Below the pieces are notes generated by a model. The model was not told where the DNA came from and made no database searches. It saw only the letters and a program-made list of their open reading frames with translations. Shown here in pieces: positions 1 through 64,000 of a stretch of 64,000 nt of DNA. Each line of letters begins with the position of its first letter. Positions within the stretch are counted from its first letter, which is position 1. The translations under genes were made by a program, and so were the position numbers. The DNA comes from an uncultured Pelagibacteraceae bacterium (GTDB lineage Bacteria; Pseudomonadota; Alphaproteobacteria; Pelagibacterales; Pelagibacteraceae), in NCBI GenBank assembly GCA_902587145.1, contig CACIKD010000003.1, positions 22,014-86,013 of the forward strand, in the 5' to 3' direction.

Positions 1-625
1 ACCAATGACTTACCTTTTTGCATTTGACTTAGGTGCTGCTTTTACAGCAGGAATGTCAACAGTAATATTTACTTTATTATTTATTGACTTTTTTGATACT
101 GCTGGGACCTTAACTTCTGTTGCAAATGTTGCTGGTAAAGTTGGCAAAGATGGAAAAGTACAAGATATAAATAAAGCCATGCTTTCTGACAGCGTTGGTA
201 CAGTTGCAGGAGCGTTTATGGGAACAACTACTGTCACAAGTTATGTGGAGTCAGGTGCTGGTGTAAAAGCTGGTGGAAGAACAGGAATGACGTCGCTTGT
301 TATAGGTGTGTTATTCTTAGCATGTTTGTTCTTTTCTCCTTTAGCCACTTCTTTACCTAAAGAGATAGATGGTGCCGCGTTGCTATACGTTGCAGTCTTA
401 TTTGTAAGAAACTTAACAGATATAGAGTGGAATGATATTGCTGAGTCAGCGCCTGCGGTTGTGGCTTTTATTGCTATGCCTTTGACTTATTCTATAAGTC
501 ACGGGATCGCTTTAAGCTTTATTGCTTATGCATTAATTAAAATTTTTACAGGAAAATTTAATACTACTTCTCCTGCTATTTGGTTGATAGCTGCGTTAAG
601 TGTTGCAAGTTTTGCTGTTGCTTAA
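1..625 (+). CDS. NCS2-family purine/xanthine-uracil permease, 5' truncated by window edge
   Basis: Translation has FDFFDTAGTLTSVA and TTTVTSYVESGAGVKAGGRTGMTSLV motifs typical of AzgA/PbuG-type NCS2 permeases; ORF probably continues upstream of base 1. Confidence 0.85.
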   Translation, partial: PMTYLFAFDLGAAFTAGMSTVIFTLLFIDFFDTAGTLTSVANVAGKVGKDGKVQDINKAMLSDSVGTVAGAFMGTTTVTSYVESGAGVKAGGRTGMTSLVIGVLFLACLFFSPLATSLPKEIDGAALLYVAVLFVRNLTDIEWNDIAESAPAVVAFIAMPLTYSISHGIALSFIAYALIKIFTGKFNTTSPAIWLIAALSVASFAVA

Positions 626-630
626 ATTAT

Positions 631-656
631 AAAAGGGCTGGGAAACCGGCCCTTTT
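631..656. terminator. Bidirectional rho-independent terminator-like hairpin
   Basis: AAAAGGGCTGG-GAAA-CCGGCCCTTTT: 11-bp stem (one T-G wobble), GAAA tetraloop, A/T tracts on both sides, between two convergent genes. Confidence 0.85.
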
Positions 657-1176
657 AATTTTGACCTTTCTTCAAATCTTCAATTCTTATTTCTTCATAT
701 TTTTCAAATGGTTGTACTATCCAAGGATTATCTTTAAGTTTTTGAGCACAAAAATCTGGCTCAAAAGTTGAGTCAGCTTTTTTCCAAAGAACCGCAGTTT
801 TAATTGATCTAATTTTTCCTTTTAAGGGGGGATATTTTTTTAACCAATCAATACTTTTATTTAGTGTAACTCCAGTGTCTGATAAATCATCACAAAGTAA
901 AATGTTGCCACTCATATCTTGCACAGTAGAACTTAGTTCTCTAGAAAAAATTAATTCTCCTTGTTGATCTTCAATATTTTCTCCTGAATATGACTCTACA
1001 GCTAAATATGCACATTTTAGTTTAAAAACTCTACTTAAGACATCAATTATGGGTGCTCCACCTCTCATTATTCCTATTAATAAGTTAGGTTTAAAACCGC
1101 TATCATGAATCTGTATTGCAAGCTTCTCTACTATTTGATTATACTGTTTCCAATCTATGATTAATTTCTTAGCCAT
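655..1176 (-). CDS. Phosphoribosyltransferase (xanthine/guanine PRTase-like)
   Basis: PRPP motif ILLCDDLSDTGVTL; IGIMRGGAPI. Confidence 0.8.
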   Translation of the reverse strand: MAKKLIIDWKQYNQIVEKLAIQIHDSGFKPNLLIGIMRGGAPIIDVLSRVFKLKCAYLAVESYSGENIEDQQGELIFSRELSSTVQDMSGNILLCDDLSDTGVTLNKSIDWLKKYPPLKGKIRSIKTAVLWKKADSTFEPDFCAQKLKDNPWIVQPFEKYEEIRIEDLKKGQN

Positions 1177-1209
1177 AAAAAAAATTAATTTATTTTAAAG
1201 GAGTTGTAA

Positions 1210-1497
1210 ATGAAAGGTTATGTAGTTTGTGTTTATAAAAGTATTAGTAATGAAGAAAAACTGAAAGAATATGCTGTTAAAGCTAAAGCAGCAGTTGAAA
1301 AATATAAAGGTAAGTTTTTAATAAGAGGAGGGAAGTCCATTAATAATGAGGGTGAAAAATCACCTAGGACAGTTGTAATTGAATTTCCATCTTATAATGA
1401 AGCAAATTCTTTTTACAATTCAAAAGAATATCAAGAAGCTCATTCAATTTTAAAAGGCTATGCCGTAAGGCAACACCAAACGGTAGAGGGTGCCTAA
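1210..1497 (+). CDS. DUF1330-family protein
   Basis: KGKFLIRGGKS...RTVVIEFPSYNEANSFYNSKEYQEA is DUF1330-like. Confidence 0.8.
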   Translation: MKGYVVCVYKSISNEEKLKEYAVKAKAAVEKYKGKFLIRGGKSINNEGEKSPRTVVIEFPSYNEANSFYNSKEYQEAHSILKGYAVRQHQTVEGA

Positions 1498-2120
1498 TAC
1501 TGTATTGGTTCATCGTCTATTGATCTCCAAAGGTACCAGGTAGCAACTGAGCAATAAGGACTGAATTTTTTATAAAGTTTTTTTAAAAAAATTTTTGGTG
1601 GAAAATATTTCTTTTTATAATTATTCGATATTGCTCTCAGCAATCCTATGTCCTGTAAAGGCCAAATATTTGATCTATTAAATGTAAATAGTAATATCAT
1701 TTCTGCTGACCACCTACCTATTTGTCTTAATCTAGATAAATACTCTATGGCCTCCTCATCATTCATATTTTTAATTAAATTTGGATTAAATTCTTTATTT
1801 AAGGTTTTTTTTGCAAGCTCTTTAATTCCTTTAGCTTTTTGTCTGCTCAAACCACAACTTTTAAGACTTGATGTAGATAATTTATTTACAATTTTAGGTT
1901 TTATCTTTCCGTAACATTTTTTTTTAAATTTTAAAAATACAGAGTTTGCTGCCGCAACGCTTATTTGTTGACCAATTATGCTTTTACATAATGAGAAAAA
2001 TACGTCATTTCTTGTTATCAGTGATCCATCTTTATAATTTAAAATTAGTCTAGCCATTACTTTATCTTTTTTAGATAGTATTTTTTTAGCTTTAATCCAA
2101 TACTTCGGTGCTTTATTCAT
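1494..2120 (-). CDS. DNA-3-methyladenine glycosylase (AlkA/HhH-GPD family)
   Basis: SIIGQQISVAAA, LRQIGRWSAEMILLF, PLQDIGL motifs. Confidence 0.85.
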   Translation of the reverse strand: MNKAPKYWIKAKKILSKKDKVMARLILNYKDGSLITRNDVFFSLCKSIIGQQISVAAANSVFLKFKKKCYGKIKPKIVNKLSTSSLKSCGLSRQKAKGIKELAKKTLNKEFNPNLIKNMNDEEAIEYLSRLRQIGRWSAEMILLFTFNRSNIWPLQDIGLLRAISNNYKKKYFPPKIFLKKLYKKFSPYCSVATWYLWRSIDDEPIQY

Positions 2121-2998
2121 GGTCTTGGATTTATAATTTGTTTTTTTAGTTTGTTTTCTCTCATAAAGATTATAAGGGAGCTGGTTATGACTAGTAATGC
2201 ACCGAAAAGTGTTAATAATTTTGGTATTTCACTCCAAATTAAGAAGCCAAACACAATTGCAAAAACTAAACTTAGATATTTTATTGGAGTTACTAATGAT
2301 GCCTCTGCTAATCTGTAGCTTTGAGTAAGCAATAAGTTTGCAACACTTCCACACAAGCCCATTATTATAAAAATTCCTAAATCTATTTTGGTTGGAAAAA
2401 CCCAATCTCCTTTAAAGATAGTTGCCACACCTAATAATGAACATAGCAATGTAAAATAAAACGCAATTCTATAATTCGGTTCAGTTTTAGATAAGGATCT
2501 AACACTTATAGCTACGCAAGCAAAAAAAATGCAAAATATTATCGGTGTGATGTAGTAAAAGTTTAAATCTATAAAAGCTGGCTGTACTATCAATAACATT
2601 CCAATAAAACCTAAAAATACTGCAGACCATCTTTTAATTCCAACTTTCTCAGATAAAAAGAAAATTGATGCAACTGTAACAAATATTGGTCCTCCAAAAG
2701 TTAGGGATACTACATCAGCTAAAGGTAATTCTCTTAAACCAATAAATAATGCGATGATTGCTGCTGCACCAGTAAAAGCACGAAATGCATGTAAACCTGG
2801 TCTAGAAGTTTTATAAAAACTTAACAATTTTTCTCTTGGAATTATAAAAAAAATAGGAATAAAGCCTATAAAAAATCTTAAGAAAAGAACTTGCCCTACT
2901 GGGTAATAATCTAGCCACTTAACACATATATCCATTATAGAAAAGCATATTACGCTGGCCACCATGTACAATACGCCTATTTGATTTTTAGTAAGCAA
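2117..2998 (-). CDS. DMT/EamA-family transporter
   Basis: About ten hydrophobic segments; EamA-like LPLADVVSLTFGGPIFV and EASLVTPIKYLSLVFA. Confidence 0.85.
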   Translation of the reverse strand: MLTKNQIGVLYMVASVICFSIMDICVKWLDYYPVGQVLFLRFFIGFIPIFFIIPREKLLSFYKTSRPGLHAFRAFTGAAAIIALFIGLRELPLADVVSLTFGGPIFVTVASIFFLSEKVGIKRWSAVFLGFIGMLLIVQPAFIDLNFYYITPIIFCIFFACVAISVRSLSKTEPNYRIAFYFTLLCSLLGVATIFKGDWVFPTKIDLGIFIIMGLCGSVANLLLTQSYRLAEASLVTPIKYLSLVFAIVFGFLIWSEIPKLLTLFGALLVITSSLIIFMRENKLKKQIINPRP

Positions 2999-3037
2999 TT
3001 TATTATCCTCAATACTTCATAACATATAAAATTACTT

Positions 3038-3487
3038 ATGCAAAAATGTTACTTAGCAATGGGATGTTTCTGGAAACCTGAAGAGCAATTTAAAACTCAA
3101 AAAGGCATAATAGGTACCGAGGTAGGATATGCTGGGGGTTATAAGTCGAGAGTAACCTATGAAGAAGTTTGCCAAGGTAACACTGGTCACGCAGAAATTG
3201 TAAAACTTTCGTTTGACGAAAACATTATATCCTATGAAAAAATTTTAGAGCTATTTTTTAAATTGCATGACCCAACTCAAAAAGATATGCAATTTCCAGA
3301 TGTGGGAACTCAATATAGAAGTGAAATATTTTACGAAAATGAACAACAAAAAGAAATAGCAAAAAAAGTTAAAGAAAAATTTAATAAAGTATTTAATAAT
3401 AAAATTGAAACAAATATTTCTCCGATAAAAAACTATTGTAAAGCAGAGGAATATCATCAAAAATATATTGAAAAAACCCGAAGATGA
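3038..3487 (+). CDS. msrA: Peptide-methionine (S)-S-oxide reductase
   Basis: MGCFWKPEE active site, GYAGG, GHAE, HDPTQ, GTQYRSEIF, AEEYHQKY. Confidence 0.93.
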   Translation: MQKCYLAMGCFWKPEEQFKTQKGIIGTEVGYAGGYKSRVTYEEVCQGNTGHAEIVKLSFDENIISYEKILELFFKLHDPTQKDMQFPDVGTQYRSEIFYENEQQKEIAKKVKEKFNKVFNNKIETNISPIKNYCKAEEYHQKYIEKTRR

Positions 3488-4299
3488 GTCCTTTAAAATC
3501 TACCAACTGGCTAGAGGAAAATATCAATAAAGTAAAAATTTTAGATGCCACTTGGCATATGCCTAATTCAAATCGAAATGCATTAGGAGAGTATAAAAAA
3601 AATCACATAAAAAGTTCAATTTTTTTTGATTTAGATGAAAATTCAAATCAAAATATTCCCTTGCCTCATATGCTGCCAGTCTCTCAAGATTGGGAAAAAA
3701 TAGTTTCTAGATTAGGTATTAAAAATGATGATCATATTATTATCTACGATAATTCTGAAGTACTAAGTGCAAGTAGATGCTGGTTTACATTTTTATATTT
3801 TGGACATGATATTAATTTGGTCTCAGTCTTAGATGGTGGATTAAAAAAATGGAAATTAGAAAATAGACCATTATCAAATGAAAAAGTTAGTATAATAGAA
3901 ACTAAATATAAAGCTAAAGTAAAAAATGATTTAGTAATCAATTTTAATCAAGTCAAAAACAATATCAAAGAAAAAAAATTTTGTTTAGTTGATGCTAGAG
4001 GAGAAGATAGATTTAAAGGATTGGTAGAAGAGCCAAGAAAAAATTTAAAGAAAGGAAATGTTAAAGGATCAAAAAACCTCCCGTTCTCAAAAATAATAAA
4101 TTCTGAAAACAATACCTTTAAAAAAAAAGCAGAATTAGAGAAAATATTCGTAAATCACGGTATAAATCCAAATGAAAAATTAGCTTTTAGCTGCGGAAGT
4201 GGTATAACGGCCTGTGTCTTAGGTCTGGCAAGTACTGTCGTTAATAATAAATTACCGGTTATATATGATGGTTCTTGGGCAGAGTACGGGCTCAAATAA
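3484..4299 (+). CDS. sseA: Thiosulfate/3-mercaptopyruvate sulfurtransferase (two rhodanese domains)
   Basis: CGSGITACV active site, VDARGEDRFKG; overlaps msrA stop by 4 bp. Confidence 0.88.
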   Translation: MSPLKSTNWLEENINKVKILDATWHMPNSNRNALGEYKKNHIKSSIFFDLDENSNQNIPLPHMLPVSQDWEKIVSRLGIKNDDHIIIYDNSEVLSASRCWFTFLYFGHDINLVSVLDGGLKKWKLENRPLSNEKVSIIETKYKAKVKNDLVINFNQVKNNIKEKKFCLVDARGEDRFKGLVEEPRKNLKKGNVKGSKNLPFSKIINSENNTFKKKAELEKIFVNHGINPNEKLAFSCGSGITACVLGLASTVVNNKLPVIYDGSWAEYGLK

Positions 4300-4301
4300 A
4301 A

Positions 4302-5174
4302 ATGAAAACATCAACTAAAATAAAAACTTTTATTATTATATTTATAATTGTTATTACAATTGTAATAACCGCAAGACATTTTATAGGATTACACTTTAAA
4401 AAAAAATTTAGTGTAAGACCAGCGCCGGGCGTAATAGTTAAAGAGGTTGAGAAATCGCAATTTTATAAAAGTATTGAAACCTTTGGTACTGCAATAGCTC
4501 AAAATTCTAAAACTTACAGAATTAAAAAAGATAATGTTGTAGGAAACTTAAGAATAGAAAATAGATTTGTTAAAAAAGGGGAAATCATAGCTGCTTTAAA
4601 AGATAGCAATAATATTATTGCAGATTTTGCAGGCAAACTTGGTAAAAGGGAAATAGCTCAGGGTGTACTAGGATCAGATAGTTTAATTATTACTCTTGAT
4701 GATTTAAAAAAAATTGTAATAGATATTAAAATTCCAGAAAGTTATGTAGGAATTTTAAAACCAGGTCTAAAAGCAGAGATATCCAGCTCAGCTTTTTCTG
4801 GAAAAATTTTTAGAGGAAAAGTGTCCTCTATTAGTTCAAGAATTGATCCTTCGACAAGATCGATTTTAGCCAGAATTTCTGTAAATAACAAAAACTTTGA
4901 AATAATTCCTGGGCAGTTGATGACCGTAAAAATAATTTATAATGAAATTAATCAAATAGGGGTTCCTGAAAGTGCAGTGACAATTCAGGGTAACACCTCT
5001 TTCGTCTATATTGTTAAAAACAATACTGCTGAAAAAAGGGATATTAAAATTGGAAATAGAAATTTTGGAAAAGTATCTGTTCTTTCAGGAATAAAGGAAG
5101 GTGACGTGGTGATTTCTGAAGGAGTTTCTAAAGTACGAAATAAAACAAAAGTAAAAATTATTAATAATAAATAA
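4302..5174 (+). CDS. RND efflux periplasmic adaptor (HlyD/AcrA family)
   Basis: N-terminal TM plus FSGKVSSISSRIDPSTRSILARISVNN and GIKEGDVVISEG; start moved from the listed ORF start 4275 to the in-frame ATG at 4302, just after the upstream stop. Confidence 0.85.
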   Translation: MKTSTKIKTFIIIFIIVITIVITARHFIGLHFKKKFSVRPAPGVIVKEVEKSQFYKSIETFGTAIAQNSKTYRIKKDNVVGNLRIENRFVKKGEIIAALKDSNNIIADFAGKLGKREIAQGVLGSDSLIITLDDLKKIVIDIKIPESYVGILKPGLKAEISSSAFSGKIFRGKVSSISSRIDPSTRSILARISVNNKNFEIIPGQLMTVKIIYNEINQIGVPESAVTIQGNTSFVYIVKNNTAEKRDIKIGNRNFGKVSVLSGIKEGDVVISEGVSKVRNKTKVKIINNK

Positions 5175-5178
5175 TAAA

Positions 5179-8100
5179 ATGTTTTTAACCGATTTATCAA
5201 TAAAAAGACCTGTTGTTGCATCTGTGATGAGCTTAGTTTTAGTTATCTTTGGTCTTTTTACTTTTAATGAAATACCAACAGATGAGCTACCAGATGTTCA
5301 GCCTCCTGTTGTCACTATTCAAACAGAGTATAAAGGTGCATCTGCAGAAATTATTGATACTCAGATAACCCAAAGAATAGAAGATTTTGTCGGAGGAACG
5401 CCTGGATTAGAAACTATAGACTCTTTTAGTGAAGATGAAAGCTCTAGAATTACCCTTACATTTGAAAACAATCTAGATTTAGACGATGTGGCTAACGATG
5501 TTAGAAGTTCAGTTGCAAGAGTACTGGACAATCTTCCTGATGGTGCTGAACAACCCGAAATTTTTAAACAAAGCGCTGGAATGAGAACAACAATGTGGTT
5601 GTCTTTTAATTCTGATACTATGACAGATTTAGAATTAACTGATTATGCTGATAGATACTTAACTGATTTATTTTCAACTGTAGAGGGGGTGGGTAGAGTT
5701 CGTTTAGGAGGAGAGAGAGAACTTTCCTTAAGAGTGTGGCTTGACCCGATAGCTCTTGCGGCCAGAGATTTGACAACACAAGAAGTTGAGTCAGTTTTAA
5801 GAAAAGAAAATGTTGAGTTTCCTGCAGGAAGAATTGAATCTAAAGATGTTGATTTAACTATTAAATTAGATAAGGCATATGAAAATTTAGAAAGTTATAA
5901 AAAACTACCGCTTAAAAGAGCAAGAGATGGATCAATTATAACACTTTCAGACGTTGCAAGAGTTGAGCTCGGAGCAGAGTCAACCAGAACACTATTTAAA
6001 GGAAACGGTAAACAAGTGGTTGGAATTGGTATTTATCAACAATCAGATGCAAACACCATCAAAGTTGCAAATGGAATTAAAAATAAAATTAAAGAAGTTA
6101 GACCGGGATTACCTCCTGGAACATCATTAGAAGTTTCTTTCGACAGAAGTAATTACATAAAGGCTGCGATAAAGGAAGTTTATAAAACTTTATTTATTGC
6201 TTTAATATTGGTAACAATTATAATTTATTTATTCTTAGGTAATATCAGAGCATTAATAGTTCCTCTAATTGCTTTGCCGGTCTCTTTAATTTCTACTTTT
6301 TTGTCAATATATTTTTTTGATTTTTCAATAAATCTATTTACCTTAATGGCATTAGTCTTAGCGATAGGAATTGTTGTTGACGACGCCATAGTAATGCTTG
6401 AAAATATTGTACGAAGAATAGAGTTAGGAGATACACCACTTGTTGCAGCATATAAAGGGGCGAAGCAAGTTTCTTTTGCAATTATTGCTACTACAGTAGT
6501 ATTGGTTGCAGTATTTATTCCGCTTATTTTTATTAAAGGTATTACTGGTGTATTATTTACACAAACAGCAATTACTTTAGCTTCAGCTGTAGTTATATCA
6601 AGTTTCGTAGCACTTTCTTTAAGTCCAATGATAGGTAGTAAAGTTCTTAAGAAAAATATGAATAAATCAAAAATTGTAATTAAATTTGAAAAATTTTTAA
6701 AGAACATTACATTAGTTTACAAACAATCACTAATTAGTTGGGTAAGAAAAAGAAAAATTATAATTTCTTTTTTAGCAATTGTATTATCTCTAACGGTTTT
6801 TTTATTTAGTTATGCTCCAAAAGAACTAATTGCACCTGAAGACAGAGGTGCATTTTTTGTAATAGTGAAGGCCCCTCAAGGTTCAGGGTTTAATTTTACA
6901 AAATCTAAAGCAGAAGATATTGAAAATCTTTTATTGCCCAATGTTGGTAAAGGTGAATATAGGAAATTAATATTGCGAGTACCAGGGTTCGGAAAATCAG
7001 CAAAACAAGTAAATAGTGGTTTCATAATAGTACTTTTGGAACCATGGGGTAAAAGAGATCGTCATGGAGTTAAAATAATGAGAGAGTCTTTTGGAAAAAT
7101 TTCTAAAGTGCCAGGAGTGCTTGCTTTTCCAATAATGCCTCAAGGTATTAGAACCGGTGGTGTAGAAAGTCCTGTTCAATTTGTAATCCTAGGTAATACA
7201 TATGACCAATTAATAGAATGGAAAAATGTTATTAAAAAAGAAGCTAGAAAGAATCCAGGACTTACATCAATACAAGATGATTTCGATTTAAATAAACCAC
7301 AACTTAATGTTCAAATTGATCAAAAAAAAGCTGCTGATTTAGGTGTTTCTACAGAGGATATAGGGAGAACAATTGAAACTATTTTTGGTTCTAAAAGAGT
7401 TACAAATTTTACTAGAGATGGAAAAGAATACTCCATTATTCTTCAGGGTGATATAAAAGATAGACAAGAGCCAGATAGTATTAGTAAAGTTTTTGTAAGA
7501 TCTAATAATAACGGAAAACTTGTATCAGTCTCTAATTTAATTAGGTATGATGAAGAAGGTCAGTCGCCTTTCTTAGCAAGATATAACAGACAAAAAGCAG
7601 TAACAATTTCAGCAAGATTAGTTGGCGACTACTCTTTAGATGAGGCCTTGAATTTTTTAGTCAAAGTTGTTGAAGAAAATACTCCTAAGGCAAAAATTGC
7701 TTACAAAGGGGAAAGTGAAGAGTATAAAAAAACCAATACAGAATTATATATCATATTTGTATTGGCTTTAGTCACAGCGTATTTAGCGATGAGTGCTCAA
7801 TTTGAGAGCTGGAAACATCCCCTTACTATAATGCTAACAGTTCCACTGGCAATACTTGGAGGTTTGTTAGGAATATTGGTTGTTGGCTCCTCTTTAAATA
7901 TTTATAGTCAAATTGCTTTAATAATATTAATTGGCTTGTCAGCAAAAAATGGAATCTTAATTGTAGAATTTGCAAATCAGCTGAGAAAAGAAGGAAAAAA
8001 TATAGAGACATCAATAATAGAGGCTGCATCCATAAGACTCAGACCTATTTTAATGACAAGTCTTTCAACTATTATTGGGGTGCTTCCTCTAATACTTGGC

Positions 8101-8274
8101 TCTGGGCCAGGAGCAGCAAGCAGACTGACTGTTGGAATAACTATCTTCGGTGGAATGCTTTTTTCAACTTTTTTTACTCTATATGTAATTCCAACAATTT
8201 ACTCTATTATTGGAAAGAACACTCAAAGAATTGATGCTGTTGAAATTGAATTAAATAGACAGCTTAAAAAATAA
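5179..8274 (+). CDS. RND efflux transporter permease (AcrB/MexF-like)
   Basis: 1031 aa; LSIKRPVVASVMS, GIVVDDAIVMLENIVRRIE, LTVPLAILGGLLGI, AASIRLRPILMTSLSTIIGVLPL. Confidence 0.95.
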   Translation: MFLTDLSIKRPVVASVMSLVLVIFGLFTFNEIPTDELPDVQPPVVTIQTEYKGASAEIIDTQITQRIEDFVGGTPGLETIDSFSEDESSRITLTFENNLDLDDVANDVRSSVARVLDNLPDGAEQPEIFKQSAGMRTTMWLSFNSDTMTDLELTDYADRYLTDLFSTVEGVGRVRLGGERELSLRVWLDPIALAARDLTTQEVESVLRKENVEFPAGRIESKDVDLTIKLDKAYENLESYKKLPLKRARDGSIITLSDVARVELGAESTRTLFKGNGKQVVGIGIYQQSDANTIKVANGIKNKIKEVRPGLPPGTSLEVSFDRSNYIKAAIKEVYKTLFIALILVTIIIYLFLGNIRALIVPLIALPVSLISTFLSIYFFDFSINLFTLMALVLAIGIVVDDAIVMLENIVRRIELGDTPLVAAYKGAKQVSFAIIATTVVLVAVFIPLIFIKGITGVLFTQTAITLASAVVISSFVALSLSPMIGSKVLKKNMNKSKIVIKFEKFLKNITLVYKQSLISWVRKRKIIISFLAIVLSLTVFLFSYAPKELIAPEDRGAFFVIVKAPQGSGFNFTKSKAEDIENLLLPNVGKGEYRKLILRVPGFGKSAKQVNSGFIIVLLEPWGKRDRHGVKIMRESFGKISKVPGVLAFPIMPQGIRTGGVESPVQFVILGNTYDQLIEWKNVIKKEARKNPGLTSIQDDFDLNKPQLNVQIDQKKAADLGVSTEDIGRTIETIFGSKRVTNFTRDGKEYSIILQGDIKDRQEPDSISKVFVRSNNNGKLVSVSNLIRYDEEGQSPFLARYNRQKAVTISARLVGDYSLDEALNFLVKVVEENTPKAKIAYKGESEEYKKTNTELYIIFVLALVTAYLAMSAQFESWKHPLTIMLTVPLAILGGLLGILVVGSSLNIYSQIALIILIGLSAKNGILIVEFANQLRKEGKNIETSIIEAASIRLRPILMTSLSTIIGVLPLILGSGPGAASRLTVGITIFGGMLFSTFFTLYVIPTIYSIIGKNTQRIDAVEIELNRQLKK

Positions 8275-8860
8275 TATACTTATTTTTATCTAAGTTTTTT
8301 TTACAAATGGTTAATTGTTTTCTATATTTTGAAGACATTTCTTTAACCGACTTAGCGTAAATGATAGCTTTTTTATCTTTTGAATAATTTTTGTAATCAC
8401 CCCAACCTTTGTAGTAAGCTAAGTATTGTCTGTATGCGTCTTTTTTTGAAATCTTTAATATTTTGTTAGTTTTATTTACATACCAACCAATAAAATCAAC
8501 TGAGTCTTTAAATCTAGCTCTTGTCGCTAAAGGATTTTTGGTCTCTCTTTTATATTGTTCCCAAGTTCCTTTTACAGCTTGTGAATATCCAAATGAGGAC
8601 GAAGGTCTTTTAAAAGGGATAACCTTGAAAAGTTTTTTTCGTGGAGGCTTGGCTAACCAATTAAAATCACTTTCCTTTTTTACAAAAGCTAGTTGTAGAT
8701 GTATTGGAGCACCCCATTTTTCATAGGCGGCTCTAGCATGTTTATACCAAAGATATCTTTCTTCAAAAATTGCACAGCTATTTTGAGTGTTTTTTGGAAT
8801 TGAAGAACATGCTGTAAAAATTAAAAATAGAAATATAAATAAATTTTTATTATGAATCAC
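8264..8860 (-). CDS. Transglycosylase SLT-domain lipoprotein
   Basis: Lipobox LIFTACSS; HLQLAFVKKESDFNW, SSFGYSQAVKGTWEQY. Confidence 0.75.
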   Translation of the reverse strand: MIHNKNLFIFLFLIFTACSSIPKNTQNSCAIFEERYLWYKHARAAYEKWGAPIHLQLAFVKKESDFNWLAKPPRKKLFKVIPFKRPSSSFGYSQAVKGTWEQYKRETKNPLATRARFKDSVDFIGWYVNKTNKILKISKKDAYRQYLAYYKGWGDYKNYSKDKKAIIYAKSVKEMSSKYRKQLTICKKNLDKNKYIIF

Positions 8861-8880
8861 TAACCAATTTATACTAAAAA

Positions 8881-9372
8881 TTAATTAAGCTTTCTCCATT
8901 TTTCTGGATACAAAAATTTACCTTGCCATAAACCCAGCTTGTTTTCCTTAGCAAAATCTTCATCAGGTATATATTCTTTTGAATACCGTCTATAAGCTAC
9001 TGCTTGACCATTTCTTACCATCCATCTATTAAGATTTATTTTTTCTTTAAAACACACGGCTAAATATCTTTCGTATCTATCTTTAGAAGATGAAATACAT
9101 TTAATCTTTGATCTATCAACTTTTTTCTTAAGGTTTTCTCTTGAAACTTTTCCACAATTATAATCTTTATAAAACGTAAATCCGATAATTGATGAAATTT
9201 TAAGTTTCTCTTTTTTGCATTTTTGCCTAATTTCTGGAGCATCAATTCCCTCAAGCCTAATTTTGTATTCATTAATATGAACAGTGTCACCATCGACTAT
9301 TTTTGGAATTCCAATTATTTCTTCGGCTATGATATTAGAAGTAAGTATTAAAAATAAAATTACTATTCGCAT
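8881..9372 (-). CDS. Thermonuclease (SNase)-family protein
   Basis: VDGDTVHINEYKIRLEGIDAPE, DRYERYLAVCF, NRWMVRNGQAVAYRRYS; signal peptide. Confidence 0.88.
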   Translation of the reverse strand: MRIVILFLILTSNIIAEEIIGIPKIVDGDTVHINEYKIRLEGIDAPEIRQKCKKEKLKISSIIGFTFYKDYNCGKVSRENLKKKVDRSKIKCISSSKDRYERYLAVCFKEKINLNRWMVRNGQAVAYRRYSKEYIPDEDFAKENKLGLWQGKFLYPEKWRKLN

Positions 9373-9375
9373 AGC

Positions 9376-9768
9376 CTAATTTTTAAATTTTTTAATAATT
9401 TTAAAAATAAAAAAGGCAAATATAACCCCTAAGCTGTTAGCAAGCAAATCATTTAGTTCGAAAGCTCTATTTGGAATTATTAGATGTAACAATTCAAATA
9501 TTATTGAAACTAAAAATAAAAAAGTGAAACTAAAGATTATTTTTTTATACTTGAAGTAGGTAATAAAACCAAGAATGCTCAAACAAAAAAAGAATATCAG
9601 ATGGTTAATTGAGGTACCGATTGGATTAGAAATTAGTTTAGGTTGTTTGCCAAGATCTCCGTATAGAAAAAAACCAAATAGACTACCTGGAAACAGGTAT
9701 AAAAGTAATAATGTTATTAAAGATAAGTAGTATGTATATTTAATTATTTCAAATATAGTATTTTTCAT
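9376..9768 (-). CDS. VanZ-like membrane protein
   Basis: Hydrophobic protein ending NRAFELNDLLANSLGVIFAFFIF; start set at internal ATG (MKNTIFEIIKY) rather than ORF start 9816, which overlaps gpmA. Confidence 0.7.
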   Translation of the reverse strand: MKNTIFEIIKYTYYLSLITLLLLYLFPGSLFGFFLYGDLGKQPKLISNPIGTSINHLIFFFCLSILGFITYFKYKKIIFSFTFLFLVSIIFELLHLIIPNRAFELNDLLANSLGVIFAFFIFKIIKKFKN

Positions 9769-9808
9769 TTTGATCTTATTATAGTACAAAATAATTAAAT
9801 TAACTATT

Positions 9809-10528
9809 ATGAGCAAATTAATCCTTACTAGACACGGTCAAAGTATTTGGAATGCAGAAAATAGATTTACAGGATGGGTGGATGTAGATCTCTCAGGAAA
9901 AGGTGTTGACGAGGCAGAAAAATCAGGTGAGTTATTGAAGAAACTTAATATAAAAATTGATATTTCTTATACTTCCTTTTTAAAAAGAGCGATAAAAACT
10001 TTAACTACTATACTTAAAAAAAACGATCTCGAGCTTAAATTTAATACTGCTTGGCAACTAAATGAGAGACACTATGGATCATTAACTGGACTTAATAAAG
10101 ATGAAACTAAAAAAAAAGTTGGTGAGGAGCAGTTTAAAAAGTATAGAAGATCATGGGATGTGCCTCCGCCTCCAATGCCAAAAGATAGTAAATATCTATC
10201 TAATTTTAGTCCACTAAATGCAGGTATCCCGATCGGAATGACACCATTAACTGAGTCATTAAAAAACACTTATGAAAGGGTAATCCCTTTTTATGAAAAT
10301 GAAATTAAAAAAAATCTCTCTAGGGGAAAAAATATTCTAATCTCGGCGCATGGAAACTCATTGAGAGCTCTGTGTAAATTTTTATTTAAAATCTCAGATA
10401 ATAAAATTAACGAATTAGAAATTCCAACTGGTAATCCATTAGTAATTGAATTTGAAAAAAATTTAAAGATTAAAAAATATTTTTATTTAGACAAGTCTAG
10501 AGCTAAAAATATAATTTTTAATCAATGA
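9809..10528 (+). CDS. gpmA: 2,3-bisphosphoglycerate-dependent phosphoglycerate mutase
   Basis: LTRHGQSIWNAENRFTGWVDVDLS, ERHYGSLTGLNK, ISAHGNSLRAL. Confidence 0.95.
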   Translation: MSKLILTRHGQSIWNAENRFTGWVDVDLSGKGVDEAEKSGELLKKLNIKIDISYTSFLKRAIKTLTTILKKNDLELKFNTAWQLNERHYGSLTGLNKDETKKKVGEEQFKKYRRSWDVPPPPMPKDSKYLSNFSPLNAGIPIGMTPLTESLKNTYERVIPFYENEIKKNLSRGKNILISAHGNSLRALCKFLFKISDNKINELEIPTGNPLVIEFEKNLKIKKYFYLDKSRAKNIIFNQ

Positions 10529-11216
10529 TATCTAAATTTGATATTTTGTTATATATATTTTCAGTATTAAGATGATAAAATTTTTGCCTACTTTCATAAC
10601 CATAAAGCTTGTTCTCGCTTATTAATTTATCCCAAACTTCATTCATTGAAAAAACTTTTTTAGTGATCGTATCTAATGGATTTCTGTCTAGTAACTGAAG
10701 ACCAGTAAAAATAAAATTATTTTCATTATCTTTCGAGACAATTTTATTTTTTAAATTAAAATCTCCTTTAAAAGAAGTATCAAATGATAATCTCTTATTA
10801 ACTAATAACATACATGGCTTTTTACTCTCGTTGTAAATTTTCTCTAAAGATTGCATTTCACTTGAATAACTGGTGAACCATAATGTATCTGGGTTTATAA
10901 CAAAAAAAGGATTTTTACCAAAAATTTTTGTTCCCTCTTTTACTCCACCACCGGTATCTAGTAGCAAATCTTTTTCGTTTGAAATGGTTATTTTTGCTTT
11001 TGACTTGATATCTAATAAAAATTTTTCAATTTGATCAGCTAAATGGTGAACATTAATAATTATTTGTTCCACTCCATGATTTTCTAAAAGATTTAAAGAT
11101 CTTTCTAATAAATTTTTTCTTCCTACTTTAATTAATGGTTTAGGAGTTTCTAAAGTTAGCGGTCTCATGCGAGTTCCAAGTCCAGCGGCTAATATCATTG
11201 CACATTTTACAGTCAT
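10518..11216 (-). CDS. murU: Nucleotidyltransferase, MurNAc-1-P uridylyltransferase (MurU)-like
   Basis: AMILAAGLGTRMRPLTLETPKPLIKVG; next to amgK-like and tsaE. Confidence 0.8.
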   Translation of the reverse strand: MTVKCAMILAAGLGTRMRPLTLETPKPLIKVGRKNLLERSLNLLENHGVEQIIINVHHLADQIEKFLLDIKSKAKITISNEKDLLLDTGGGVKEGTKIFGKNPFFVINPDTLWFTSYSSEMQSLEKIYNESKKPCMLLVNKRLSFDTSFKGDFNLKNKIVSKDNENNFIFTGLQLLDRNPLDTITKKVFSMNEVWDKLISENKLYGYESRQKFYHLNTENIYNKISNLDIID

Positions 11217-12172
11217 AAAATATTATTTTTTTTAATTTTAATTTTAGCGTGTTTGTTTAATAGTAATTTAAAATTTTTAAAAATAGGATTTTTGAGCCGT
11301 CTATTAATTAGACTCCAAGTATAAGGTAAATATTTTAAATAAGTCGACTTGTTATCCCTTTTACTCAATCTAACAAATATTCCCAATATTTTAAGGTTTC
11401 TTTGAACTGATAAAATATCGAAGTCATTTTTTAAGTTCAGAAATTTTTCCCTTTTTAGCTTTGATTTTAGATAGTAGAATTTAAGTAATTTGTTCTTCAA
11501 ATTAATAGGTAATTTTATTCTAACATCATCAATTAACGAGACAACATCATAAAGTGGGTTGCCAATTATTGCATCTTGATTATCTATTAAACCAATAACT
11601 TTTTTATTAATCATAAGATTAGATGCATGAAAATCTCTGTGTACAAAAGTATTATTTTTGAAATAAAGTTTTTTAAATATTTTATTTAATTCTTTTTTTA
11701 AAATTTTTTTGGTCTTTCCAACGTTCAATCTTTTTGCATAGAACTTAAGATACCAATCAAAAAATAAGTCGGATTCCCTATGAAGATTTGTTAAAGAATA
11801 TTTTTGAAGTTTAAAATTGTATTTTTTAAAATTGTATTTTTTTTTAATTTTTATTTCTTGTAATTTTAAAATAATTTTAATTAAATTTTTATAGTAACTA
11901 AATTTATTTTTTTTTTTTATTATTTCATCGTAAAAGGATTTCTCACCTAAGTCTGAAATTTCGATCATATTGTTTTGAAAGTGATTACTTATAAGTTTTG
12001 GGGCATTTATCTTATTTTCTCTAAGAATCTTATTTATTATTACGTATGTAATCAAATTTTTAAACTTTTCTTTGTTGGCTTGAACTATAATTGAGGTTTT
12101 ATTACCTTTTTTAAGTCTATAAAATTCTCTAAATGATGCATCTCCTGAAATCTTTTTTAATCTATAATTCAT
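11213..12172 (-). CDS. amgK: Aminoglycoside phosphotransferase-family kinase, AmgK-like
   Basis: NNTFVHRDFHASNLMINKKVIGLIDNQDAIIGNPLYDVVSLIDD catalytic motifs; conserved neighbourhood. Confidence 0.8.
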   Translation of the reverse strand: MNYRLKKISGDASFREFYRLKKGNKTSIIVQANKEKFKNLITYVIINKILRENKINAPKLISNHFQNNMIEISDLGEKSFYDEIIKKKNKFSYYKNLIKIILKLQEIKIKKKYNFKKYNFKLQKYSLTNLHRESDLFFDWYLKFYAKRLNVGKTKKILKKELNKIFKKLYFKNNTFVHRDFHASNLMINKKVIGLIDNQDAIIGNPLYDVVSLIDDVRIKLPINLKNKLLKFYYLKSKLKREKFLNLKNDFDILSVQRNLKILGIFVRLSKRDNKSTYLKYLPYTWSLINRRLKNPIFKNFKLLLNKHAKIKIKKNNIL

Positions 12173-12612
12173 TTAAAATTTTTCCACTTACCTGTTCCTA
12201 GCAATTTTAATTTTCTTTCATTATCTTGTTTAGCATAATCTAGATGGATTTCTAGTTTATCAGATTTAGGATTTTTTATTAAACTTGGCCATTCTATAAT
12301 TTTTATTGCATTTTTATTTTCTTGAAATATACCTAAAGTATTGAGTTCTCTCTTATTTTTGAGTCTATAAAGATCATAATGCATGATTTTAAAATTTTTC
12401 AAATCATACTCATATAACAAGTTAAAAGTAGGGCTTAATACTTCCGTAATGTTTGAGCCTTCTTTTTTTTGTAAATAATTAATTAAGTACCTAGTAAAGG
12501 TAGTTTTTCCTACTCCAATTTCTCCAGTTAAAAAGATAAAATCTTTTTCTTTAATATGATCTGCTACTTTTTTGGAAAGAGAATTGAGTTGTTCTAAAGA
12601 TTTTATAATCAT
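12169..12612 (-). CDS. tsaE: tRNA t6A biosynthesis ATPase TsaE
   Basis: TGEIGVGKTTFTRYLI P-loop, SPTFNLLYEY, HYDLYRL, IIEWP. Confidence 0.92.
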   Translation of the reverse strand: MIIKSLEQLNSLSKKVADHIKEKDFIFLTGEIGVGKTTFTRYLINYLQKKEGSNITEVLSPTFNLLYEYDLKNFKIMHYDLYRLKNKRELNTLGIFQENKNAIKIIEWPSLIKNPKSDKLEIHLDYAKQDNERKLKLLGTGKWKNFK

Positions 12613-12623
12613 TAGCTACTATT

Positions 12624-13916
<1,293 letters not shown>

Positions 13917-13958
13917 TCAACGGTTTTTAACAATATAAACTTCTCTTATCAAGTAAGA

Positions 13959-15479
13959 TTAGGATAAAATTTTTGGTAATAAAACTTCTACCTGTGCTCC
14001 TCTTTGATTAACTCTATTTGACGCAGCTATTGCCCCTTTATGCAGCTCAACAATATTTTTGGCGATATTTAAGCCTAGACCAGAGTGTTCACCGAATTTG
14101 GATGGTCTATTACTATAAAATCGCTTAAAGATTTTTTGAGGTGAGGCTTCAGTAAAACCTGGCCCTTGGTCTTTGATAGTCATAACAAAATTATTTGAAG
14201 TTTCAGTAAGATTGATTTCAATTTTTTGTTGGTCTTTACTGAATGAAATAGCGTTATCAAGTAGATTAGCTATTACTTGCTCGAGTCTATTTTCTATTCC
14301 AATAATAAAATAATTTTTTTCATTCTTGTTAGAAAAATTTGTTAAAATTTGAATTTTTTTATTTTGATTTATAAGATCTTGTCTAAAGTCTTCAACTACA
14401 TTTGAAATAATTTTCATTAAATTTACCTTTAACATTTTTTCTCGAGATAAGGATGCTTCATCTTTTAACATTTGAGAATAGTCCGTAATTAATCTTTCAA
14501 TTCTTTCCACATCATGGTTGATTATTTCGAATAATTTATTTCTATCTTTTTGGTTATCAGTTTTATCTAAAAGTTCTGATGCCCCTTTCAAAGAAGCTAG
14601 TGGATTTCTTATTTCATGTGCTAAATCTGTAGAAAAAGTCTCTGCTCTTTTGGTTCTTTTTTGAAGTTCTTTAGTCATTTCATCAATAGATTTGGTGAGT
14701 TTACCAACCTCGTCTTCTCTTACGAAAAACTTTTGAATATCTATATTTTGATCTGATTTGTTTTTTATTGCTTCAGTAAATGAAACTAAAAATCCAATTG
14801 GCTTCAAAATATATTTGTTTAGGAATAATGAAAAAATTAAAATTACTAAAGCAATAGCTAAAACAGTTCTTATTATAAAGTTTTTTCTTTCCGAAACTGC
14901 TATTAAAATATCATTTGCCTCATTTGTAACCACTATATAGCCAACAGTAATATTCTTTAATTTTAACTCACTTATAGTACTGACAAAAAAATTATTATTA
15001 ATTTCATTCTCAATAGTAATTGGTTGATCTTTATATTGTGTTCTAATTTTGTTTGAGATTAAACTTTGCTCAGAGCCATCCTCTAATAATGGTTTTATCT
15101 GGGACTCTTTCCTCTCTACACCTTCTTCAATAACTTCATCTGATTTTTCAAAAACACTTGTGTCTAAATCTAATATATTGGTATCTCCTATCAATTCAAA
15201 TTCGTTGGAAAAAAATTGAACTCTGTCTAAGCCTTGAAAAAGAAATCTTGTTGAAAGTAAAAACTTTTTGATACCTTCTTTGTCAAACTCAACCCCAAGT
15301 CTCTCAATGTGATCGGATGTATTATTTATTATTATGAAATGACTAGATGAAACTTTTTTGACTAAATTTGGTTGAATGGCATTTAAATAAAGTATTGTGA
15401 ACAAACCTAGTATAGAAAAAATAGATAGATTAAAGAGTAGAAATTTTCTTAAAATTGATGATGTTTTTTTCTTTTTCAT
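13959..15479 (-). CDS. chvG: Sensor histidine kinase, ChvG/ExoS-like
   Basis: Two TM segments, HAMP, H-box FSTDLAHEIRNPLASLKGASELL, ATPase DQGPGF and SGLGLNIAK; paired with ChvI-like regulator. Confidence 0.82.
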   Translation of the reverse strand: MKKKKTSSILRKFLLFNLSIFSILGLFTILYLNAIQPNLVKKVSSSHFIIINNTSDHIERLGVEFDKEGIKKFLLSTRFLFQGLDRVQFFSNEFELIGDTNILDLDTSVFEKSDEVIEEGVERKESQIKPLLEDGSEQSLISNKIRTQYKDQPITIENEINNNFFVSTISELKLKNITVGYIVVTNEANDILIAVSERKNFIIRTVLAIALVILIFSLFLNKYILKPIGFLVSFTEAIKNKSDQNIDIQKFFVREDEVGKLTKSIDEMTKELQKRTKRAETFSTDLAHEIRNPLASLKGASELLDKTDNQKDRNKLFEIINHDVERIERLITDYSQMLKDEASLSREKMLKVNLMKIISNVVEDFRQDLINQNKKIQILTNFSNKNEKNYFIIGIENRLEQVIANLLDNAISFSKDQQKIEINLTETSNNFVMTIKDQGPGFTEASPQKIFKRFYSNRPSKFGEHSGLGLNIAKNIVELHKGAIAASNRVNQRGAQVEVLLPKILS

Positions 15480-16177
15480 TAACTAACATTCCATCTATAT
15501 CCACTTCCATACCTTGTTTCAATTGCTGAAAATTTTTCATCCACTCTTTTAAATTTCTTACGAATTCTTTTAACATGGCTATCAATTGTTCTATCCTCAA
15601 TTTCAGTATTTTCCTTATAAGCAATATCCATTAAATGAGCTCTTTCCTTAATTACCCCTGGTCTTTTTGCTAACTCTTTAACTATTAAAAATTCTGTTGT
15701 TGTAAGTTTATCTGGAAGTGCCTTTCCATTCCATTCACATTCCAATTGAGAAGGATCTAATTTTAATTTTCCGTGGGTTATTATATTTTTAGTATCTTCT
15801 ACTTTTTCCGTTTTCTTTCTCAATTGAACTCTAATTCTTTCAACCAAAACTTTCATTGAAAAACCCCCAGATTTTTTTACAAAATCGTCAGCTCCAAGTT
15901 TTAGGCCAAGTAACTCGTCTACTTCTTCATCTTTAGAGGTTAAAAAAATTATTGGTATAGACATTTTTTTCCTAATTTTTTTAAGTAATTCTTCCCCATC
16001 CATTCTTGGCATTTTAATGTCTAAAATAGCTAGGTCAGGAGGATTTCTTGTAAGTCCTATTAGTGCTGACTCACCATCAATATATGTTTGAACTTTAAAA
16101 CCTTCTCTTTCTAAAGCGATGCTAATGCTAGTCAAAAGATTTCTGTCATCATCTACTAAAGCAATCGTGTGACTCAT
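15479..16177 (-). CDS. chvI: OmpR-family response regulator, ChvI-like
   Basis: Receiver ALVDDDRNLLTSISIALEREGF, DIKMPRMDG, C-terminal winged helix RTIDSHVKRIRKKF. Confidence 0.85.
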   Translation of the reverse strand: MSHTIALVDDDRNLLTSISIALEREGFKVQTYIDGESALIGLTRNPPDLAILDIKMPRMDGEELLKKIRKKMSIPIIFLTSKDEEVDELLGLKLGADDFVKKSGGFSMKVLVERIRVQLRKKTEKVEDTKNIITHGKLKLDPSQLECEWNGKALPDKLTTTEFLIVKELAKRPGVIKERAHLMDIAYKENTEIEDRTIDSHVKRIRKKFKRVDEKFSAIETRYGSGYRWNVS

Positions 16178-16227
16178 AATTAAGTTTTCATAATTAAATT
16201 GTCAAAATTTAGGCGCCAATATATTTA

Positions 16228-18999
16228 TTAATGGGCCTCTCCCCAATTATATCCTGAATTTACATTTACTTCCAATGGAATTGAAAACATGTGGTGTTCA
16301 GAAGAAGAAACTGAAGTCATAACCTGTTTTATCAATTTCTCATTGTTTTTTTGTTCTTTTAACGAACTTTCAAAAACTAACTCGTCGTGTATCTGAAGCA
16401 ACATTTTAGCGCTAATTTTTTTTTCTTTTTCAGTCACTCTATCAATTTCAATCATTGCTAGCCTTATTATGTCCGCTGCAGATCCTTGAATAGGAGCGTT
16501 AATTGCAGCTCTTTCTTGAAATGATCTAATACTAAAATTTTTATCATTAATACTTCTAAAATGTATTCTTCTTCCAAAGATATTGTTCACGTATCCATTC
16601 TTTCTACAAAATTTAATCGTGCTATTCATATAATCTTTGATTTCAGGAAACTTCTTAAAATATTCATTAATAAAATCTTGGGCTTCTTGGTTAGAAACTG
16701 AAATTTGTTTTGCTAAACCATATTGAGTAATTCCGTATATGATTCCAAAGTTTATAGCTTTTGCTTTTCTTCTTAAATCTTCATTAATCTTATTAATAGG
16801 AACGTTAAAAACTTGGCTAGCTGTTAAAGAATGAATATCTTCGTTATTTTTAAATGCTTTTTTTAACTCCTTAACGTCTGCCATATCAGCAAGTATTCTC
16901 ATTTCAATCTGACTATAATCAGCGGAAATAAGTATATTATCCTTATCTGCAATAAATGCTTTTCTAATTTCCTTACCATCAGCAGACTTAATGGGTATAT
17001 TTTGTAAATTCGGGTCACTAGAAGCAAGTCTACCAGTATTTGTAGCTGCTAATAAAAAAGATGTGTGAACTCTTTTAGTTTTATTATTTATGTGATCTTG
17101 TAAAGCATCAGTATAAGTGCTTTTCAATTTAGAATCTTGTCTCCATTCAATGATAAGTCTAGGAAATTTATGACCTGTTAATGCTAAATCTTCAAGGACT
17201 TTAGCACTAGTTGCTAAGCTACCTTTCTTAGTTTTTTTAAGCTTAGCAATCTTTAGATCATTATAAATTATTTCACCTAATTGTTTGGGCGAGCCTATAT
17301 TGAACTTTTTGCCAGAAAGTTTATAAATTTCTTTTTCTTTTTTTAATAATCTTTCTTCAAATTTTTTAGATAATTTTTTCAAATAACTATCATCTATTTT
17401 TATTCCATTCATTTCTAATTTCGATAAAAGTTTAATCATGGGTTTTTCAAATACCTCATAAATTTTGTTGAGTTTTTCTCTGTCTACTCTATCTTTTAGA
17501 GCATTATAAAGACGTAATGTTACGTCAGCATCTTCAGCTGCATATTTTGTGGCTTCTTTTAAATTTATATCAGAAAAGTTTAATTGTTTTTTACCTGTGC
17601 CTACGACTTCTTTGTAAGAAATTGTTTTATGGCCTAAATGAATCTCAGACAATGTATCCATATTATGTCTATTATTTCCAGCATCTAAGGTATACGAAAG
17701 AAGCATAGTGTCTTCGACTGGTTCTATATTTATTCCATATTTTTTAAAAATCATTAAATCATATTTAATATTTTGACCTATTTTTTTTATACTTGGATCT
17801 TCAAGAATTCTTTTTAACTTTTTGATTACAAATTCTTTACTTAAACTTTTAAAGTTTTTATGTGCAACAGGAATATAATAAGCTTCATTTACTTCATAAC
17901 TAAAGGAAACTCCTATTAGTTGAGCATCCATTGGGTTAAGTGAAGAAGTCTCACAATCGACAGATATTATTGATTTTTCATTTAATTTTTTTATTAACTT
18001 ATCTAAATCGGTTTCATTAAGTATGCTCTTATAATTGTTAGTATTTACTTCTGATTTTTTATTCGCATTTTCTTTTCTTTTTTCTGAGCTTTCATCATTT
18101 TCACCGTAAAAACTTATCGCCTGACTTAAAAGTCTATTGAACTCCATTTCTCTCAAAAAATTATATAACACCTCTTTTTTTACGTCTTTTAATATGAAGC
18201 TGCTTAATTCATCTTTTACTGGAACATTAGATTTTAATGTCACTAATTCTCTACTTAATAAAGCTTTATCTTTATTTTCTAGCAATGTTTCTCTTCTTTT
18301 ATTTTGTTTAATCTCAGATGCTTTATTAAGTAAAGTATCTAGGTTTTTATATTTGTTGATCAATTCAGCGGCAGTTTTAATGCCAATTCCAGGTACACCA
18401 GGAATATTGTCGGAAGAGTCTCCAGCTAAAGATTGAACATCAATAACTTGACTAGGTTTTACTCCAAATTTTTCTATTACTTCTTTTTCTCCAATAATTT
18501 TACTTTTCATTGGATCATACAATCTTATATCTTTTGAAACGAGTTGCATTAAATCTTTGTCGGAAGAAATTACTGTTACTTTTGCTCCTAATTTTGTAAT
18601 CTGTTTTGCATAAGTCGCGATTAAATCATCAGCTTCGTAATTTAAAAGTTCTATGGATGGTAAGTTAAAAGCTTTTACAGATTTTCTTATATACTCAAAT
18701 TGAGGTGCTAAATCCTCAGGCGCTTCACTTCTATTGGCTTTATAATCTTGATAAATTTCATTTCTAAAGTTTTTTCTAGCAGAATCAAAAATTACTGCAA
18801 AGTGAGTTGGTTTTTCTTTGCTATCATCAGCTCTCGCGTCCTCTAAAAGTTTAAAAAGCATAGAACAAAATCCACTCACTGCTCCAGTAGGCAAGCCATC
18901 ACTTTTTCTTGAAAGAGGTGGTAAAGCGTAATAAGCTCTAAAAATATAACCAGAGCCATCAATTAAATAAAAATGATCTGATTTTTTAATTTTGCTCAT
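16228..18999 (-). CDS. polA: DNA polymerase I
   Basis: FEN domain (DLIATYAKQ, GDSSDNIPGVPGIG), 3'-5' exonuclease DCETSSL, polymerase ADYSQIEMRILA, RRKAKAINFGIIYGI, QIHDELVFE. Confidence 0.97.
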   Translation of the reverse strand: MSKIKKSDHFYLIDGSGYIFRAYYALPPLSRKSDGLPTGAVSGFCSMLFKLLEDARADDSKEKPTHFAVIFDSARKNFRNEIYQDYKANRSEAPEDLAPQFEYIRKSVKAFNLPSIELLNYEADDLIATYAKQITKLGAKVTVISSDKDLMQLVSKDIRLYDPMKSKIIGEKEVIEKFGVKPSQVIDVQSLAGDSSDNIPGVPGIGIKTAAELINKYKNLDTLLNKASEIKQNKRRETLLENKDKALLSRELVTLKSNVPVKDELSSFILKDVKKEVLYNFLREMEFNRLLSQAISFYGENDESSEKRKENANKKSEVNTNNYKSILNETDLDKLIKKLNEKSIISVDCETSSLNPMDAQLIGVSFSYEVNEAYYIPVAHKNFKSLSKEFVIKKLKRILEDPSIKKIGQNIKYDLMIFKKYGINIEPVEDTMLLSYTLDAGNNRHNMDTLSEIHLGHKTISYKEVVGTGKKQLNFSDINLKEATKYAAEDADVTLRLYNALKDRVDREKLNKIYEVFEKPMIKLLSKLEMNGIKIDDSYLKKLSKKFEERLLKKEKEIYKLSGKKFNIGSPKQLGEIIYNDLKIAKLKKTKKGSLATSAKVLEDLALTGHKFPRLIIEWRQDSKLKSTYTDALQDHINNKTKRVHTSFLLAATNTGRLASSDPNLQNIPIKSADGKEIRKAFIADKDNILISADYSQIEMRILADMADVKELKKAFKNNEDIHSLTASQVFNVPINKINEDLRRKAKAINFGIIYGITQYGLAKQISVSNQEAQDFINEYFKKFPEIKDYMNSTIKFCRKNGYVNNIFGRRIHFRSINDKNFSIRSFQERAAINAPIQGSAADIIRLAMIEIDRVTEKEKKISAKMLLQIHDELVFESSLKEQKNNEKLIKQVMTSVSSSEHHMFSIPLEVNVNSGYNWGEAH

Positions 19000-19038
19000 A
19001 ACTTATAATACCTAAATTTAATGTTATATTAAAATTTT

Positions 19039-19971
19039 ATGATGAAAACTGCTTTATCTGTTGAAAACCTTTCCAAAGTATATTTGGGAGACAAAAAAAA
19101 GGCCACTAAGATTAATGCATTAAATAATATTACTCTTGAAGTGAAACAAGGTGAAATTTTTGGTTTATTGGGGCCTAACGGAGCTGGGAAAACGACTTTC
19201 TTAAGCATATTAGCTGGCACGGTTATTAAAACTAATGGCAAAGTAAATGTTTGGGGATTTGATCTTGATAAAAATCCAAGACAAGTTAGAGCGTCAATTG
19301 GTATCGTGCCTCAAGAGGTAAATTTAGATGCCTTTTTTAGTCCTAAAAAATTATTAGATTTACAAGCAGGTCTTTACGGAATTAAAAATAGTCAGAAAAT
19401 AACAGATACAATTTTAAAGTTAGTCTCTTTAGATGAACAGGCTGATAGTTATTCAAGAAATCTATCTGGAGGTATGAAAAGAAGATTATTAATTGCTAAA
19501 GCAATGGTCCATCAACCACCAATACTAGTTTTGGATGAACCAACTGCTGGGGTTGATGTAGAGCTGAGAAAAAACCTATGGAAAAATGTAAAAGAACTTA
19601 ACAAAATAGGTGTAACAATTATTTTAACTACTCACTATTTGTTTGAAGCTCAAGAAATGTGTGACCGTATCGCAATTATTAATAAGGGAAATTTAGTAGC
19701 TTTAGATACTACAAAAAAACTTTTAGATAGAATAAAAATAAAAAAAATTTTATTTAAATTAAAAAAGTTTGAAACGAATATTATTCTGAAACTTCCAAAT
19801 GTGAAGTTTTTTGTTGAGTCGAATGATACTATTGTTGTAAGTTACGAAAAAGATACAATTAATTTTGAAGAGTTAACGAATTACCTGAAAGAAAAAAACT
19901 TGAAAATACTCGATATTTCAATAGATGAAGGTGATCTTGAGGATGTTTTTATTCAGTTAACAAAAAACTAG
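19039..19971 (+). CDS. ABC transporter ATP-binding protein (ABC-2 exporter type)
   Basis: Walker A GPNGAGKTT, signature NLSGGMKRRL, Walker B ILVLDEPTAGVD. Confidence 0.92.
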   Translation: MMKTALSVENLSKVYLGDKKKATKINALNNITLEVKQGEIFGLLGPNGAGKTTFLSILAGTVIKTNGKVNVWGFDLDKNPRQVRASIGIVPQEVNLDAFFSPKKLLDLQAGLYGIKNSQKITDTILKLVSLDEQADSYSRNLSGGMKRRLLIAKAMVHQPPILVLDEPTAGVDVELRKNLWKNVKELNKIGVTIILTTHYLFEAQEMCDRIAIINKGNLVALDTTKKLLDRIKIKKILFKLKKFETNIILKLPNVKFFVESNDTIVVSYEKDTINFEELTNYLKEKNLKILDISIDEGDLEDVFIQLTKN

Positions 19972-20002
19972 ATAAATTCTTGAAATAAAGGTAAATTTAA
20001 AT

Positions 20003-20566
20003 ATGGAATCAGTAAAAAGTTTAAAACATATAAATATTCTTAAATACTTCCTAGTAATTTTGATAAGTTCAACTTTACTAGCAATTTCAGCAAAACTTAA
20101 AATACCATTTTATCCTGTGCCTATGACTATGCAAACATTTGTGGTGCTTTTGATAGGTGTTTGTTTTGGTTGGAAATTAGGAGGAACTATTATTACTTTT
20201 TATTTATTAGAAGGCATATTTGGTTTGCCTGTTTTTTCCGGGACACCTGAAAAGGGTTCAGGAGTAATATACTTTATTGGTCCAACTATGGGATATTTAA
20301 TAGGCTTTGTATTTGCTGCAATTCTTAGTGGTTTTTTTAAATTCGATAAAAATATTATTTTAAATTTTTTAAAATTAATTTTAAGCGTTAGTGTTATTTA
20401 CTTTTTAGGTATTGTTTGGCTTGGGTCTTTAATTGGATGGGATAAACCAATTATTGATTTAGGGGTAAAACCTTTTTTATTAGCTGAGCTTTTTAAGATA
20501 ACATTACTTTCATTAATAGTAACATTATTAAATGATAAACTGTCTATTTTGAAAAAGTGGCTGTAA
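20003..20566 (+). CDS. bioY: Biotin transporter BioY
   Basis: LKIPFYPVPMTMQTFVVLLIG, GPTMGYLIGF, KPFLLAELFK. Confidence 0.92.
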   Translation: MESVKSLKHINILKYFLVILISSTLLAISAKLKIPFYPVPMTMQTFVVLLIGVCFGWKLGGTIITFYLLEGIFGLPVFSGTPEKGSGVIYFIGPTMGYLIGFVFAAILSGFFKFDKNIILNFLKLILSVSVIYFLGIVWLGSLIGWDKPIIDLGVKPFLLAELFKITLLSLIVTLLNDKLSILKKWL

Positions 20567-20568
20567 GA

Positions 20569-21141
20569 CTATCTTGGTGATCTTTTGGATAAAATTCTCT
20601 GTAAAGTTCTTCGGTGCATTTTTAGACGTCTAGCGGTTTCAGAGACGTTTCTATTGCATAATTCAAAAACTCTATGAATATGCTCCCATTTTACTCTATC
20701 AGCTGACATTGGATTCTCAGGTGGTTTTGCTTTTGATTCTGGCGATGCCAATAAAGCTGATTCAACATCATCTGCATCAACAGGTTTAGCAATATAATCA
20801 ATTGCTCCTGCTTTTACAGCTGCCACAGCTGTTGGTAAGTTTCCATATCCGGTAAGCATTACAATTCGGCTGTCAGACTTGTGTTTGGAAAGCTCTTTTA
20901 TGACATCGAGCCCATTGCCATCTTCCAACCTAAGGTCTACTACAGCGAAATTAGGGGGTGTTTTTTTAACAATTTCAAGCCCTTCAGCCACAGTTTTGGC
21001 CTCTTTTACCACAAAACCTTTCTTTTCCATTGCTCTTGATAATCTTCCTCTAAGAGGATCGTCATCATCAAGGATTAACAAGGATTTATCTTGAAAATCA
21101 CCCAGATTTAGCTGAGGGGTTTGTAAATTTGTTTTTCTCAT
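20569..21141 (-). CDS. regA: RegA/ActR/PrrA-type response regulator
   Basis: SLLILDDDDPLRGRLSRAMEKKGF, VDLRLEDGNGL, C-terminal Fis-like HTH NVSETARRLKMHRRTLQRIL. Confidence 0.92.
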   Translation of the reverse strand: MRKTNLQTPQLNLGDFQDKSLLILDDDDPLRGRLSRAMEKKGFVVKEAKTVAEGLEIVKKTPPNFAVVDLRLEDGNGLDVIKELSKHKSDSRIVMLTGYGNLPTAVAAVKAGAIDYIAKPVDADDVESALLASPESKAKPPENPMSADRVKWEHIHRVFELCNRNVSETARRLKMHRRTLQRILSKRSPR

Positions 21142-21319
21142 AATTTGCTATATGGGTGCTCAAAGAGCATTTACAACCTCTTGGGAAAAAGATTCTAACA
21201 TATCAGCCTTGCATTTTTTACTTTACATAAGGTGAAAAAACACTAAAAGCGAAACAAATAAGAGTTTTTTATAAATTTTTTGAAAGCTCTTTTGTGTTAA
21301 TTAATGGGGGACACATGAA

Positions 21320-22498
21320 ATGGAAAAATTTAATAGCGTTAACGAATTAGTTAACAAACTTAAACCAGTAAATCCTGTATACTGTATACGCCCAGATACC
21401 ATAAAAAATTCAATTAAAGTTTTTAAAGATAAGTTTCCAGGTAAAATATTATATGCTGTTAAGACCAATCCGAATGAATATGTTCTTAAACATATAATTA
21501 AAAACGGAGTGGAAAGATTTGACGTTGCCTCAATTAATGAGGTTAAACTTATAAGAAAACTTAGTCCTAAGTCAAAATTATACTTTATGCACCCTATTAA
21601 AAGCAGGGAGGACATTACATCCGCATATTTTGATTACAGTGTAAAAGATTTTTCTTTAGATACTAAAGAAGAGTTAATGAAAATACTGGATTCAACAAAA
21701 AATGCAAAAGACTTAAATTTGTTCGTAAGAATTACAGTTTCAAATGAGCATGCAGAATTAGACCTTTCAAGAAAATTTGGAGCTTTAACAGGAGAAGCTT
21801 TAGGTTTAGTGAGACTTTGTAAACAGCATGCAAAAAAATTAGGTATTAGTTTTCACGTAGGTTCTCAATGTATGCATAAGATTTCTTTTTCAAAAGGATT
21901 AAAGGAAATTTCAAATATAATCAAAAAAACAAAAATTGTACCTGATACTATTAACGTCGGTGGAGGATTTCCCTCTCTTTATCCTGATTTAAAACCTGAG
22001 CCTTTAGAAAATTACTTTGAAGAAATTAAAAAAGGTTTAGGTCAATTGAAACTTGAAAAAATGCCAGAAATTATTTGTGAGCCGGGAAGAGCGATAGTGG
22101 CTGAAAGTGGATCTACTATTGTACGAGTTAATCTGAGAAAGAAAAATAAACTTTACATTAATGATGGAACTTATGGGTCCTTATTTGATGCAGGTGTACC
22201 TAATTTTATATTACCAACAAGATTGATTACTAATGGCAGAATTCAATCTAAAAAGATAACAGCTTTTCAATTTTACGGTCCAACCTGTGATAGTTTAGAT
22301 TACATGAAAGGACCTTTTTTATTACCTAATAATATTAAAGAGGGTGACTATATTGAATTAGGACAATTAGGAGCTTACGGACTAACTTTTAGAACTAAAT
22401 TTAATGGTTTTTATTCAAATACTATTGTTGAGGTCAATGATAAACCAATAATGTCATTATACGACGATACTGGTAAATTTAATTACTTAGTAGCTTAA
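21320..22498 (+). CDS. PLP-dependent ornithine/lysine decarboxylase (alanine-racemase fold)
   Basis: YAVKTNP, HVGSQC, VGGGFPSLYP, EPGRAIV, GPTCDSLDYM; GGGGGA SD 8 nt upstream. Confidence 0.88.
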   Translation: MEKFNSVNELVNKLKPVNPVYCIRPDTIKNSIKVFKDKFPGKILYAVKTNPNEYVLKHIIKNGVERFDVASINEVKLIRKLSPKSKLYFMHPIKSREDITSAYFDYSVKDFSLDTKEELMKILDSTKNAKDLNLFVRITVSNEHAELDLSRKFGALTGEALGLVRLCKQHAKKLGISFHVGSQCMHKISFSKGLKEISNIIKKTKIVPDTINVGGGFPSLYPDLKPEPLENYFEEIKKGLGQLKLEKMPEIICEPGRAIVAESGSTIVRVNLRKKNKLYINDGTYGSLFDAGVPNFILPTRLITNGRIQSKKITAFQFYGPTCDSLDYMKGPFLLPNNIKEGDYIELGQLGAYGLTFRTKFNGFYSNTIVEVNDKPIMSLYDDTGKFNYLVA

Positions 22499-23544
22499 TG
22501 AATAAAAAAAGTAGTTCTGCTGCAGGACATAACAAAAAATCGTTTCTAAACAAACCTGTTGAACATATAGATATAACAAAATTTGACTCTCGAGAAATAA
22601 TTGAGTCTATGAGTAAAATGTCATTTACTTCAAGAGATACAGCTAACGCTTCAAAAATATTTAATGAAATGATTGAGGACAAGTCTTGTTCAATTTTTTT
22701 GACTTTAGCAGGCTCTACTTCAGCTGGTGGTTGTATGAAATTATATTCTGATTTAGTTAAGTACAATATGGTAGACGCTATTGTCGCTACAGGGGCTTCT
22801 ATTGTGGATATGGATTTTTTTGAGGCTTTAGGTTTCAAACATTATCAAGGCTCACAGTTCGAAAATGACACCAAGTTAAGAGAAAACTACGTTGATAGAA
22901 TATACGATACATATATCGATGAAGAAGAACTACAAGCTTGTGATCAAAAGATATGTGACATTGCAAATTCTTTAGAGCCTAAAACTTATACATCAAGAGA
23001 ATTTATTAATGAAATGGGTAAGTATTTAAAAAAAAATTCAAAAAAGAAGGGTTCTTTAATCGAGACTGCTTATGATAACAATGTCCCAATTTTTTGTCCG
23101 GCATTTACAGATAGTTCAGCCGGTTTTGGATTAGTGATGCATCAGGAACAAAATCCAAAAAAACACCTTACAATTGATTCAATAAGAGAATTTAGAGAAT
23201 TAACAGAAATTAAACTTAGATCTAAACAATCTGGTCTACTCATGGTTGGTGGAGGAGTGCCAAAAAACTTTATACAAGACACAGTTGTGTGTGCAGAGCT
23301 TCTGGGTAAGAAAGTAGATATGCATAAATATGCTATTCAAATAACCGTTGCTGATACTCGGGATGGTGCGTGCAGCAGCTCAACTCTCAAAGAAGCAAGT
23401 TCTTGGGGCAAAGTTGATATATCTAAAGAGCAAATGGTTTTTGCTGAAGCAACTAGTGTATTACCGTTAATTGCAAGCGATGCTTTTCATAGACAAAATT
23501 GGAAAAAGAGAGAAAAAAGAGAATTTTCCAAAATCTTTAAATAA
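22498..23544 (+). CDS. Deoxyhypusine synthase-family protein (possible homospermidine/spermidine synthase)
   Basis: GSTSAGG, IVATGASIVDMDFFEALG, GGGVPKNF, active-site-like EASSWGKV, SVLPLIASDAF. Confidence 0.85.
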   Translation: MNKKSSSAAGHNKKSFLNKPVEHIDITKFDSREIIESMSKMSFTSRDTANASKIFNEMIEDKSCSIFLTLAGSTSAGGCMKLYSDLVKYNMVDAIVATGASIVDMDFFEALGFKHYQGSQFENDTKLRENYVDRIYDTYIDEEELQACDQKICDIANSLEPKTYTSREFINEMGKYLKKNSKKKGSLIETAYDNNVPIFCPAFTDSSAGFGLVMHQEQNPKKHLTIDSIREFRELTEIKLRSKQSGLLMVGGGVPKNFIQDTVVCAELLGKKVDMHKYAIQITVADTRDGACSSSTLKEASSWGKVDISKEQMVFAEATSVLPLIASDAFHRQNWKKREKREFSKIFK

Positions 23545-23545
23545 A

Positions 23546-24442
23546 ATGAATTTTCTAAAACAAAAAGATGGGTTTTTGGGATATGAAGCCAATACAAGAA
23601 CCAAAAGTAAAGTTGTTGTTGTGCCATTTGGATTAGAAAAAACAGTATCATACGGTGGGGGAACTAAAAATGCACCAAAGGAAATTATTAAAGCTTCTCA
23701 TCAGGTTGAATTATTTGATGAAGAACTTGGTAAAGAAACATTTAAATATATAGGTATTAAAACTTTAAAATCTTTTAGAATAAAAAATCAAATTAAGTCC
23801 GCGCTGACTCAAATAGCAAGTTTAATTGAAAAAATTCTCTCAAAAAAATTATTCCCACTTGTATTAGGGGGAGAACATTCTATAACTAGTGGATCAATTA
23901 GACCATTCGTGAAAAGATTTAAAAGCCTTTATATTCTTCATTTTGATGCTCATGCAGATTTAAGACAGCAGTATGACGGAGAAAAATACTCCCATGCGAC
24001 AGCAATAAGAAGATGTCTAGATTTCAAGAATGTAAAAGTTATATCATTTGGTATCAGAAATTTATCCAAAGAAGAAATGACTTTTTATAATAAAAACAGA
24101 AAAAGAATTAAAATTTTTTGGGGTAATAAAAAAAATGAATGGAAAATTTCTGAAATTCGTAAAATTTTCAAAAATAAGAATGTTTATATCACGTTTGATG
24201 TAGACGGCTTTGACTCAAGTTTAATGCCGGCAACTGGCACGCCAGAACCAGGTGGAATGTTTTGGAACGATGTGATGCCTATTTTAAAAAACGTATGCTC
24301 AGTTTCTAATGTAGTAGGTGCAGACATAAATGAACTTGCGCCCATTAAAAACTTTAATTCTTGCAATTTTTTAGTAGCAAAACTTGCTTATAAAATAATA
24401 TCTTATGTATTCGAGTTTAAGACGAAATATTCAAATCGTTAA
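23546..24442 (+). CDS. speB: Ureohydrolase, agmatinase-like
   Basis: GGEHSIT, HFDAHADLR, SHATAIRRC, TFDVDGFDSSLMPATGTPEPGG; start placed at ATG 23546, after the upstream stop. Confidence 0.85.
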   Translation: MNFLKQKDGFLGYEANTRTKSKVVVVPFGLEKTVSYGGGTKNAPKEIIKASHQVELFDEELGKETFKYIGIKTLKSFRIKNQIKSALTQIASLIEKILSKKLFPLVLGGEHSITSGSIRPFVKRFKSLYILHFDAHADLRQQYDGEKYSHATAIRRCLDFKNVKVISFGIRNLSKEEMTFYNKNRKRIKIFWGNKKNEWKISEIRKIFKNKNVYITFDVDGFDSSLMPATGTPEPGGMFWNDVMPILKNVCSVSNVVGADINELAPIKNFNSCNFLVAKLAYKIISYVFEFKTKYSNR

Positions 24443-25706
24443 TTGTCCACTTTATTTTCACTCTAGCACCATTCAGAACACCACCATTTTCAAAAGATAT
24501 TACTGCTGATTTTCTTTCTAATAAAGTTTTACCCAAAAAAGTCCCTAGTCCCAACCCTGCATTATTTTTTGATAATTTTGATCTAGATTTTATATAAGGT
24601 TCGCCTAATGCTTTAATTATATCTTCAGGAAAACCTGGGCCATCGTCATCTATATATATATATAAATTAATATTGTCACTGACTATTGATATAATTATCT
24701 CTTGATTTGCAAATTTTACTGCGTTTCCAATGAAGTTTCTTAAACCGTAAATAAGTTCTGGGTTTCTCTTAATTTCTATTTTATTAATATCTTTATCAGT
24801 GTTTAATTTTAAAATTTTTTCTGAGGATTCTTTGAAAGATTTTATTATTTCTTCTAACAGGTCTTCAAAACTCATAGAGCTTAGAAATTCATCGCTAATA
24901 ATTTTTTTTTGAGAAATATTCTTAAGAATTTCACTACATCTCTTTGTTTGACTTATTAATAAGTCAATATCCTTTGTAAGTTTGGATTTATCACCGACCT
25001 CTTTTCTCATCTCTTTGGAAACCACAGATATTGTAGCTAATGGTGTACCAAGTGAATGGGCTGCGGCAGCTGCTTGACCACCTAAAGATTCTAGCTCATA
25101 TTCTTTAGCCAATATTTGTTGAAGTTTATTAAGTGCATCAGATCTTTTTTTTGTTTCTCCGGCAAATCTAATGCCAAAATAACTTAAAAATATAAGACCA
25201 ATTATTAAAGAAATTAATATTCCTGTTACATAATAATTTGGAAATGAAAGTACGTATTCTTCCATTCCAGGTAAAGGCATTTTAAAAAATGTCAATACAA
25301 ACAATAAAATAATTGTTAATGATCCAAGTATAATAGTGCTCCCCATGCTTAAAAAAGTGGAAGAAACAATCGTAGGAACTATCAAAAGAATTGCAAACGG
25401 GTTAAAGATGCCCCCTGTTAAAAATAATAAAAAACTTAATTGTACAATATCATACATAAGAAATGATCTAGAATATGCGTCTTTGAGCAAAGTCGCTTTA
25501 AGACCAAATTGTAAATATAAGTTAGTGAAAAATCCTACAACTATAATTAAATGACAAAGTAAAATTGGGAAATTTAAATCAAGAAAAAAATAAACTAAAT
25601 TGACTGAAAAAACTTGACCAAAAATAGCAATCCATCTTAAAATTACTAGCGTTTTTTTATCTAAATTTAGGTTTTCTTCTAACCTGAAAATAGTAGCAAA
25701 ATCCAT
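24417..25706 (-). CDS. regB: RegB/PrrB/ActS-type redox sensor histidine kinase
   Basis: Multi-TM N-terminus with GGIFNPF (quinone-box-like), H-box AAAAHSLGTPLATISVVSKEM, DDGPGF, GLGLGTFLGKTLLE. Confidence 0.9.
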   Translation of the reverse strand: MDFATIFRLEENLNLDKKTLVILRWIAIFGQVFSVNLVYFFLDLNFPILLCHLIIVVGFFTNLYLQFGLKATLLKDAYSRSFLMYDIVQLSFLLFLTGGIFNPFAILLIVPTIVSSTFLSMGSTIILGSLTIILLFVLTFFKMPLPGMEEYVLSFPNYYVTGILISLIIGLIFLSYFGIRFAGETKKRSDALNKLQQILAKEYELESLGGQAAAAAHSLGTPLATISVVSKEMRKEVGDKSKLTKDIDLLISQTKRCSEILKNISQKKIISDEFLSSMSFEDLLEEIIKSFKESSEKILKLNTDKDINKIEIKRNPELIYGLRNFIGNAVKFANQEIIISIVSDNINLYIYIDDDGPGFPEDIIKALGEPYIKSRSKLSKNNAGLGLGTFLGKTLLERKSAVISFENGGVLNGARVKIKWTINDLNISS

Positions 25707-25711
25707 AGGGT

Positions 25712-27781
25712 TTATATATCTAAGTTAGCTACATCCAGTGCGTTACTAGTTATAAAATCTCTTCTAGGAGCAACTTCATCACCCATTAAAATACCTATTA
25801 TTTTTTGGTCTTCTTTTGACTTTTCTTTAGTACCGTTGGAATATTGCACTTTTAGTAAATTTCTATTATCTGGATTTAATGTAGTTTGCCATAGCTCCTC
25901 TGGGTTCATTTCTCCTAGGCCTTTAAATCTTTGAATTATGAACTTTTGCTTTTCTTGTTCTAAAATTTTATTTATTTCTTTAGTTGTCAATTTTCCTTTT
26001 TTTTCTTTAGCATTAGAATTTTTAATAATATAATTTTCTAAATCCTTTTCGTCTTTCATATAAAAACTTTTATTGCTTTTCGTTATCTTAAATAATGGCG
26101 GTTGTGCTAAATATAAATGACCATTTTCTATTAGTTGATTAAATGGATAATTGTTAAAAAAAGTTAAAAGTAAAGTTCTTATGTGAGAACCATCTACATC
26201 GGCATCTGTCATGATTATAATTTTCTCGTATCTTAAATTTTCAATATCAAAGTCTTTTGAGCCCGTCCCTAATGCATTAATTAATGTTACGATCTCATTG
26301 GAAGACATCATTTTGGAAAGAGCTTTGGTTTCATTTTCGGCAGTTTTTCCTGCGTTCCTACCATTTGTATTTACATAGGTATTAAGTATCTTACCTCTTA
26401 ATGGCAAAACAGCCTGAAACTCTCTATTTCTTCCTTGTTTAGCTGAACCTCCTGCAGAGTCACCCTCAACAATATAAAGTTCAGTTCCCTCTTTTTTAGA
26501 AATTTGACAATCAGCAAGTTTGCCTGGTAGCCCTGTTATTTCAAAACTTCCCTTTCTTCGAATATTATCTCTAGCTTTTCTAGCAACATCTCTTGCTACA
26601 GCCGCTTGAGTAATTTTTTCCAGAACATTTCTAATAGTTGAAGGATTTTGATCGAACCACATTGATATTTTATCATTAATTATACTTTCGACTATAAGAC
26701 GTATTTCGGATGAAACTAGTTTGTCTTTAGTTTGGGATGAAAATTTAGGATCTGGCATTTTAATAGAAAGGACGACGGTTAAACCCTCTTTAATATCTTC
26801 ACCAGTGAGAGATAATTTGTTTTTCTTGTTATACTCATTTGAATATTTATTAACCACTCTTGTTAATGCACTTCTAAATCCTAATAAATGAGTTCCCCCG
26901 TCCTTTTGATGAATATTGTTGGTAAAAGCCATTACCTCTTCAGAATAACCAGCATTCCATTCTAAAGAGCATTCTACACTTACATCATCTTTATTTGCGG
27001 AAATATAAATTGGTTTTTTAAATACTGCTTTTTCATTTTTGTTTGCTAAAATAGGTTTTTTTTGATTAATAAATTGAACAAATTCTAATATACCTCCATC
27101 GAATTTATTTTCATATTTTTTTTGTTTTGAAGATGTTTTGTCAATTAATGTCAGGCTTATTCCTCTATTTAAAAATGCTAATTCCCTCATTCTTTTTTGT
27201 AATACTGAAGAACTAAATTTTATTGATGAAAATATTTCTTTGGATGGTAGAAAAGTAATGCTTGTTCCCCTTTTTGAAGATTTACCTATTTTTTTAAGTG
27301 GCTTTAACGATTTGCCATTTTCAAACTCGATAAAGTATTCAACTCCATCCCTAAAGATTCTTAATTCAAGTTTTTCTGAAAGTGCGTTAACCACAGATAC
27401 ACCAACACCATGAAGACCACCTGAAACTTTATAGGAGTCATGATCAAATTTTCCACCAGCATGGAGTTGAGTCATAATAACTTCTGCCGCAGACATCTTT
27501 TCACCTTTATGCATATCGATGGGTATTCCTCTTCCATCATCTTCGACTGAGATAGTATTGTTTGAATTCATAAAAACGGAAATATTTTTACAGTATCCCC
27601 CAAGAGCTTCATCTATTGAATTATCAAGAACTTCAAAGACCATGTGGTGTAGACCGGTTCCATCGTCTGTGTCACCTATATACATTCCAGGTCTTTTTCT
27701 TACAGCGTCTAAACCCTTTAGAACTTTTATTGATGATGCGCTATAGTCGTTTTTTTTATTTAATTGAGATTGTTTTGACAT
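25712..27781 (-). CDS. gyrB: DNA gyrase subunit B
   Basis: VRKRPGMYIGDTDDGTGLHHMVFEVLDNSIDEA, EGDSAGGSAKQGRNREFQAVLPLRGKILN, TDADVDGSHIRTLLLTFF. Confidence 0.98.
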   Translation of the reverse strand: MSKQSQLNKKNDYSASSIKVLKGLDAVRKRPGMYIGDTDDGTGLHHMVFEVLDNSIDEALGGYCKNISVFMNSNNTISVEDDGRGIPIDMHKGEKMSAAEVIMTQLHAGGKFDHDSYKVSGGLHGVGVSVVNALSEKLELRIFRDGVEYFIEFENGKSLKPLKKIGKSSKRGTSITFLPSKEIFSSIKFSSSVLQKRMRELAFLNRGISLTLIDKTSSKQKKYENKFDGGILEFVQFINQKKPILANKNEKAVFKKPIYISANKDDVSVECSLEWNAGYSEEVMAFTNNIHQKDGGTHLLGFRSALTRVVNKYSNEYNKKNKLSLTGEDIKEGLTVVLSIKMPDPKFSSQTKDKLVSSEIRLIVESIINDKISMWFDQNPSTIRNVLEKITQAAVARDVARKARDNIRRKGSFEITGLPGKLADCQISKKEGTELYIVEGDSAGGSAKQGRNREFQAVLPLRGKILNTYVNTNGRNAGKTAENETKALSKMMSSNEIVTLINALGTGSKDFDIENLRYEKIIIMTDADVDGSHIRTLLLTFFNNYPFNQLIENGHLYLAQPPLFKITKSNKSFYMKDEKDLENYIIKNSNAKEKKGKLTTKEINKILEQEKQKFIIQRFKGLGEMNPEELWQTTLNPDNRNLLKVQYSNGTKEKSKEDQKIIGILMGDEVAPRRDFITSNALDVANLDI

Positions 27782-27915
27782 TTAATTTTTTAAATTTTAA
27801 TTTTATATCATTTTTTGTAAATAATATACAATCAGCTGATAACACATCCTTCTATTAATATGAATTACCAATGGTTTTAGATCCTTTTTTAAATAAAAAA
27901 GTTGTAAAGTGTCTT

Positions 27916-29031
27916 TTAAATTTTCATCGGCATTATTACGTAAAAACTGTTTTTATCTGAGTTGTCAAACACAAGAACTGGTGAGGTTGAATTCTTAAGC
28001 TTAAATGTTAAATTTTTATCTTCAATTTCAGACGCTATATCGATTAAGTATTTTGAATTAAATCCAATAGTAAAATCCTCTCCATCGTATTTAGCATCAA
28101 CTATTTCATTTCCATCACCGGAGTTTGTGCTATTTACGGATAATTTGAGTTTATCTCTACTTAATTCTAACTTAACTCCTTCTTTTCTATCAATTGAGAC
28201 AGATGCAACTCTCTCTACTGAATTAATAAAATCGGCAGATGAAACTGTTAATGTTTTTGTATTCTCTTTAGGGACTACTTTTTGATAATCAGGGAATTTG
28301 CCATCTATTACTTTTGAAATTAAATTTATTTTACCTAATGTGAATTTAATTTTATTAGAACTTGTTTGGATAAACAATTTTTCATTAACATTTTCTAAAA
28401 GTGAACATAGCTGAAAGACTGTTTTTCGAGGAATAATTATCGAGGCAAAATTTTTAATATTTTCAATTGCAATACTGCTTGAGGAAAGTCTATGACTATC
28501 AGTTGCCACTCCTGTTAAAAATGTATTTTTATTTAATTCTGTTGCATGGAGATATATTCCGTTAAGATAATGTCTTGTATCGTCATTTGAAATAGATATT
28601 TTTGTTTTATTCAGTAAAGAAAGGAATCTTTTTTTTTCTACCTCCATTTTTTCACTTTCAAATTTATCATCAAAAGTTGGGAAATTACTTGAAGGAAGAC
28701 ATAATAAGTTAAAATCAGAATTTTTTGATTTTAAACTTAATTTATTTTCATTTTTTAATGTAAAATTTATTTCTGTTCCTGAAGGGATTTTTCTTAATAT
28801 ATCAAAAAGTACATTGGCAGAAGTTGTTGTATTTCCTTCTTCAACAACTTTTAATTCTGATATCTCGTCGTAAAAAACTATGTCTAAATCCGTAGCTATT
28901 ATCTCTAATTTATTATTTTTTAAATTAAGTAACACGTTAGAAAGAATAGGTAACGTATTTTTTTTTTCTACAACTCCTTGGACAAAATTTAATGATTTTA
29001 GCAGTAAATCTCTATTAATATTAAATTGCAT
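27916..29031 (-). CDS. dnaN: DNA polymerase III beta subunit (sliding clamp)
   Basis: DnaN-like length and C-terminal YVIMPMKI; between dnaA and gyrB. Confidence 0.95.
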   Translation of the reverse strand: MQFNINRDLLLKSLNFVQGVVEKKNTLPILSNVLLNLKNNKLEIIATDLDIVFYDEISELKVVEEGNTTTSANVLFDILRKIPSGTEINFTLKNENKLSLKSKNSDFNLLCLPSSNFPTFDDKFESEKMEVEKKRFLSLLNKTKISISNDDTRHYLNGIYLHATELNKNTFLTGVATDSHRLSSSSIAIENIKNFASIIIPRKTVFQLCSLLENVNEKLFIQTSSNKIKFTLGKINLISKVIDGKFPDYQKVVPKENTKTLTVSSADFINSVERVASVSIDRKEGVKLELSRDKLKLSVNSTNSGDGNEIVDAKYDGEDFTIGFNSKYLIDIASEIEDKNLTFKLKNSTSPVLVFDNSDKNSFYVIMPMKI

Positions 29032-29036
29032 TATTA

Positions 29037-30431
29037 TTAATTCTCTAACAAAAGACTTTTAATCTGGACAAGATTTTTTTTCATTTCTTCATCTTTTTCG
29101 GACAATCTTGAAATAGTTTTAACTGCATGAATTACAGTTGTATGATCTCTATTTGCGAACCTTCTACCGATTTCCGGTAAGGATCTAGTTGTTAGTCTTT
29201 TAGCAAGAAACATTGCAATTTGTCTTGGTCTAGCAAGTGGTCGCGATCTTCTTTGTGAAAGCATATCATTTAATGAAATATTAAAAAAATTTGAAACTGT
29301 GTTTTGAATTTTGTCGACAGTAACTATCTTAGCTTGATTAAAAACATCTTTTAAAATATTTTTACAATCGTTTATATTTAAGACTCTCTTATGAAGACGG
29401 CTAAATGCGATTACCCTGTTTAAAACTCCAATCAATTCCCTAATATTAGTTTTTGCTTCGGAAGCAATAAAATTCACGACTTCTTCTGAGATATTTATAT
29501 GTTCCTTAAACTGATTTTGAATATGATTGATTCTATTAATAATTATATTTTTCTTTAAATCTAAATCTGGAACATCAATGTCAATTATTAAGCCTCCTGA
29601 TAACCTGGATTTAATTCTTTCTTGAACCCTATCAAGTTTCAAAGGTGGCCTATCAGCAGAAATAATAATCTGAGCTCCTTGCTCCAAAAGGCTATTAAAT
29701 GTGTGAAAGAATTCTTCTTGTAGACTTTCTTTCCCTCTTATGAATTGTATATCATCTATTATGAAAACTGATGATTTCCTAAAAAAATCTTTAAAATTTA
29801 CCATATCATTTTTTTTAATTGATTTGATGAAATGGTACATAAATCTTTCAGCCGAAATAAACATAACCTCTTTTGATGATTGCAACTCTAACCCTATTGC
29901 ATTTAATAAGTGTGTTTTACCAAGTCCTACTCCCCCATATATATATAAGGGATTATACCTAGATGTGTGTTCGCATACTTTTTTTGAGTAAGAAAGAGCC
30001 ACTTCATTGCTTGTTCCTTTAATAAAATTTTCAAAATTTAAATTTGGATTAAGTCTGTTATAATTTAATATTGAATCTTTTATTTCAGTTACTTTGTTAA
30101 AATCCTCTAATTTGAATTCGTCACCTTTGTTATTTTTTTGATCTTCGATGATCTTAAATTCAATTCTACTTAAGCTCAATTTGAAGTTTTTTACTATTTC
30201 TAAAATTTTATCCAAATATCTTGAGACTATCCAATCCCTAAAAAATCTAGTAGGTACACCTAAAACTAGATAATCATTAAACTCTTTGATTAGATTAATA
30301 TTTTTTAGCCAACTATTATAGATTTCATCACCAAAACTTTTTCTAAATTCAGATTGTAAATCAGGCCAATTAATTGTTTTTTCCTCTTCAGAAACAAAAT
30401 TATTTTCTTGTTTAATTAATTTATTTTTCAT
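29037..30431 (-). CDS. dnaA: Chromosomal replication initiator DnaA
   Basis: NPLYIYGGVGLGKTHLLNAIG, FIIDDIQFIRGKE, signature RPRQIAMFLAKRLTTRSLPEIGRRFANRDHTTVIHAV. Confidence 0.98.
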   Translation of the reverse strand: MKNKLIKQENNFVSEEEKTINWPDLQSEFRKSFGDEIYNSWLKNINLIKEFNDYLVLGVPTRFFRDWIVSRYLDKILEIVKNFKLSLSRIEFKIIEDQKNNKGDEFKLEDFNKVTEIKDSILNYNRLNPNLNFENFIKGTSNEVALSYSKKVCEHTSRYNPLYIYGGVGLGKTHLLNAIGLELQSSKEVMFISAERFMYHFIKSIKKNDMVNFKDFFRKSSVFIIDDIQFIRGKESLQEEFFHTFNSLLEQGAQIIISADRPPLKLDRVQERIKSRLSGGLIIDIDVPDLDLKKNIIINRINHIQNQFKEHINISEEVVNFIASEAKTNIRELIGVLNRVIAFSRLHKRVLNINDCKNILKDVFNQAKIVTVDKIQNTVSNFFNISLNDMLSQRRSRPLARPRQIAMFLAKRLTTRSLPEIGRRFANRDHTTVIHAVKTISRLSEKDEEMKKNLVQIKSLLLEN

Positions 30432-30639
30432 GATTTAAAATTAACTTGAGAGTTTAAAAACCTCATTTTTAAAAAACTTTCAAGAATTATTTTAAATTTT
30501 AAAAAAATAAATCAGTTTAGGTTGTAGACTTAGCGTGACAATAGAAATTTCATTTTACAACCCCTAACAGAAATTAAAAACTATATTTTGTTTGTGAAAC
30601 TAAATAAGCTAAAAGTATAACAACTTTGAATTGTTTATT

Positions 30640-30894
30640 TTAGGAAATTTTTTTTGAAACTTTTGAAATTTTTCTTGCAGCTGTTTTTTTATTTACAATA
30701 CCTTTTTTAGCAACCTGCATTAGAATTGATTGGAATTTAGGAAAATATTCTTTTATTTTTTTTTTTTCTCCATTTTTGATTAATATTTCCATATGTTTTA
30801 CCGCTGACTTATACTTGCTTTTTCTTACCCTATTAACAGAAGTTTGAATTTTCACCCTTCTTACTCTTCTTATCGCAGATTTGGTATTTGGCAT
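30640..30894 (-). CDS. rpsT: 30S ribosomal protein S20
   Basis: MPNTKSAIRRVRR...KKGIVNKKTAARKISKVSKKI. Confidence 0.95.
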   Translation of the reverse strand: MPNTKSAIRRVRRVKIQTSVNRVRKSKYKSAVKHMEILIKNGEKKKIKEYFPKFQSILMQVAKKGIVNKKTAARKISKVSKKIS

Positions 30895-30938
30895 GATTGT
30901 AAGATTGTATATATGCCGAATAAATGCCGGTCAACTTA

Positions 30939-31805
30939 TTATTTTTGACATATATCGCAAAAAAAAGTTGATCTATTGGATATCCGTATTCTTTGAATTG
31001 TACCTTTGCAATTAGACCGGGAACAATTACTGCCCTGTTTTCCATAAACGTTAAAAAATTGCTGGAAGTTTCCACTCTTACCCTTAGTATTATTGAAATT
31101 TTTTATTGAAGAACCTCCTTCTCTAATTGCCCTTTTTAATACCTTTTTAATATTTGAGACTAACAAGTAAATCTTTTTAAAGGGAATTTTATTCGATCTA
31201 ACTTTAGGACTAATTTTACTTAAAAATAAAGCCTCATTCACATAAATATTTCCTAAACCAGCTATGAACCTTTGATTCATTAATAAATCTTTTAAATAAA
31301 CTTTTCTTTTTTTTGCATTTTTCTTAAAGTAACCAAAATTAAATTCTTGTGAAAGAGGCTCTGGTCCAAGCATAGAAAGATGAAAACTAGACTGTAAATT
31401 TTTTGTTTTTAAAATTTTTATAAAACCAAATTTTCTAACATCATTATAGGTGAAAAGAATATTTTTGCTAAATTTTATAATTAAATGATCATGAATTGTT
31501 TTATTATTCAATAACTCATAATAAAAACTTGTTTTATATTTATTTTTATTGGGACCAGTTATTATAATTTTGCCGGTCATACCTAAATGTATCAAAATTG
31601 TATAATGGTTATTTAAATTTATAAGTATATATTTTGATCTCCTTAAAACTGATGAAACTTTTGATTTTATCATTTTTTTCATTAATTTTTCATCAATTTT
31701 ATATCTTAAAAATTTATTTGGTATTTCTATATTTTTTATTGTTAAATCATATATAGTCTTTCTTAGTGACTTTTTAACAACTTCCACTTCCGGTAATTCT
31801 GGCAT
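30939..31805 (-). CDS. mutM: Formamidopyrimidine-DNA glycosylase
   Basis: MPELPEVEVVKKSL N-terminus, GLGNIYVNEALF, C-terminal zinc finger CSRSNCKGTIQRIRISNRSTFFCDICQ. Confidence 0.96.
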   Translation of the reverse strand: MPELPEVEVVKKSLRKTIYDLTIKNIEIPNKFLRYKIDEKLMKKMIKSKVSSVLRRSKYILINLNNHYTILIHLGMTGKIIITGPNKNKYKTSFYYELLNNKTIHDHLIIKFSKNILFTYNDVRKFGFIKILKTKNLQSSFHLSMLGPEPLSQEFNFGYFKKNAKKRKVYLKDLLMNQRFIAGLGNIYVNEALFLSKISPKVRSNKIPFKKIYLLVSNIKKVLKRAIREGGSSIKNFNNTKGKSGNFQQFFNVYGKQGSNCSRSNCKGTIQRIRISNRSTFFCDICQK

Positions 31806-31815
31806 ATAATTAATT

Positions 31816-32523
31816 ATGAGTTTGCATTACGAAGATAAATCTAAACTAGTAGAAAAAGTTTTCAATAAAGTTTATGACAAATATGATTTAATGAATGATA
31901 TTATGTCACTAGGCACACATAGAACGTGGAAAAAAAGTCTTATTTCTTGGGTAAATCCAAAAAAAAATAATAAAATTATAGATGTTGCTTCCGGCACGGG
32001 TGATATTGCAAAATTATGTTCTCAAAACACAAATAATAATTGTGAAATAGTATGTGTTGAGCCAAATGAAAAAATGCTTCAAAAAGGAAAAAACAAGTTA
32101 AGAAACTTTAATAATATAAAATGGAAAATGTCATCAGCAGAACATTTACCCTTTGAAGATGAGACTTTTGATTATTATACAATAAGTTTTGGAATTAGGA
32201 ATGTTACAAATTTAAATAAATCCTTAAATGAGGCTTATAGAGTTTTAAAAAATGGAGGAAGATTTTTTTGCCTTGAATTTTCAAAAGTTGAAAATGAAAT
32301 TTTAAAAATTATATATCAAAATTATTCTAAGTTAATACCATCTGTTGGGAAATTTGTTGCAGGTGATGACATGCCCTATAAATACTTAATACAAAGCATT
32401 GAAAAATTTTATAACCAAGAAGACTTTTCAAATAAAATTCTTAATGCAGGTTTTGCAAATGTAGAATATAGAAATCTTACAAATGGAATAGCCGCAATAC
32501 ATACTGGTTGGAAAATTGAATAA
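31816..32523 (+). CDS. ubiE: Demethylmenaquinone/ubiquinone methyltransferase UbiE
   Basis: KYDLMNDIMSLGTHRTWK, DVASGTGDIA, ISFGIRNVTN, FCLEFSKVENEI. Confidence 0.96.
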   Translation: MSLHYEDKSKLVEKVFNKVYDKYDLMNDIMSLGTHRTWKKSLISWVNPKKNNKIIDVASGTGDIAKLCSQNTNNNCEIVCVEPNEKMLQKGKNKLRNFNNIKWKMSSAEHLPFEDETFDYYTISFGIRNVTNLNKSLNEAYRVLKNGGRFFCLEFSKVENEILKIIYQNYSKLIPSVGKFVAGDDMPYKYLIQSIEKFYNQEDFSNKILNAGFANVEYRNLTNGIAAIHTGWKIE

Positions 32524-34088
32524 TGATAAAAAGATTAATTTTATTAGTTAAAATAGCAAGGAAATTCGCTTCATCGGGAGCAATAGATACCATAAACCAA
32601 TTATATAAATTGCCACTATCATTAAAAATATTTTTTGACATTATATCTATTGGTTCAAAAAAAAAAATTATAAGTCACACTAGGTCATCAGGCGAAAAGT
32701 TATGCGACGCTCTGGAGGGGATGGGTACTACTTTTATAAAATTAGGGCAATTTTTAGCTACACGTCCAGATATAATCGGTAATAATTTAGCTCAGGACTT
32801 AGAAAAATTACAAGATAAACTTCCCCCATTTAGTTTTGATGAAGCAAAAACAATATTAAAAAATGAAGTGGGTGATAATCAATTTTCTAATATTATTGAT
32901 ATTTCTAAACCAATAGCTGCAGCCTCAATCGCTCAAGTTCATTTAGCTAAAATAAAAATTAAAGATAAAGAGAATGAAGTCGCAATAAAAATTTTAAGAC
33001 CAAACATAGAAAAAGTTTTTAATGAAGAATTAGATGCTTTAATGTTGTTTGCATATATTATTGAAGCTACCTTAAAGAAGACAAGAAGACTCAAGCTTGT
33101 AGAAGTCGTGCATCTTTTAAGAGAAATCACTAATATTGAGATGGATTTAAGATTCGAGGCAGCAGCAGCTAATGAATTATTTGAAAATACAAAAAATGAT
33201 AAGGGTTTTAAAGTTCCAAAGATTTATTGGCAATATACATCAAAAAAAGTTTTAACTTTAGATAAAGTTAATGGAGTTTCAATTAGAGATCACCGGGCTC
33301 TGAAAGAAAAAAATATTGATTTAAAAAATGTTGCGGAAAATTTAATACAACATTTTTTAAGACAGGCAGTTAGGGATGGATTTTTCCATGCTGATATGCA
33401 TGAAGGAAATTTATTTGTAGATAATGAAGGAAATATTGTACCAGTAGACTTTGGTATTATGGGAAGATTAGATAAATACAATAAAAAATATTTAGCGGAA
33501 ATTCTTTATGGGTTTATAAAAAGAGATTACGTCAAAGTAGCAGAAGTTCATTTTCAAGCTGGATTAGTTCCTAAGACTGCTTCAAAGGAAGAGTTTGCTC
33601 AAGCGCTAAGATCAGTTGGTGAACCCATATTTGGGCAAAACATTAAAGATATATCTGGAGGGAATTTACTTTCACAACTATTTGAAATTACAGAAAAATT
33701 TAATATGGCGACACAAACTCAACTTTTATTATTACAGAAAACAATGGTTGTTGTTGAGGGAGTTGCTAGAAAATTATATCCAGATACGAATATTTGGAAT
33801 GTTTCAAAACCAATTCTTGAAAATTGGTTGGAAAGTTTAAAAGGACCAAAGGCAACAATTACGAGTGCAATTGATACATCTGGGGAAATTTTAAAAAGAA
33901 TACCTGATCTGCCTGATTTTATGGACAAGGCAAATCATGCATTGCAGCTAATTGCAGAAGGCAAATTAAACCTGACCAAAAGTAGTAATACTACTCTCGA
34001 AATGGAAAAATTAAGATTAAAAAGTTTCAGAAATAATATTTTAATTTCAATATTAGGTATTGTAATTATAACATTTGTAGTATTTTAA
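32523..34088 (+). CDS. ubiB: Ubiquinone biosynthesis kinase-like UbiB
   Basis: GTTFIKLGQFLATRPDII, AAASIAQVHLA, FFHADMHEGNLFVDNEGNIVPVDFGIMGRL. Confidence 0.95.
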   Translation: MIKRLILLVKIARKFASSGAIDTINQLYKLPLSLKIFFDIISIGSKKKIISHTRSSGEKLCDALEGMGTTFIKLGQFLATRPDIIGNNLAQDLEKLQDKLPPFSFDEAKTILKNEVGDNQFSNIIDISKPIAAASIAQVHLAKIKIKDKENEVAIKILRPNIEKVFNEELDALMLFAYIIEATLKKTRRLKLVEVVHLLREITNIEMDLRFEAAAANELFENTKNDKGFKVPKIYWQYTSKKVLTLDKVNGVSIRDHRALKEKNIDLKNVAENLIQHFLRQAVRDGFFHADMHEGNLFVDNEGNIVPVDFGIMGRLDKYNKKYLAEILYGFIKRDYVKVAEVHFQAGLVPKTASKEEFAQALRSVGEPIFGQNIKDISGGNLLSQLFEITEKFNMATQTQLLLLQKTMVVVEGVARKLYPDTNIWNVSKPILENWLESLKGPKATITSAIDTSGEILKRIPDLPDFMDKANHALQLIAEGKLNLTKSSNTTLEMEKLRLKSFRNNILISILGIVIITFVVF

Positions 34089-34096
34089 TTACTTAG

Positions 34097-35323
34097 ATGA
34101 AAACTAAAAATAAAAAAATTTTAATTATAATAGGTGGTGGTATATCAGCTTATAAGTCATTGGATCTATTAAGATTTTTAAAAAAGGGTGGTTATGAAAT
34201 CAAAACTGTTCTTACGAGAAGCGGTAAACAATTTGTAACTCCATTATCTTTAGCTTCATTATCAGGAGGTAAAGTTTATGAAAATTTATTTGATAAAGAG
34301 AACGAAGCTGAAATAGATCATATATCTTTATCTAGGTGGGCAGATTTAATTTTGGTTGTTCCTGCAACAGCAAATATAATAAGTAGGTTAAGCCATGGTA
34401 AAGCTGAAGATCTAGCTTCAACAATTCTGTTAGCTTCAAATAAAGATATTGTTTTAGTGCCTGCTATGAACGTTAGAATGTGGGGACATAAAGCTACTCA
34501 AGAAAACTGTAAAAAACTTATCACTTACGGTTATAAATTTCTAGGTCCTACAGAAGGGCAGATGGCATGTGGAGAATTTGGAAAAGGTAAAATGCTAAGC
34601 CCTAAAAAAATATATACGGAAATAAAAAATTATTTTTATAAAAGGGACGTTGTAAAAAATAAAAAATTTAAAGCTTTAGTTACGACTGGTCCAACCAGGG
34701 AATATCTTGATCCAGTGCGTTTTATCTCAAATGAGTCTAGTGGAAAACAAGGGTATGAGATAGCACTAGCCTTGAAAAGGATGGGTATTAAAACTACCTT
34801 GATAGCGGGTCCATCAAACCTTCAAATTGAAAGAGGTTTGAAAGTTATAAAGGTAAAAACTTCAGATGAGATGTTTAGTGCAGTAAAAAAAAGCTTGCCT
34901 GTTGATGTAGCTGTTTGTACTGCTGCTGTTTCAGACTTTAAACCATCGACTTTCCAAAAAAATAAAATAAAAAAAAATAAATCAAAAGAAAGATTAGATT
35001 TAGATGGCACCATAGATATTTTAAATTATATTGGAAAAAATAATCAACACCGTCCAAAATTAGTTATAGGATTTTCAGCTGAAACTGAAAAACTTTTACA
35101 AAATTCAAAAATAAAATTGAAAAACAAAAATGCTGATTGGATTATAGCGAATGATGTCTCCAAGAAAGATATAGGTTTTAATAAAGATTATAATGCAGTA
35201 ACAATTATCCGCTCTGATGGTAGAATTTCTCAAATAAAAAAAAACAAAAAAAGTTTTATTGCTTCAATAATATCTGGGGAGATAATCAAAAAATTATTAA
35301 TTAATGACAAAAGTCTTAATTAA
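34097..35323 (+). CDS. coaBC: Bifunctional phosphopantothenoylcysteine decarboxylase/synthetase
   Basis: GGISAYKSLDLLR, VPAMNVRMW, TTGPTREYLDPVRFISNESSGKQGYEIA. Confidence 0.95.
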   Translation: MKTKNKKILIIIGGGISAYKSLDLLRFLKKGGYEIKTVLTRSGKQFVTPLSLASLSGGKVYENLFDKENEAEIDHISLSRWADLILVVPATANIISRLSHGKAEDLASTILLASNKDIVLVPAMNVRMWGHKATQENCKKLITYGYKFLGPTEGQMACGEFGKGKMLSPKKIYTEIKNYFYKRDVVKNKKFKALVTTGPTREYLDPVRFISNESSGKQGYEIALALKRMGIKTTLIAGPSNLQIERGLKVIKVKTSDEMFSAVKKSLPVDVAVCTAAVSDFKPSTFQKNKIKKNKSKERLDLDGTIDILNYIGKNNQHRPKLVIGFSAETEKLLQNSKIKLKNKNADWIIANDVSKKDIGFNKDYNAVTIIRSDGRISQIKKNKKSFIASIISGEIIKKLLINDKSLN

Positions 35324-35325
35324 AC

Positions 35326-36069
35326 ATGAAAATTTCTAGCAAAGAATATCAAAAGTTTTCAAAACAAATAATTTTAAAGAAAATTGGAGTTATTGGACAA
35401 CAAAAGTTAAAGTCTGCAAAAGTACTTGTGTTAGGTATGGGTGGTCTAGGATGTCCCTTATCAATTTATTTAGCTAGCCTGGGAGTTGGTACAATTGGAA
35501 TAGTAGATAACGATAAAATAGAATTATCCAATTTAAATCGACAAATTATTTATAATATAAACGATATTGGCAAATATAAAGTTGATGTGGCAAAAAATAA
35601 AATTAAATTAATAAATAAAAATATAATTATTAAATCATATAATATCAGAATAAATAAAACCAATATTGAGAAGCTTATAAAAAAATTTGATATAGTGTGT
35701 GATGGCACAGATAATTTCAAAACTAGACTACTAGTAAATGATTACGCTCTTAAACAAAAAAAAATCTTGATCTCTGCAGCTGTGAGCGGATTTGATGGCC
35801 ATATTTTTAAGTTTAACTTCAAAAAAAAGACGCCATGTTATAGATGTTTTCTACCAGAAATCCCAGAACAAAATAATAATTGTGAGTCAGAGGGTGTCAT
35901 GCCAACAATAACTGGTGTCATGGGCACCTTGCAGGCTAATGAGGTAGTAAATTCTATACTCAACTTTAATTCAAATATGGAAAAAAAAATGATTGTTTTT
36001 AATTCAATTAAAATGAATTTTAGGTCTATACATTTAAGTAGAAATAAAAATTGTAGTAATAAATGTTAA
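35326..36069 (+). CDS. moeB: ThiF/MoeB/HesA-family adenylyltransferase
   Basis: VLGMGGLGCPLSIYLASLGVGTIGIVDNDKIELSNLNRQI, CDGTDNFKTR, CYRCFLP. Confidence 0.85.
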   Translation: MKISSKEYQKFSKQIILKKIGVIGQQKLKSAKVLVLGMGGLGCPLSIYLASLGVGTIGIVDNDKIELSNLNRQIIYNINDIGKYKVDVAKNKIKLINKNIIIKSYNIRINKTNIEKLIKKFDIVCDGTDNFKTRLLVNDYALKQKKILISAAVSGFDGHIFKFNFKKKTPCYRCFLPEIPEQNNNCESEGVMPTITGVMGTLQANEVVNSILNFNSNMEKKMIVFNSIKMNFRSIHLSRNKNCSNKC

Positions 36070-36494
36070 GGCTAATTTTCATTTTTTATTTTATTTTCAA
36101 CACTTTAGTCAGTGAAGAATATTTTTTATCCTTAAGAAACGACAAAGTTAATTTAAGATTGGGTCCATCTTTTGATTATCCTATAAAAATAATTTACAAA
36201 AAAAAGCACTTGCCAGTTTTAATAAAAGAAAAATCAGAAAATTTTAGAAAAATACAGGATCACGAAAATAATTCAGGATGGATACATATTTCTCAATTAT
36301 CAAAAAAAAAGTCTGTAATAGCTTTAAAAGATTTAATTTTATACAGTAGACCTACAATATATTCTAAACCTTTGGTAAATATCGAAACTGGCCGTTTACT
36401 TTTAGTTTCAAAATGTAAGGATAATTGGTGTAAAGTTAAATCCGGTAAATATACAGGCTGGATTAAAAATAATGAAATTTGGGGAAGGATATAA
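36063..36494 (+). CDS. Exported SH3-domain (SH3b) protein
   Basis: Signal peptide; NLRLGPSFDYPI...GWIHISQL and CKVKSGKYTGWIKNNEIWG. Confidence 0.78.
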   Translation: MLRLIFIFYFIFNTLVSEEYFLSLRNDKVNLRLGPSFDYPIKIIYKKKHLPVLIKEKSENFRKIQDHENNSGWIHISQLSKKKSVIALKDLILYSRPTIYSKPLVNIETGRLLLVSKCKDNWCKVKSGKYTGWIKNNEIWGRI

Positions 36495-36496
36495 AT

Positions 36497-36742
36497 TTAT
36501 TTTGATGAAACTTTAGAGGCCCAAAATTTATCTAATAAAAAATACCAAACTGTATTAGCTAATGGTTCAACTATGGCATCTGTTAAAGCAATCATAAAAG
36601 AAACATCCGCTACAAGCATCAAGACAGTTATTGCTATTAAAAAATGTCCAATAGTGTAAACAAGTGTTCTTAATAGTGAGCCTTTATTATTTTCATAAAT
36701 TTTTCTAGCTGCACCATGGATACCATGTGTAAATTCAGTCAT
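36497..36742 (-). CDS. DUF2061-family small membrane protein
   Basis: 81 aa; SLLRTLVYTIGHFLIAITVLM...EPLANTVWYFLLDKFW; starts 2 bp after the katG stop. Confidence 0.75.
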   Translation of the reverse strand: MTEFTHGIHGAARKIYENNKGSLLRTLVYTIGHFLIAITVLMLVADVSFMIALTDAIVEPLANTVWYFLLDKFWASKVSSK

Positions 36743-36743
36743 A

Positions 36744-38921
<2,178 letters not shown>

Positions 38922-38932
38922 TTAGTTCAATA

Positions 38933-38959
38933 TCTAGTTTATAATAATTCTAAACTAGA
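38933..38959. promoter_or_regulatory. Inverted repeat with Irr/ICE-like and PerR-like box upstream of katG
   Basis: TCTAGTTTA-taataattc-TAAACTAGA, perfect 9-bp arms; contains TTTATAATAATTCTAAA (38938-38954), one mismatch from TTTAGAAN3TTCTAAA, and TTATAATAATTCTAA, one mismatch from TTATAATNATTATAA. Confidence 0.65.
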
Positions 38960-38976
38960 AAGTCAATAAGAGATGG

Positions 38977-39396
38977 CTATTTTTGAATTCTAATTACAAC
39001 TTCAAGATTTTTTATTTTTTTACCTTTTGGTGGGACTGGAACTTTACTTAATTTTATTTGGCTATAATGAATATCAGTAAGTTCTTTACTTCCTTCATCG
39101 TAAAAATGGTGGTGCGACTTAATGTTAGTATCATAATAACTTTTATTTTTACTTGTTAAAATTTCCTTTAAGTATCCAGCGCTAGTAAACGCCTCGACTG
39201 TATTATAAATTGTTGCCAAAGAAACTTTGGAAGTTCCACTTTTATTTATTTTTTTGTTTAATGTCTCAACTGTAAAATGAAAAGTTTTTTTTCTATCAAA
39301 TAAAAACTTACAAATTTTTAATCGCTGTTTTGTGGGTCTAAGATTTGAGGATCTTAATTTTTGGACATACATTTTTAAATTATCACTGATAATCAT
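38977..39396 (-). CDS. irr: Fur-superfamily regulator, Irr-like
   Basis: LRPTKQRLKICKFLF, KVSLATIYNTVEAFTSAGYLKEI, SHHHFYDEGS; divergent from fabA-fabB-fabI, a recognised alphaproteobacterial irr neighbourhood. Confidence 0.82.
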   Translation of the reverse strand: MIISDNLKMYVQKLRSSNLRPTKQRLKICKFLFDRKKTFHFTVETLNKKINKSGTSKVSLATIYNTVEAFTSAGYLKEILTSKNKSYYDTNIKSHHHFYDEGSKELTDIHYSQIKLSKVPVPPKGKKIKNLEVVIRIQK

Positions 39397-39412
39397 TGAT
39401 TTTACTTACTTT

Positions 39413-39427
39413 ATAGTTTTAAACTAT
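39413..39427. promoter_or_regulatory. Perfect 7-1-7 inverted repeat between irr and fabA
   Basis: ATAGTTT-T-AAACTAT, 17 bp upstream of the irr start and 46 bp upstream of fabA. Confidence 0.6.
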
Positions 39428-39473
39428 TTATATATAATTAACTACTTTAATCAAGTAAAACCATATTTAAAAA

Positions 39474-39980
39474 ATGAAGCAAAAGGATAGTTATAATTAT
39501 CAAGATTTAATTGATTGTGGAAATGGTATTCTTTTTGGTGAAGGTAATGCAAAATTACCACTGCCTCCGATGCTTATGTTTGACAGAATTACAAAAATTG
39601 AAAATAGCACAGGAACTTTCAAGCGAGGCTATCTTGAGGCAGAATTAGATATTAAGGAAGACCTTTGGTTTTTTAAATGCCATTTTCAAAAAGATCCCGT
39701 GATGCCAGGGTGTCTTGGATTAGACGCTATGTGGCAATTGGTTGGTTTTTATCTTGGTTGGACAGGTGAACCTGGAAAAGGGAGAGCTTTAGGTGTAAGC
39801 ACAGTTAAATTTACTGGTGAAGTTTTAAAAAAAGTTAAGATGGCTACTTATAAAATAAATATAAAAAGAATTTTAAAAAAAGAGGGTGCTGTAGTAGGAT
39901 TGGCTAATGGCACATTAGATGCTGATGGAAAAGTAATCTATGTAGCAGAAAATTTGAAAGTAGGTTTGTTTAAGTCATGA
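39474..39980 (+). CDS. fabA: 3-hydroxydecanoyl-ACP dehydratase/isomerase
   Basis: [37 protein letters not shown]. Confidence 0.96.
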
Positions 39981-41188
39981 GAAGAGTAGTAATTACAGGT
40001 CTTGGTATAGTGTCTTGTCTAGGTAATAATCAAGAAGAAGTCTATCAATCTTTGATAAATTCAAAATCAGGCATTTCTTATGCGACCGAATATAAAGAGC
40101 ATAATCTTAAAAGTCACGTACACGGAAAACCAAATATTAAACTATCAGATTATGTAGATAGAAAAACAATTAGATTTATGGGGTCTGGTTCAGCTTATAA
40201 TTTTATCGCTATGAAAGAAGCAATTTCAGATTCTGGTTTAAAGGAAAATGAGGTGAGTAACTTTAAAACTGGAATAATTATGGGTTCAGGTGGTCCATCT
40301 ATTGAAAATGTTATTCTTGCTGCTGATAAAACCAGAGCTAAAACTCCGAAATTAATGGGTCCATTTATTGTACCTAGAACAATGGGTAGTACGGCTTCTG
40401 CCACACTCGCAGTACCGTTTAAAATTAAAGGAACAAATTATACAATGAGTTCTGCATGTGCAACTAGCGGACACTGTATTGGAAATGCAATGGAATTAAT
40501 TCAAATTGGAAAACAAGATATTATATTTGCAGGTGGTAGTGAAGAAGTCCATTGGGCGATGACTGCTATGTTTGATGCAATGACTGCTTTGTCTTCAAAA
40601 TACAATGACAAACCTGAAACTGCTTCACGGGCTTATGATAAAACCAGAGATGGATTTGTTATCGCTGGAGGAGCTGGAGTATTAGTGCTTGAAGAATATG
40701 AACATGCAAAAGCCAGAGGAGCAAAAATTTATGCTGAGTTAACTGGTTATGGAGCAACATCTGATGGTTATGACATGGTTGCTCCATCTGGTGAAGGTGC
40801 CGTAAGATGTATGCAAATGGCCATGGCTACCGCTAGAAACAAAATTGATTATATAAATACACACGGAACATCAACTCCTGTAGGAGATATTACAGAGCTC
40901 AACGCAGTTCATAAGACTTTTGGAGAAAAAATTCCAAAAATTAGCTCTACAAAGTCTTTATCGGGACATCCGTTAGGGGCTGCATCAGTGCATGAAGCGA
41001 TTTATTGTTTAATTATGATGAAAAATGATTTTATTGCAGGTTCTGCGAATATAAATGAAATGGATGAAGAGGCAAAAAAATTCCCAATAGTTACAAAAAC
41101 TGAAAAAGGAGCTAAGCTTAACACTGTAATGTCTAACAGCTTTGGTTTTGGAGGCACAAACGCTGCTTTAATTTTTGAGAAATTATAA
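39977..41188 (+). CDS. fabB: Beta-ketoacyl-ACP synthase I
   Basis: [61 protein letters not shown]. Confidence 0.96.
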
Positions 41189-41190
41189 TT

Positions 41191-41976
41191 ATGAGTTTAA
41201 TGAAAGGTAAAAAAGGATTGATAATGGGTGTTGCAAATGAGAGGTCAATTGCATGGGGAATTTCTCAGAAACTTGCAGAAGCTGGTGCTGAATTAGCTTT
41301 TACATATTTAGGAGATGCTTTAAAAAAGAGGGTTATACCTTTGGCTGAAAAACTTAATTCAAAAGTTACATTTAGTTGTGATGTTGAAAAAAAAGATGAT
41401 GTTATTAAACTTTTTGAGAATGTAAGGTCTAAATGGGGTGAGATTGACTTTGTGGTTCACGCAGTTGCCTTTTCAGATAAATCGGAATTATCAGGGGAGT
41501 ATTTAAATACTTCAAGAGAAAATTTTTTGAAAAGTATGCTAATTTCTTGCTTTTCATTTACTGAAGTATCAAAAGAAGCCTCCAAAATAATGAAAGATGG
41601 GGGAAGTTTGTTGACTCTTACATATGAGTCAAACAAAGCAATTCCAAATTATAATGTTATGGGAGTTTGTAAATCTGCTTTAGAAGCAAGTGTAAAATAC
41701 TTAGCCAGAGATCTTGGAAAGAAAAAAATTAGAGTAAATGCCATAAGCGCAGGACCAATTAAAACATTAGCCGCGTCTGCAATAGGAGATGCAAAATTTT
41801 TATACAAATGGAATGAGGATCATTCCTTTCTTAAAAGAAACGTTGATATACATGATGTGGGTAACTCCGCATTGTACTTATTAAGCAATTTAGCCAATGG
41901 TGTGACTGGAGAAATACATTATGTTGATGCTGGATACAACAAGGTAGGGATGCCAGACCCTAAAAATATTTCATAG
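41191..41976 (+). CDS. fabI: Enoyl-ACP reductase (NADH)
   Basis: LMKGKKGLIMGVANERSIAWGI, YNVMGVCKSALEASVKYLA, ISAGPIKTLAASAIG. Confidence 0.96.
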   Translation: MSLMKGKKGLIMGVANERSIAWGISQKLAEAGAELAFTYLGDALKKRVIPLAEKLNSKVTFSCDVEKKDDVIKLFENVRSKWGEIDFVVHAVAFSDKSELSGEYLNTSRENFLKSMLISCFSFTEVSKEASKIMKDGGSLLTLTYESNKAIPNYNVMGVCKSALEASVKYLARDLGKKKIRVNAISAGPIKTLAASAIGDAKFLYKWNEDHSFLKRNVDIHDVGNSALYLLSNLANGVTGEIHYVDAGYNKVGMPDPKNIS

Positions 41977-42053
41977 CTTGCAAAAATCGCATTACTAAAT
42001 TGCATTAATAGGAAAACCAAAAGAACTAAAAAATAATAGAAATAAACATTAGA

Positions 42054-42569
42054 ATGAAAGATTTAAATAAAAAGGTAAGAGAGAAATTTGAAAATTTCTT
42101 TGACTGGATAAAAGGAGCTGAGCTAGTTGAGCTTAAATCTTGTAATCCAACAGAAGATCCAATTCGACCGGAGCTAAATAATGATTTTAGGACTAGTTAT
42201 GGTCGTAAAATTTATGGTGTAAAATATAAAAATGAAATTTGTGCAATAATGTGCTTCGGTTTTACGAATGAGATACCGAGGACAGTAAATGAATTGGATT
42301 TAATGACAAAAGATGCGCACTTACAGAGTATTAGGAGAGATCAAAAAGTTGGAAAAATAGCTATAGCTTACACTGTCTGGTCAAAAAAAAAGGGTGGAGG
42401 TAAACTTATAGTTAAGGAGGTATTTAAAAAAATAAAAAAATCAAATCATTTAAATAGATTAGTAACTCTCTCCCCGTTGACTGACATGGCCAGAAATTTT
42501 CACTTAAGAAATGGTGCTATTGAACTTCAGATTAATAAAGAAACTCAAAATTTTGAGTACAAAATTTAA
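42054..42569 (+). CDS. Uncharacterised protein, possibly GNAT-like
   Basis: 171-aa ORF in a gene gap; AIAYTVWSKKKGGGKLIVKEVFKKIKK...RLVTLSPLTDMARNFHLRNGA is GNAT-like; no firm family assignment. Confidence 0.6.
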   Translation: MKDLNKKVREKFENFFDWIKGAELVELKSCNPTEDPIRPELNNDFRTSYGRKIYGVKYKNEICAIMCFGFTNEIPRTVNELDLMTKDAHLQSIRRDQKVGKIAIAYTVWSKKKGGGKLIVKEVFKKIKKSNHLNRLVTLSPLTDMARNFHLRNGAIELQINKETQNFEYKI

Positions 42570-42574
42570 ATAAT

Positions 42575-44647
42575 TTAAGCTACAGCTTGTTTAATAGAAA
42601 GTTTTACTTTACCTCTATCGAAACCAAGAACTTTTACTGATACTTCGTCACCTTCTTTTACTACATCAGTCACTTTGGCTACTCTTTTACCTGCAAGTTC
42701 AGAAATATGAACTAGACCATCTTGTTTCCCGAGAAAATTTACAAACGCCCCAAATTCCATAATTTTTACCACTTTGCCTTTATAGATTTTACCCACCTCA
42801 GGTTTCGCTATCAAACCTTTAATAATCTCAATAGCAGAATTTCTTGATTTTTCATCAGGTGCAGCAACAGTCACTTCTCCATTATCCTTAACATCAACTT
42901 TTGCCCCGGATTTTTCAACTATTTCTCTAATAGTTGCGCCACCTTTTCCAATTACTGTCGCAATATCTTTTTTATCAACCTTTATTGTTTCCATCTTAGG
43001 TGTGTGTTTTGAAAATTCTTTTCTTGAGGTTTTAATTGCTTTATTCATTTCACCTAAAATATGTTCTCGACCCTCTTTGGCTTGATTTAAAGCTTGTTCC
43101 ATTATCTCAAAAGTAATTCCAGTTATCTTTATATCCATTTGCAAAGATGTTATACCGTCTTTAGTTCCAGCTACTTTAAAATCCATATCACCCAAATGGT
43201 CCTCATCTCCTAAAATATCTGACAAAACTGAAAACTTTTCTCCCTCTTTAATTAAGCCCATAGCTATTCCTGCTACTGGTTCTTTAATTGGCACTCCCGC
43301 ATCCATAAGTGATAAAGATGTTCCACACACTGTTGCCATTGAAGAAGATCCGTTTGACTCTGTTATTTCAGATACAACTCTTAAAGTATAAGGAAAGTTT
43401 TCTTTTAAAGGCAATGATGAGTTGATAGCTCTCCAGGCAAGTTTACCATGGCCTATTTCTCTTCTACCAGTACCAATTCTTCCACATTCACCTACTGAAA
43501 AAGGAGGAAAATTATAGTGTAACATGAAGCTTGATCGTTGCATGCCATCTAAACTTTCAAGTCTTTGTTCATCATCCGACATACCTAAAGTTGTTACCAC
43601 AAGTGCTTGAGTTTCACCTCTTGTAAATAAAGCTGATCCATGTGTTCTAGGTAAAACACCCACCTCACACTCAATTTTTCTTACATCGGCAAGTCCTCTA
43701 CCATCAATTCTTTTTTTGTCTTTTAAAATTGCAGTCCTTACAATGTCTTTTTCGAGAGATTTTAATTGTGCCATTGCTTGATTCTCTGTGACGTTCTCAT
43801 CATCTTTGAACATTTCTTTACATTGAGAGTCTATTTCTGATATAGATGTCGATCTTTTTTTCTTATCCACCTCTTTAAATGCTTTTCTTAAGCTGCTTTC
43901 GAATTCTTTAGCAATTTTTTTCTTAAGTTCAGTATTATCAACTTCTTCAATTTCCCATTTTGGTTTACCAGCTTTTTTTGCTAACTTTTCGATTGAATCG
44001 ATGATTGGTACAAATTTTTCGTGTCCAAATTTTACTGCATCTAACATTACTTTTTCTGAGAGACCAGATGTTTCAGACTCTACCATTAATACTGCATCTT
44101 TTGTTCCAGCTACCACTAAATCTAGCTCTGAAGTTTTTAACTCTTCCTGAGATGGATTTAACAAATATTTTCCATCTTTGTATCCTACTCTGCTTGCAGC
44201 TATTGGTCCTTGAAAAGGAAGACCTGAAATTGATAATGCAGCGGAAGAGGCAATAATAGATAATATATCTGGTTGATTTTCTCCATCATAAGATAAGACA
44301 GTCGGTAATAGTTGTACTTCATTCATAAAACTTGATGGAAATAAAGGTCTTATAGGTCGGTCGATTAATCTTGAAATTAAAGTCTCAGCCTCAGTTGGTC
44401 TAGCTTCTCTTTTAAAATATCCTCCAGGAATTTTACCTGCAGCGTAATATTTTTCTTGATAGTTCACTGATAAAGGAAAGTAATCTTGACCTTCATTAAG
44501 TTTTTTTGCACCAACAGCTGTTGCTATCACAACTGTTTCACCTAATTTTGCTATAATAGCTCCATCAGCTTGCCTCGCAACTTTGCCCGTTTCTAAAACT
44601 AATTTTTTTCCACCAAAATCTATTTCTTCTTTTTGAATTTTAAACAT
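42575..44647 (-). CDS. pnp: Polyribonucleotide nucleotidyltransferase
   Basis: [34 protein letters not shown] and S1 [13 protein letters not shown] domains. Confidence 0.98.
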
Positions 44648-44907
44648 TATTTTCTTAAACTTAATTGTTTTATAATTTTTTCATATGAGTCGGGTTTCTT
44701 TTTTTTTAAGTAACTTAGTAATTTTTTTCTTTTGTTAACCGACTTTGATAGACCGATTGTAGAATGTTTGTCCTTTTTAAATTTCTTAAAATGGACAGCT
44801 AATTTTTCAATTTTATCACTCAAAAGACCTATTTGTATTTCAGCTGACCCAACATCTGATTTATTTATAGCTAGTGACTTAATTATATCTTTTTTTGTCT
44901 GTTTCAT
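44647..44907 (-). CDS. rpsO: 30S ribosomal protein S15
   Basis: [51 protein letters not shown]. Confidence 0.95.
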
Positions 44908-45280
44908 TTTTTTTATTTTCTTTAATTAATCTCTCAATTTTTTCTGCGTATTCGAAAGATTTATCTTCAATAAAGTTGAGTTTTGGAAGAAATTTTAAAC
45001 TTAGCTTTTTTGACAACGCTTTTCTAACAAGATGTGCGTTATCAGTCAATACACCAACAATATCTTTCATATCTATACCGCCCAGTGGTATCACGTAAAC
45101 TCTCGCTGTTTTCAAGTCTGGGGTCATTCTAACTTCAGTTACAGTTATAAATCTTGAATTAAATGATGATATTTTAGTCTCATTTTTAATAAAAATTTCC
45201 CCAATACTCTGCTTAACAAGTTCGCCAACTCTTAACTGTCTTTGAGAATATCCTTTGTTCGATAAATTGCTATTAATCAT
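44879..45280 (-). CDS. rbfA: Ribosome-binding factor A
   Basis: SQRQLRVGELVKQSIGEIF, VTEVRMTPDLKTARVYV; between infB and rpsO. Confidence 0.92.
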   Translation of the reverse strand: MINSNLSNKGYSQRQLRVGELVKQSIGEIFIKNETKISSFNSRFITVTEVRMTPDLKTARVYVIPLGGIDMKDIVGVLTDNAHLVRKALSKKLSLKFLPKLNFIEDKSFEYAEKIERLIKENKKNETDKKRYN

Positions 45281-47472
45281 ATAGTTCTTTCAATTCTTTG
45301 TATTTTATATGACTGTATAATATCCTTCTCTTTAAAATCTATAAAATCTTTTAAACTTATCCCACACTCTAGCCCGTTTTTAACCTCTTTAACTGAATTT
45401 TTTTCCCTAAATATACTTAAAATTTCTCCATCATATACAACGGTCCCATCTCTTACTATTCTAGCTTTTGACTTATTTTGTATTTCACCTTCGATTACTT
45501 TTGATCCAGCTATTTGGCCAAATTTTGAGACTTTAAATATTTTTTGGACTTCTGCAGAACCGAGAGAGATTTCTTTGATGTCGGGTTCTAAAAGTCCAGA
45601 TAATCTTTTTTCAATATATTCAATTGCCTCATAAATTATATTAAAATATTTTATCTCTATTTTTTGTTCATCTGATATTTTTTTTGCTTCTCTATTTGCT
45701 TTTACATTAAACCCAATTAATACAGCATTAGATGCCTTGGCTAATGATATATCGGTCTCATTTATCATTCCAATCTCAGATAAGATAATTTTAGTTTTAA
45801 CCTCAGGGTGTTCAATTTTTTCAATTGCCATTTTAAGGGCTTCGCTTGACCCATGGACATCCGATTTTATTATAACATTAAGTTCCTCCTGATCTTCTCC
45901 TTTATCAAATATTGTTGACTTATCATTTATCAAGATTTTCTTTTTTGTAGAATTTTCGTTTTTAAATTCTGAAATCTCTTTAGCTTTATCTTCATCTTCC
46001 GTTACTAGAAATTCAGCACCTGCAAAAGCTGTGGCATTCATACCCAAAATTTCTACTGGCATTGATGGATAGGCTTCATTAATAGAAATTCCGTCATGAT
46101 TTATCATAGCTCTAATTTTTCCCCATGTTTTACCGCAGGCGAAGTAGTCTCCTTTTTTCAATTTTCCATTAGATACTAGAATTGTTGATACTGGGCCTTT
46201 GCCTTTATCAATCTTTGACTCAATCACAACACCAGTTGCCTTATCAGAAATAGAGGCCTTCAAATCCAAGATTTCTGATTGTAATAAAATACTTTCTTTA
46301 AGTTTATTAAGATTAGTTTTTTTTGTTGCTGAAACTTCAACAAACAATGTATCACCACTTAGATCTTCAGCTACCAGTTCATACCTCATTAAATCGTTTT
46401 TTATTTTTGTAACATTTTTATTTGGTAAGTCTGATTTATTGATAGCAACAATTATTGGGACTTTAGCGGCTTTAGCGTGATTAATAGCTTCTATTGTTTG
46501 AGGTTTTATTCCATCATCAGCAGCCACTACTAACACAACTATATCAGTAATCTTAGATCCTCTTGCTCTCATTTCTGTAAATGCCGCATGTCCTGGGGTA
46601 TCTATAAATGTGATTAATTCGTTATTTTCAGTTTTAACTTGATAAGCTCCAATGTGTTGAGTAATTCCACCAAATTCATTAGAGACAACATTTGTTTGTC
46701 TTAGTGCGTCGAGAAGTGAAGTTTTTCCATGATCAACATGTCCCATTATAGTTACCACAGGCGGTCTTTTTTCTATCATTCCGCTCATAAGTTTATTTTT
46801 ATTAATTTCTTCAGGTTTAGAATTTTCTATTATTGCTTTGTGACCAAATTCCTTAACAATGTACTCAGCTGTGTCTTTATCAATAGTATGGTTGATTGTT
46901 GCAATGACTTTCATATTTAGTAGAAATTTAATAATATCATTAGACTTTTCAGCCATCCTATTTGAGAGTTCTTGTATTGTTATTTGTTCTGGGATTTTAA
47001 CTTCTTTAATGACTTTTTTATATTCCTTCTTATCCTCGGCCTCAGGACTATTTTTTTTTTCTTTAAGTCTAGCTCTTTTAACAGCTGCCAAACTTCTCTG
47101 CTTAATTTCTATTTCTTCAACGTTAAGAGCTCTTGAAACAGTTAATTTAAAATCTCTTTTATCTATGGGCGTTTTGAGTTTTAATTTACTTTTTCCAGTT
47201 GGTTTTTCATCTTTTTTTATAAATGATTTTGTGGCTTGCTGTTCTACAAACTTTCTAGTGAATTTTTTTCCTTTAATTGCTTGGTTTTGAAAGTTTTGGT
47301 CTGGGGGACTTACTTTTCTAAAATTTTTTGATGGTTTGAAAGAGATCTTTTTATCTTTTGGCGTAGAATATGGTTTACTAATTTTATTTTTTGACAGAGC
47401 GCTTGGGTCAATCTTCTTTTTAAAATTCGATGATATTGTTAATGTTTTTTTCTTTTCTTTTTCTTTATCCAT
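45277..47472 (-). CDS. infB: Translation initiation factor IF-2
   Basis: RPPVVTIMGHVDHGKTSLLDALR, DTPGHAAFTEMRARG, NKSDLP. Confidence 0.98.
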   Translation of the reverse strand: MDKEKEKKKTLTISSNFKKKIDPSALSKNKISKPYSTPKDKKISFKPSKNFRKVSPPDQNFQNQAIKGKKFTRKFVEQQATKSFIKKDEKPTGKSKLKLKTPIDKRDFKLTVSRALNVEEIEIKQRSLAAVKRARLKEKKNSPEAEDKKEYKKVIKEVKIPEQITIQELSNRMAEKSNDIIKFLLNMKVIATINHTIDKDTAEYIVKEFGHKAIIENSKPEEINKNKLMSGMIEKRPPVVTIMGHVDHGKTSLLDALRQTNVVSNEFGGITQHIGAYQVKTENNELITFIDTPGHAAFTEMRARGSKITDIVVLVVAADDGIKPQTIEAINHAKAAKVPIIVAINKSDLPNKNVTKIKNDLMRYELVAEDLSGDTLFVEVSATKKTNLNKLKESILLQSEILDLKASISDKATGVVIESKIDKGKGPVSTILVSNGKLKKGDYFACGKTWGKIRAMINHDGISINEAYPSMPVEILGMNATAFAGAEFLVTEDEDKAKEISEFKNENSTKKKILINDKSTIFDKGEDQEELNVIIKSDVHGSSEALKMAIEKIEHPEVKTKIILSEIGMINETDISLAKASNAVLIGFNVKANREAKKISDEQKIEIKYFNIIYEAIEYIEKRLSGLLEPDIKEISLGSAEVQKIFKVSKFGQIAGSKVIEGEIQNKSKARIVRDGTVVYDGEILSIFREKNSVKEVKNGLECGISLKDFIDFKEKDIIQSYKIQRIERTI

Positions 47473-47475
47473 AAT

Positions 47476-49029
47476 CTATTTAAATACAATATTTCTTGCA
47501 GACATTATTAGTTGATCTGCCTCTTCTCTAGTTAAAGAAAACTCTTCTAAATAACCTTGTAGTCTTACTTTTTTGCCTTTAACTTCATCATATCCACCAA
47601 CTAATTCATCTGTTGATAAATCTGCAAATTCAGAAAGTTTTTTTATGTTTTTTTGTCCTAGTATTACAAGCATGCCTTGTGTCATGCCTTTTAAATTAAT
47701 TAACTCTTCTTCTACACCCAATTCTTTAAGCCTTTTTCCAACTTCTTCTTTCACTTTGATTAGGCTTTCTTTCGATCTTGAAATTAATTCTTTTGCAGTC
47801 TCTTCATCTATTGCTTCAATCTTAGATATATCTTCAGCATTGGCTTGGGATATCTCTTCAATACTTTGAAAGCCTTCTGAGACTAATAGTTGTCCCAAAG
47901 TTTCATCGACCTCTAAATTTTTAATTAATGCCTCAGTTTTTTCTTTAAATTCCGCTTGTCTTCTTTCTGAGTCCTCTTTATCTGTCAAAATGTCAATTTC
48001 AAAATTCGTGAGCTTAGATGCTAGTCTAACATTTTGACCTCTTCTTCCTATTGCTTTGCTCAAATTTTCTTCACTTAAAATGACGTCAATTTTTTTATTA
48101 GACTGATCAATTAAAACTTTTTGAATTTCAGCTGGAGATAAAGACTCAGAGATAAGTGTTGGTAAATCTTCTGTCCACTTTATGATATCAATTTTTTCAC
48201 CATGGAGTTCGTTTACTATTGTTTGAACTCTACTGCCTCTCATACCAACACAAGCACCGACTGGGTCAATAGAGGTGTCCTTAGAGTAAACACAAATTTT
48301 AGCTCTACTTCCAGGGTCTCTAGCAACGGACTTGATCTCAATTATACCTTCATATATTTCTGGAACTTCTTGAAAAAAAAGTTTAGCCAAAAACTGAGGA
48401 TGAGCTCTTGATAAAAATATTTGATGACCTTTCAACTCTTTTTTAACTTCGTAACAGTATGCTTTTACCCTTTCTCCTGTTTTTAAAACTTCTCTGGGAA
48501 TAAGTTCATCTTTTTTTATAACTCCTTCCGCTTTTCCTAGGTCAACTATGACGTTGCCATACTCTAATCTTTTAATAATCCCACTTAGTATAAGTCCTTG
48601 TTTGTCTATAAAGTCTTCATACTGTCTGTTTTTTTCTGCCTCTCTCACTTTAGAATTTATAACTTGTTTTGCGCTTTGTGCAGCTATTCTACCAAAATCT
48701 ATTTGTGGAAGGTCTTCGTAAATTTTATCTCCTACTTTTAATGTTTCTGATTTATCATTTGTTATTGAATTTGCATCCTTAAAGGCAATTTCACGGCTTG
48801 GATCTTCTACAGTTTCAACAACATCTAAAACTTTTTGTATACTAATGTTACCAGTTTCTCGATCAATTTTTACAAGAATGTTATTGTTTTGACCGAATTT
48901 AGTTAAAGCTGCTTTTTGTATTGCGCTCTCCATTGAACCAATTACAATATCTTTATCTATTGATTTCTCATTTGCAACAGCATCAACTATTCTTAATAAC
49001 TCAAGTTTGTCTAAACCCCTATTTAACAT
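47476..49029 (-). CDS. nusA: Transcription termination/antitermination factor NusA
   Basis: DPVGACVGMRGSRVQTIVNELHGEKIDIIKW; S1/KH and C-terminal helical repeats. Confidence 0.97.
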   Translation of the reverse strand: MLNRGLDKLELLRIVDAVANEKSIDKDIVIGSMESAIQKAALTKFGQNNNILVKIDRETGNISIQKVLDVVETVEDPSREIAFKDANSITNDKSETLKVGDKIYEDLPQIDFGRIAAQSAKQVINSKVREAEKNRQYEDFIDKQGLILSGIIKRLEYGNVIVDLGKAEGVIKKDELIPREVLKTGERVKAYCYEVKKELKGHQIFLSRAHPQFLAKLFFQEVPEIYEGIIEIKSVARDPGSRAKICVYSKDTSIDPVGACVGMRGSRVQTIVNELHGEKIDIIKWTEDLPTLISESLSPAEIQKVLIDQSNKKIDVILSEENLSKAIGRRGQNVRLASKLTNFEIDILTDKEDSERRQAEFKEKTEALIKNLEVDETLGQLLVSEGFQSIEEISQANAEDISKIEAIDEETAKELISRSKESLIKVKEEVGKRLKELGVEEELINLKGMTQGMLVILGQKNIKKLSEFADLSTDELVGGYDEVKGKKVRLQGYLEEFSLTREEADQLIMSARNIVFK

Positions 49030-49041
49030 TTTTAGTTCTCC

Positions 49042-49069
49042 TAAAAAAAAATGGGCTAGTGCCCATTTT
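49042..49069 (-). terminator. Rho-independent terminator-like hairpin between metK and nusA
   Basis: On - strand AAAATGGGC-ACTA-GCCCATTTT followed by a T tract, then AGGAG SD and the nusA ATG. Confidence 0.8.
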
Positions 49070-49122
49070 GTACTTTTTTAAATTTTAGTTATTATTAAAG
49101 AAAAATTAAGGTTTTTTCAAGA

Positions 49123-50292
49123 TTACGCCTTTTTAAAAAGTGACGTTTTATCAGTTTTTTCCCAAGAAAATTCACCTTTATTCGTCGGTTTTCTTCCAAA
49201 ATGCCCGTATGATGATGTAATTTCATAAATTGGCTTATTTAAATTAAGTAATTCTCTAATTCCTCTAGGTGATAAATCAAAATTATCTTTTATAATTTTT
49301 TCAACTTCGGGTGTTTTGCTTTGATCCTTGTCGCCCAATTTTACAAATATAGATAATGGTTTAGATACTCCAATTGCATAAGATAATTGAATCAAACATT
49401 TATCTGTTATTCCAGAGGCAACAATGTTTTTTGCTAGATATCTTGAAACATAAGCTGCTGAGCGATCAACTTTAGTGGGGTCTTTACCCGAAAATGCTCC
49501 CCCGCCATGTGGGGCTGCTCCACCATAAGTATCAACTATTATTTTTCTTCCTGTTAAACCAGTATCTCCATCAGGGCCTCCGATAATAAATTGTCCAGTT
49601 GGATTGATATAAATTTCTGAACTTTTAAGACTACTTAATAATTCTTTTGGTATAGATTTATTTATATAAGGCAATATAATCTCTTTAACTTTTTCTTGAT
49701 CTAAATCTTTTGAGTGTTGTGTTGAAATTACAACTGATGTTATTTTTTTTGGTTTTCCATCTTCGTAAAGCATTGTTACTTGACTCTTTGAGTCTGGCTC
49801 GATACCTTTTAATTTTCCTGATTTTCTATCTTGAGCCATTAAACGTAAAATTTTATGTGAGTAAAATATTGGTGCGGGCATTAAATCTTCTGTCTCGTTG
49901 CAAGCGTATCCAAACATTATCCCTTGATCTCCAGCGCCTTCATCTTTGTTGTCTTTAGAGTCTACTCCCATCGCAATATCAGCTGACTGCTCATGAAGAT
50001 GGGACTCAATTTTTGTTTGTTCTTTCCAAGAAAAACCTTCCTGATCGTAACCTATATCTTTAATGCAGTCTCTAACTTTATTAATGATATCCTCTTTACT
50101 TATATTTGGACCTCGTATTTCCCCTGCAAGCACAACTTTATTAGTAGTGGTTAGAGTTTCACAAGCTACTCTAGCGAAAGGATCTTTAGATAAATAACTA
50201 TCTACTACCATATCAGAAATCCTGTCACATACTTTGTCTGGATGACCTTCAGATACAGACTCGCTGGTAAATAAATAATTTTTTTCAGTCAT
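49123..50292 (-). CDS. metK: S-adenosylmethionine synthetase
   Basis: [50 protein letters not shown]. Confidence 0.98.
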
Positions 50293-51847
50293 TTTTTTTA
50301 TATCTTAAAGAGATTAAACAATATGTAAATAAAAGGACAAAAAATATCAAATCATTTTTATTTCCGTTCTTCTTTTCTATAATTGGGATTTTGTACTCTA
50401 TATTCCCACTTTCATTGTTTTTTAAGCTTTTAATAATTTGGCCTTTGTTATTAATTATTGCGCTAAAACCCTTATTAGCGGATCTTAAAACGTATGAGTC
50501 ACTTTCTATTGCTCTAAAAATTGATTTTGAAAAATGTTGATAGGGTCCAATAGAGTCACCAAACCAACCGTCCTCTGATATATTTATTAATAAATTTTTC
50601 TGACTGCTAATTTTTTGAACTAATTCTGGAAAAATTATTTCATAACAAATTAAAGGCACAATGTTTATGCCACTATAAGAAAATGTATTATTAATTGTGC
50701 CCTTAGTAAAAGATCCAAAGCCTTCTGTAATTTTTTTTAATCCAATATCTTCCCATTTATTATGAAAAGGTAAAAATTCCCCAAATGGAACTAATTTCAC
50801 TTTATTATATTCAAATTGCTTATTTAAATTATTATCTACTACAACAAAACTATTAAAAAATTTATTTTCTTCCTTATCTAAGGTATTTATTCCAAAAACT
50901 ATTAAATGATTGGAAGAAAAATTTTCTTTAATCAAATTTTTATATTTTTTTATTTCAAAAAAATACTTTCCAGACAGTGCCCCTTCTGGCCATACAAAAA
51001 GTGTTTTTTTGTTTTTTTCTACACCGCTATACATTATAAGTTTTTTAATTCTATCTGAAATTTCTTTTTCAGATAAGTCATATTTTAATTCAAAATTTGG
51101 TGAAACTATTTTAATATAAATATATTTTTTATCTTTGAGATTTTTTTGATTTTCTATTTTATTATTATTCAGTACATAATTTCCGTAAATGTAATTTGAA
51201 AAAAACATAGCTAAAAAAAAACTCAAAATTAAGCCTTTATGCTCATATTTTTTTATAAAAAAAATACTTGGAATACAAAAAAAAGTAATTGTTAATAAAT
51301 TAAAAGCAAATAGTCCAATAGGGTTTAAAATTTGAATTATTTCATTAAACCAAGACCAGCTATAAGCCCAAATGTTCCAAGGAAATCCTGTTAATACTTT
51401 TGCTCTTAAATAATCTACAGCAGATATCGCAGCGCAAAAAAATAAAATGGATTTAAAGTCATATTTTAAATATCTTCCGCATATTAAGGAGCCTAAGCCA
51501 TAAAAAATACCGAGAAACATAGGAATTAATATAACTGTTATAGGTATTAAATTTTTGAAGGTATCGTCAAATTTTAAAGAATTTGAAATCCAATAAGTTC
51601 CGGTCAAAAAAAAACCTATACCAAAAAAATATCCTACGTAAAATAAATTTATTAAATATGGTTTTTTTCTGTATTTATTTTTTGATCTTTTATTGATGTA
51701 ACATAAAATAGAAAAAAGGCATGGAAATATTAAAAAATTAATTATTGTAAAATTATACGGCTGAAAAGAAAAAACAGAAAAACAACCTAATAAAAAAGGT
51801 GTTACAAATACCAATAATACTCTGTTGTTTAGAAAAAAATTTATCAT
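50285..51847 (-). CDS. lnt: Apolipoprotein N-acyltransferase
   Basis: N-terminal TMs, nitrilase domain [57 protein letters not shown]. Confidence 0.95.
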
Positions 51848-52321
51848 CTAATTTAATTTTTTAAGGAATTTCATTTCTATACCAGCCATTTTTTTGTAAT
51901 TTTTATCTTTTATATGATCGTATCCAAACAGATGTACTAGCCCATGGATCCATAAAACATCAAACTGTCTTTTAAATAATAATTTTGATGAAGTGTTCAT
52001 TTTTTTAAAATTTATTATTATGTCACCTAAATAAATTTCTAAATTAAACTTAGATAACATTTTAAGCTCTTTTTTATTTTGACTTGGAAAAGATAAAATA
52101 TCTGTGGTTTTATTTTTTTTTCTAAATTTCTTATTTAGATATTTTATTTCTTTTGCTTCCGATAAAAGAAGGCTGAATTGATATCTTTTTTTTCCAAAAA
52201 ACTTATCTGTTTGAATTTTTTTTATTTTACGACTTAAATAAGCTTCTGGATTTTTAATATATTTAAACCAGTTTTTATCTTTGACAATAACATTAATCTT
52301 TATCATCAATATTTTTATCAA
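51848..52321 (-). CDS. ybeY: Endoribonuclease YbeY
   Basis: TTDILSFPSQNKK, WIHGLVHLFGYDHIKD; start may be an internal Met. Confidence 0.92.
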   Translation of the reverse strand: MIKILMIKINVIVKDKNWFKYIKNPEAYLSRKIKKIQTDKFFGKKRYQFSLLLSEAKEIKYLNKKFRKKNKTTDILSFPSQNKKELKMLSKFNLEIYLGDIIINFKKMNTSSKLLFKRQFDVLWIHGLVHLFGYDHIKDKNYKKMAGIEMKFLKKLN

Positions 52322-53294
52322 AAGCTTGAATGATCTTAGTGACTAAAGGATGTCTAACCACATCTCTGTGATCAAATTCTATTATTTTTATTTCATTAAC
52401 TTTATTTAAAATTTTTTTTGTTTTTATTAACCCTGATTGTGATTTATTTATTAAGTCTATCTGTGAAGGGTCTCCATTCACTACAATTTTAGAATTTTCT
52501 CCTATTCTAGTCAAAAACATCTTGATTTGAGTTAATGTTGCATTCTGCGCTTCGTCCAATATGGCAAAAGAGTTTTTTAAAGTTCTTCCTCTCATAAAAG
52601 CTAAGGGAGCGATTTCAATTTCTCCCGACTCAATCTTTTTATTTATTTTTTCAAATCCAAAAAGATCATAAAGTGCGTCGTATAAGGGTCTTAAGTAAGG
52701 ATCCACTTTTTCTTTCATGTCGCCAGGTAAAAATCCAAGCTTTTCTCCCGCTTCTACCGCCGGTCTTGATAATATTACTTTTTCCACTTTTTTTTCAAAC
52801 AACATTGTTATAGCTACTGACACTGCTAAAAAACTTTTACCTGTTCCAGCAGGACCTAAGGCTACAGTTATATCGTTATTTGAAAGAGCATTAATATAGT
52901 CAGATTGTTTTTTAGATCTTGCTATAACTGTTTTTTTTGGAGTTTTTATTAATTGACCGAAATTATGAACATTAGATTTAAAACTAATATTTTTTTCTTT
53001 AACGGATAAAATCAAATCTTGTTTTTCAATCAATTTAGTTTTTAGGTATTTATTTATTAAAAATTTAAGTGCATCAGATGCTAAGTTAGTCTCATTTTGA
53101 CTCCCTTTAATTGTAATGGAATTTCCTCTAAAAAAAATCTTCGTTTTAGTCAGTTTTTCTAACTCATTTAAATTACTATTAAATTCGCCAACAACTGATA
53201 TTAAAACATCGTTATTATGAATCTTAAAATTTATTGTTTCTTTATCTATTTTTTTAATGCTGTAATTTTGTTCAAGATTTTCTATTTTTGACAT
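52293..53294 (-). CDS. phoH: PhoH-family ATPase (YbeZ)
   Basis: VALGPAGTGKSFLAVSVA, LSRPAVEAGEKLGFLPGD, ILDEAQNATLTQIKMFLTRIG. Confidence 0.95.
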   Translation of the reverse strand: MSKIENLEQNYSIKKIDKETINFKIHNNDVLISVVGEFNSNLNELEKLTKTKIFFRGNSITIKGSQNETNLASDALKFLINKYLKTKLIEKQDLILSVKEKNISFKSNVHNFGQLIKTPKKTVIARSKKQSDYINALSNNDITVALGPAGTGKSFLAVSVAITMLFEKKVEKVILSRPAVEAGEKLGFLPGDMKEKVDPYLRPLYDALYDLFGFEKINKKIESGEIEIAPLAFMRGRTLKNSFAILDEAQNATLTQIKMFLTRIGENSKIVVNGDPSQIDLINKSQSGLIKTKKILNKVNEIKIIEFDHRDVVRHPLVTKIIQAFDKNIDDKD

Positions 53295-53296
53295 AT

Positions 53297-54652
53297 TTAA
53301 GCTGCAAGAAAGTTGCCAGTATCAATTATTTCACCATATATTGTATGTTGAGAAAATTTTTTAATAAGTACTTTTTTTTCCTGGCCAATTATGTTTTTTT
53401 TGGAGTCAACTATTACTGGATTCTGATATTCATCTCTTCCAAAATATTTATCTTTCACTTTTTTCATTTTATTTTCAAACAATACTTTTACAATTTTATT
53501 TAAAAGTTGTTTTTTATAATTTATTTTAATATTTTCTGCAATGTTTTGAAAAGTCGTAAGTCTTTTTTTTGCTAGTTTTTCATCAATTATTTCCATATCA
53601 CTTGCAGGTGTTCCAGGTCTTGGACTAAAGATAAAAGAGTAGGTATTTATGAATTTTACCCTTTTCATTAATTCACAAGTTTTAATGAAGTCATTTTCAT
53701 TTTCACCAGGATAAGCAATTATAAAATCACTAGCAAATTTTAATCTTGAATTTTTTTCCTTTAAAATTTGAATTATTTTTAAATATTCTTTTATATTATG
53801 TTTCCTATTCATGCTTTTTAAAATTTTATCAGAACCCGATTGAACAGGAAGATGTAACAGAGGCATCAACTTAGTACATTCTTTGTGAGCGTCTAATAAA
53901 TCTTTTGTCATGTCCTTCGGGTGAGAGGTGTAATAACGAATTCTTATTAAATCCTTTTTTTTCTCTAGAGCAAAAATTATATCAGATAAACGCTTATTTT
54001 TATCTTTGTAAGCATTAACGTTTTGACCTAATAAAATTATTTCTTTTGACCCATTTCTTATAAGTTCATCGGCCTCATTTAGAATTTCACTAAAATTTCT
54101 GGAATATTCTGGACCTCTTGTATAAGGAACTACACAAAATTTACAAAATTTATCACAACCTTCTTGTATTGTTAAAAATGATGATACATTTGAGTTATGG
54201 TTTTGAACTAATTTAAGTTCATCAAATTTTTTTATTGTTTCAAAATCGGTAATATTATGTTGATCTTTTTTATTTTCTATCTCTTTTATAATTTTATTGA
54301 TAGATTGGTATGATTGAGGACCAATAACTGCATCTACATAACGATCTTTTTTTAATATTAAGTCACCTTCTGCCTGAGCGACACATCCGGTTATTATTAG
54401 GATCGGTTTTTTTTTATTTTTATATTCCTTCTTAACTCTACCTACATCGTGGAATACTTTTTCCGTTGCCTTTTCTCTGATATGACAAGTGTTGATAATA
54501 TAACAGTCTGCCTCTGATTTTTCTGTTGTTGGAAAATAATTTATCTTTTTAGTAATATCTAATATTCGGTTGCTATCATATTCGTTCATTTGACAACCAA
54601 AAGTTTTTATAAATATTTTTTTTTTCAAATTATTTCTTTTTTTTTGAACCAT
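53297..54652 (-). CDS. miaB: tRNA-2-methylthio-N6-dimethylallyladenosine synthase
   Basis: IKTFGCQMNEYDSNRI, QEGCDKFCKFCVVPYTRGPEYSR, LLHLPVQSGSDKILKSMNRKH. Confidence 0.96.
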   Translation of the reverse strand: MVQKKRNNLKKKIFIKTFGCQMNEYDSNRILDITKKINYFPTTEKSEADCYIINTCHIREKATEKVFHDVGRVKKEYKNKKKPILIITGCVAQAEGDLILKKDRYVDAVIGPQSYQSINKIIKEIENKKDQHNITDFETIKKFDELKLVQNHNSNVSSFLTIQEGCDKFCKFCVVPYTRGPEYSRNFSEILNEADELIRNGSKEIILLGQNVNAYKDKNKRLSDIIFALEKKKDLIRIRYYTSHPKDMTKDLLDAHKECTKLMPLLHLPVQSGSDKILKSMNRKHNIKEYLKIIQILKEKNSRLKFASDFIIAYPGENENDFIKTCELMKRVKFINTYSFIFSPRPGTPASDMEIIDEKLAKKRLTTFQNIAENIKINYKKQLLNKIVKVLFENKMKKVKDKYFGRDEYQNPVIVDSKKNIIGQEKKVLIKKFSQHTIYGEIIDTGNFLAA

Positions 54653-55055
54653 AAAGCTCTAGTTTATGGTCAACTAAATTATAGCCAAGTTTTTTTGCTA
54701 TTTTAATTTGCAGCTCTTCAATGTCTTTATCTACAAATTCAATTATTTCTCCAGTATTTACATCAATTAGATGATCATGATGCTCATCTGTTGAAGGTTC
54801 GTATCTAGATTTACCCTCTTTAAAATCATGTCTTTCGATAATCCCTGACTCTTCAAATAATTTCAAAGTTCTATATACCGTAGCTATACTAATTTTTTTA
54901 TCTATTAGTGTAACTCTTTTGTGCAATTCATCAACATCAGGATGGTCCTTGGAGCCGAAAGTCAGCTTTGACTCAGACATTACCTTTGCTATTACTCGTC
55001 TTTGTTCTGTCAGCCTTACTCCTTTTTGTTTACATTTTTCTTCGATTACACTCAT
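54630..55055 (-). CDS. fur: Fur-family regulator (Fur/Mur-like)
   Basis: VRLTEQRRVIAKVM, ISIATVYRTLKLFEESGII, DEHHDHLIDVNTGEIIEF. Confidence 0.88.
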   Translation of the reverse strand: MSVIEEKCKQKGVRLTEQRRVIAKVMSESKLTFGSKDHPDVDELHKRVTLIDKKISIATVYRTLKLFEESGIIERHDFKEGKSRYEPSTDEHHDHLIDVNTGEIIEFVDKDIEELQIKIAKKLGYNLVDHKLELYGSKKKK

Positions 55056-55070
55056 TATTATTACTTTCCT

Positions 55071-55451
55071 TTACTGATAAATTGGATTTACCAAATTATT
55101 TTTTAATTGTTTATTTTTTATTAAATTCTCAATATTTTCAAGTTTTAAATCTGGTAATTGATTGTTTTTGTAGCCATATAGATTAGAACCATGTACAATT
55201 TGAATTCCTTTTGCCACAGATAAAGATATTCTGATGGAAGAATAGCTTCCTGGCCCCATATTCACAATAATAGAGTATTTACTGCTTAATTTAGCCTTAC
55301 GTTTTTTTAAAAATTTAATGATATTGTTAACAAGAAGATTGTTTGAATTAATATTGTTTTGTAATTTTTCAATAAAGAATTTATTATTAGATTTTAAACC
55401 TATTGAATTATTATTGCCAGTGCAGTTTATTATTAAAAAATTATTAATCAT
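55071..55451 (-). CDS. tsaB: Short TsaB-like tRNA t6A biosynthesis protein
   Basis: NMGPGSYSSIRISLSVAKGIQIVHG matches the TsaB GPGSFTGIR motif; start set at MINNFLIINCTGN. Confidence 0.75.
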   Translation of the reverse strand: MINNFLIINCTGNNNSIGLKSNNKFFIEKLQNNINSNNLLVNNIIKFLKKRKAKLSSKYSIIVNMGPGSYSSIRISLSVAKGIQIVHGSNLYGYKNNQLPDLKLENIENLIKNKQLKNNLVNPIYQ

Positions 55452-56463
55452 TTTTCTATTTTTTTTACCATTAAAATTCAATTTACACTCGTCTGAAATA
55501 ATCATAGATGACTTTGGTATAATTACTATAATGTATCATCGATTTGAAGAAAATAAATACCCCTCTACAAATATAAGGATAAATGATTTTAAAGAACATA
55601 TTAACCTGATTAAAAAAGATGGAATTAAATTCATTAATCCGTCAAATTTTGAAAATGAACTTAATAATAATAAAAAAGAAAGAAAAGTACTCATTACAAT
55701 AGATGACGGATATCAATCTTTCTATGATAATGCTTGGCCAATTCTTAAAAAAGACAAAATTCCTTTCATCTTATTTGTAAGTACCAGAGAGGTCGGAAAA
55801 AGAGGGTATATGAGCTGGGAAAATATTAGAGAAATAGAAAAATATGATTTCGTTGAAATTGGAAATCACAGCCATACCCATGATTACTTAATAGACTTTG
55901 AAAATCAAGAAATTGAAAATGATTTGAAAAAATCTATCAGTATTTTTAAGAATGAGATCGGGAAAAATTCAGCCTTTTTTTCCTATCCTTTTGGTGAATA
56001 TAGCTCTAGTTTAAAAAATATAGTGATTGAGCTAGGCTTTAAGTATGCTTTCGGTCAACACTCGGGAGTGGTCGATTACACTAAAAATTTATTTGAAATG
56101 CCAAGATTTCCGATTAATGAAAAATACGGAGAAAAAGAGAGATTTAAAACTATACTTAAAACTTTACCTTTTCCGTACAAATCAATTCAGCCAAAAGAAA
56201 GATATATAAGTGATAAGAATAATCCTCCTAAAGTAAATATTCAATTTTTTGATAATTTGAAAAATTTAAATAAAATAAACTGTTTTTCAAATGAAGAAGA
56301 TAAGTGGCGAAATTCTAAAATAAAATTTGACAGTAAAAGAAGTCTAAATATTATTTTAGATGGAAAGTTTATTACTGAACGCGGCAGAATAAATTGTTCA
56401 TTAAGAGAAAATAATGGTTTCTACAGATGGCTTGGCATCCAGTTTGTGGTGAAAGAAAAATAA
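55420..56463 (+). CDS. Polysaccharide deacetylase-family exported protein
   Basis: IITIMYHRF, VLITIDDGYQSFYDNAWPIL, EIGNHSHTHDYL, FSYPFGEYS; GTG at 55420 would give signal peptide MQFIIKKLLIIFLFFLPLKFNLHSS. Confidence 0.8.
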   Translation: MQFIIKKLLIIFLFFLPLKFNLHSSEIIIDDFGIITIMYHRFEENKYPSTNIRINDFKEHINLIKKDGIKFINPSNFENELNNNKKERKVLITIDDGYQSFYDNAWPILKKDKIPFILFVSTREVGKRGYMSWENIREIEKYDFVEIGNHSHTHDYLIDFENQEIENDLKKSISIFKNEIGKNSAFFSYPFGEYSSSLKNIVIELGFKYAFGQHSGVVDYTKNLFEMPRFPINEKYGEKERFKTILKTLPFPYKSIQPKERYISDKNNPPKVNIQFFDNLKNLNKINCFSNEEDKWRNSKIKFDSKRSLNIILDGKFITERGRINCSLRENNGFYRWLGIQFVVKEK

Positions 56464-56465
56464 TT

Positions 56466-57992
56466 TTAAAGTTGTATATCTTTTTTAACAACAGAGTTAG
56501 TTAATTGAACTTTCTCAAAGTCTGATAAGTCGTTTTGTTTTATTATTTGCTCTAAAATATCTGTATATTCTTTTCCAGTTTGTGCGTATTTATCTAAAGT
56601 ATCTGTAAGATCCAAACCTCTAATAGACTTATTTCTTTTTCTTATACTGTATCTTTTTTCTCTAAACTCTGAATAACCTCTGTGAGTGTTTAAATTATTC
56701 TTATAGGCTTTAACTGAGGCTCTTAGAATTGGAAATCTGAGAATCTTGTGACCTTCGTTTTTACCTTTGTTCAGTGGTTCTATACCCTGACCAGTCCATG
56801 TCCACTGGCCAAATATTGCATTCCCCTCTAAAGCAAATCTTGATGTTCCCCAGCCGCTTTCTTTTGCAGCTTGCGCTAATGCTATAGAGACAGGTATGAT
56901 ATCCATTCTTTTATTTAATTCTGCCATATCAGAATTTTTTACTTTGTATTCTCTTAATTTTAATCTTAACCAAGATTTTTCTTTATCAGAAGTCATTTTT
57001 TTTGACGTGATTCTTTTTAATTTTATTTTGTCATCTAAAATTTTATCATTTTCAGCAACTACCAAAGGAAGGACAATTTTTATAAATGTTTCCTTTTTAA
57101 GCTTAGTATCTTTTATTTCATCTAAATCTTTAGGGAATTGCGTAAAGTATATTGGTTTTACTCTTTTTTGATATCTTACTGTCTTTAAATCGTATTCAAC
57201 ATCTTCGAACAAACTTAAAACAGTCTCAGTTTTGATGTTTAAGTTTGGTAGGACTAATTCGGTCACTTGACTTGGAGATTTCTCTTTTTTTGGTTCAGGT
57301 TTTTTTACCTGTTTTTTCTCCTCTTTTTTTTGAGGTTTTTTTTCTATTTTTTTCTTTACTTCTTTCTGTTTTTCAATTTTTTTTGGTTTTTCTTTCTCAA
57401 CTTGAACTGATTGAGTTACATCTTTTCCGCCATAGTTTTCTTTTAAAGTGAAAAAGGTAATACCTACTGCGCATATAAAGACCACAACTCCAAAACCTTT
57501 GATTAACTTATTAGTTTTTGTTTTTTCAACTTCAGAGGTATAAAAACTGCTAAACAAATTTATTAATGCATCTGAGATAAAACTAGAAACCGTATTAAAT
57601 ACTTTAGGAATTGTATTTAAAATGCCAAGTCCTAAATTACCAGAGTTCCTCCACAATGATAAAAAGAAATTCCCAACACCTCCAGTGGTATCATCGTATA
57701 ATCCTGTAGCTCCTCTTTTCGTTTTTTTGAAAAATTTTCCTACCCCCTCAGTTGTGTCACTATAAATTCCTGAAACCCCTTTTCCAGCTTTTGAAATAGG
57801 ATTTGAAATACTTTTCTTAAAAAAACTTACGTTGAAATCTTTTGGTATAGGAACATTATTCTTTTTTAAAATATGCTCAATTTGATGAGTAGTAAGATTC
57901 TTTTTTCTTTTAATATAATTTTGTACTTCAGAAATTTTGTAGATATTTGCTAGTTCAAGTAATTTATCTCTATAACTTAAATTCTTTTTCAT
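56466..57992 (-). CDS. Membrane-anchored glucosaminidase, Bax-like, with repeat-bearing N-terminus
   Basis: C-terminal IPVSIALAQAAKESGWGTSRFALEGNAIFGQWTW...ASVKAYKNNLNTHRGYSEFR; internal TM and K/E/P-rich linker. Confidence 0.82.
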   Translation of the reverse strand: MKKNLSYRDKLLELANIYKISEVQNYIKRKKNLTTHQIEHILKKNNVPIPKDFNVSFFKKSISNPISKAGKGVSGIYSDTTEGVGKFFKKTKRGATGLYDDTTGGVGNFFLSLWRNSGNLGLGILNTIPKVFNTVSSFISDALINLFSSFYTSEVEKTKTNKLIKGFGVVVFICAVGITFFTLKENYGGKDVTQSVQVEKEKPKKIEKQKEVKKKIEKKPQKKEEKKQVKKPEPKKEKSPSQVTELVLPNLNIKTETVLSLFEDVEYDLKTVRYQKRVKPIYFTQFPKDLDEIKDTKLKKETFIKIVLPLVVAENDKILDDKIKLKRITSKKMTSDKEKSWLRLKLREYKVKNSDMAELNKRMDIIPVSIALAQAAKESGWGTSRFALEGNAIFGQWTWTGQGIEPLNKGKNEGHKILRFPILRASVKAYKNNLNTHRGYSEFREKRYSIRKRNKSIRGLDLTDTLDKYAQTGKEYTDILEQIIKQNDLSDFEKVQLTNSVVKKDIQL

Positions 57993-58535
57993 CTAAATGG
58001 CCTCGACTGAGTTAACTTCTTTTACGTAATGTTTTAATAAATTTTGCACTCCTTGTTTTAAGGTCATTATTGAACTTGGACAGCCTGAACATGCCCCTTG
58101 TAATTCAACTTTAACAACACCATTTTCAAATGATTTAAATTTGATATCACCCCCGTCTCTCGCAACTGCTGGTCTTATTTTAGTGTCTAAAACATCTTTT
58201 ATTTTTAAAATAGTTTCATTATCATCTGATTTTTTTTCCATTTTATGGTCTATCAAAATTGGATCCCCGCTTTTTTCGAAATAATCATTTAAATGTGAAA
58301 TGATCATTGGTTTTAAACTATCCCATGAAACATTTTTTTCTTTTTTAACCGTCAAAAAATTTTCTGAAATTAAGACGAGTTCAACGCCTGAAAAATTTAA
58401 TACCTCTTTTACGAAAGGAATTTTAATGCTATTTAAATTTGATTTTTTAAATTCCTCTGTTCCAACTTTAGATAAAATTTTTTGTGACAGAAATTTTAAC
58501 GAGTCTGGATTAGGTGTCTGTTCTACTTGTATCAT
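57993..58535 (-). CDS. nfuA: NifU-like Fe-S scaffold (Nfu)
   Basis: N-terminal QVEQTPNPDSLKFL and C-terminal RPAVARDGGDIKF...LQGACSGCPSSIMTLKQGVQNLL. Confidence 0.94.
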   Translation of the reverse strand: MIQVEQTPNPDSLKFLSQKILSKVGTEEFKKSNLNSIKIPFVKEVLNFSGVELVLISENFLTVKKEKNVSWDSLKPMIISHLNDYFEKSGDPILIDHKMEKKSDDNETILKIKDVLDTKIRPAVARDGGDIKFKSFENGVVKVELQGACSGCPSSIMTLKQGVQNLLKHYVKEVNSVEAI

Positions 58536-58550
58536 TTTAAAGTATATATA

Positions 58551-59552
58551 TTACACAAATCCAACTATTTCACGTATCTTTTTTAGGTTTTCCTCAGCGA
58601 TTATACTGGCTTTTTGTTTGCCTTTTTTTAATACATCTTCTAGGTGTTTTTTATCTTTCATTAATTTAGCAATATTCTTTCCGATTGGACTAATTGTCTC
58701 AACTAATTTTTCAGATAATTTTATTTTTAAAGATGAAAAATCTTTTCCCACAAATTCATTAATGGTAGTTTCAATTTTTTGATCTGATAAATCTGAGTAT
58801 ATGCTTAACAAATTATATGCCTCGGGCCTCTTTTCATAGTCTTGAATGTTTTCAGTAATTGGATCAGCGTCAGTTTTTGCTTTTTTTATTTTTTTTACAA
58901 TTTCATCTGAACTATCTTTTAAATTTATCCTAGAATAATCAGACTCATCGGATTTGCTCATTTTTTTTGTACCATCTCTTAAACTCATGACACGAGAAAT
59001 ATTTTTTTGAATTAAAGGTTCTGGTAAAGGAAAAAAATCTTTTTTATTAAAATCATTATTAAACTTTTGAGCAATATCTCTCGATAATTCTAAATGCTGC
59101 TTCTGATCAGCGCCAACAGGCACATGTGTGGCTTTATATAATAAAATATCTGCGGCCATTAAATTTGGATAAATATACAATCCGACACTGGCTTTTTCTT
59201 TGTCTTTACCAGCCTTATCTTTGAATTGCGTCATACGATTTAACCAACCTACTCTACAAACACAATTTAAAATCCATGCAAGTTCTGCATGACCACTTAC
59301 AGACGATTGATTAAAAATTATACTTTTATCTGAGTCAAGACCAGAAGCTAAAAAACCTGCAGTAGTTTCTAAAATATTGGAATTTAAATCTTTTGGGTTT
59401 TGAAATGTTGTAATAGCGTGTAAATCAACCACACAATATAAACAGTTTTTTGACTTTTGAAGTGAGACAAAATTTTTTAAGGCTCCAAGATAATTTCCTA
59501 GATGTAAATTACCAGTCGGTTGAACTCCAGAAAATACTAATTCCTTTTTCAT
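58551..59552 (-). CDS. trpS: Tryptophanyl-tRNA synthetase
   Basis: [33 protein letters not shown]. Confidence 0.97.
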
Positions 59553-59553
59553 A

Positions 59554-61080
59554 CTAATTAGTTTTAAAACTTCTTAAATTGAATACTTTTAAAAAATAAC
59601 AAATCAAAAAATACAATAAAGCTACGCAGATTACTATAAATAATAAATATAAAATTTTGTAATCACTTGAATAACTTAAGTTTTTTGCAAAATAATTTAT
59701 ACTATTGTGAAAAACATAAGACATAATGGTAGTAGAGAGTACTATCTTTATTAATCGAGTATAGAACTTTGATTCAATTTTTAAATATCCAATTTTTAAA
59801 AGAATAAATAAATAAATAAGAACTCCAATCCAAGTAGATAAAGTTGTAGCAATTGGAATTATAACAAAACCAACTTGTTTAAAAAACAAAACACTTATTA
59901 AAACATTTATAATGACGACAATTGATGAAATTCTGAATGGGGTCATTGTGTTATCTCTAGCAAAAAAGAAATTCGCAAATATTTTTAAAACTGCAAAAGC
60001 TGGTATACCGAATCCAAAATATCTTAATGCAAGCGATGTTTGTTCAATGTCATTTTCTGTAAAAGATCCATAACCAAACAAAGCATTTACTATTTCATCG
60101 GAGCCAATAATTAATGCTATGCTGGCCGGTAATGATAGTAATAAAGACAATTCTAAAGATTTATTTTGTATCCTATTTGCCTGATGAATTTTTTTTTTTT
60201 TAATTAATTTGCTTAGTATTGGTAAAGATACAGTGCTCACTGCGATACCAGCTATAGCAAGATTAATTTGATAAACTCTATCTGCATAGTAAAGATAGGA
60301 AACTGCACCAGATTGAAATGACGCTATAATTGTTCCCACCAAGATACTAATTTGTATAACTCCAGATGAAAAAATGCTTGGCAAAAGTTTCTTCAAAAAA
60401 AATTGAACTTTCTGTTTTATTTTTTTTTTAAAAACTAATGAAGGCTGATAATATTTTGAGGCAAAAAACATTAAAAAAATCAACTGTACTAATCCTGATA
60501 GTGAAACCCCATAAGATAAATTCAGCGCATAATCTAATTTATAATAGTATGAAATAATCAAAGATAATATTAAAATTAAATTTAAAAAGATTGGTGCGGC
60601 TGCAGCAGCAGCAAATTTATTTTCTGTGTTTAAAATTCCAGCAAAAAAAGATGATAAACTTACAAATGCTAAAAATGGGAAAGTAATTCTAGTTAAATCT
60701 ACTGCTAAGTTAAATTTGTTACTGTCTTCAATAAAGCCAGGAGCAATTAAATAAACTACGTACGGTGTGAAAATTTCTACTATTAAAACTACTGTTAAAA
60801 GTCCTAAAGTTAATAAAGTTAAAACTTCATCAGCAAACCTTTTGCCTTGTACTTTGCTTTTTAATTTTTCAGACGCATAACTTGGAATAAATGCTGCGTT
60901 GAACGTACCTTCTGCAAACAATCTTCTGAAAGTATTAGGAAGTCTAAACGCTACAAAGAAAGCATCAGCATATATAGAAGTTCCCAAAAATATCGCTATT
61001 AATATATCTCTGAAATAACCTAGAACGCGGCTTAACATAGTATAAAAACTAAATACGGTGGTTGAAGATAATAAATTCAT
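59554..61080 (-). CDS. murJ: Lipid II flippase MurJ
   Basis: [53 protein letters not shown]. Confidence 0.97.
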
Positions 61081-61137
61081 AATTAAGACAAAATTTTTAG
61101 TGATATAATCAATTATATATTACATACTCAAAATCCA

Positions 61138-63423
61138 ATGACAAAAAAATCAAAAATTGATCATTATACAGATAAAGAGGCTTTAGATTTTCATATAGGC
61201 AATAAGTCTGGCAAAATTGAGGTTAATTCATCTAAACCACTTATCTCTAAAAGAGATTTATCACTTGCCTATTCGCCTGGGGTAGCAGCACCAGTAAAAG
61301 AAATTTCTAAAAATTCTTCCAAAGCCTATGACTATACCTCAAAAGGAAATTTAGTAGCGGTTATAAGTAACGGTTCTGCAATTCTTGGTTTAGGTAATTT
61401 GGGTTCACTTGCTTCAAAACCAGTTATGGAAGGTAAGGCTGTATTATTTAAGAGATTTGCAGATATAGATTCTATCGATATAGAAATTGATAACCAAAAT
61501 ACAAATGAAATAATATCTACGATTAAAAATATTGCAGGTACTTTTGGTGGTATAAATCTTGAGGATATAGCTGCTCCCGATTGTTTCATTATAGAACAGA
61601 AGTTAAAAGAAATTTTAGATATTCCTGTTTTTCATGATGATCAGCATGGAACAGCAATTATAACAACAGCTGCTTTAATTAATGCATTAGATATTTCAAA
61701 AAAAAAAATTAGTGAAGTCAAAATAGTTGTAAATGGAGCAGGTGCTTCAGCGATAGCATGTACAAACTTATTTAAAAAAATAGGTGTTAAAAATGAAAAT
61801 GTAATTATGTGTGACAGAAAAGGTGTAATTTACAAAGGAAGAGATCAGGTAGATCAATTTAAATCTGCTCATGCTGTAGAGACTAAACTTCGAACACTAG
61901 AACAAGCGATGAAAAATGCAGATGTATTTTTAGGACTGTCAGCAAAGGATGTTGTTAATCGTGAAATGATAAAGTCGATGGCAAAAAACCCGATAGTGTT
62001 TGCATGTGCAAATCCAGATCCTGAAATCAAACCAGAAATAATCAATGAAGTACGTGATGATGTAATAATTGCAACTGGAAGATCAGATTATCCTAACCAA
62101 GTTAATAACCTAATAGGTTTCCCATATATTTTTAGAGGAGCGCTAGACGTAAGGGCTAAAATAATTAATGATGACATGAAAGTTGCTGCAGCAAATGCGA
62201 TAGCGTTATTAGCTAGAGAAGACGTTCCAGATGAAGTTGTTGCTGCCTATGGAGGAGAAAGACCAAAGTATGGAAAAGAATATATTATTCCTTCAACGTT
62301 CGACCCTAGATTAGTTCGCAGAATTCCTTCTGCCGTGGCTGAAGCTGCGATGAAAAGCGGTGTAGCGAGAAAAAAAATTGAAGATTTGGAAAATTATAAA
62401 GATCAACTTACTGCAAGATTAGATCCATCTATGTCTTTAATGCAGGGAATAAATGCTAATGTCAAAAAAAGTCCTAAAAGAGTTGTGTTTGCTGAAGGTG
62501 AAGATAAAAATATGTTAAAGGCAGCTATAGAATTCGGTAAAAATAAACTAGGTACACCTGTAGTGATTGGGAATGAGAAAAGAGTTAAAGAAACTTTAAA
62601 AAATATTGGTTTAGATGAAAATTTTAAAATTGAAATTGTCAATTCAACTAATAAAGATAAAAGAGATAAATATACTAAATATTTGTACCAAAAACTTCAA
62701 AGAACAGGACAGTTGGAAAGGGATGTCGATCGGTTAGTTCGTAATGATAGAATTGCATTTGGCTCTTCTATGGTTGCTTGTAAAGATGCTGACGCGATGG
62801 TCACTGGTAATATTAGGCATTACGCTGCATCAATAGAAAAACTAAAACATGTTTGTGATGCGAGAAAGGGAGAACCTATTTTTGGTATGACAATGATGGT
62901 GTTTAAAGGGAGAACTGTTTTAGTTGCGGATACAAATGTTGAAGATTTTCCCTCTGCTGAAAGATTGGTAGCTATTTCAAAATCATGCGTAAGAGTGTCG
63001 AAACTTTTTGGTTTTGATCCAAAAGTAGCTTTTTTGTCCCACTCGACTTTTGGTAAACCAATTTCTAGAAATACTAAACATGTTAGAGATGCTATAGATA
63101 TTTTAAAAAATGACAAAGTCGACTTCGATTTTGATGGAGAAATGCAACCAGATGTTGCTTTAAATCCTATTTACCAAGATGTTTACCCCTTTTCAAAAAT
63201 AGTTGGAAGAGCAAATATTTTAATTATGCCGGCTCTTCATAGTGCTGCTATTTCTACAAAGCTAATGAAGTCATTTGGAGGTGCTAAATTAATTGGACCA
63301 TTATTAATTGGATTAGATCTACCCATCGAAGTAGCTCCATTAAGATCAAGCACATCAGACATTTTAAATCTTGCTTCGATTGCAGCTTATTCCTCTGATG
63401 TAATTGATTATAAAAAGAACTAA
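61138..63423 (+). CDS. maeB: NADP-dependent malic enzyme with C-terminal phosphotransacetylase-like domain
   Basis: LAYSPGVAAPVKEI, VFHDDQHGTAIITTAAL, VVNGAGASAIAC, C-terminal PTA-like region; 761 aa. Confidence 0.95.
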   Translation: MTKKSKIDHYTDKEALDFHIGNKSGKIEVNSSKPLISKRDLSLAYSPGVAAPVKEISKNSSKAYDYTSKGNLVAVISNGSAILGLGNLGSLASKPVMEGKAVLFKRFADIDSIDIEIDNQNTNEIISTIKNIAGTFGGINLEDIAAPDCFIIEQKLKEILDIPVFHDDQHGTAIITTAALINALDISKKKISEVKIVVNGAGASAIACTNLFKKIGVKNENVIMCDRKGVIYKGRDQVDQFKSAHAVETKLRTLEQAMKNADVFLGLSAKDVVNREMIKSMAKNPIVFACANPDPEIKPEIINEVRDDVIIATGRSDYPNQVNNLIGFPYIFRGALDVRAKIINDDMKVAAANAIALLAREDVPDEVVAAYGGERPKYGKEYIIPSTFDPRLVRRIPSAVAEAAMKSGVARKKIEDLENYKDQLTARLDPSMSLMQGINANVKKSPKRVVFAEGEDKNMLKAAIEFGKNKLGTPVVIGNEKRVKETLKNIGLDENFKIEIVNSTNKDKRDKYTKYLYQKLQRTGQLERDVDRLVRNDRIAFGSSMVACKDADAMVTGNIRHYAASIEKLKHVCDARKGEPIFGMTMMVFKGRTVLVADTNVEDFPSAERLVAISKSCVRVSKLFGFDPKVAFLSHSTFGKPISRNTKHVRDAIDILKNDKVDFDFDGEMQPDVALNPIYQDVYPFSKIVGRANILIMPALHSAAISTKLMKSFGGAKLIGPLLIGLDLPIEVAPLRSSTSDILNLASIAAYSSDVIDYKKN

Positions 63424-63998
63424 ATTTTGTTTCTGCTTAGCTCAGAAGCTAAGTAAATAGATGGTATGACCTTTTCTACATCATATATTTTTTCTGCTTC
63501 TAGTAAAACTTCCTTTTTTTCTTCATTATCCATTGCTATTCCGAAAATATAAATTTTTTTATTTATTGTCTCTAATGTATAGTTTCTGGCTTTAGTTTTT
63601 TTATTCAAAATCAAAGCAGTTCTTAATTGACTCGTTATAAGGATATCCTTAGCAGTTTGTTTAAAATTTGAATTACCTTTAATTGTAATAGCATTTTTTA
63701 CTTCTCGAACACCTTTTGTTTCCCAGGCTAATTTAGTTATTTTAATTTTCTCTTCAGGCTCATCTACTTTCCCTGATAGAAATATTCTACCATCCAATAC
63801 TTCTACCTGAATTTTTAAAAAATATTTTTTCTCAGTTAAAGATAATCTGGCCACCAAATTTTTTTCCATAATTGTATCATCGATTTGCATGCCTATCGTT
63901 CTAGGGTCAAAAGTTATATCTACTCCAGTACCAAAACGTCCCACAGGTGAACAGCTATATAGAAAAATCGCTATTAAAATAATTGATAAATAAAATCT
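63420..63998 (-). CDS. BON-domain lipoprotein, 5' end beyond window
   Basis: BON-like repeats; upstream in-frame reading gives RFYLSIILIAIFLYSC-SPVG, a lipobox, open to the window edge, so listed ATG 63944 is probably internal. Confidence 0.78.
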   Translation of the reverse strand, partial: RFYLSIILIAIFLYSCSPVGRFGTGVDITFDPRTIGMQIDDTIMEKNLVARLSLTEKKYFLKIQVEVLDGRIFLSGKVDEPEEKIKITKLAWETKGVREVKNAITIKGNSNFKQTAKDILITSQLRTALILNKKTKARNYTLETINKKIYIFGIAMDNEEKKEVLLEAEKIYDVEKVIPSIYLASELSRNKI

Positions 63999-64000
63999 CA

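Follow-up and report, generated by a model that had tools for sequence, protein, structure and literature searches.

Three adjacent genes in a 64,000-nucleotide stretch of DNA (the window) from an uncultured Pelagibacteraceae bacterium very likely form an operon that leads from arginine via agmatine to homospermidine and putrescine. The central gene encodes a homologue of deoxyhypusine synthase (DHS), which probably acts as an NAD-dependent, homospermidine-forming enzyme that couples agmatine or putrescine, to judge by its sequence. We tentatively favour agmatine, at close to an even chance, as the substrate that this enzyme couples, in the manner of the Thermus enzyme CdmS.

The original prediction had described a compact three-gene polyamine operon, and both the layout and the assignment to polyamine metabolism were confirmed: all three ORFs lie on the same strand (Table 1) and match, in order, the Pfam families Orn_Arg_deC, DS and Arginase. 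The decarboxylase and DHS-like genes overlap by 1 bp (TAATG), and a 1-bp gap separates the DHS-like and ureohydrolase genes. Regulatory genes flank the operon, and the same RegA, RegB and BioY genes flanked it in all three SAR11 regions checked (L216 and L219, in which the third gene is swapped, and L222, in which it is not). The BioY gene adjoins the RegA gene, and the convergent ureohydrolase and RegB ORFs share 26 bp. An Rfam search of the window found no RNA elements. The source genome is 685 kb in size and 61% complete; its SAR11/Pelagibacterales label rests on likeness to published descriptions (operon content, a SpeD-SpeE fusion and, among its relatives, small AT-rich genomes of about 1.0–1.5 Mb). 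Across the 30 SAR11 loci examined, the decarboxylase gene always adjoined the DHS-like gene and a guanidino-removing module always lay beside the pair, so the association of these genes is not due to chance.

Table 1 Positions of the operon, its flanking genes and the catalytic lysine codon in the window
Feature	Position	Strand	Details
ActR/RegA regulator gene	20569-21141		one flank of operon
Alanine-racemase-fold (AR-fold) PLP decarboxylase	21320..22498	+	392 aa; PF02784/PF00278
DHS-like protein	22498..23544	+	348 aa; PF01916 (E 5.5e-97)
Codon of catalytic-Lys equivalent K305 (SWGK)	23410..23412	+	aligns to K329 of human DHS and K299 of Thermus CdmS
Ureohydrolase, agmatinase family	23546..24442	+	298 aa; PF00491 (E 5.4e-60)
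ActS/RegB kinase gene	24417-25706		other flank of operon

The solved structures nearest to the decarboxylase (PF02784 match, E 1.7e-36) are lysine/ornithine decarboxylases, followed by a chlorovirus arginine decarboxylase, so that sequence alone would point to an ornithine decarboxylase. Purified homologues from Ca. Pelagibacter and Fonsibacter were active on arginine only, and on neither ornithine nor lysine (PMC9992855), and orthologues with 61–92% identity to the window protein are found upstream of the DHS-like gene in 30/30 SAR11 loci. Because the window enzyme is orthologous to those assayed, the cluster very probably holds its own arginine decarboxylase, one derived from an ornithine decarboxylase, and the original prediction that it lacked this activity is very probably wrong. 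A search for AR-fold proteins identified one further such decarboxylase, LysA-like by size and score, in most relatives within the genus. Reading the specificity from the region of ornithine decarboxylase Asp332 was abandoned, as the alignment there is too uncertain.

The DHS-like protein contains the EASSWGKV and GGGVPKN motifs that had been reported in it, and K305 is invariant in two family alignments (A2 and A3). Its AlphaFold2 model (pLDDT 91), built from an alignment of the window and homologous loci, matched solved DHS structures in Foldseek (E 2.6e-21, TM 0.76). The fold and the catalytic lysine, shared with eukaryotic and archaeal enzymes, would suit a genuine deoxyhypusine synthase that modifies a lysine in a protein, or an inactive relative, but we consider either highly improbable. 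The protein falls under every curated DHS cut-off (TIGR00321, 238.1 versus 304.3; PRK00805, 306.5 versus 434), has Phe and Cys where human DHS has Asp243 and Asp316, and, bacteria to our knowledge being without eIF5A, would have no such substrate; inactivity is difficult to reconcile with catalytic and pocket residues that are nearly invariant over many phyla. The earlier proposal of an NAD-dependent synthase of the homospermidine type rather than a true DHS is thus far supported. The protein also lies under the cut-off of NF001980, the homospermidine biosynthesis protein model for another bacterial DHS-like family (190.9 versus 450). Many genomes of family f30 encode proteins of ~320 aa that match PF01916 weakly and in part (E 1e-8 to 1e-3) and may be a remote family with the DHS fold; no DHS homologue was found in phage records.

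By contrast with these models, the NCBIfam model NF002699 (CdmS, 1,9-bis(guanidino)-5-azanonane synthase) is passed, at 573.9 bits against a cut-off of 500; a Thermus member scores 541. T. thermophilus CdmS takes agmatine as its sole substrate, ignores putrescine and produces caldomycin, which the ureohydrolase TtSpeBap converts to homospermidine (PMC10981699). The shared family and the strict preference of CdmS favour agmatine coupling in the window, and the guanidino intermediate that the original prediction had suspected is plausible on the Thermus model, although its description of the route as undefined is outdated now that the Thermus pathway has been worked out (PMC10981699). Following that pathway, the decarboxylase would convert arginine to agmatine, as SAR11 homologues do; the DHS-like enzyme would then join two agmatines into 1,9-bis(guanidino)-5-azanonane (caldomycin) using NAD and a lysine-bound imine, a reaction shown only for Thermus CdmS; and the ureohydrolase would strip the guanidino groups from caldomycin to yield homospermidine. 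The ureohydrolase may also convert free agmatine to putrescine, from which a SpeD-SpeE fusion encoded elsewhere, of a kind with demonstrated activity in Pelagibacter, would make spermidine. In sister genomes, AguB-AguA would take the place of the ureohydrolase.

The NF002699 match is evidence of family rather than of substrate, since the alphaproteobacterial sister clade as a whole, together with Trichormus and Syntrophaceae proteins, also passes (matches include L042, L043, L044, L045, L050, L089 and L160); the product name, given for caldomycin synthesis, may overreach across so broad a family. The Trichormus variabilis member is a CdmS-type DHS homologue encoded on conjugative plasmid A (L089:5998-7041), beside rocD and iron-transport genes, which suggests that it does something other than supply polyamines in bulk.

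The seven modelled CdmS pocket residues (PMC10981699) were mapped via the Thermus homologue L146 onto the window protein, whose identical copies L001 and L002 carry the result. Six are kept (CdmS S67, E136, D143, F204, E293 and K299, corresponding to S73, E142, D149, F210, E299 and K305; K299 is the catalytic lysine, and S67, E136, D143 and E293 touch the guanidino groups in the model), in favour of agmatine coupling, while CdmS Leu286, at the position of human Asp316, is Cys292. The full Thermus Leu pattern was seen in 75 loci of many phyla, Thermus included, among ~140 aligned rows. The Cys version marks a single clade comprising all alphaproteobacteria plus L043, L160, L164, L166 and L167 (SH-aLRT 100); L105 also has Cys yet is placed outside it on the tree. 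That Leu286 is replaced throughout the alphaproteobacterial clade counts against agmatine coupling, although this is one modelled residue and no established determinant of specificity. We rejected the seven residues as a test of substrate, as six are nearly invariant across the family and so carry no report of specificity; with sister groups also passing NF002699, neither residues nor model decide between agmatine and putrescine.

The ureohydrolase exceeds the cut-off of the TIGR01230 agmatinase model (201.4 versus 174.3), retains all six metal (Mn) ligands in the order H-D-H-D-D-D (H111, D134, H136, D138, D218 and D220) and has agmatinases as its nearest solved structures. Its slot is variable: among 30 SAR11 DHS loci, 20 have a ureohydrolase there and 10 an AguB-type amidase gene followed by an AguA-type deiminase gene. 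One locus counted among the former, L027, has a PhzF-like isomerase gene, recognised by eye, between the DHS and ureohydrolase genes. On the SAR11 DHS tree this exchange requires six label changes, five of them forced by well-supported branches. The closest relatives of the window (L003 and L004), with DHS proteins 94–95% identical to its own, have AguB-AguA.

This exchange is most easily explained by a rival reading of the same operon, to which we assign a smaller but substantial probability, in which the DHS-like enzyme is a homospermidine synthase of the SpeY type that couples putrescine to putrescine, and the module in the third slot performs an ordinary agmatine-to-putrescine step beforehand: at least five swaps between ureohydrolase and AguB-AguA are simplest if putrescine is their shared product. 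Agmatine coupling would instead require AguA and AguB to act on caldomycin in the lineages that have them, two of which have the near-identical DHS-like proteins just described; we know of no precedent for such an activity. That the SAR11 enzyme couples two agmatines and that, in AguB-AguA lineages, the deiminase-amidase pair then strips caldomycin to homospermidine is, as a combined proposal, doubtful.

The AguB and AguA sequences lean the other way. SAR11 AguB shares 58% identity with a DHS-linked homologue in a Micrarchaeota MAG, compared with 44% for an AguB of its own order, and SAR11 AguA is 39–47% identical to DHS-linked copies of other phyla and about 27–34% to alphaproteobacterial ones. 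The DHS-linked AguA proteins tested, those of SAR11 included, scored 244–290 bits, under the agmatine-deiminase cut-off of 381.8; five unlinked AguA proteins scored 324–591 bits, with three over the cut-off, and the AguA of L177, whose genome has a DHS gene on a different contig, scored 250 bits. AguB proteins of SAR11, L127 and L170 lie under the N-carbamoylputrescine amidase cut-off, and those of alphaproteobacteria over it. These data fit an AguB-AguA module specialised to the DHS pathway, a reading limited by small numbers and relatedness, and the nearness to the Micrarchaeota copy and the low scores favour agmatine coupling, as does the presence of a guanidino-removing module at every SAR11 locus.

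A wider survey of 80 DHS-family loci from many phyla, with flanks of up to 4 kb, identified a recognised polyamine neighbour in 17, every one of them agmatine-linked (12 ureohydrolase, 5 long SpeA arginine decarboxylase, 3 AguA and 2 AguB). None of the 80 had a short AR-fold decarboxylase beside DHS within the 4-kb flanks; one appeared only at the alphaproteobacterial plasmid locus L091. Of the speD homologues studied, most of those that decarboxylate arginine lie in clusters with speY and either speB or aguA/aguB, while those that decarboxylate ornithine cluster with other pathways (PMC10407285). Both associations favour agmatine coupling, and putrescine coupling does not explain why, across the family, the linked decarboxylases act on arginine and not on ornithine.

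An agmatine-deiminase-family gene was present in 16/16 alphaproteobacterial sister genomes. The decarboxylase, DHS and AguB-AguA genes were clustered in three of these genomes (G453, G279 and G180); in G445, DHS and AguB-AguA were clustered and the decarboxylase lay on another contig. The possibility that the DHS-adjacent decarboxylases of other alphaproteobacteria are ornithine decarboxylases, which would favour putrescine, was dropped because of the deiminase gene in all 16 genomes and the three loci with decarboxylase-DHS near AguB-AguA. The 16/16 co-occurrence is itself confounded by relatedness, since 7/20 DHS-negative alphaproteobacteria, among them the two members of family f7 that lack DHS, carry such a gene, a point that counts against agmatine coupling.

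Elsewhere in the source genome, a SpeD-SpeE (AdoMet decarboxylase-aminopropyltransferase) fusion (L215:2446-3486, minus strand) is probably the spermidine maker; Pelagibacter fusions produced spermidine, spermine and thermospermine in E. coli (PMC11107197). Since relatives make spermidine in this way, the host would not need the DHS-like protein for it. The original prediction had named SpeD and SpeE encoded elsewhere as a competing source of host polyamines, and the fusion bears this out for spermidine, the part that it covers. Agmatine aminopropylation is limited to Thermus among thermospermine synthases and to four named enzymes among spermine synthases (PMC11107197), so SAR11 spermidine probably requires free putrescine, supplied, again probably, by the decarboxylase and the third-slot module; the use of putrescine by SAR11 SpeDE fusions (PMC11107197) is a point for putrescine coupling. 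A saccharopine-dehydrogenase-like homospermidine synthase (HSS; PF03435-type) was not found in the cluster, and the best match in the incomplete source genome reached 25 bits.

In culture, HTCC1062 contains spermidine and homospermidine, and HTCC7211 spermidine alone (PMC8437039). When putrescine was raised in HTCC7211, homospermidine did not rise, and the authors concluded that homospermidine synthesis is not the main function of the DHS-like gene, dys2, leaving its role open (PMC8437039). This result favours agmatine coupling over putrescine coupling; in addition, the literature covered reports no putrescine-active NF002699 member, and the one assayed ignores putrescine (PMC10981699). The analytes of the culture study (Table 1 of PMC8437039) included agmatine; caldomycin and aminobutylagmatine were not among them. 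HTCC7211 fed with norspermidine gained spermidine and homospermidine, in which the authors left a part for Dys2 possible (PMC8437039). This would suit a promiscuous enzyme that transfers aminobutyl or guanidinobutyl groups among mixed acceptors (agmatine, putrescine, diaminopropane and norspermidine) for polyamine salvage or catabolism, with no single biosynthetic product, and eukaryotic DHS is called highly promiscuous in PMC7780104. We nevertheless judge such promiscuity quite unlikely, given the tight operon with an arginine decarboxylase and a guanidino-removing module at 30/30 loci, the restriction of Thermus CdmS to agmatine (PMC10981699) and the loss of the two human aspartates.

According to the legend of Fig. 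2 in PMC9992855, Ca. Pelagibacter and Fonsibacter clusters have the same gene set, in bacteria apparently of the same order, and that paper reports both third-slot variants, agmatinase or AIH-NCPAH. Those clusters come from other species, and their authors label the SAR11 protein a DHS/SpeY homospermidine synthase, its substrate being assumed (PMC9992855). The Thermus pair CdmS (TTHA1570) and TtSpeBap belongs to the same NCBIfam family and likewise has a ureohydrolase as functional partner (PMC10981699); the Thermus homologues L146 and L150 are about 56% identical to the window DHS-like protein, but neither SpeA nor SpeB occurs in the 4 kb around them, whereas the window genes form an operon. 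Another alphaproteobacterium, Zymomonas mobilis, has a decarboxylase-DHS operon (ZMO1020-ZMO1019) and homospermidine as its main polyamine, with AguA/AguB in a separate operon (ZMO1369/ZMO1370); the pathway proposed by its authors couples putrescine (PMC8594446). The assumption of putrescine in both of these papers (PMC9992855, PMC8594446) weighs against agmatine coupling. In Anabaena, in the account of Burnat 2018 given in PMC10385936, arginine decarboxylase (SpeA), agmatinase (SpeB) and a DHS homologue (SpeY) are all required for homospermidine.

SAR11 bacteria rank with the most abundant cells of the ocean, and their nitrogen economy includes polyamines. Close relatives are already known to carry this gene set (PMC9992855); added here are the pattern of module swaps in the third slot, the Leu/Cys split in the pocket and the caution on the NCBIfam name. 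Taken together, the SAR11 culture study (PMC8437039), the decarboxylase assays (PMC9992855) and the Thermus caldomycin work (PMC10981699) yield a single question, whether agmatine or putrescine is the substrate of the DHS-like enzyme, and the answer would show whether the NCBIfam name, applied to all members over the cut-off, holds outside Thermus. If agmatine coupling with removal of the guanidino groups from caldomycin is true, caldomycin would be an intermediate in abundant ocean bacteria; as caldomycin was no analyte, this would explain the low homospermidine of SAR11 cultures and a Dys2 seemingly inactive on putrescine.
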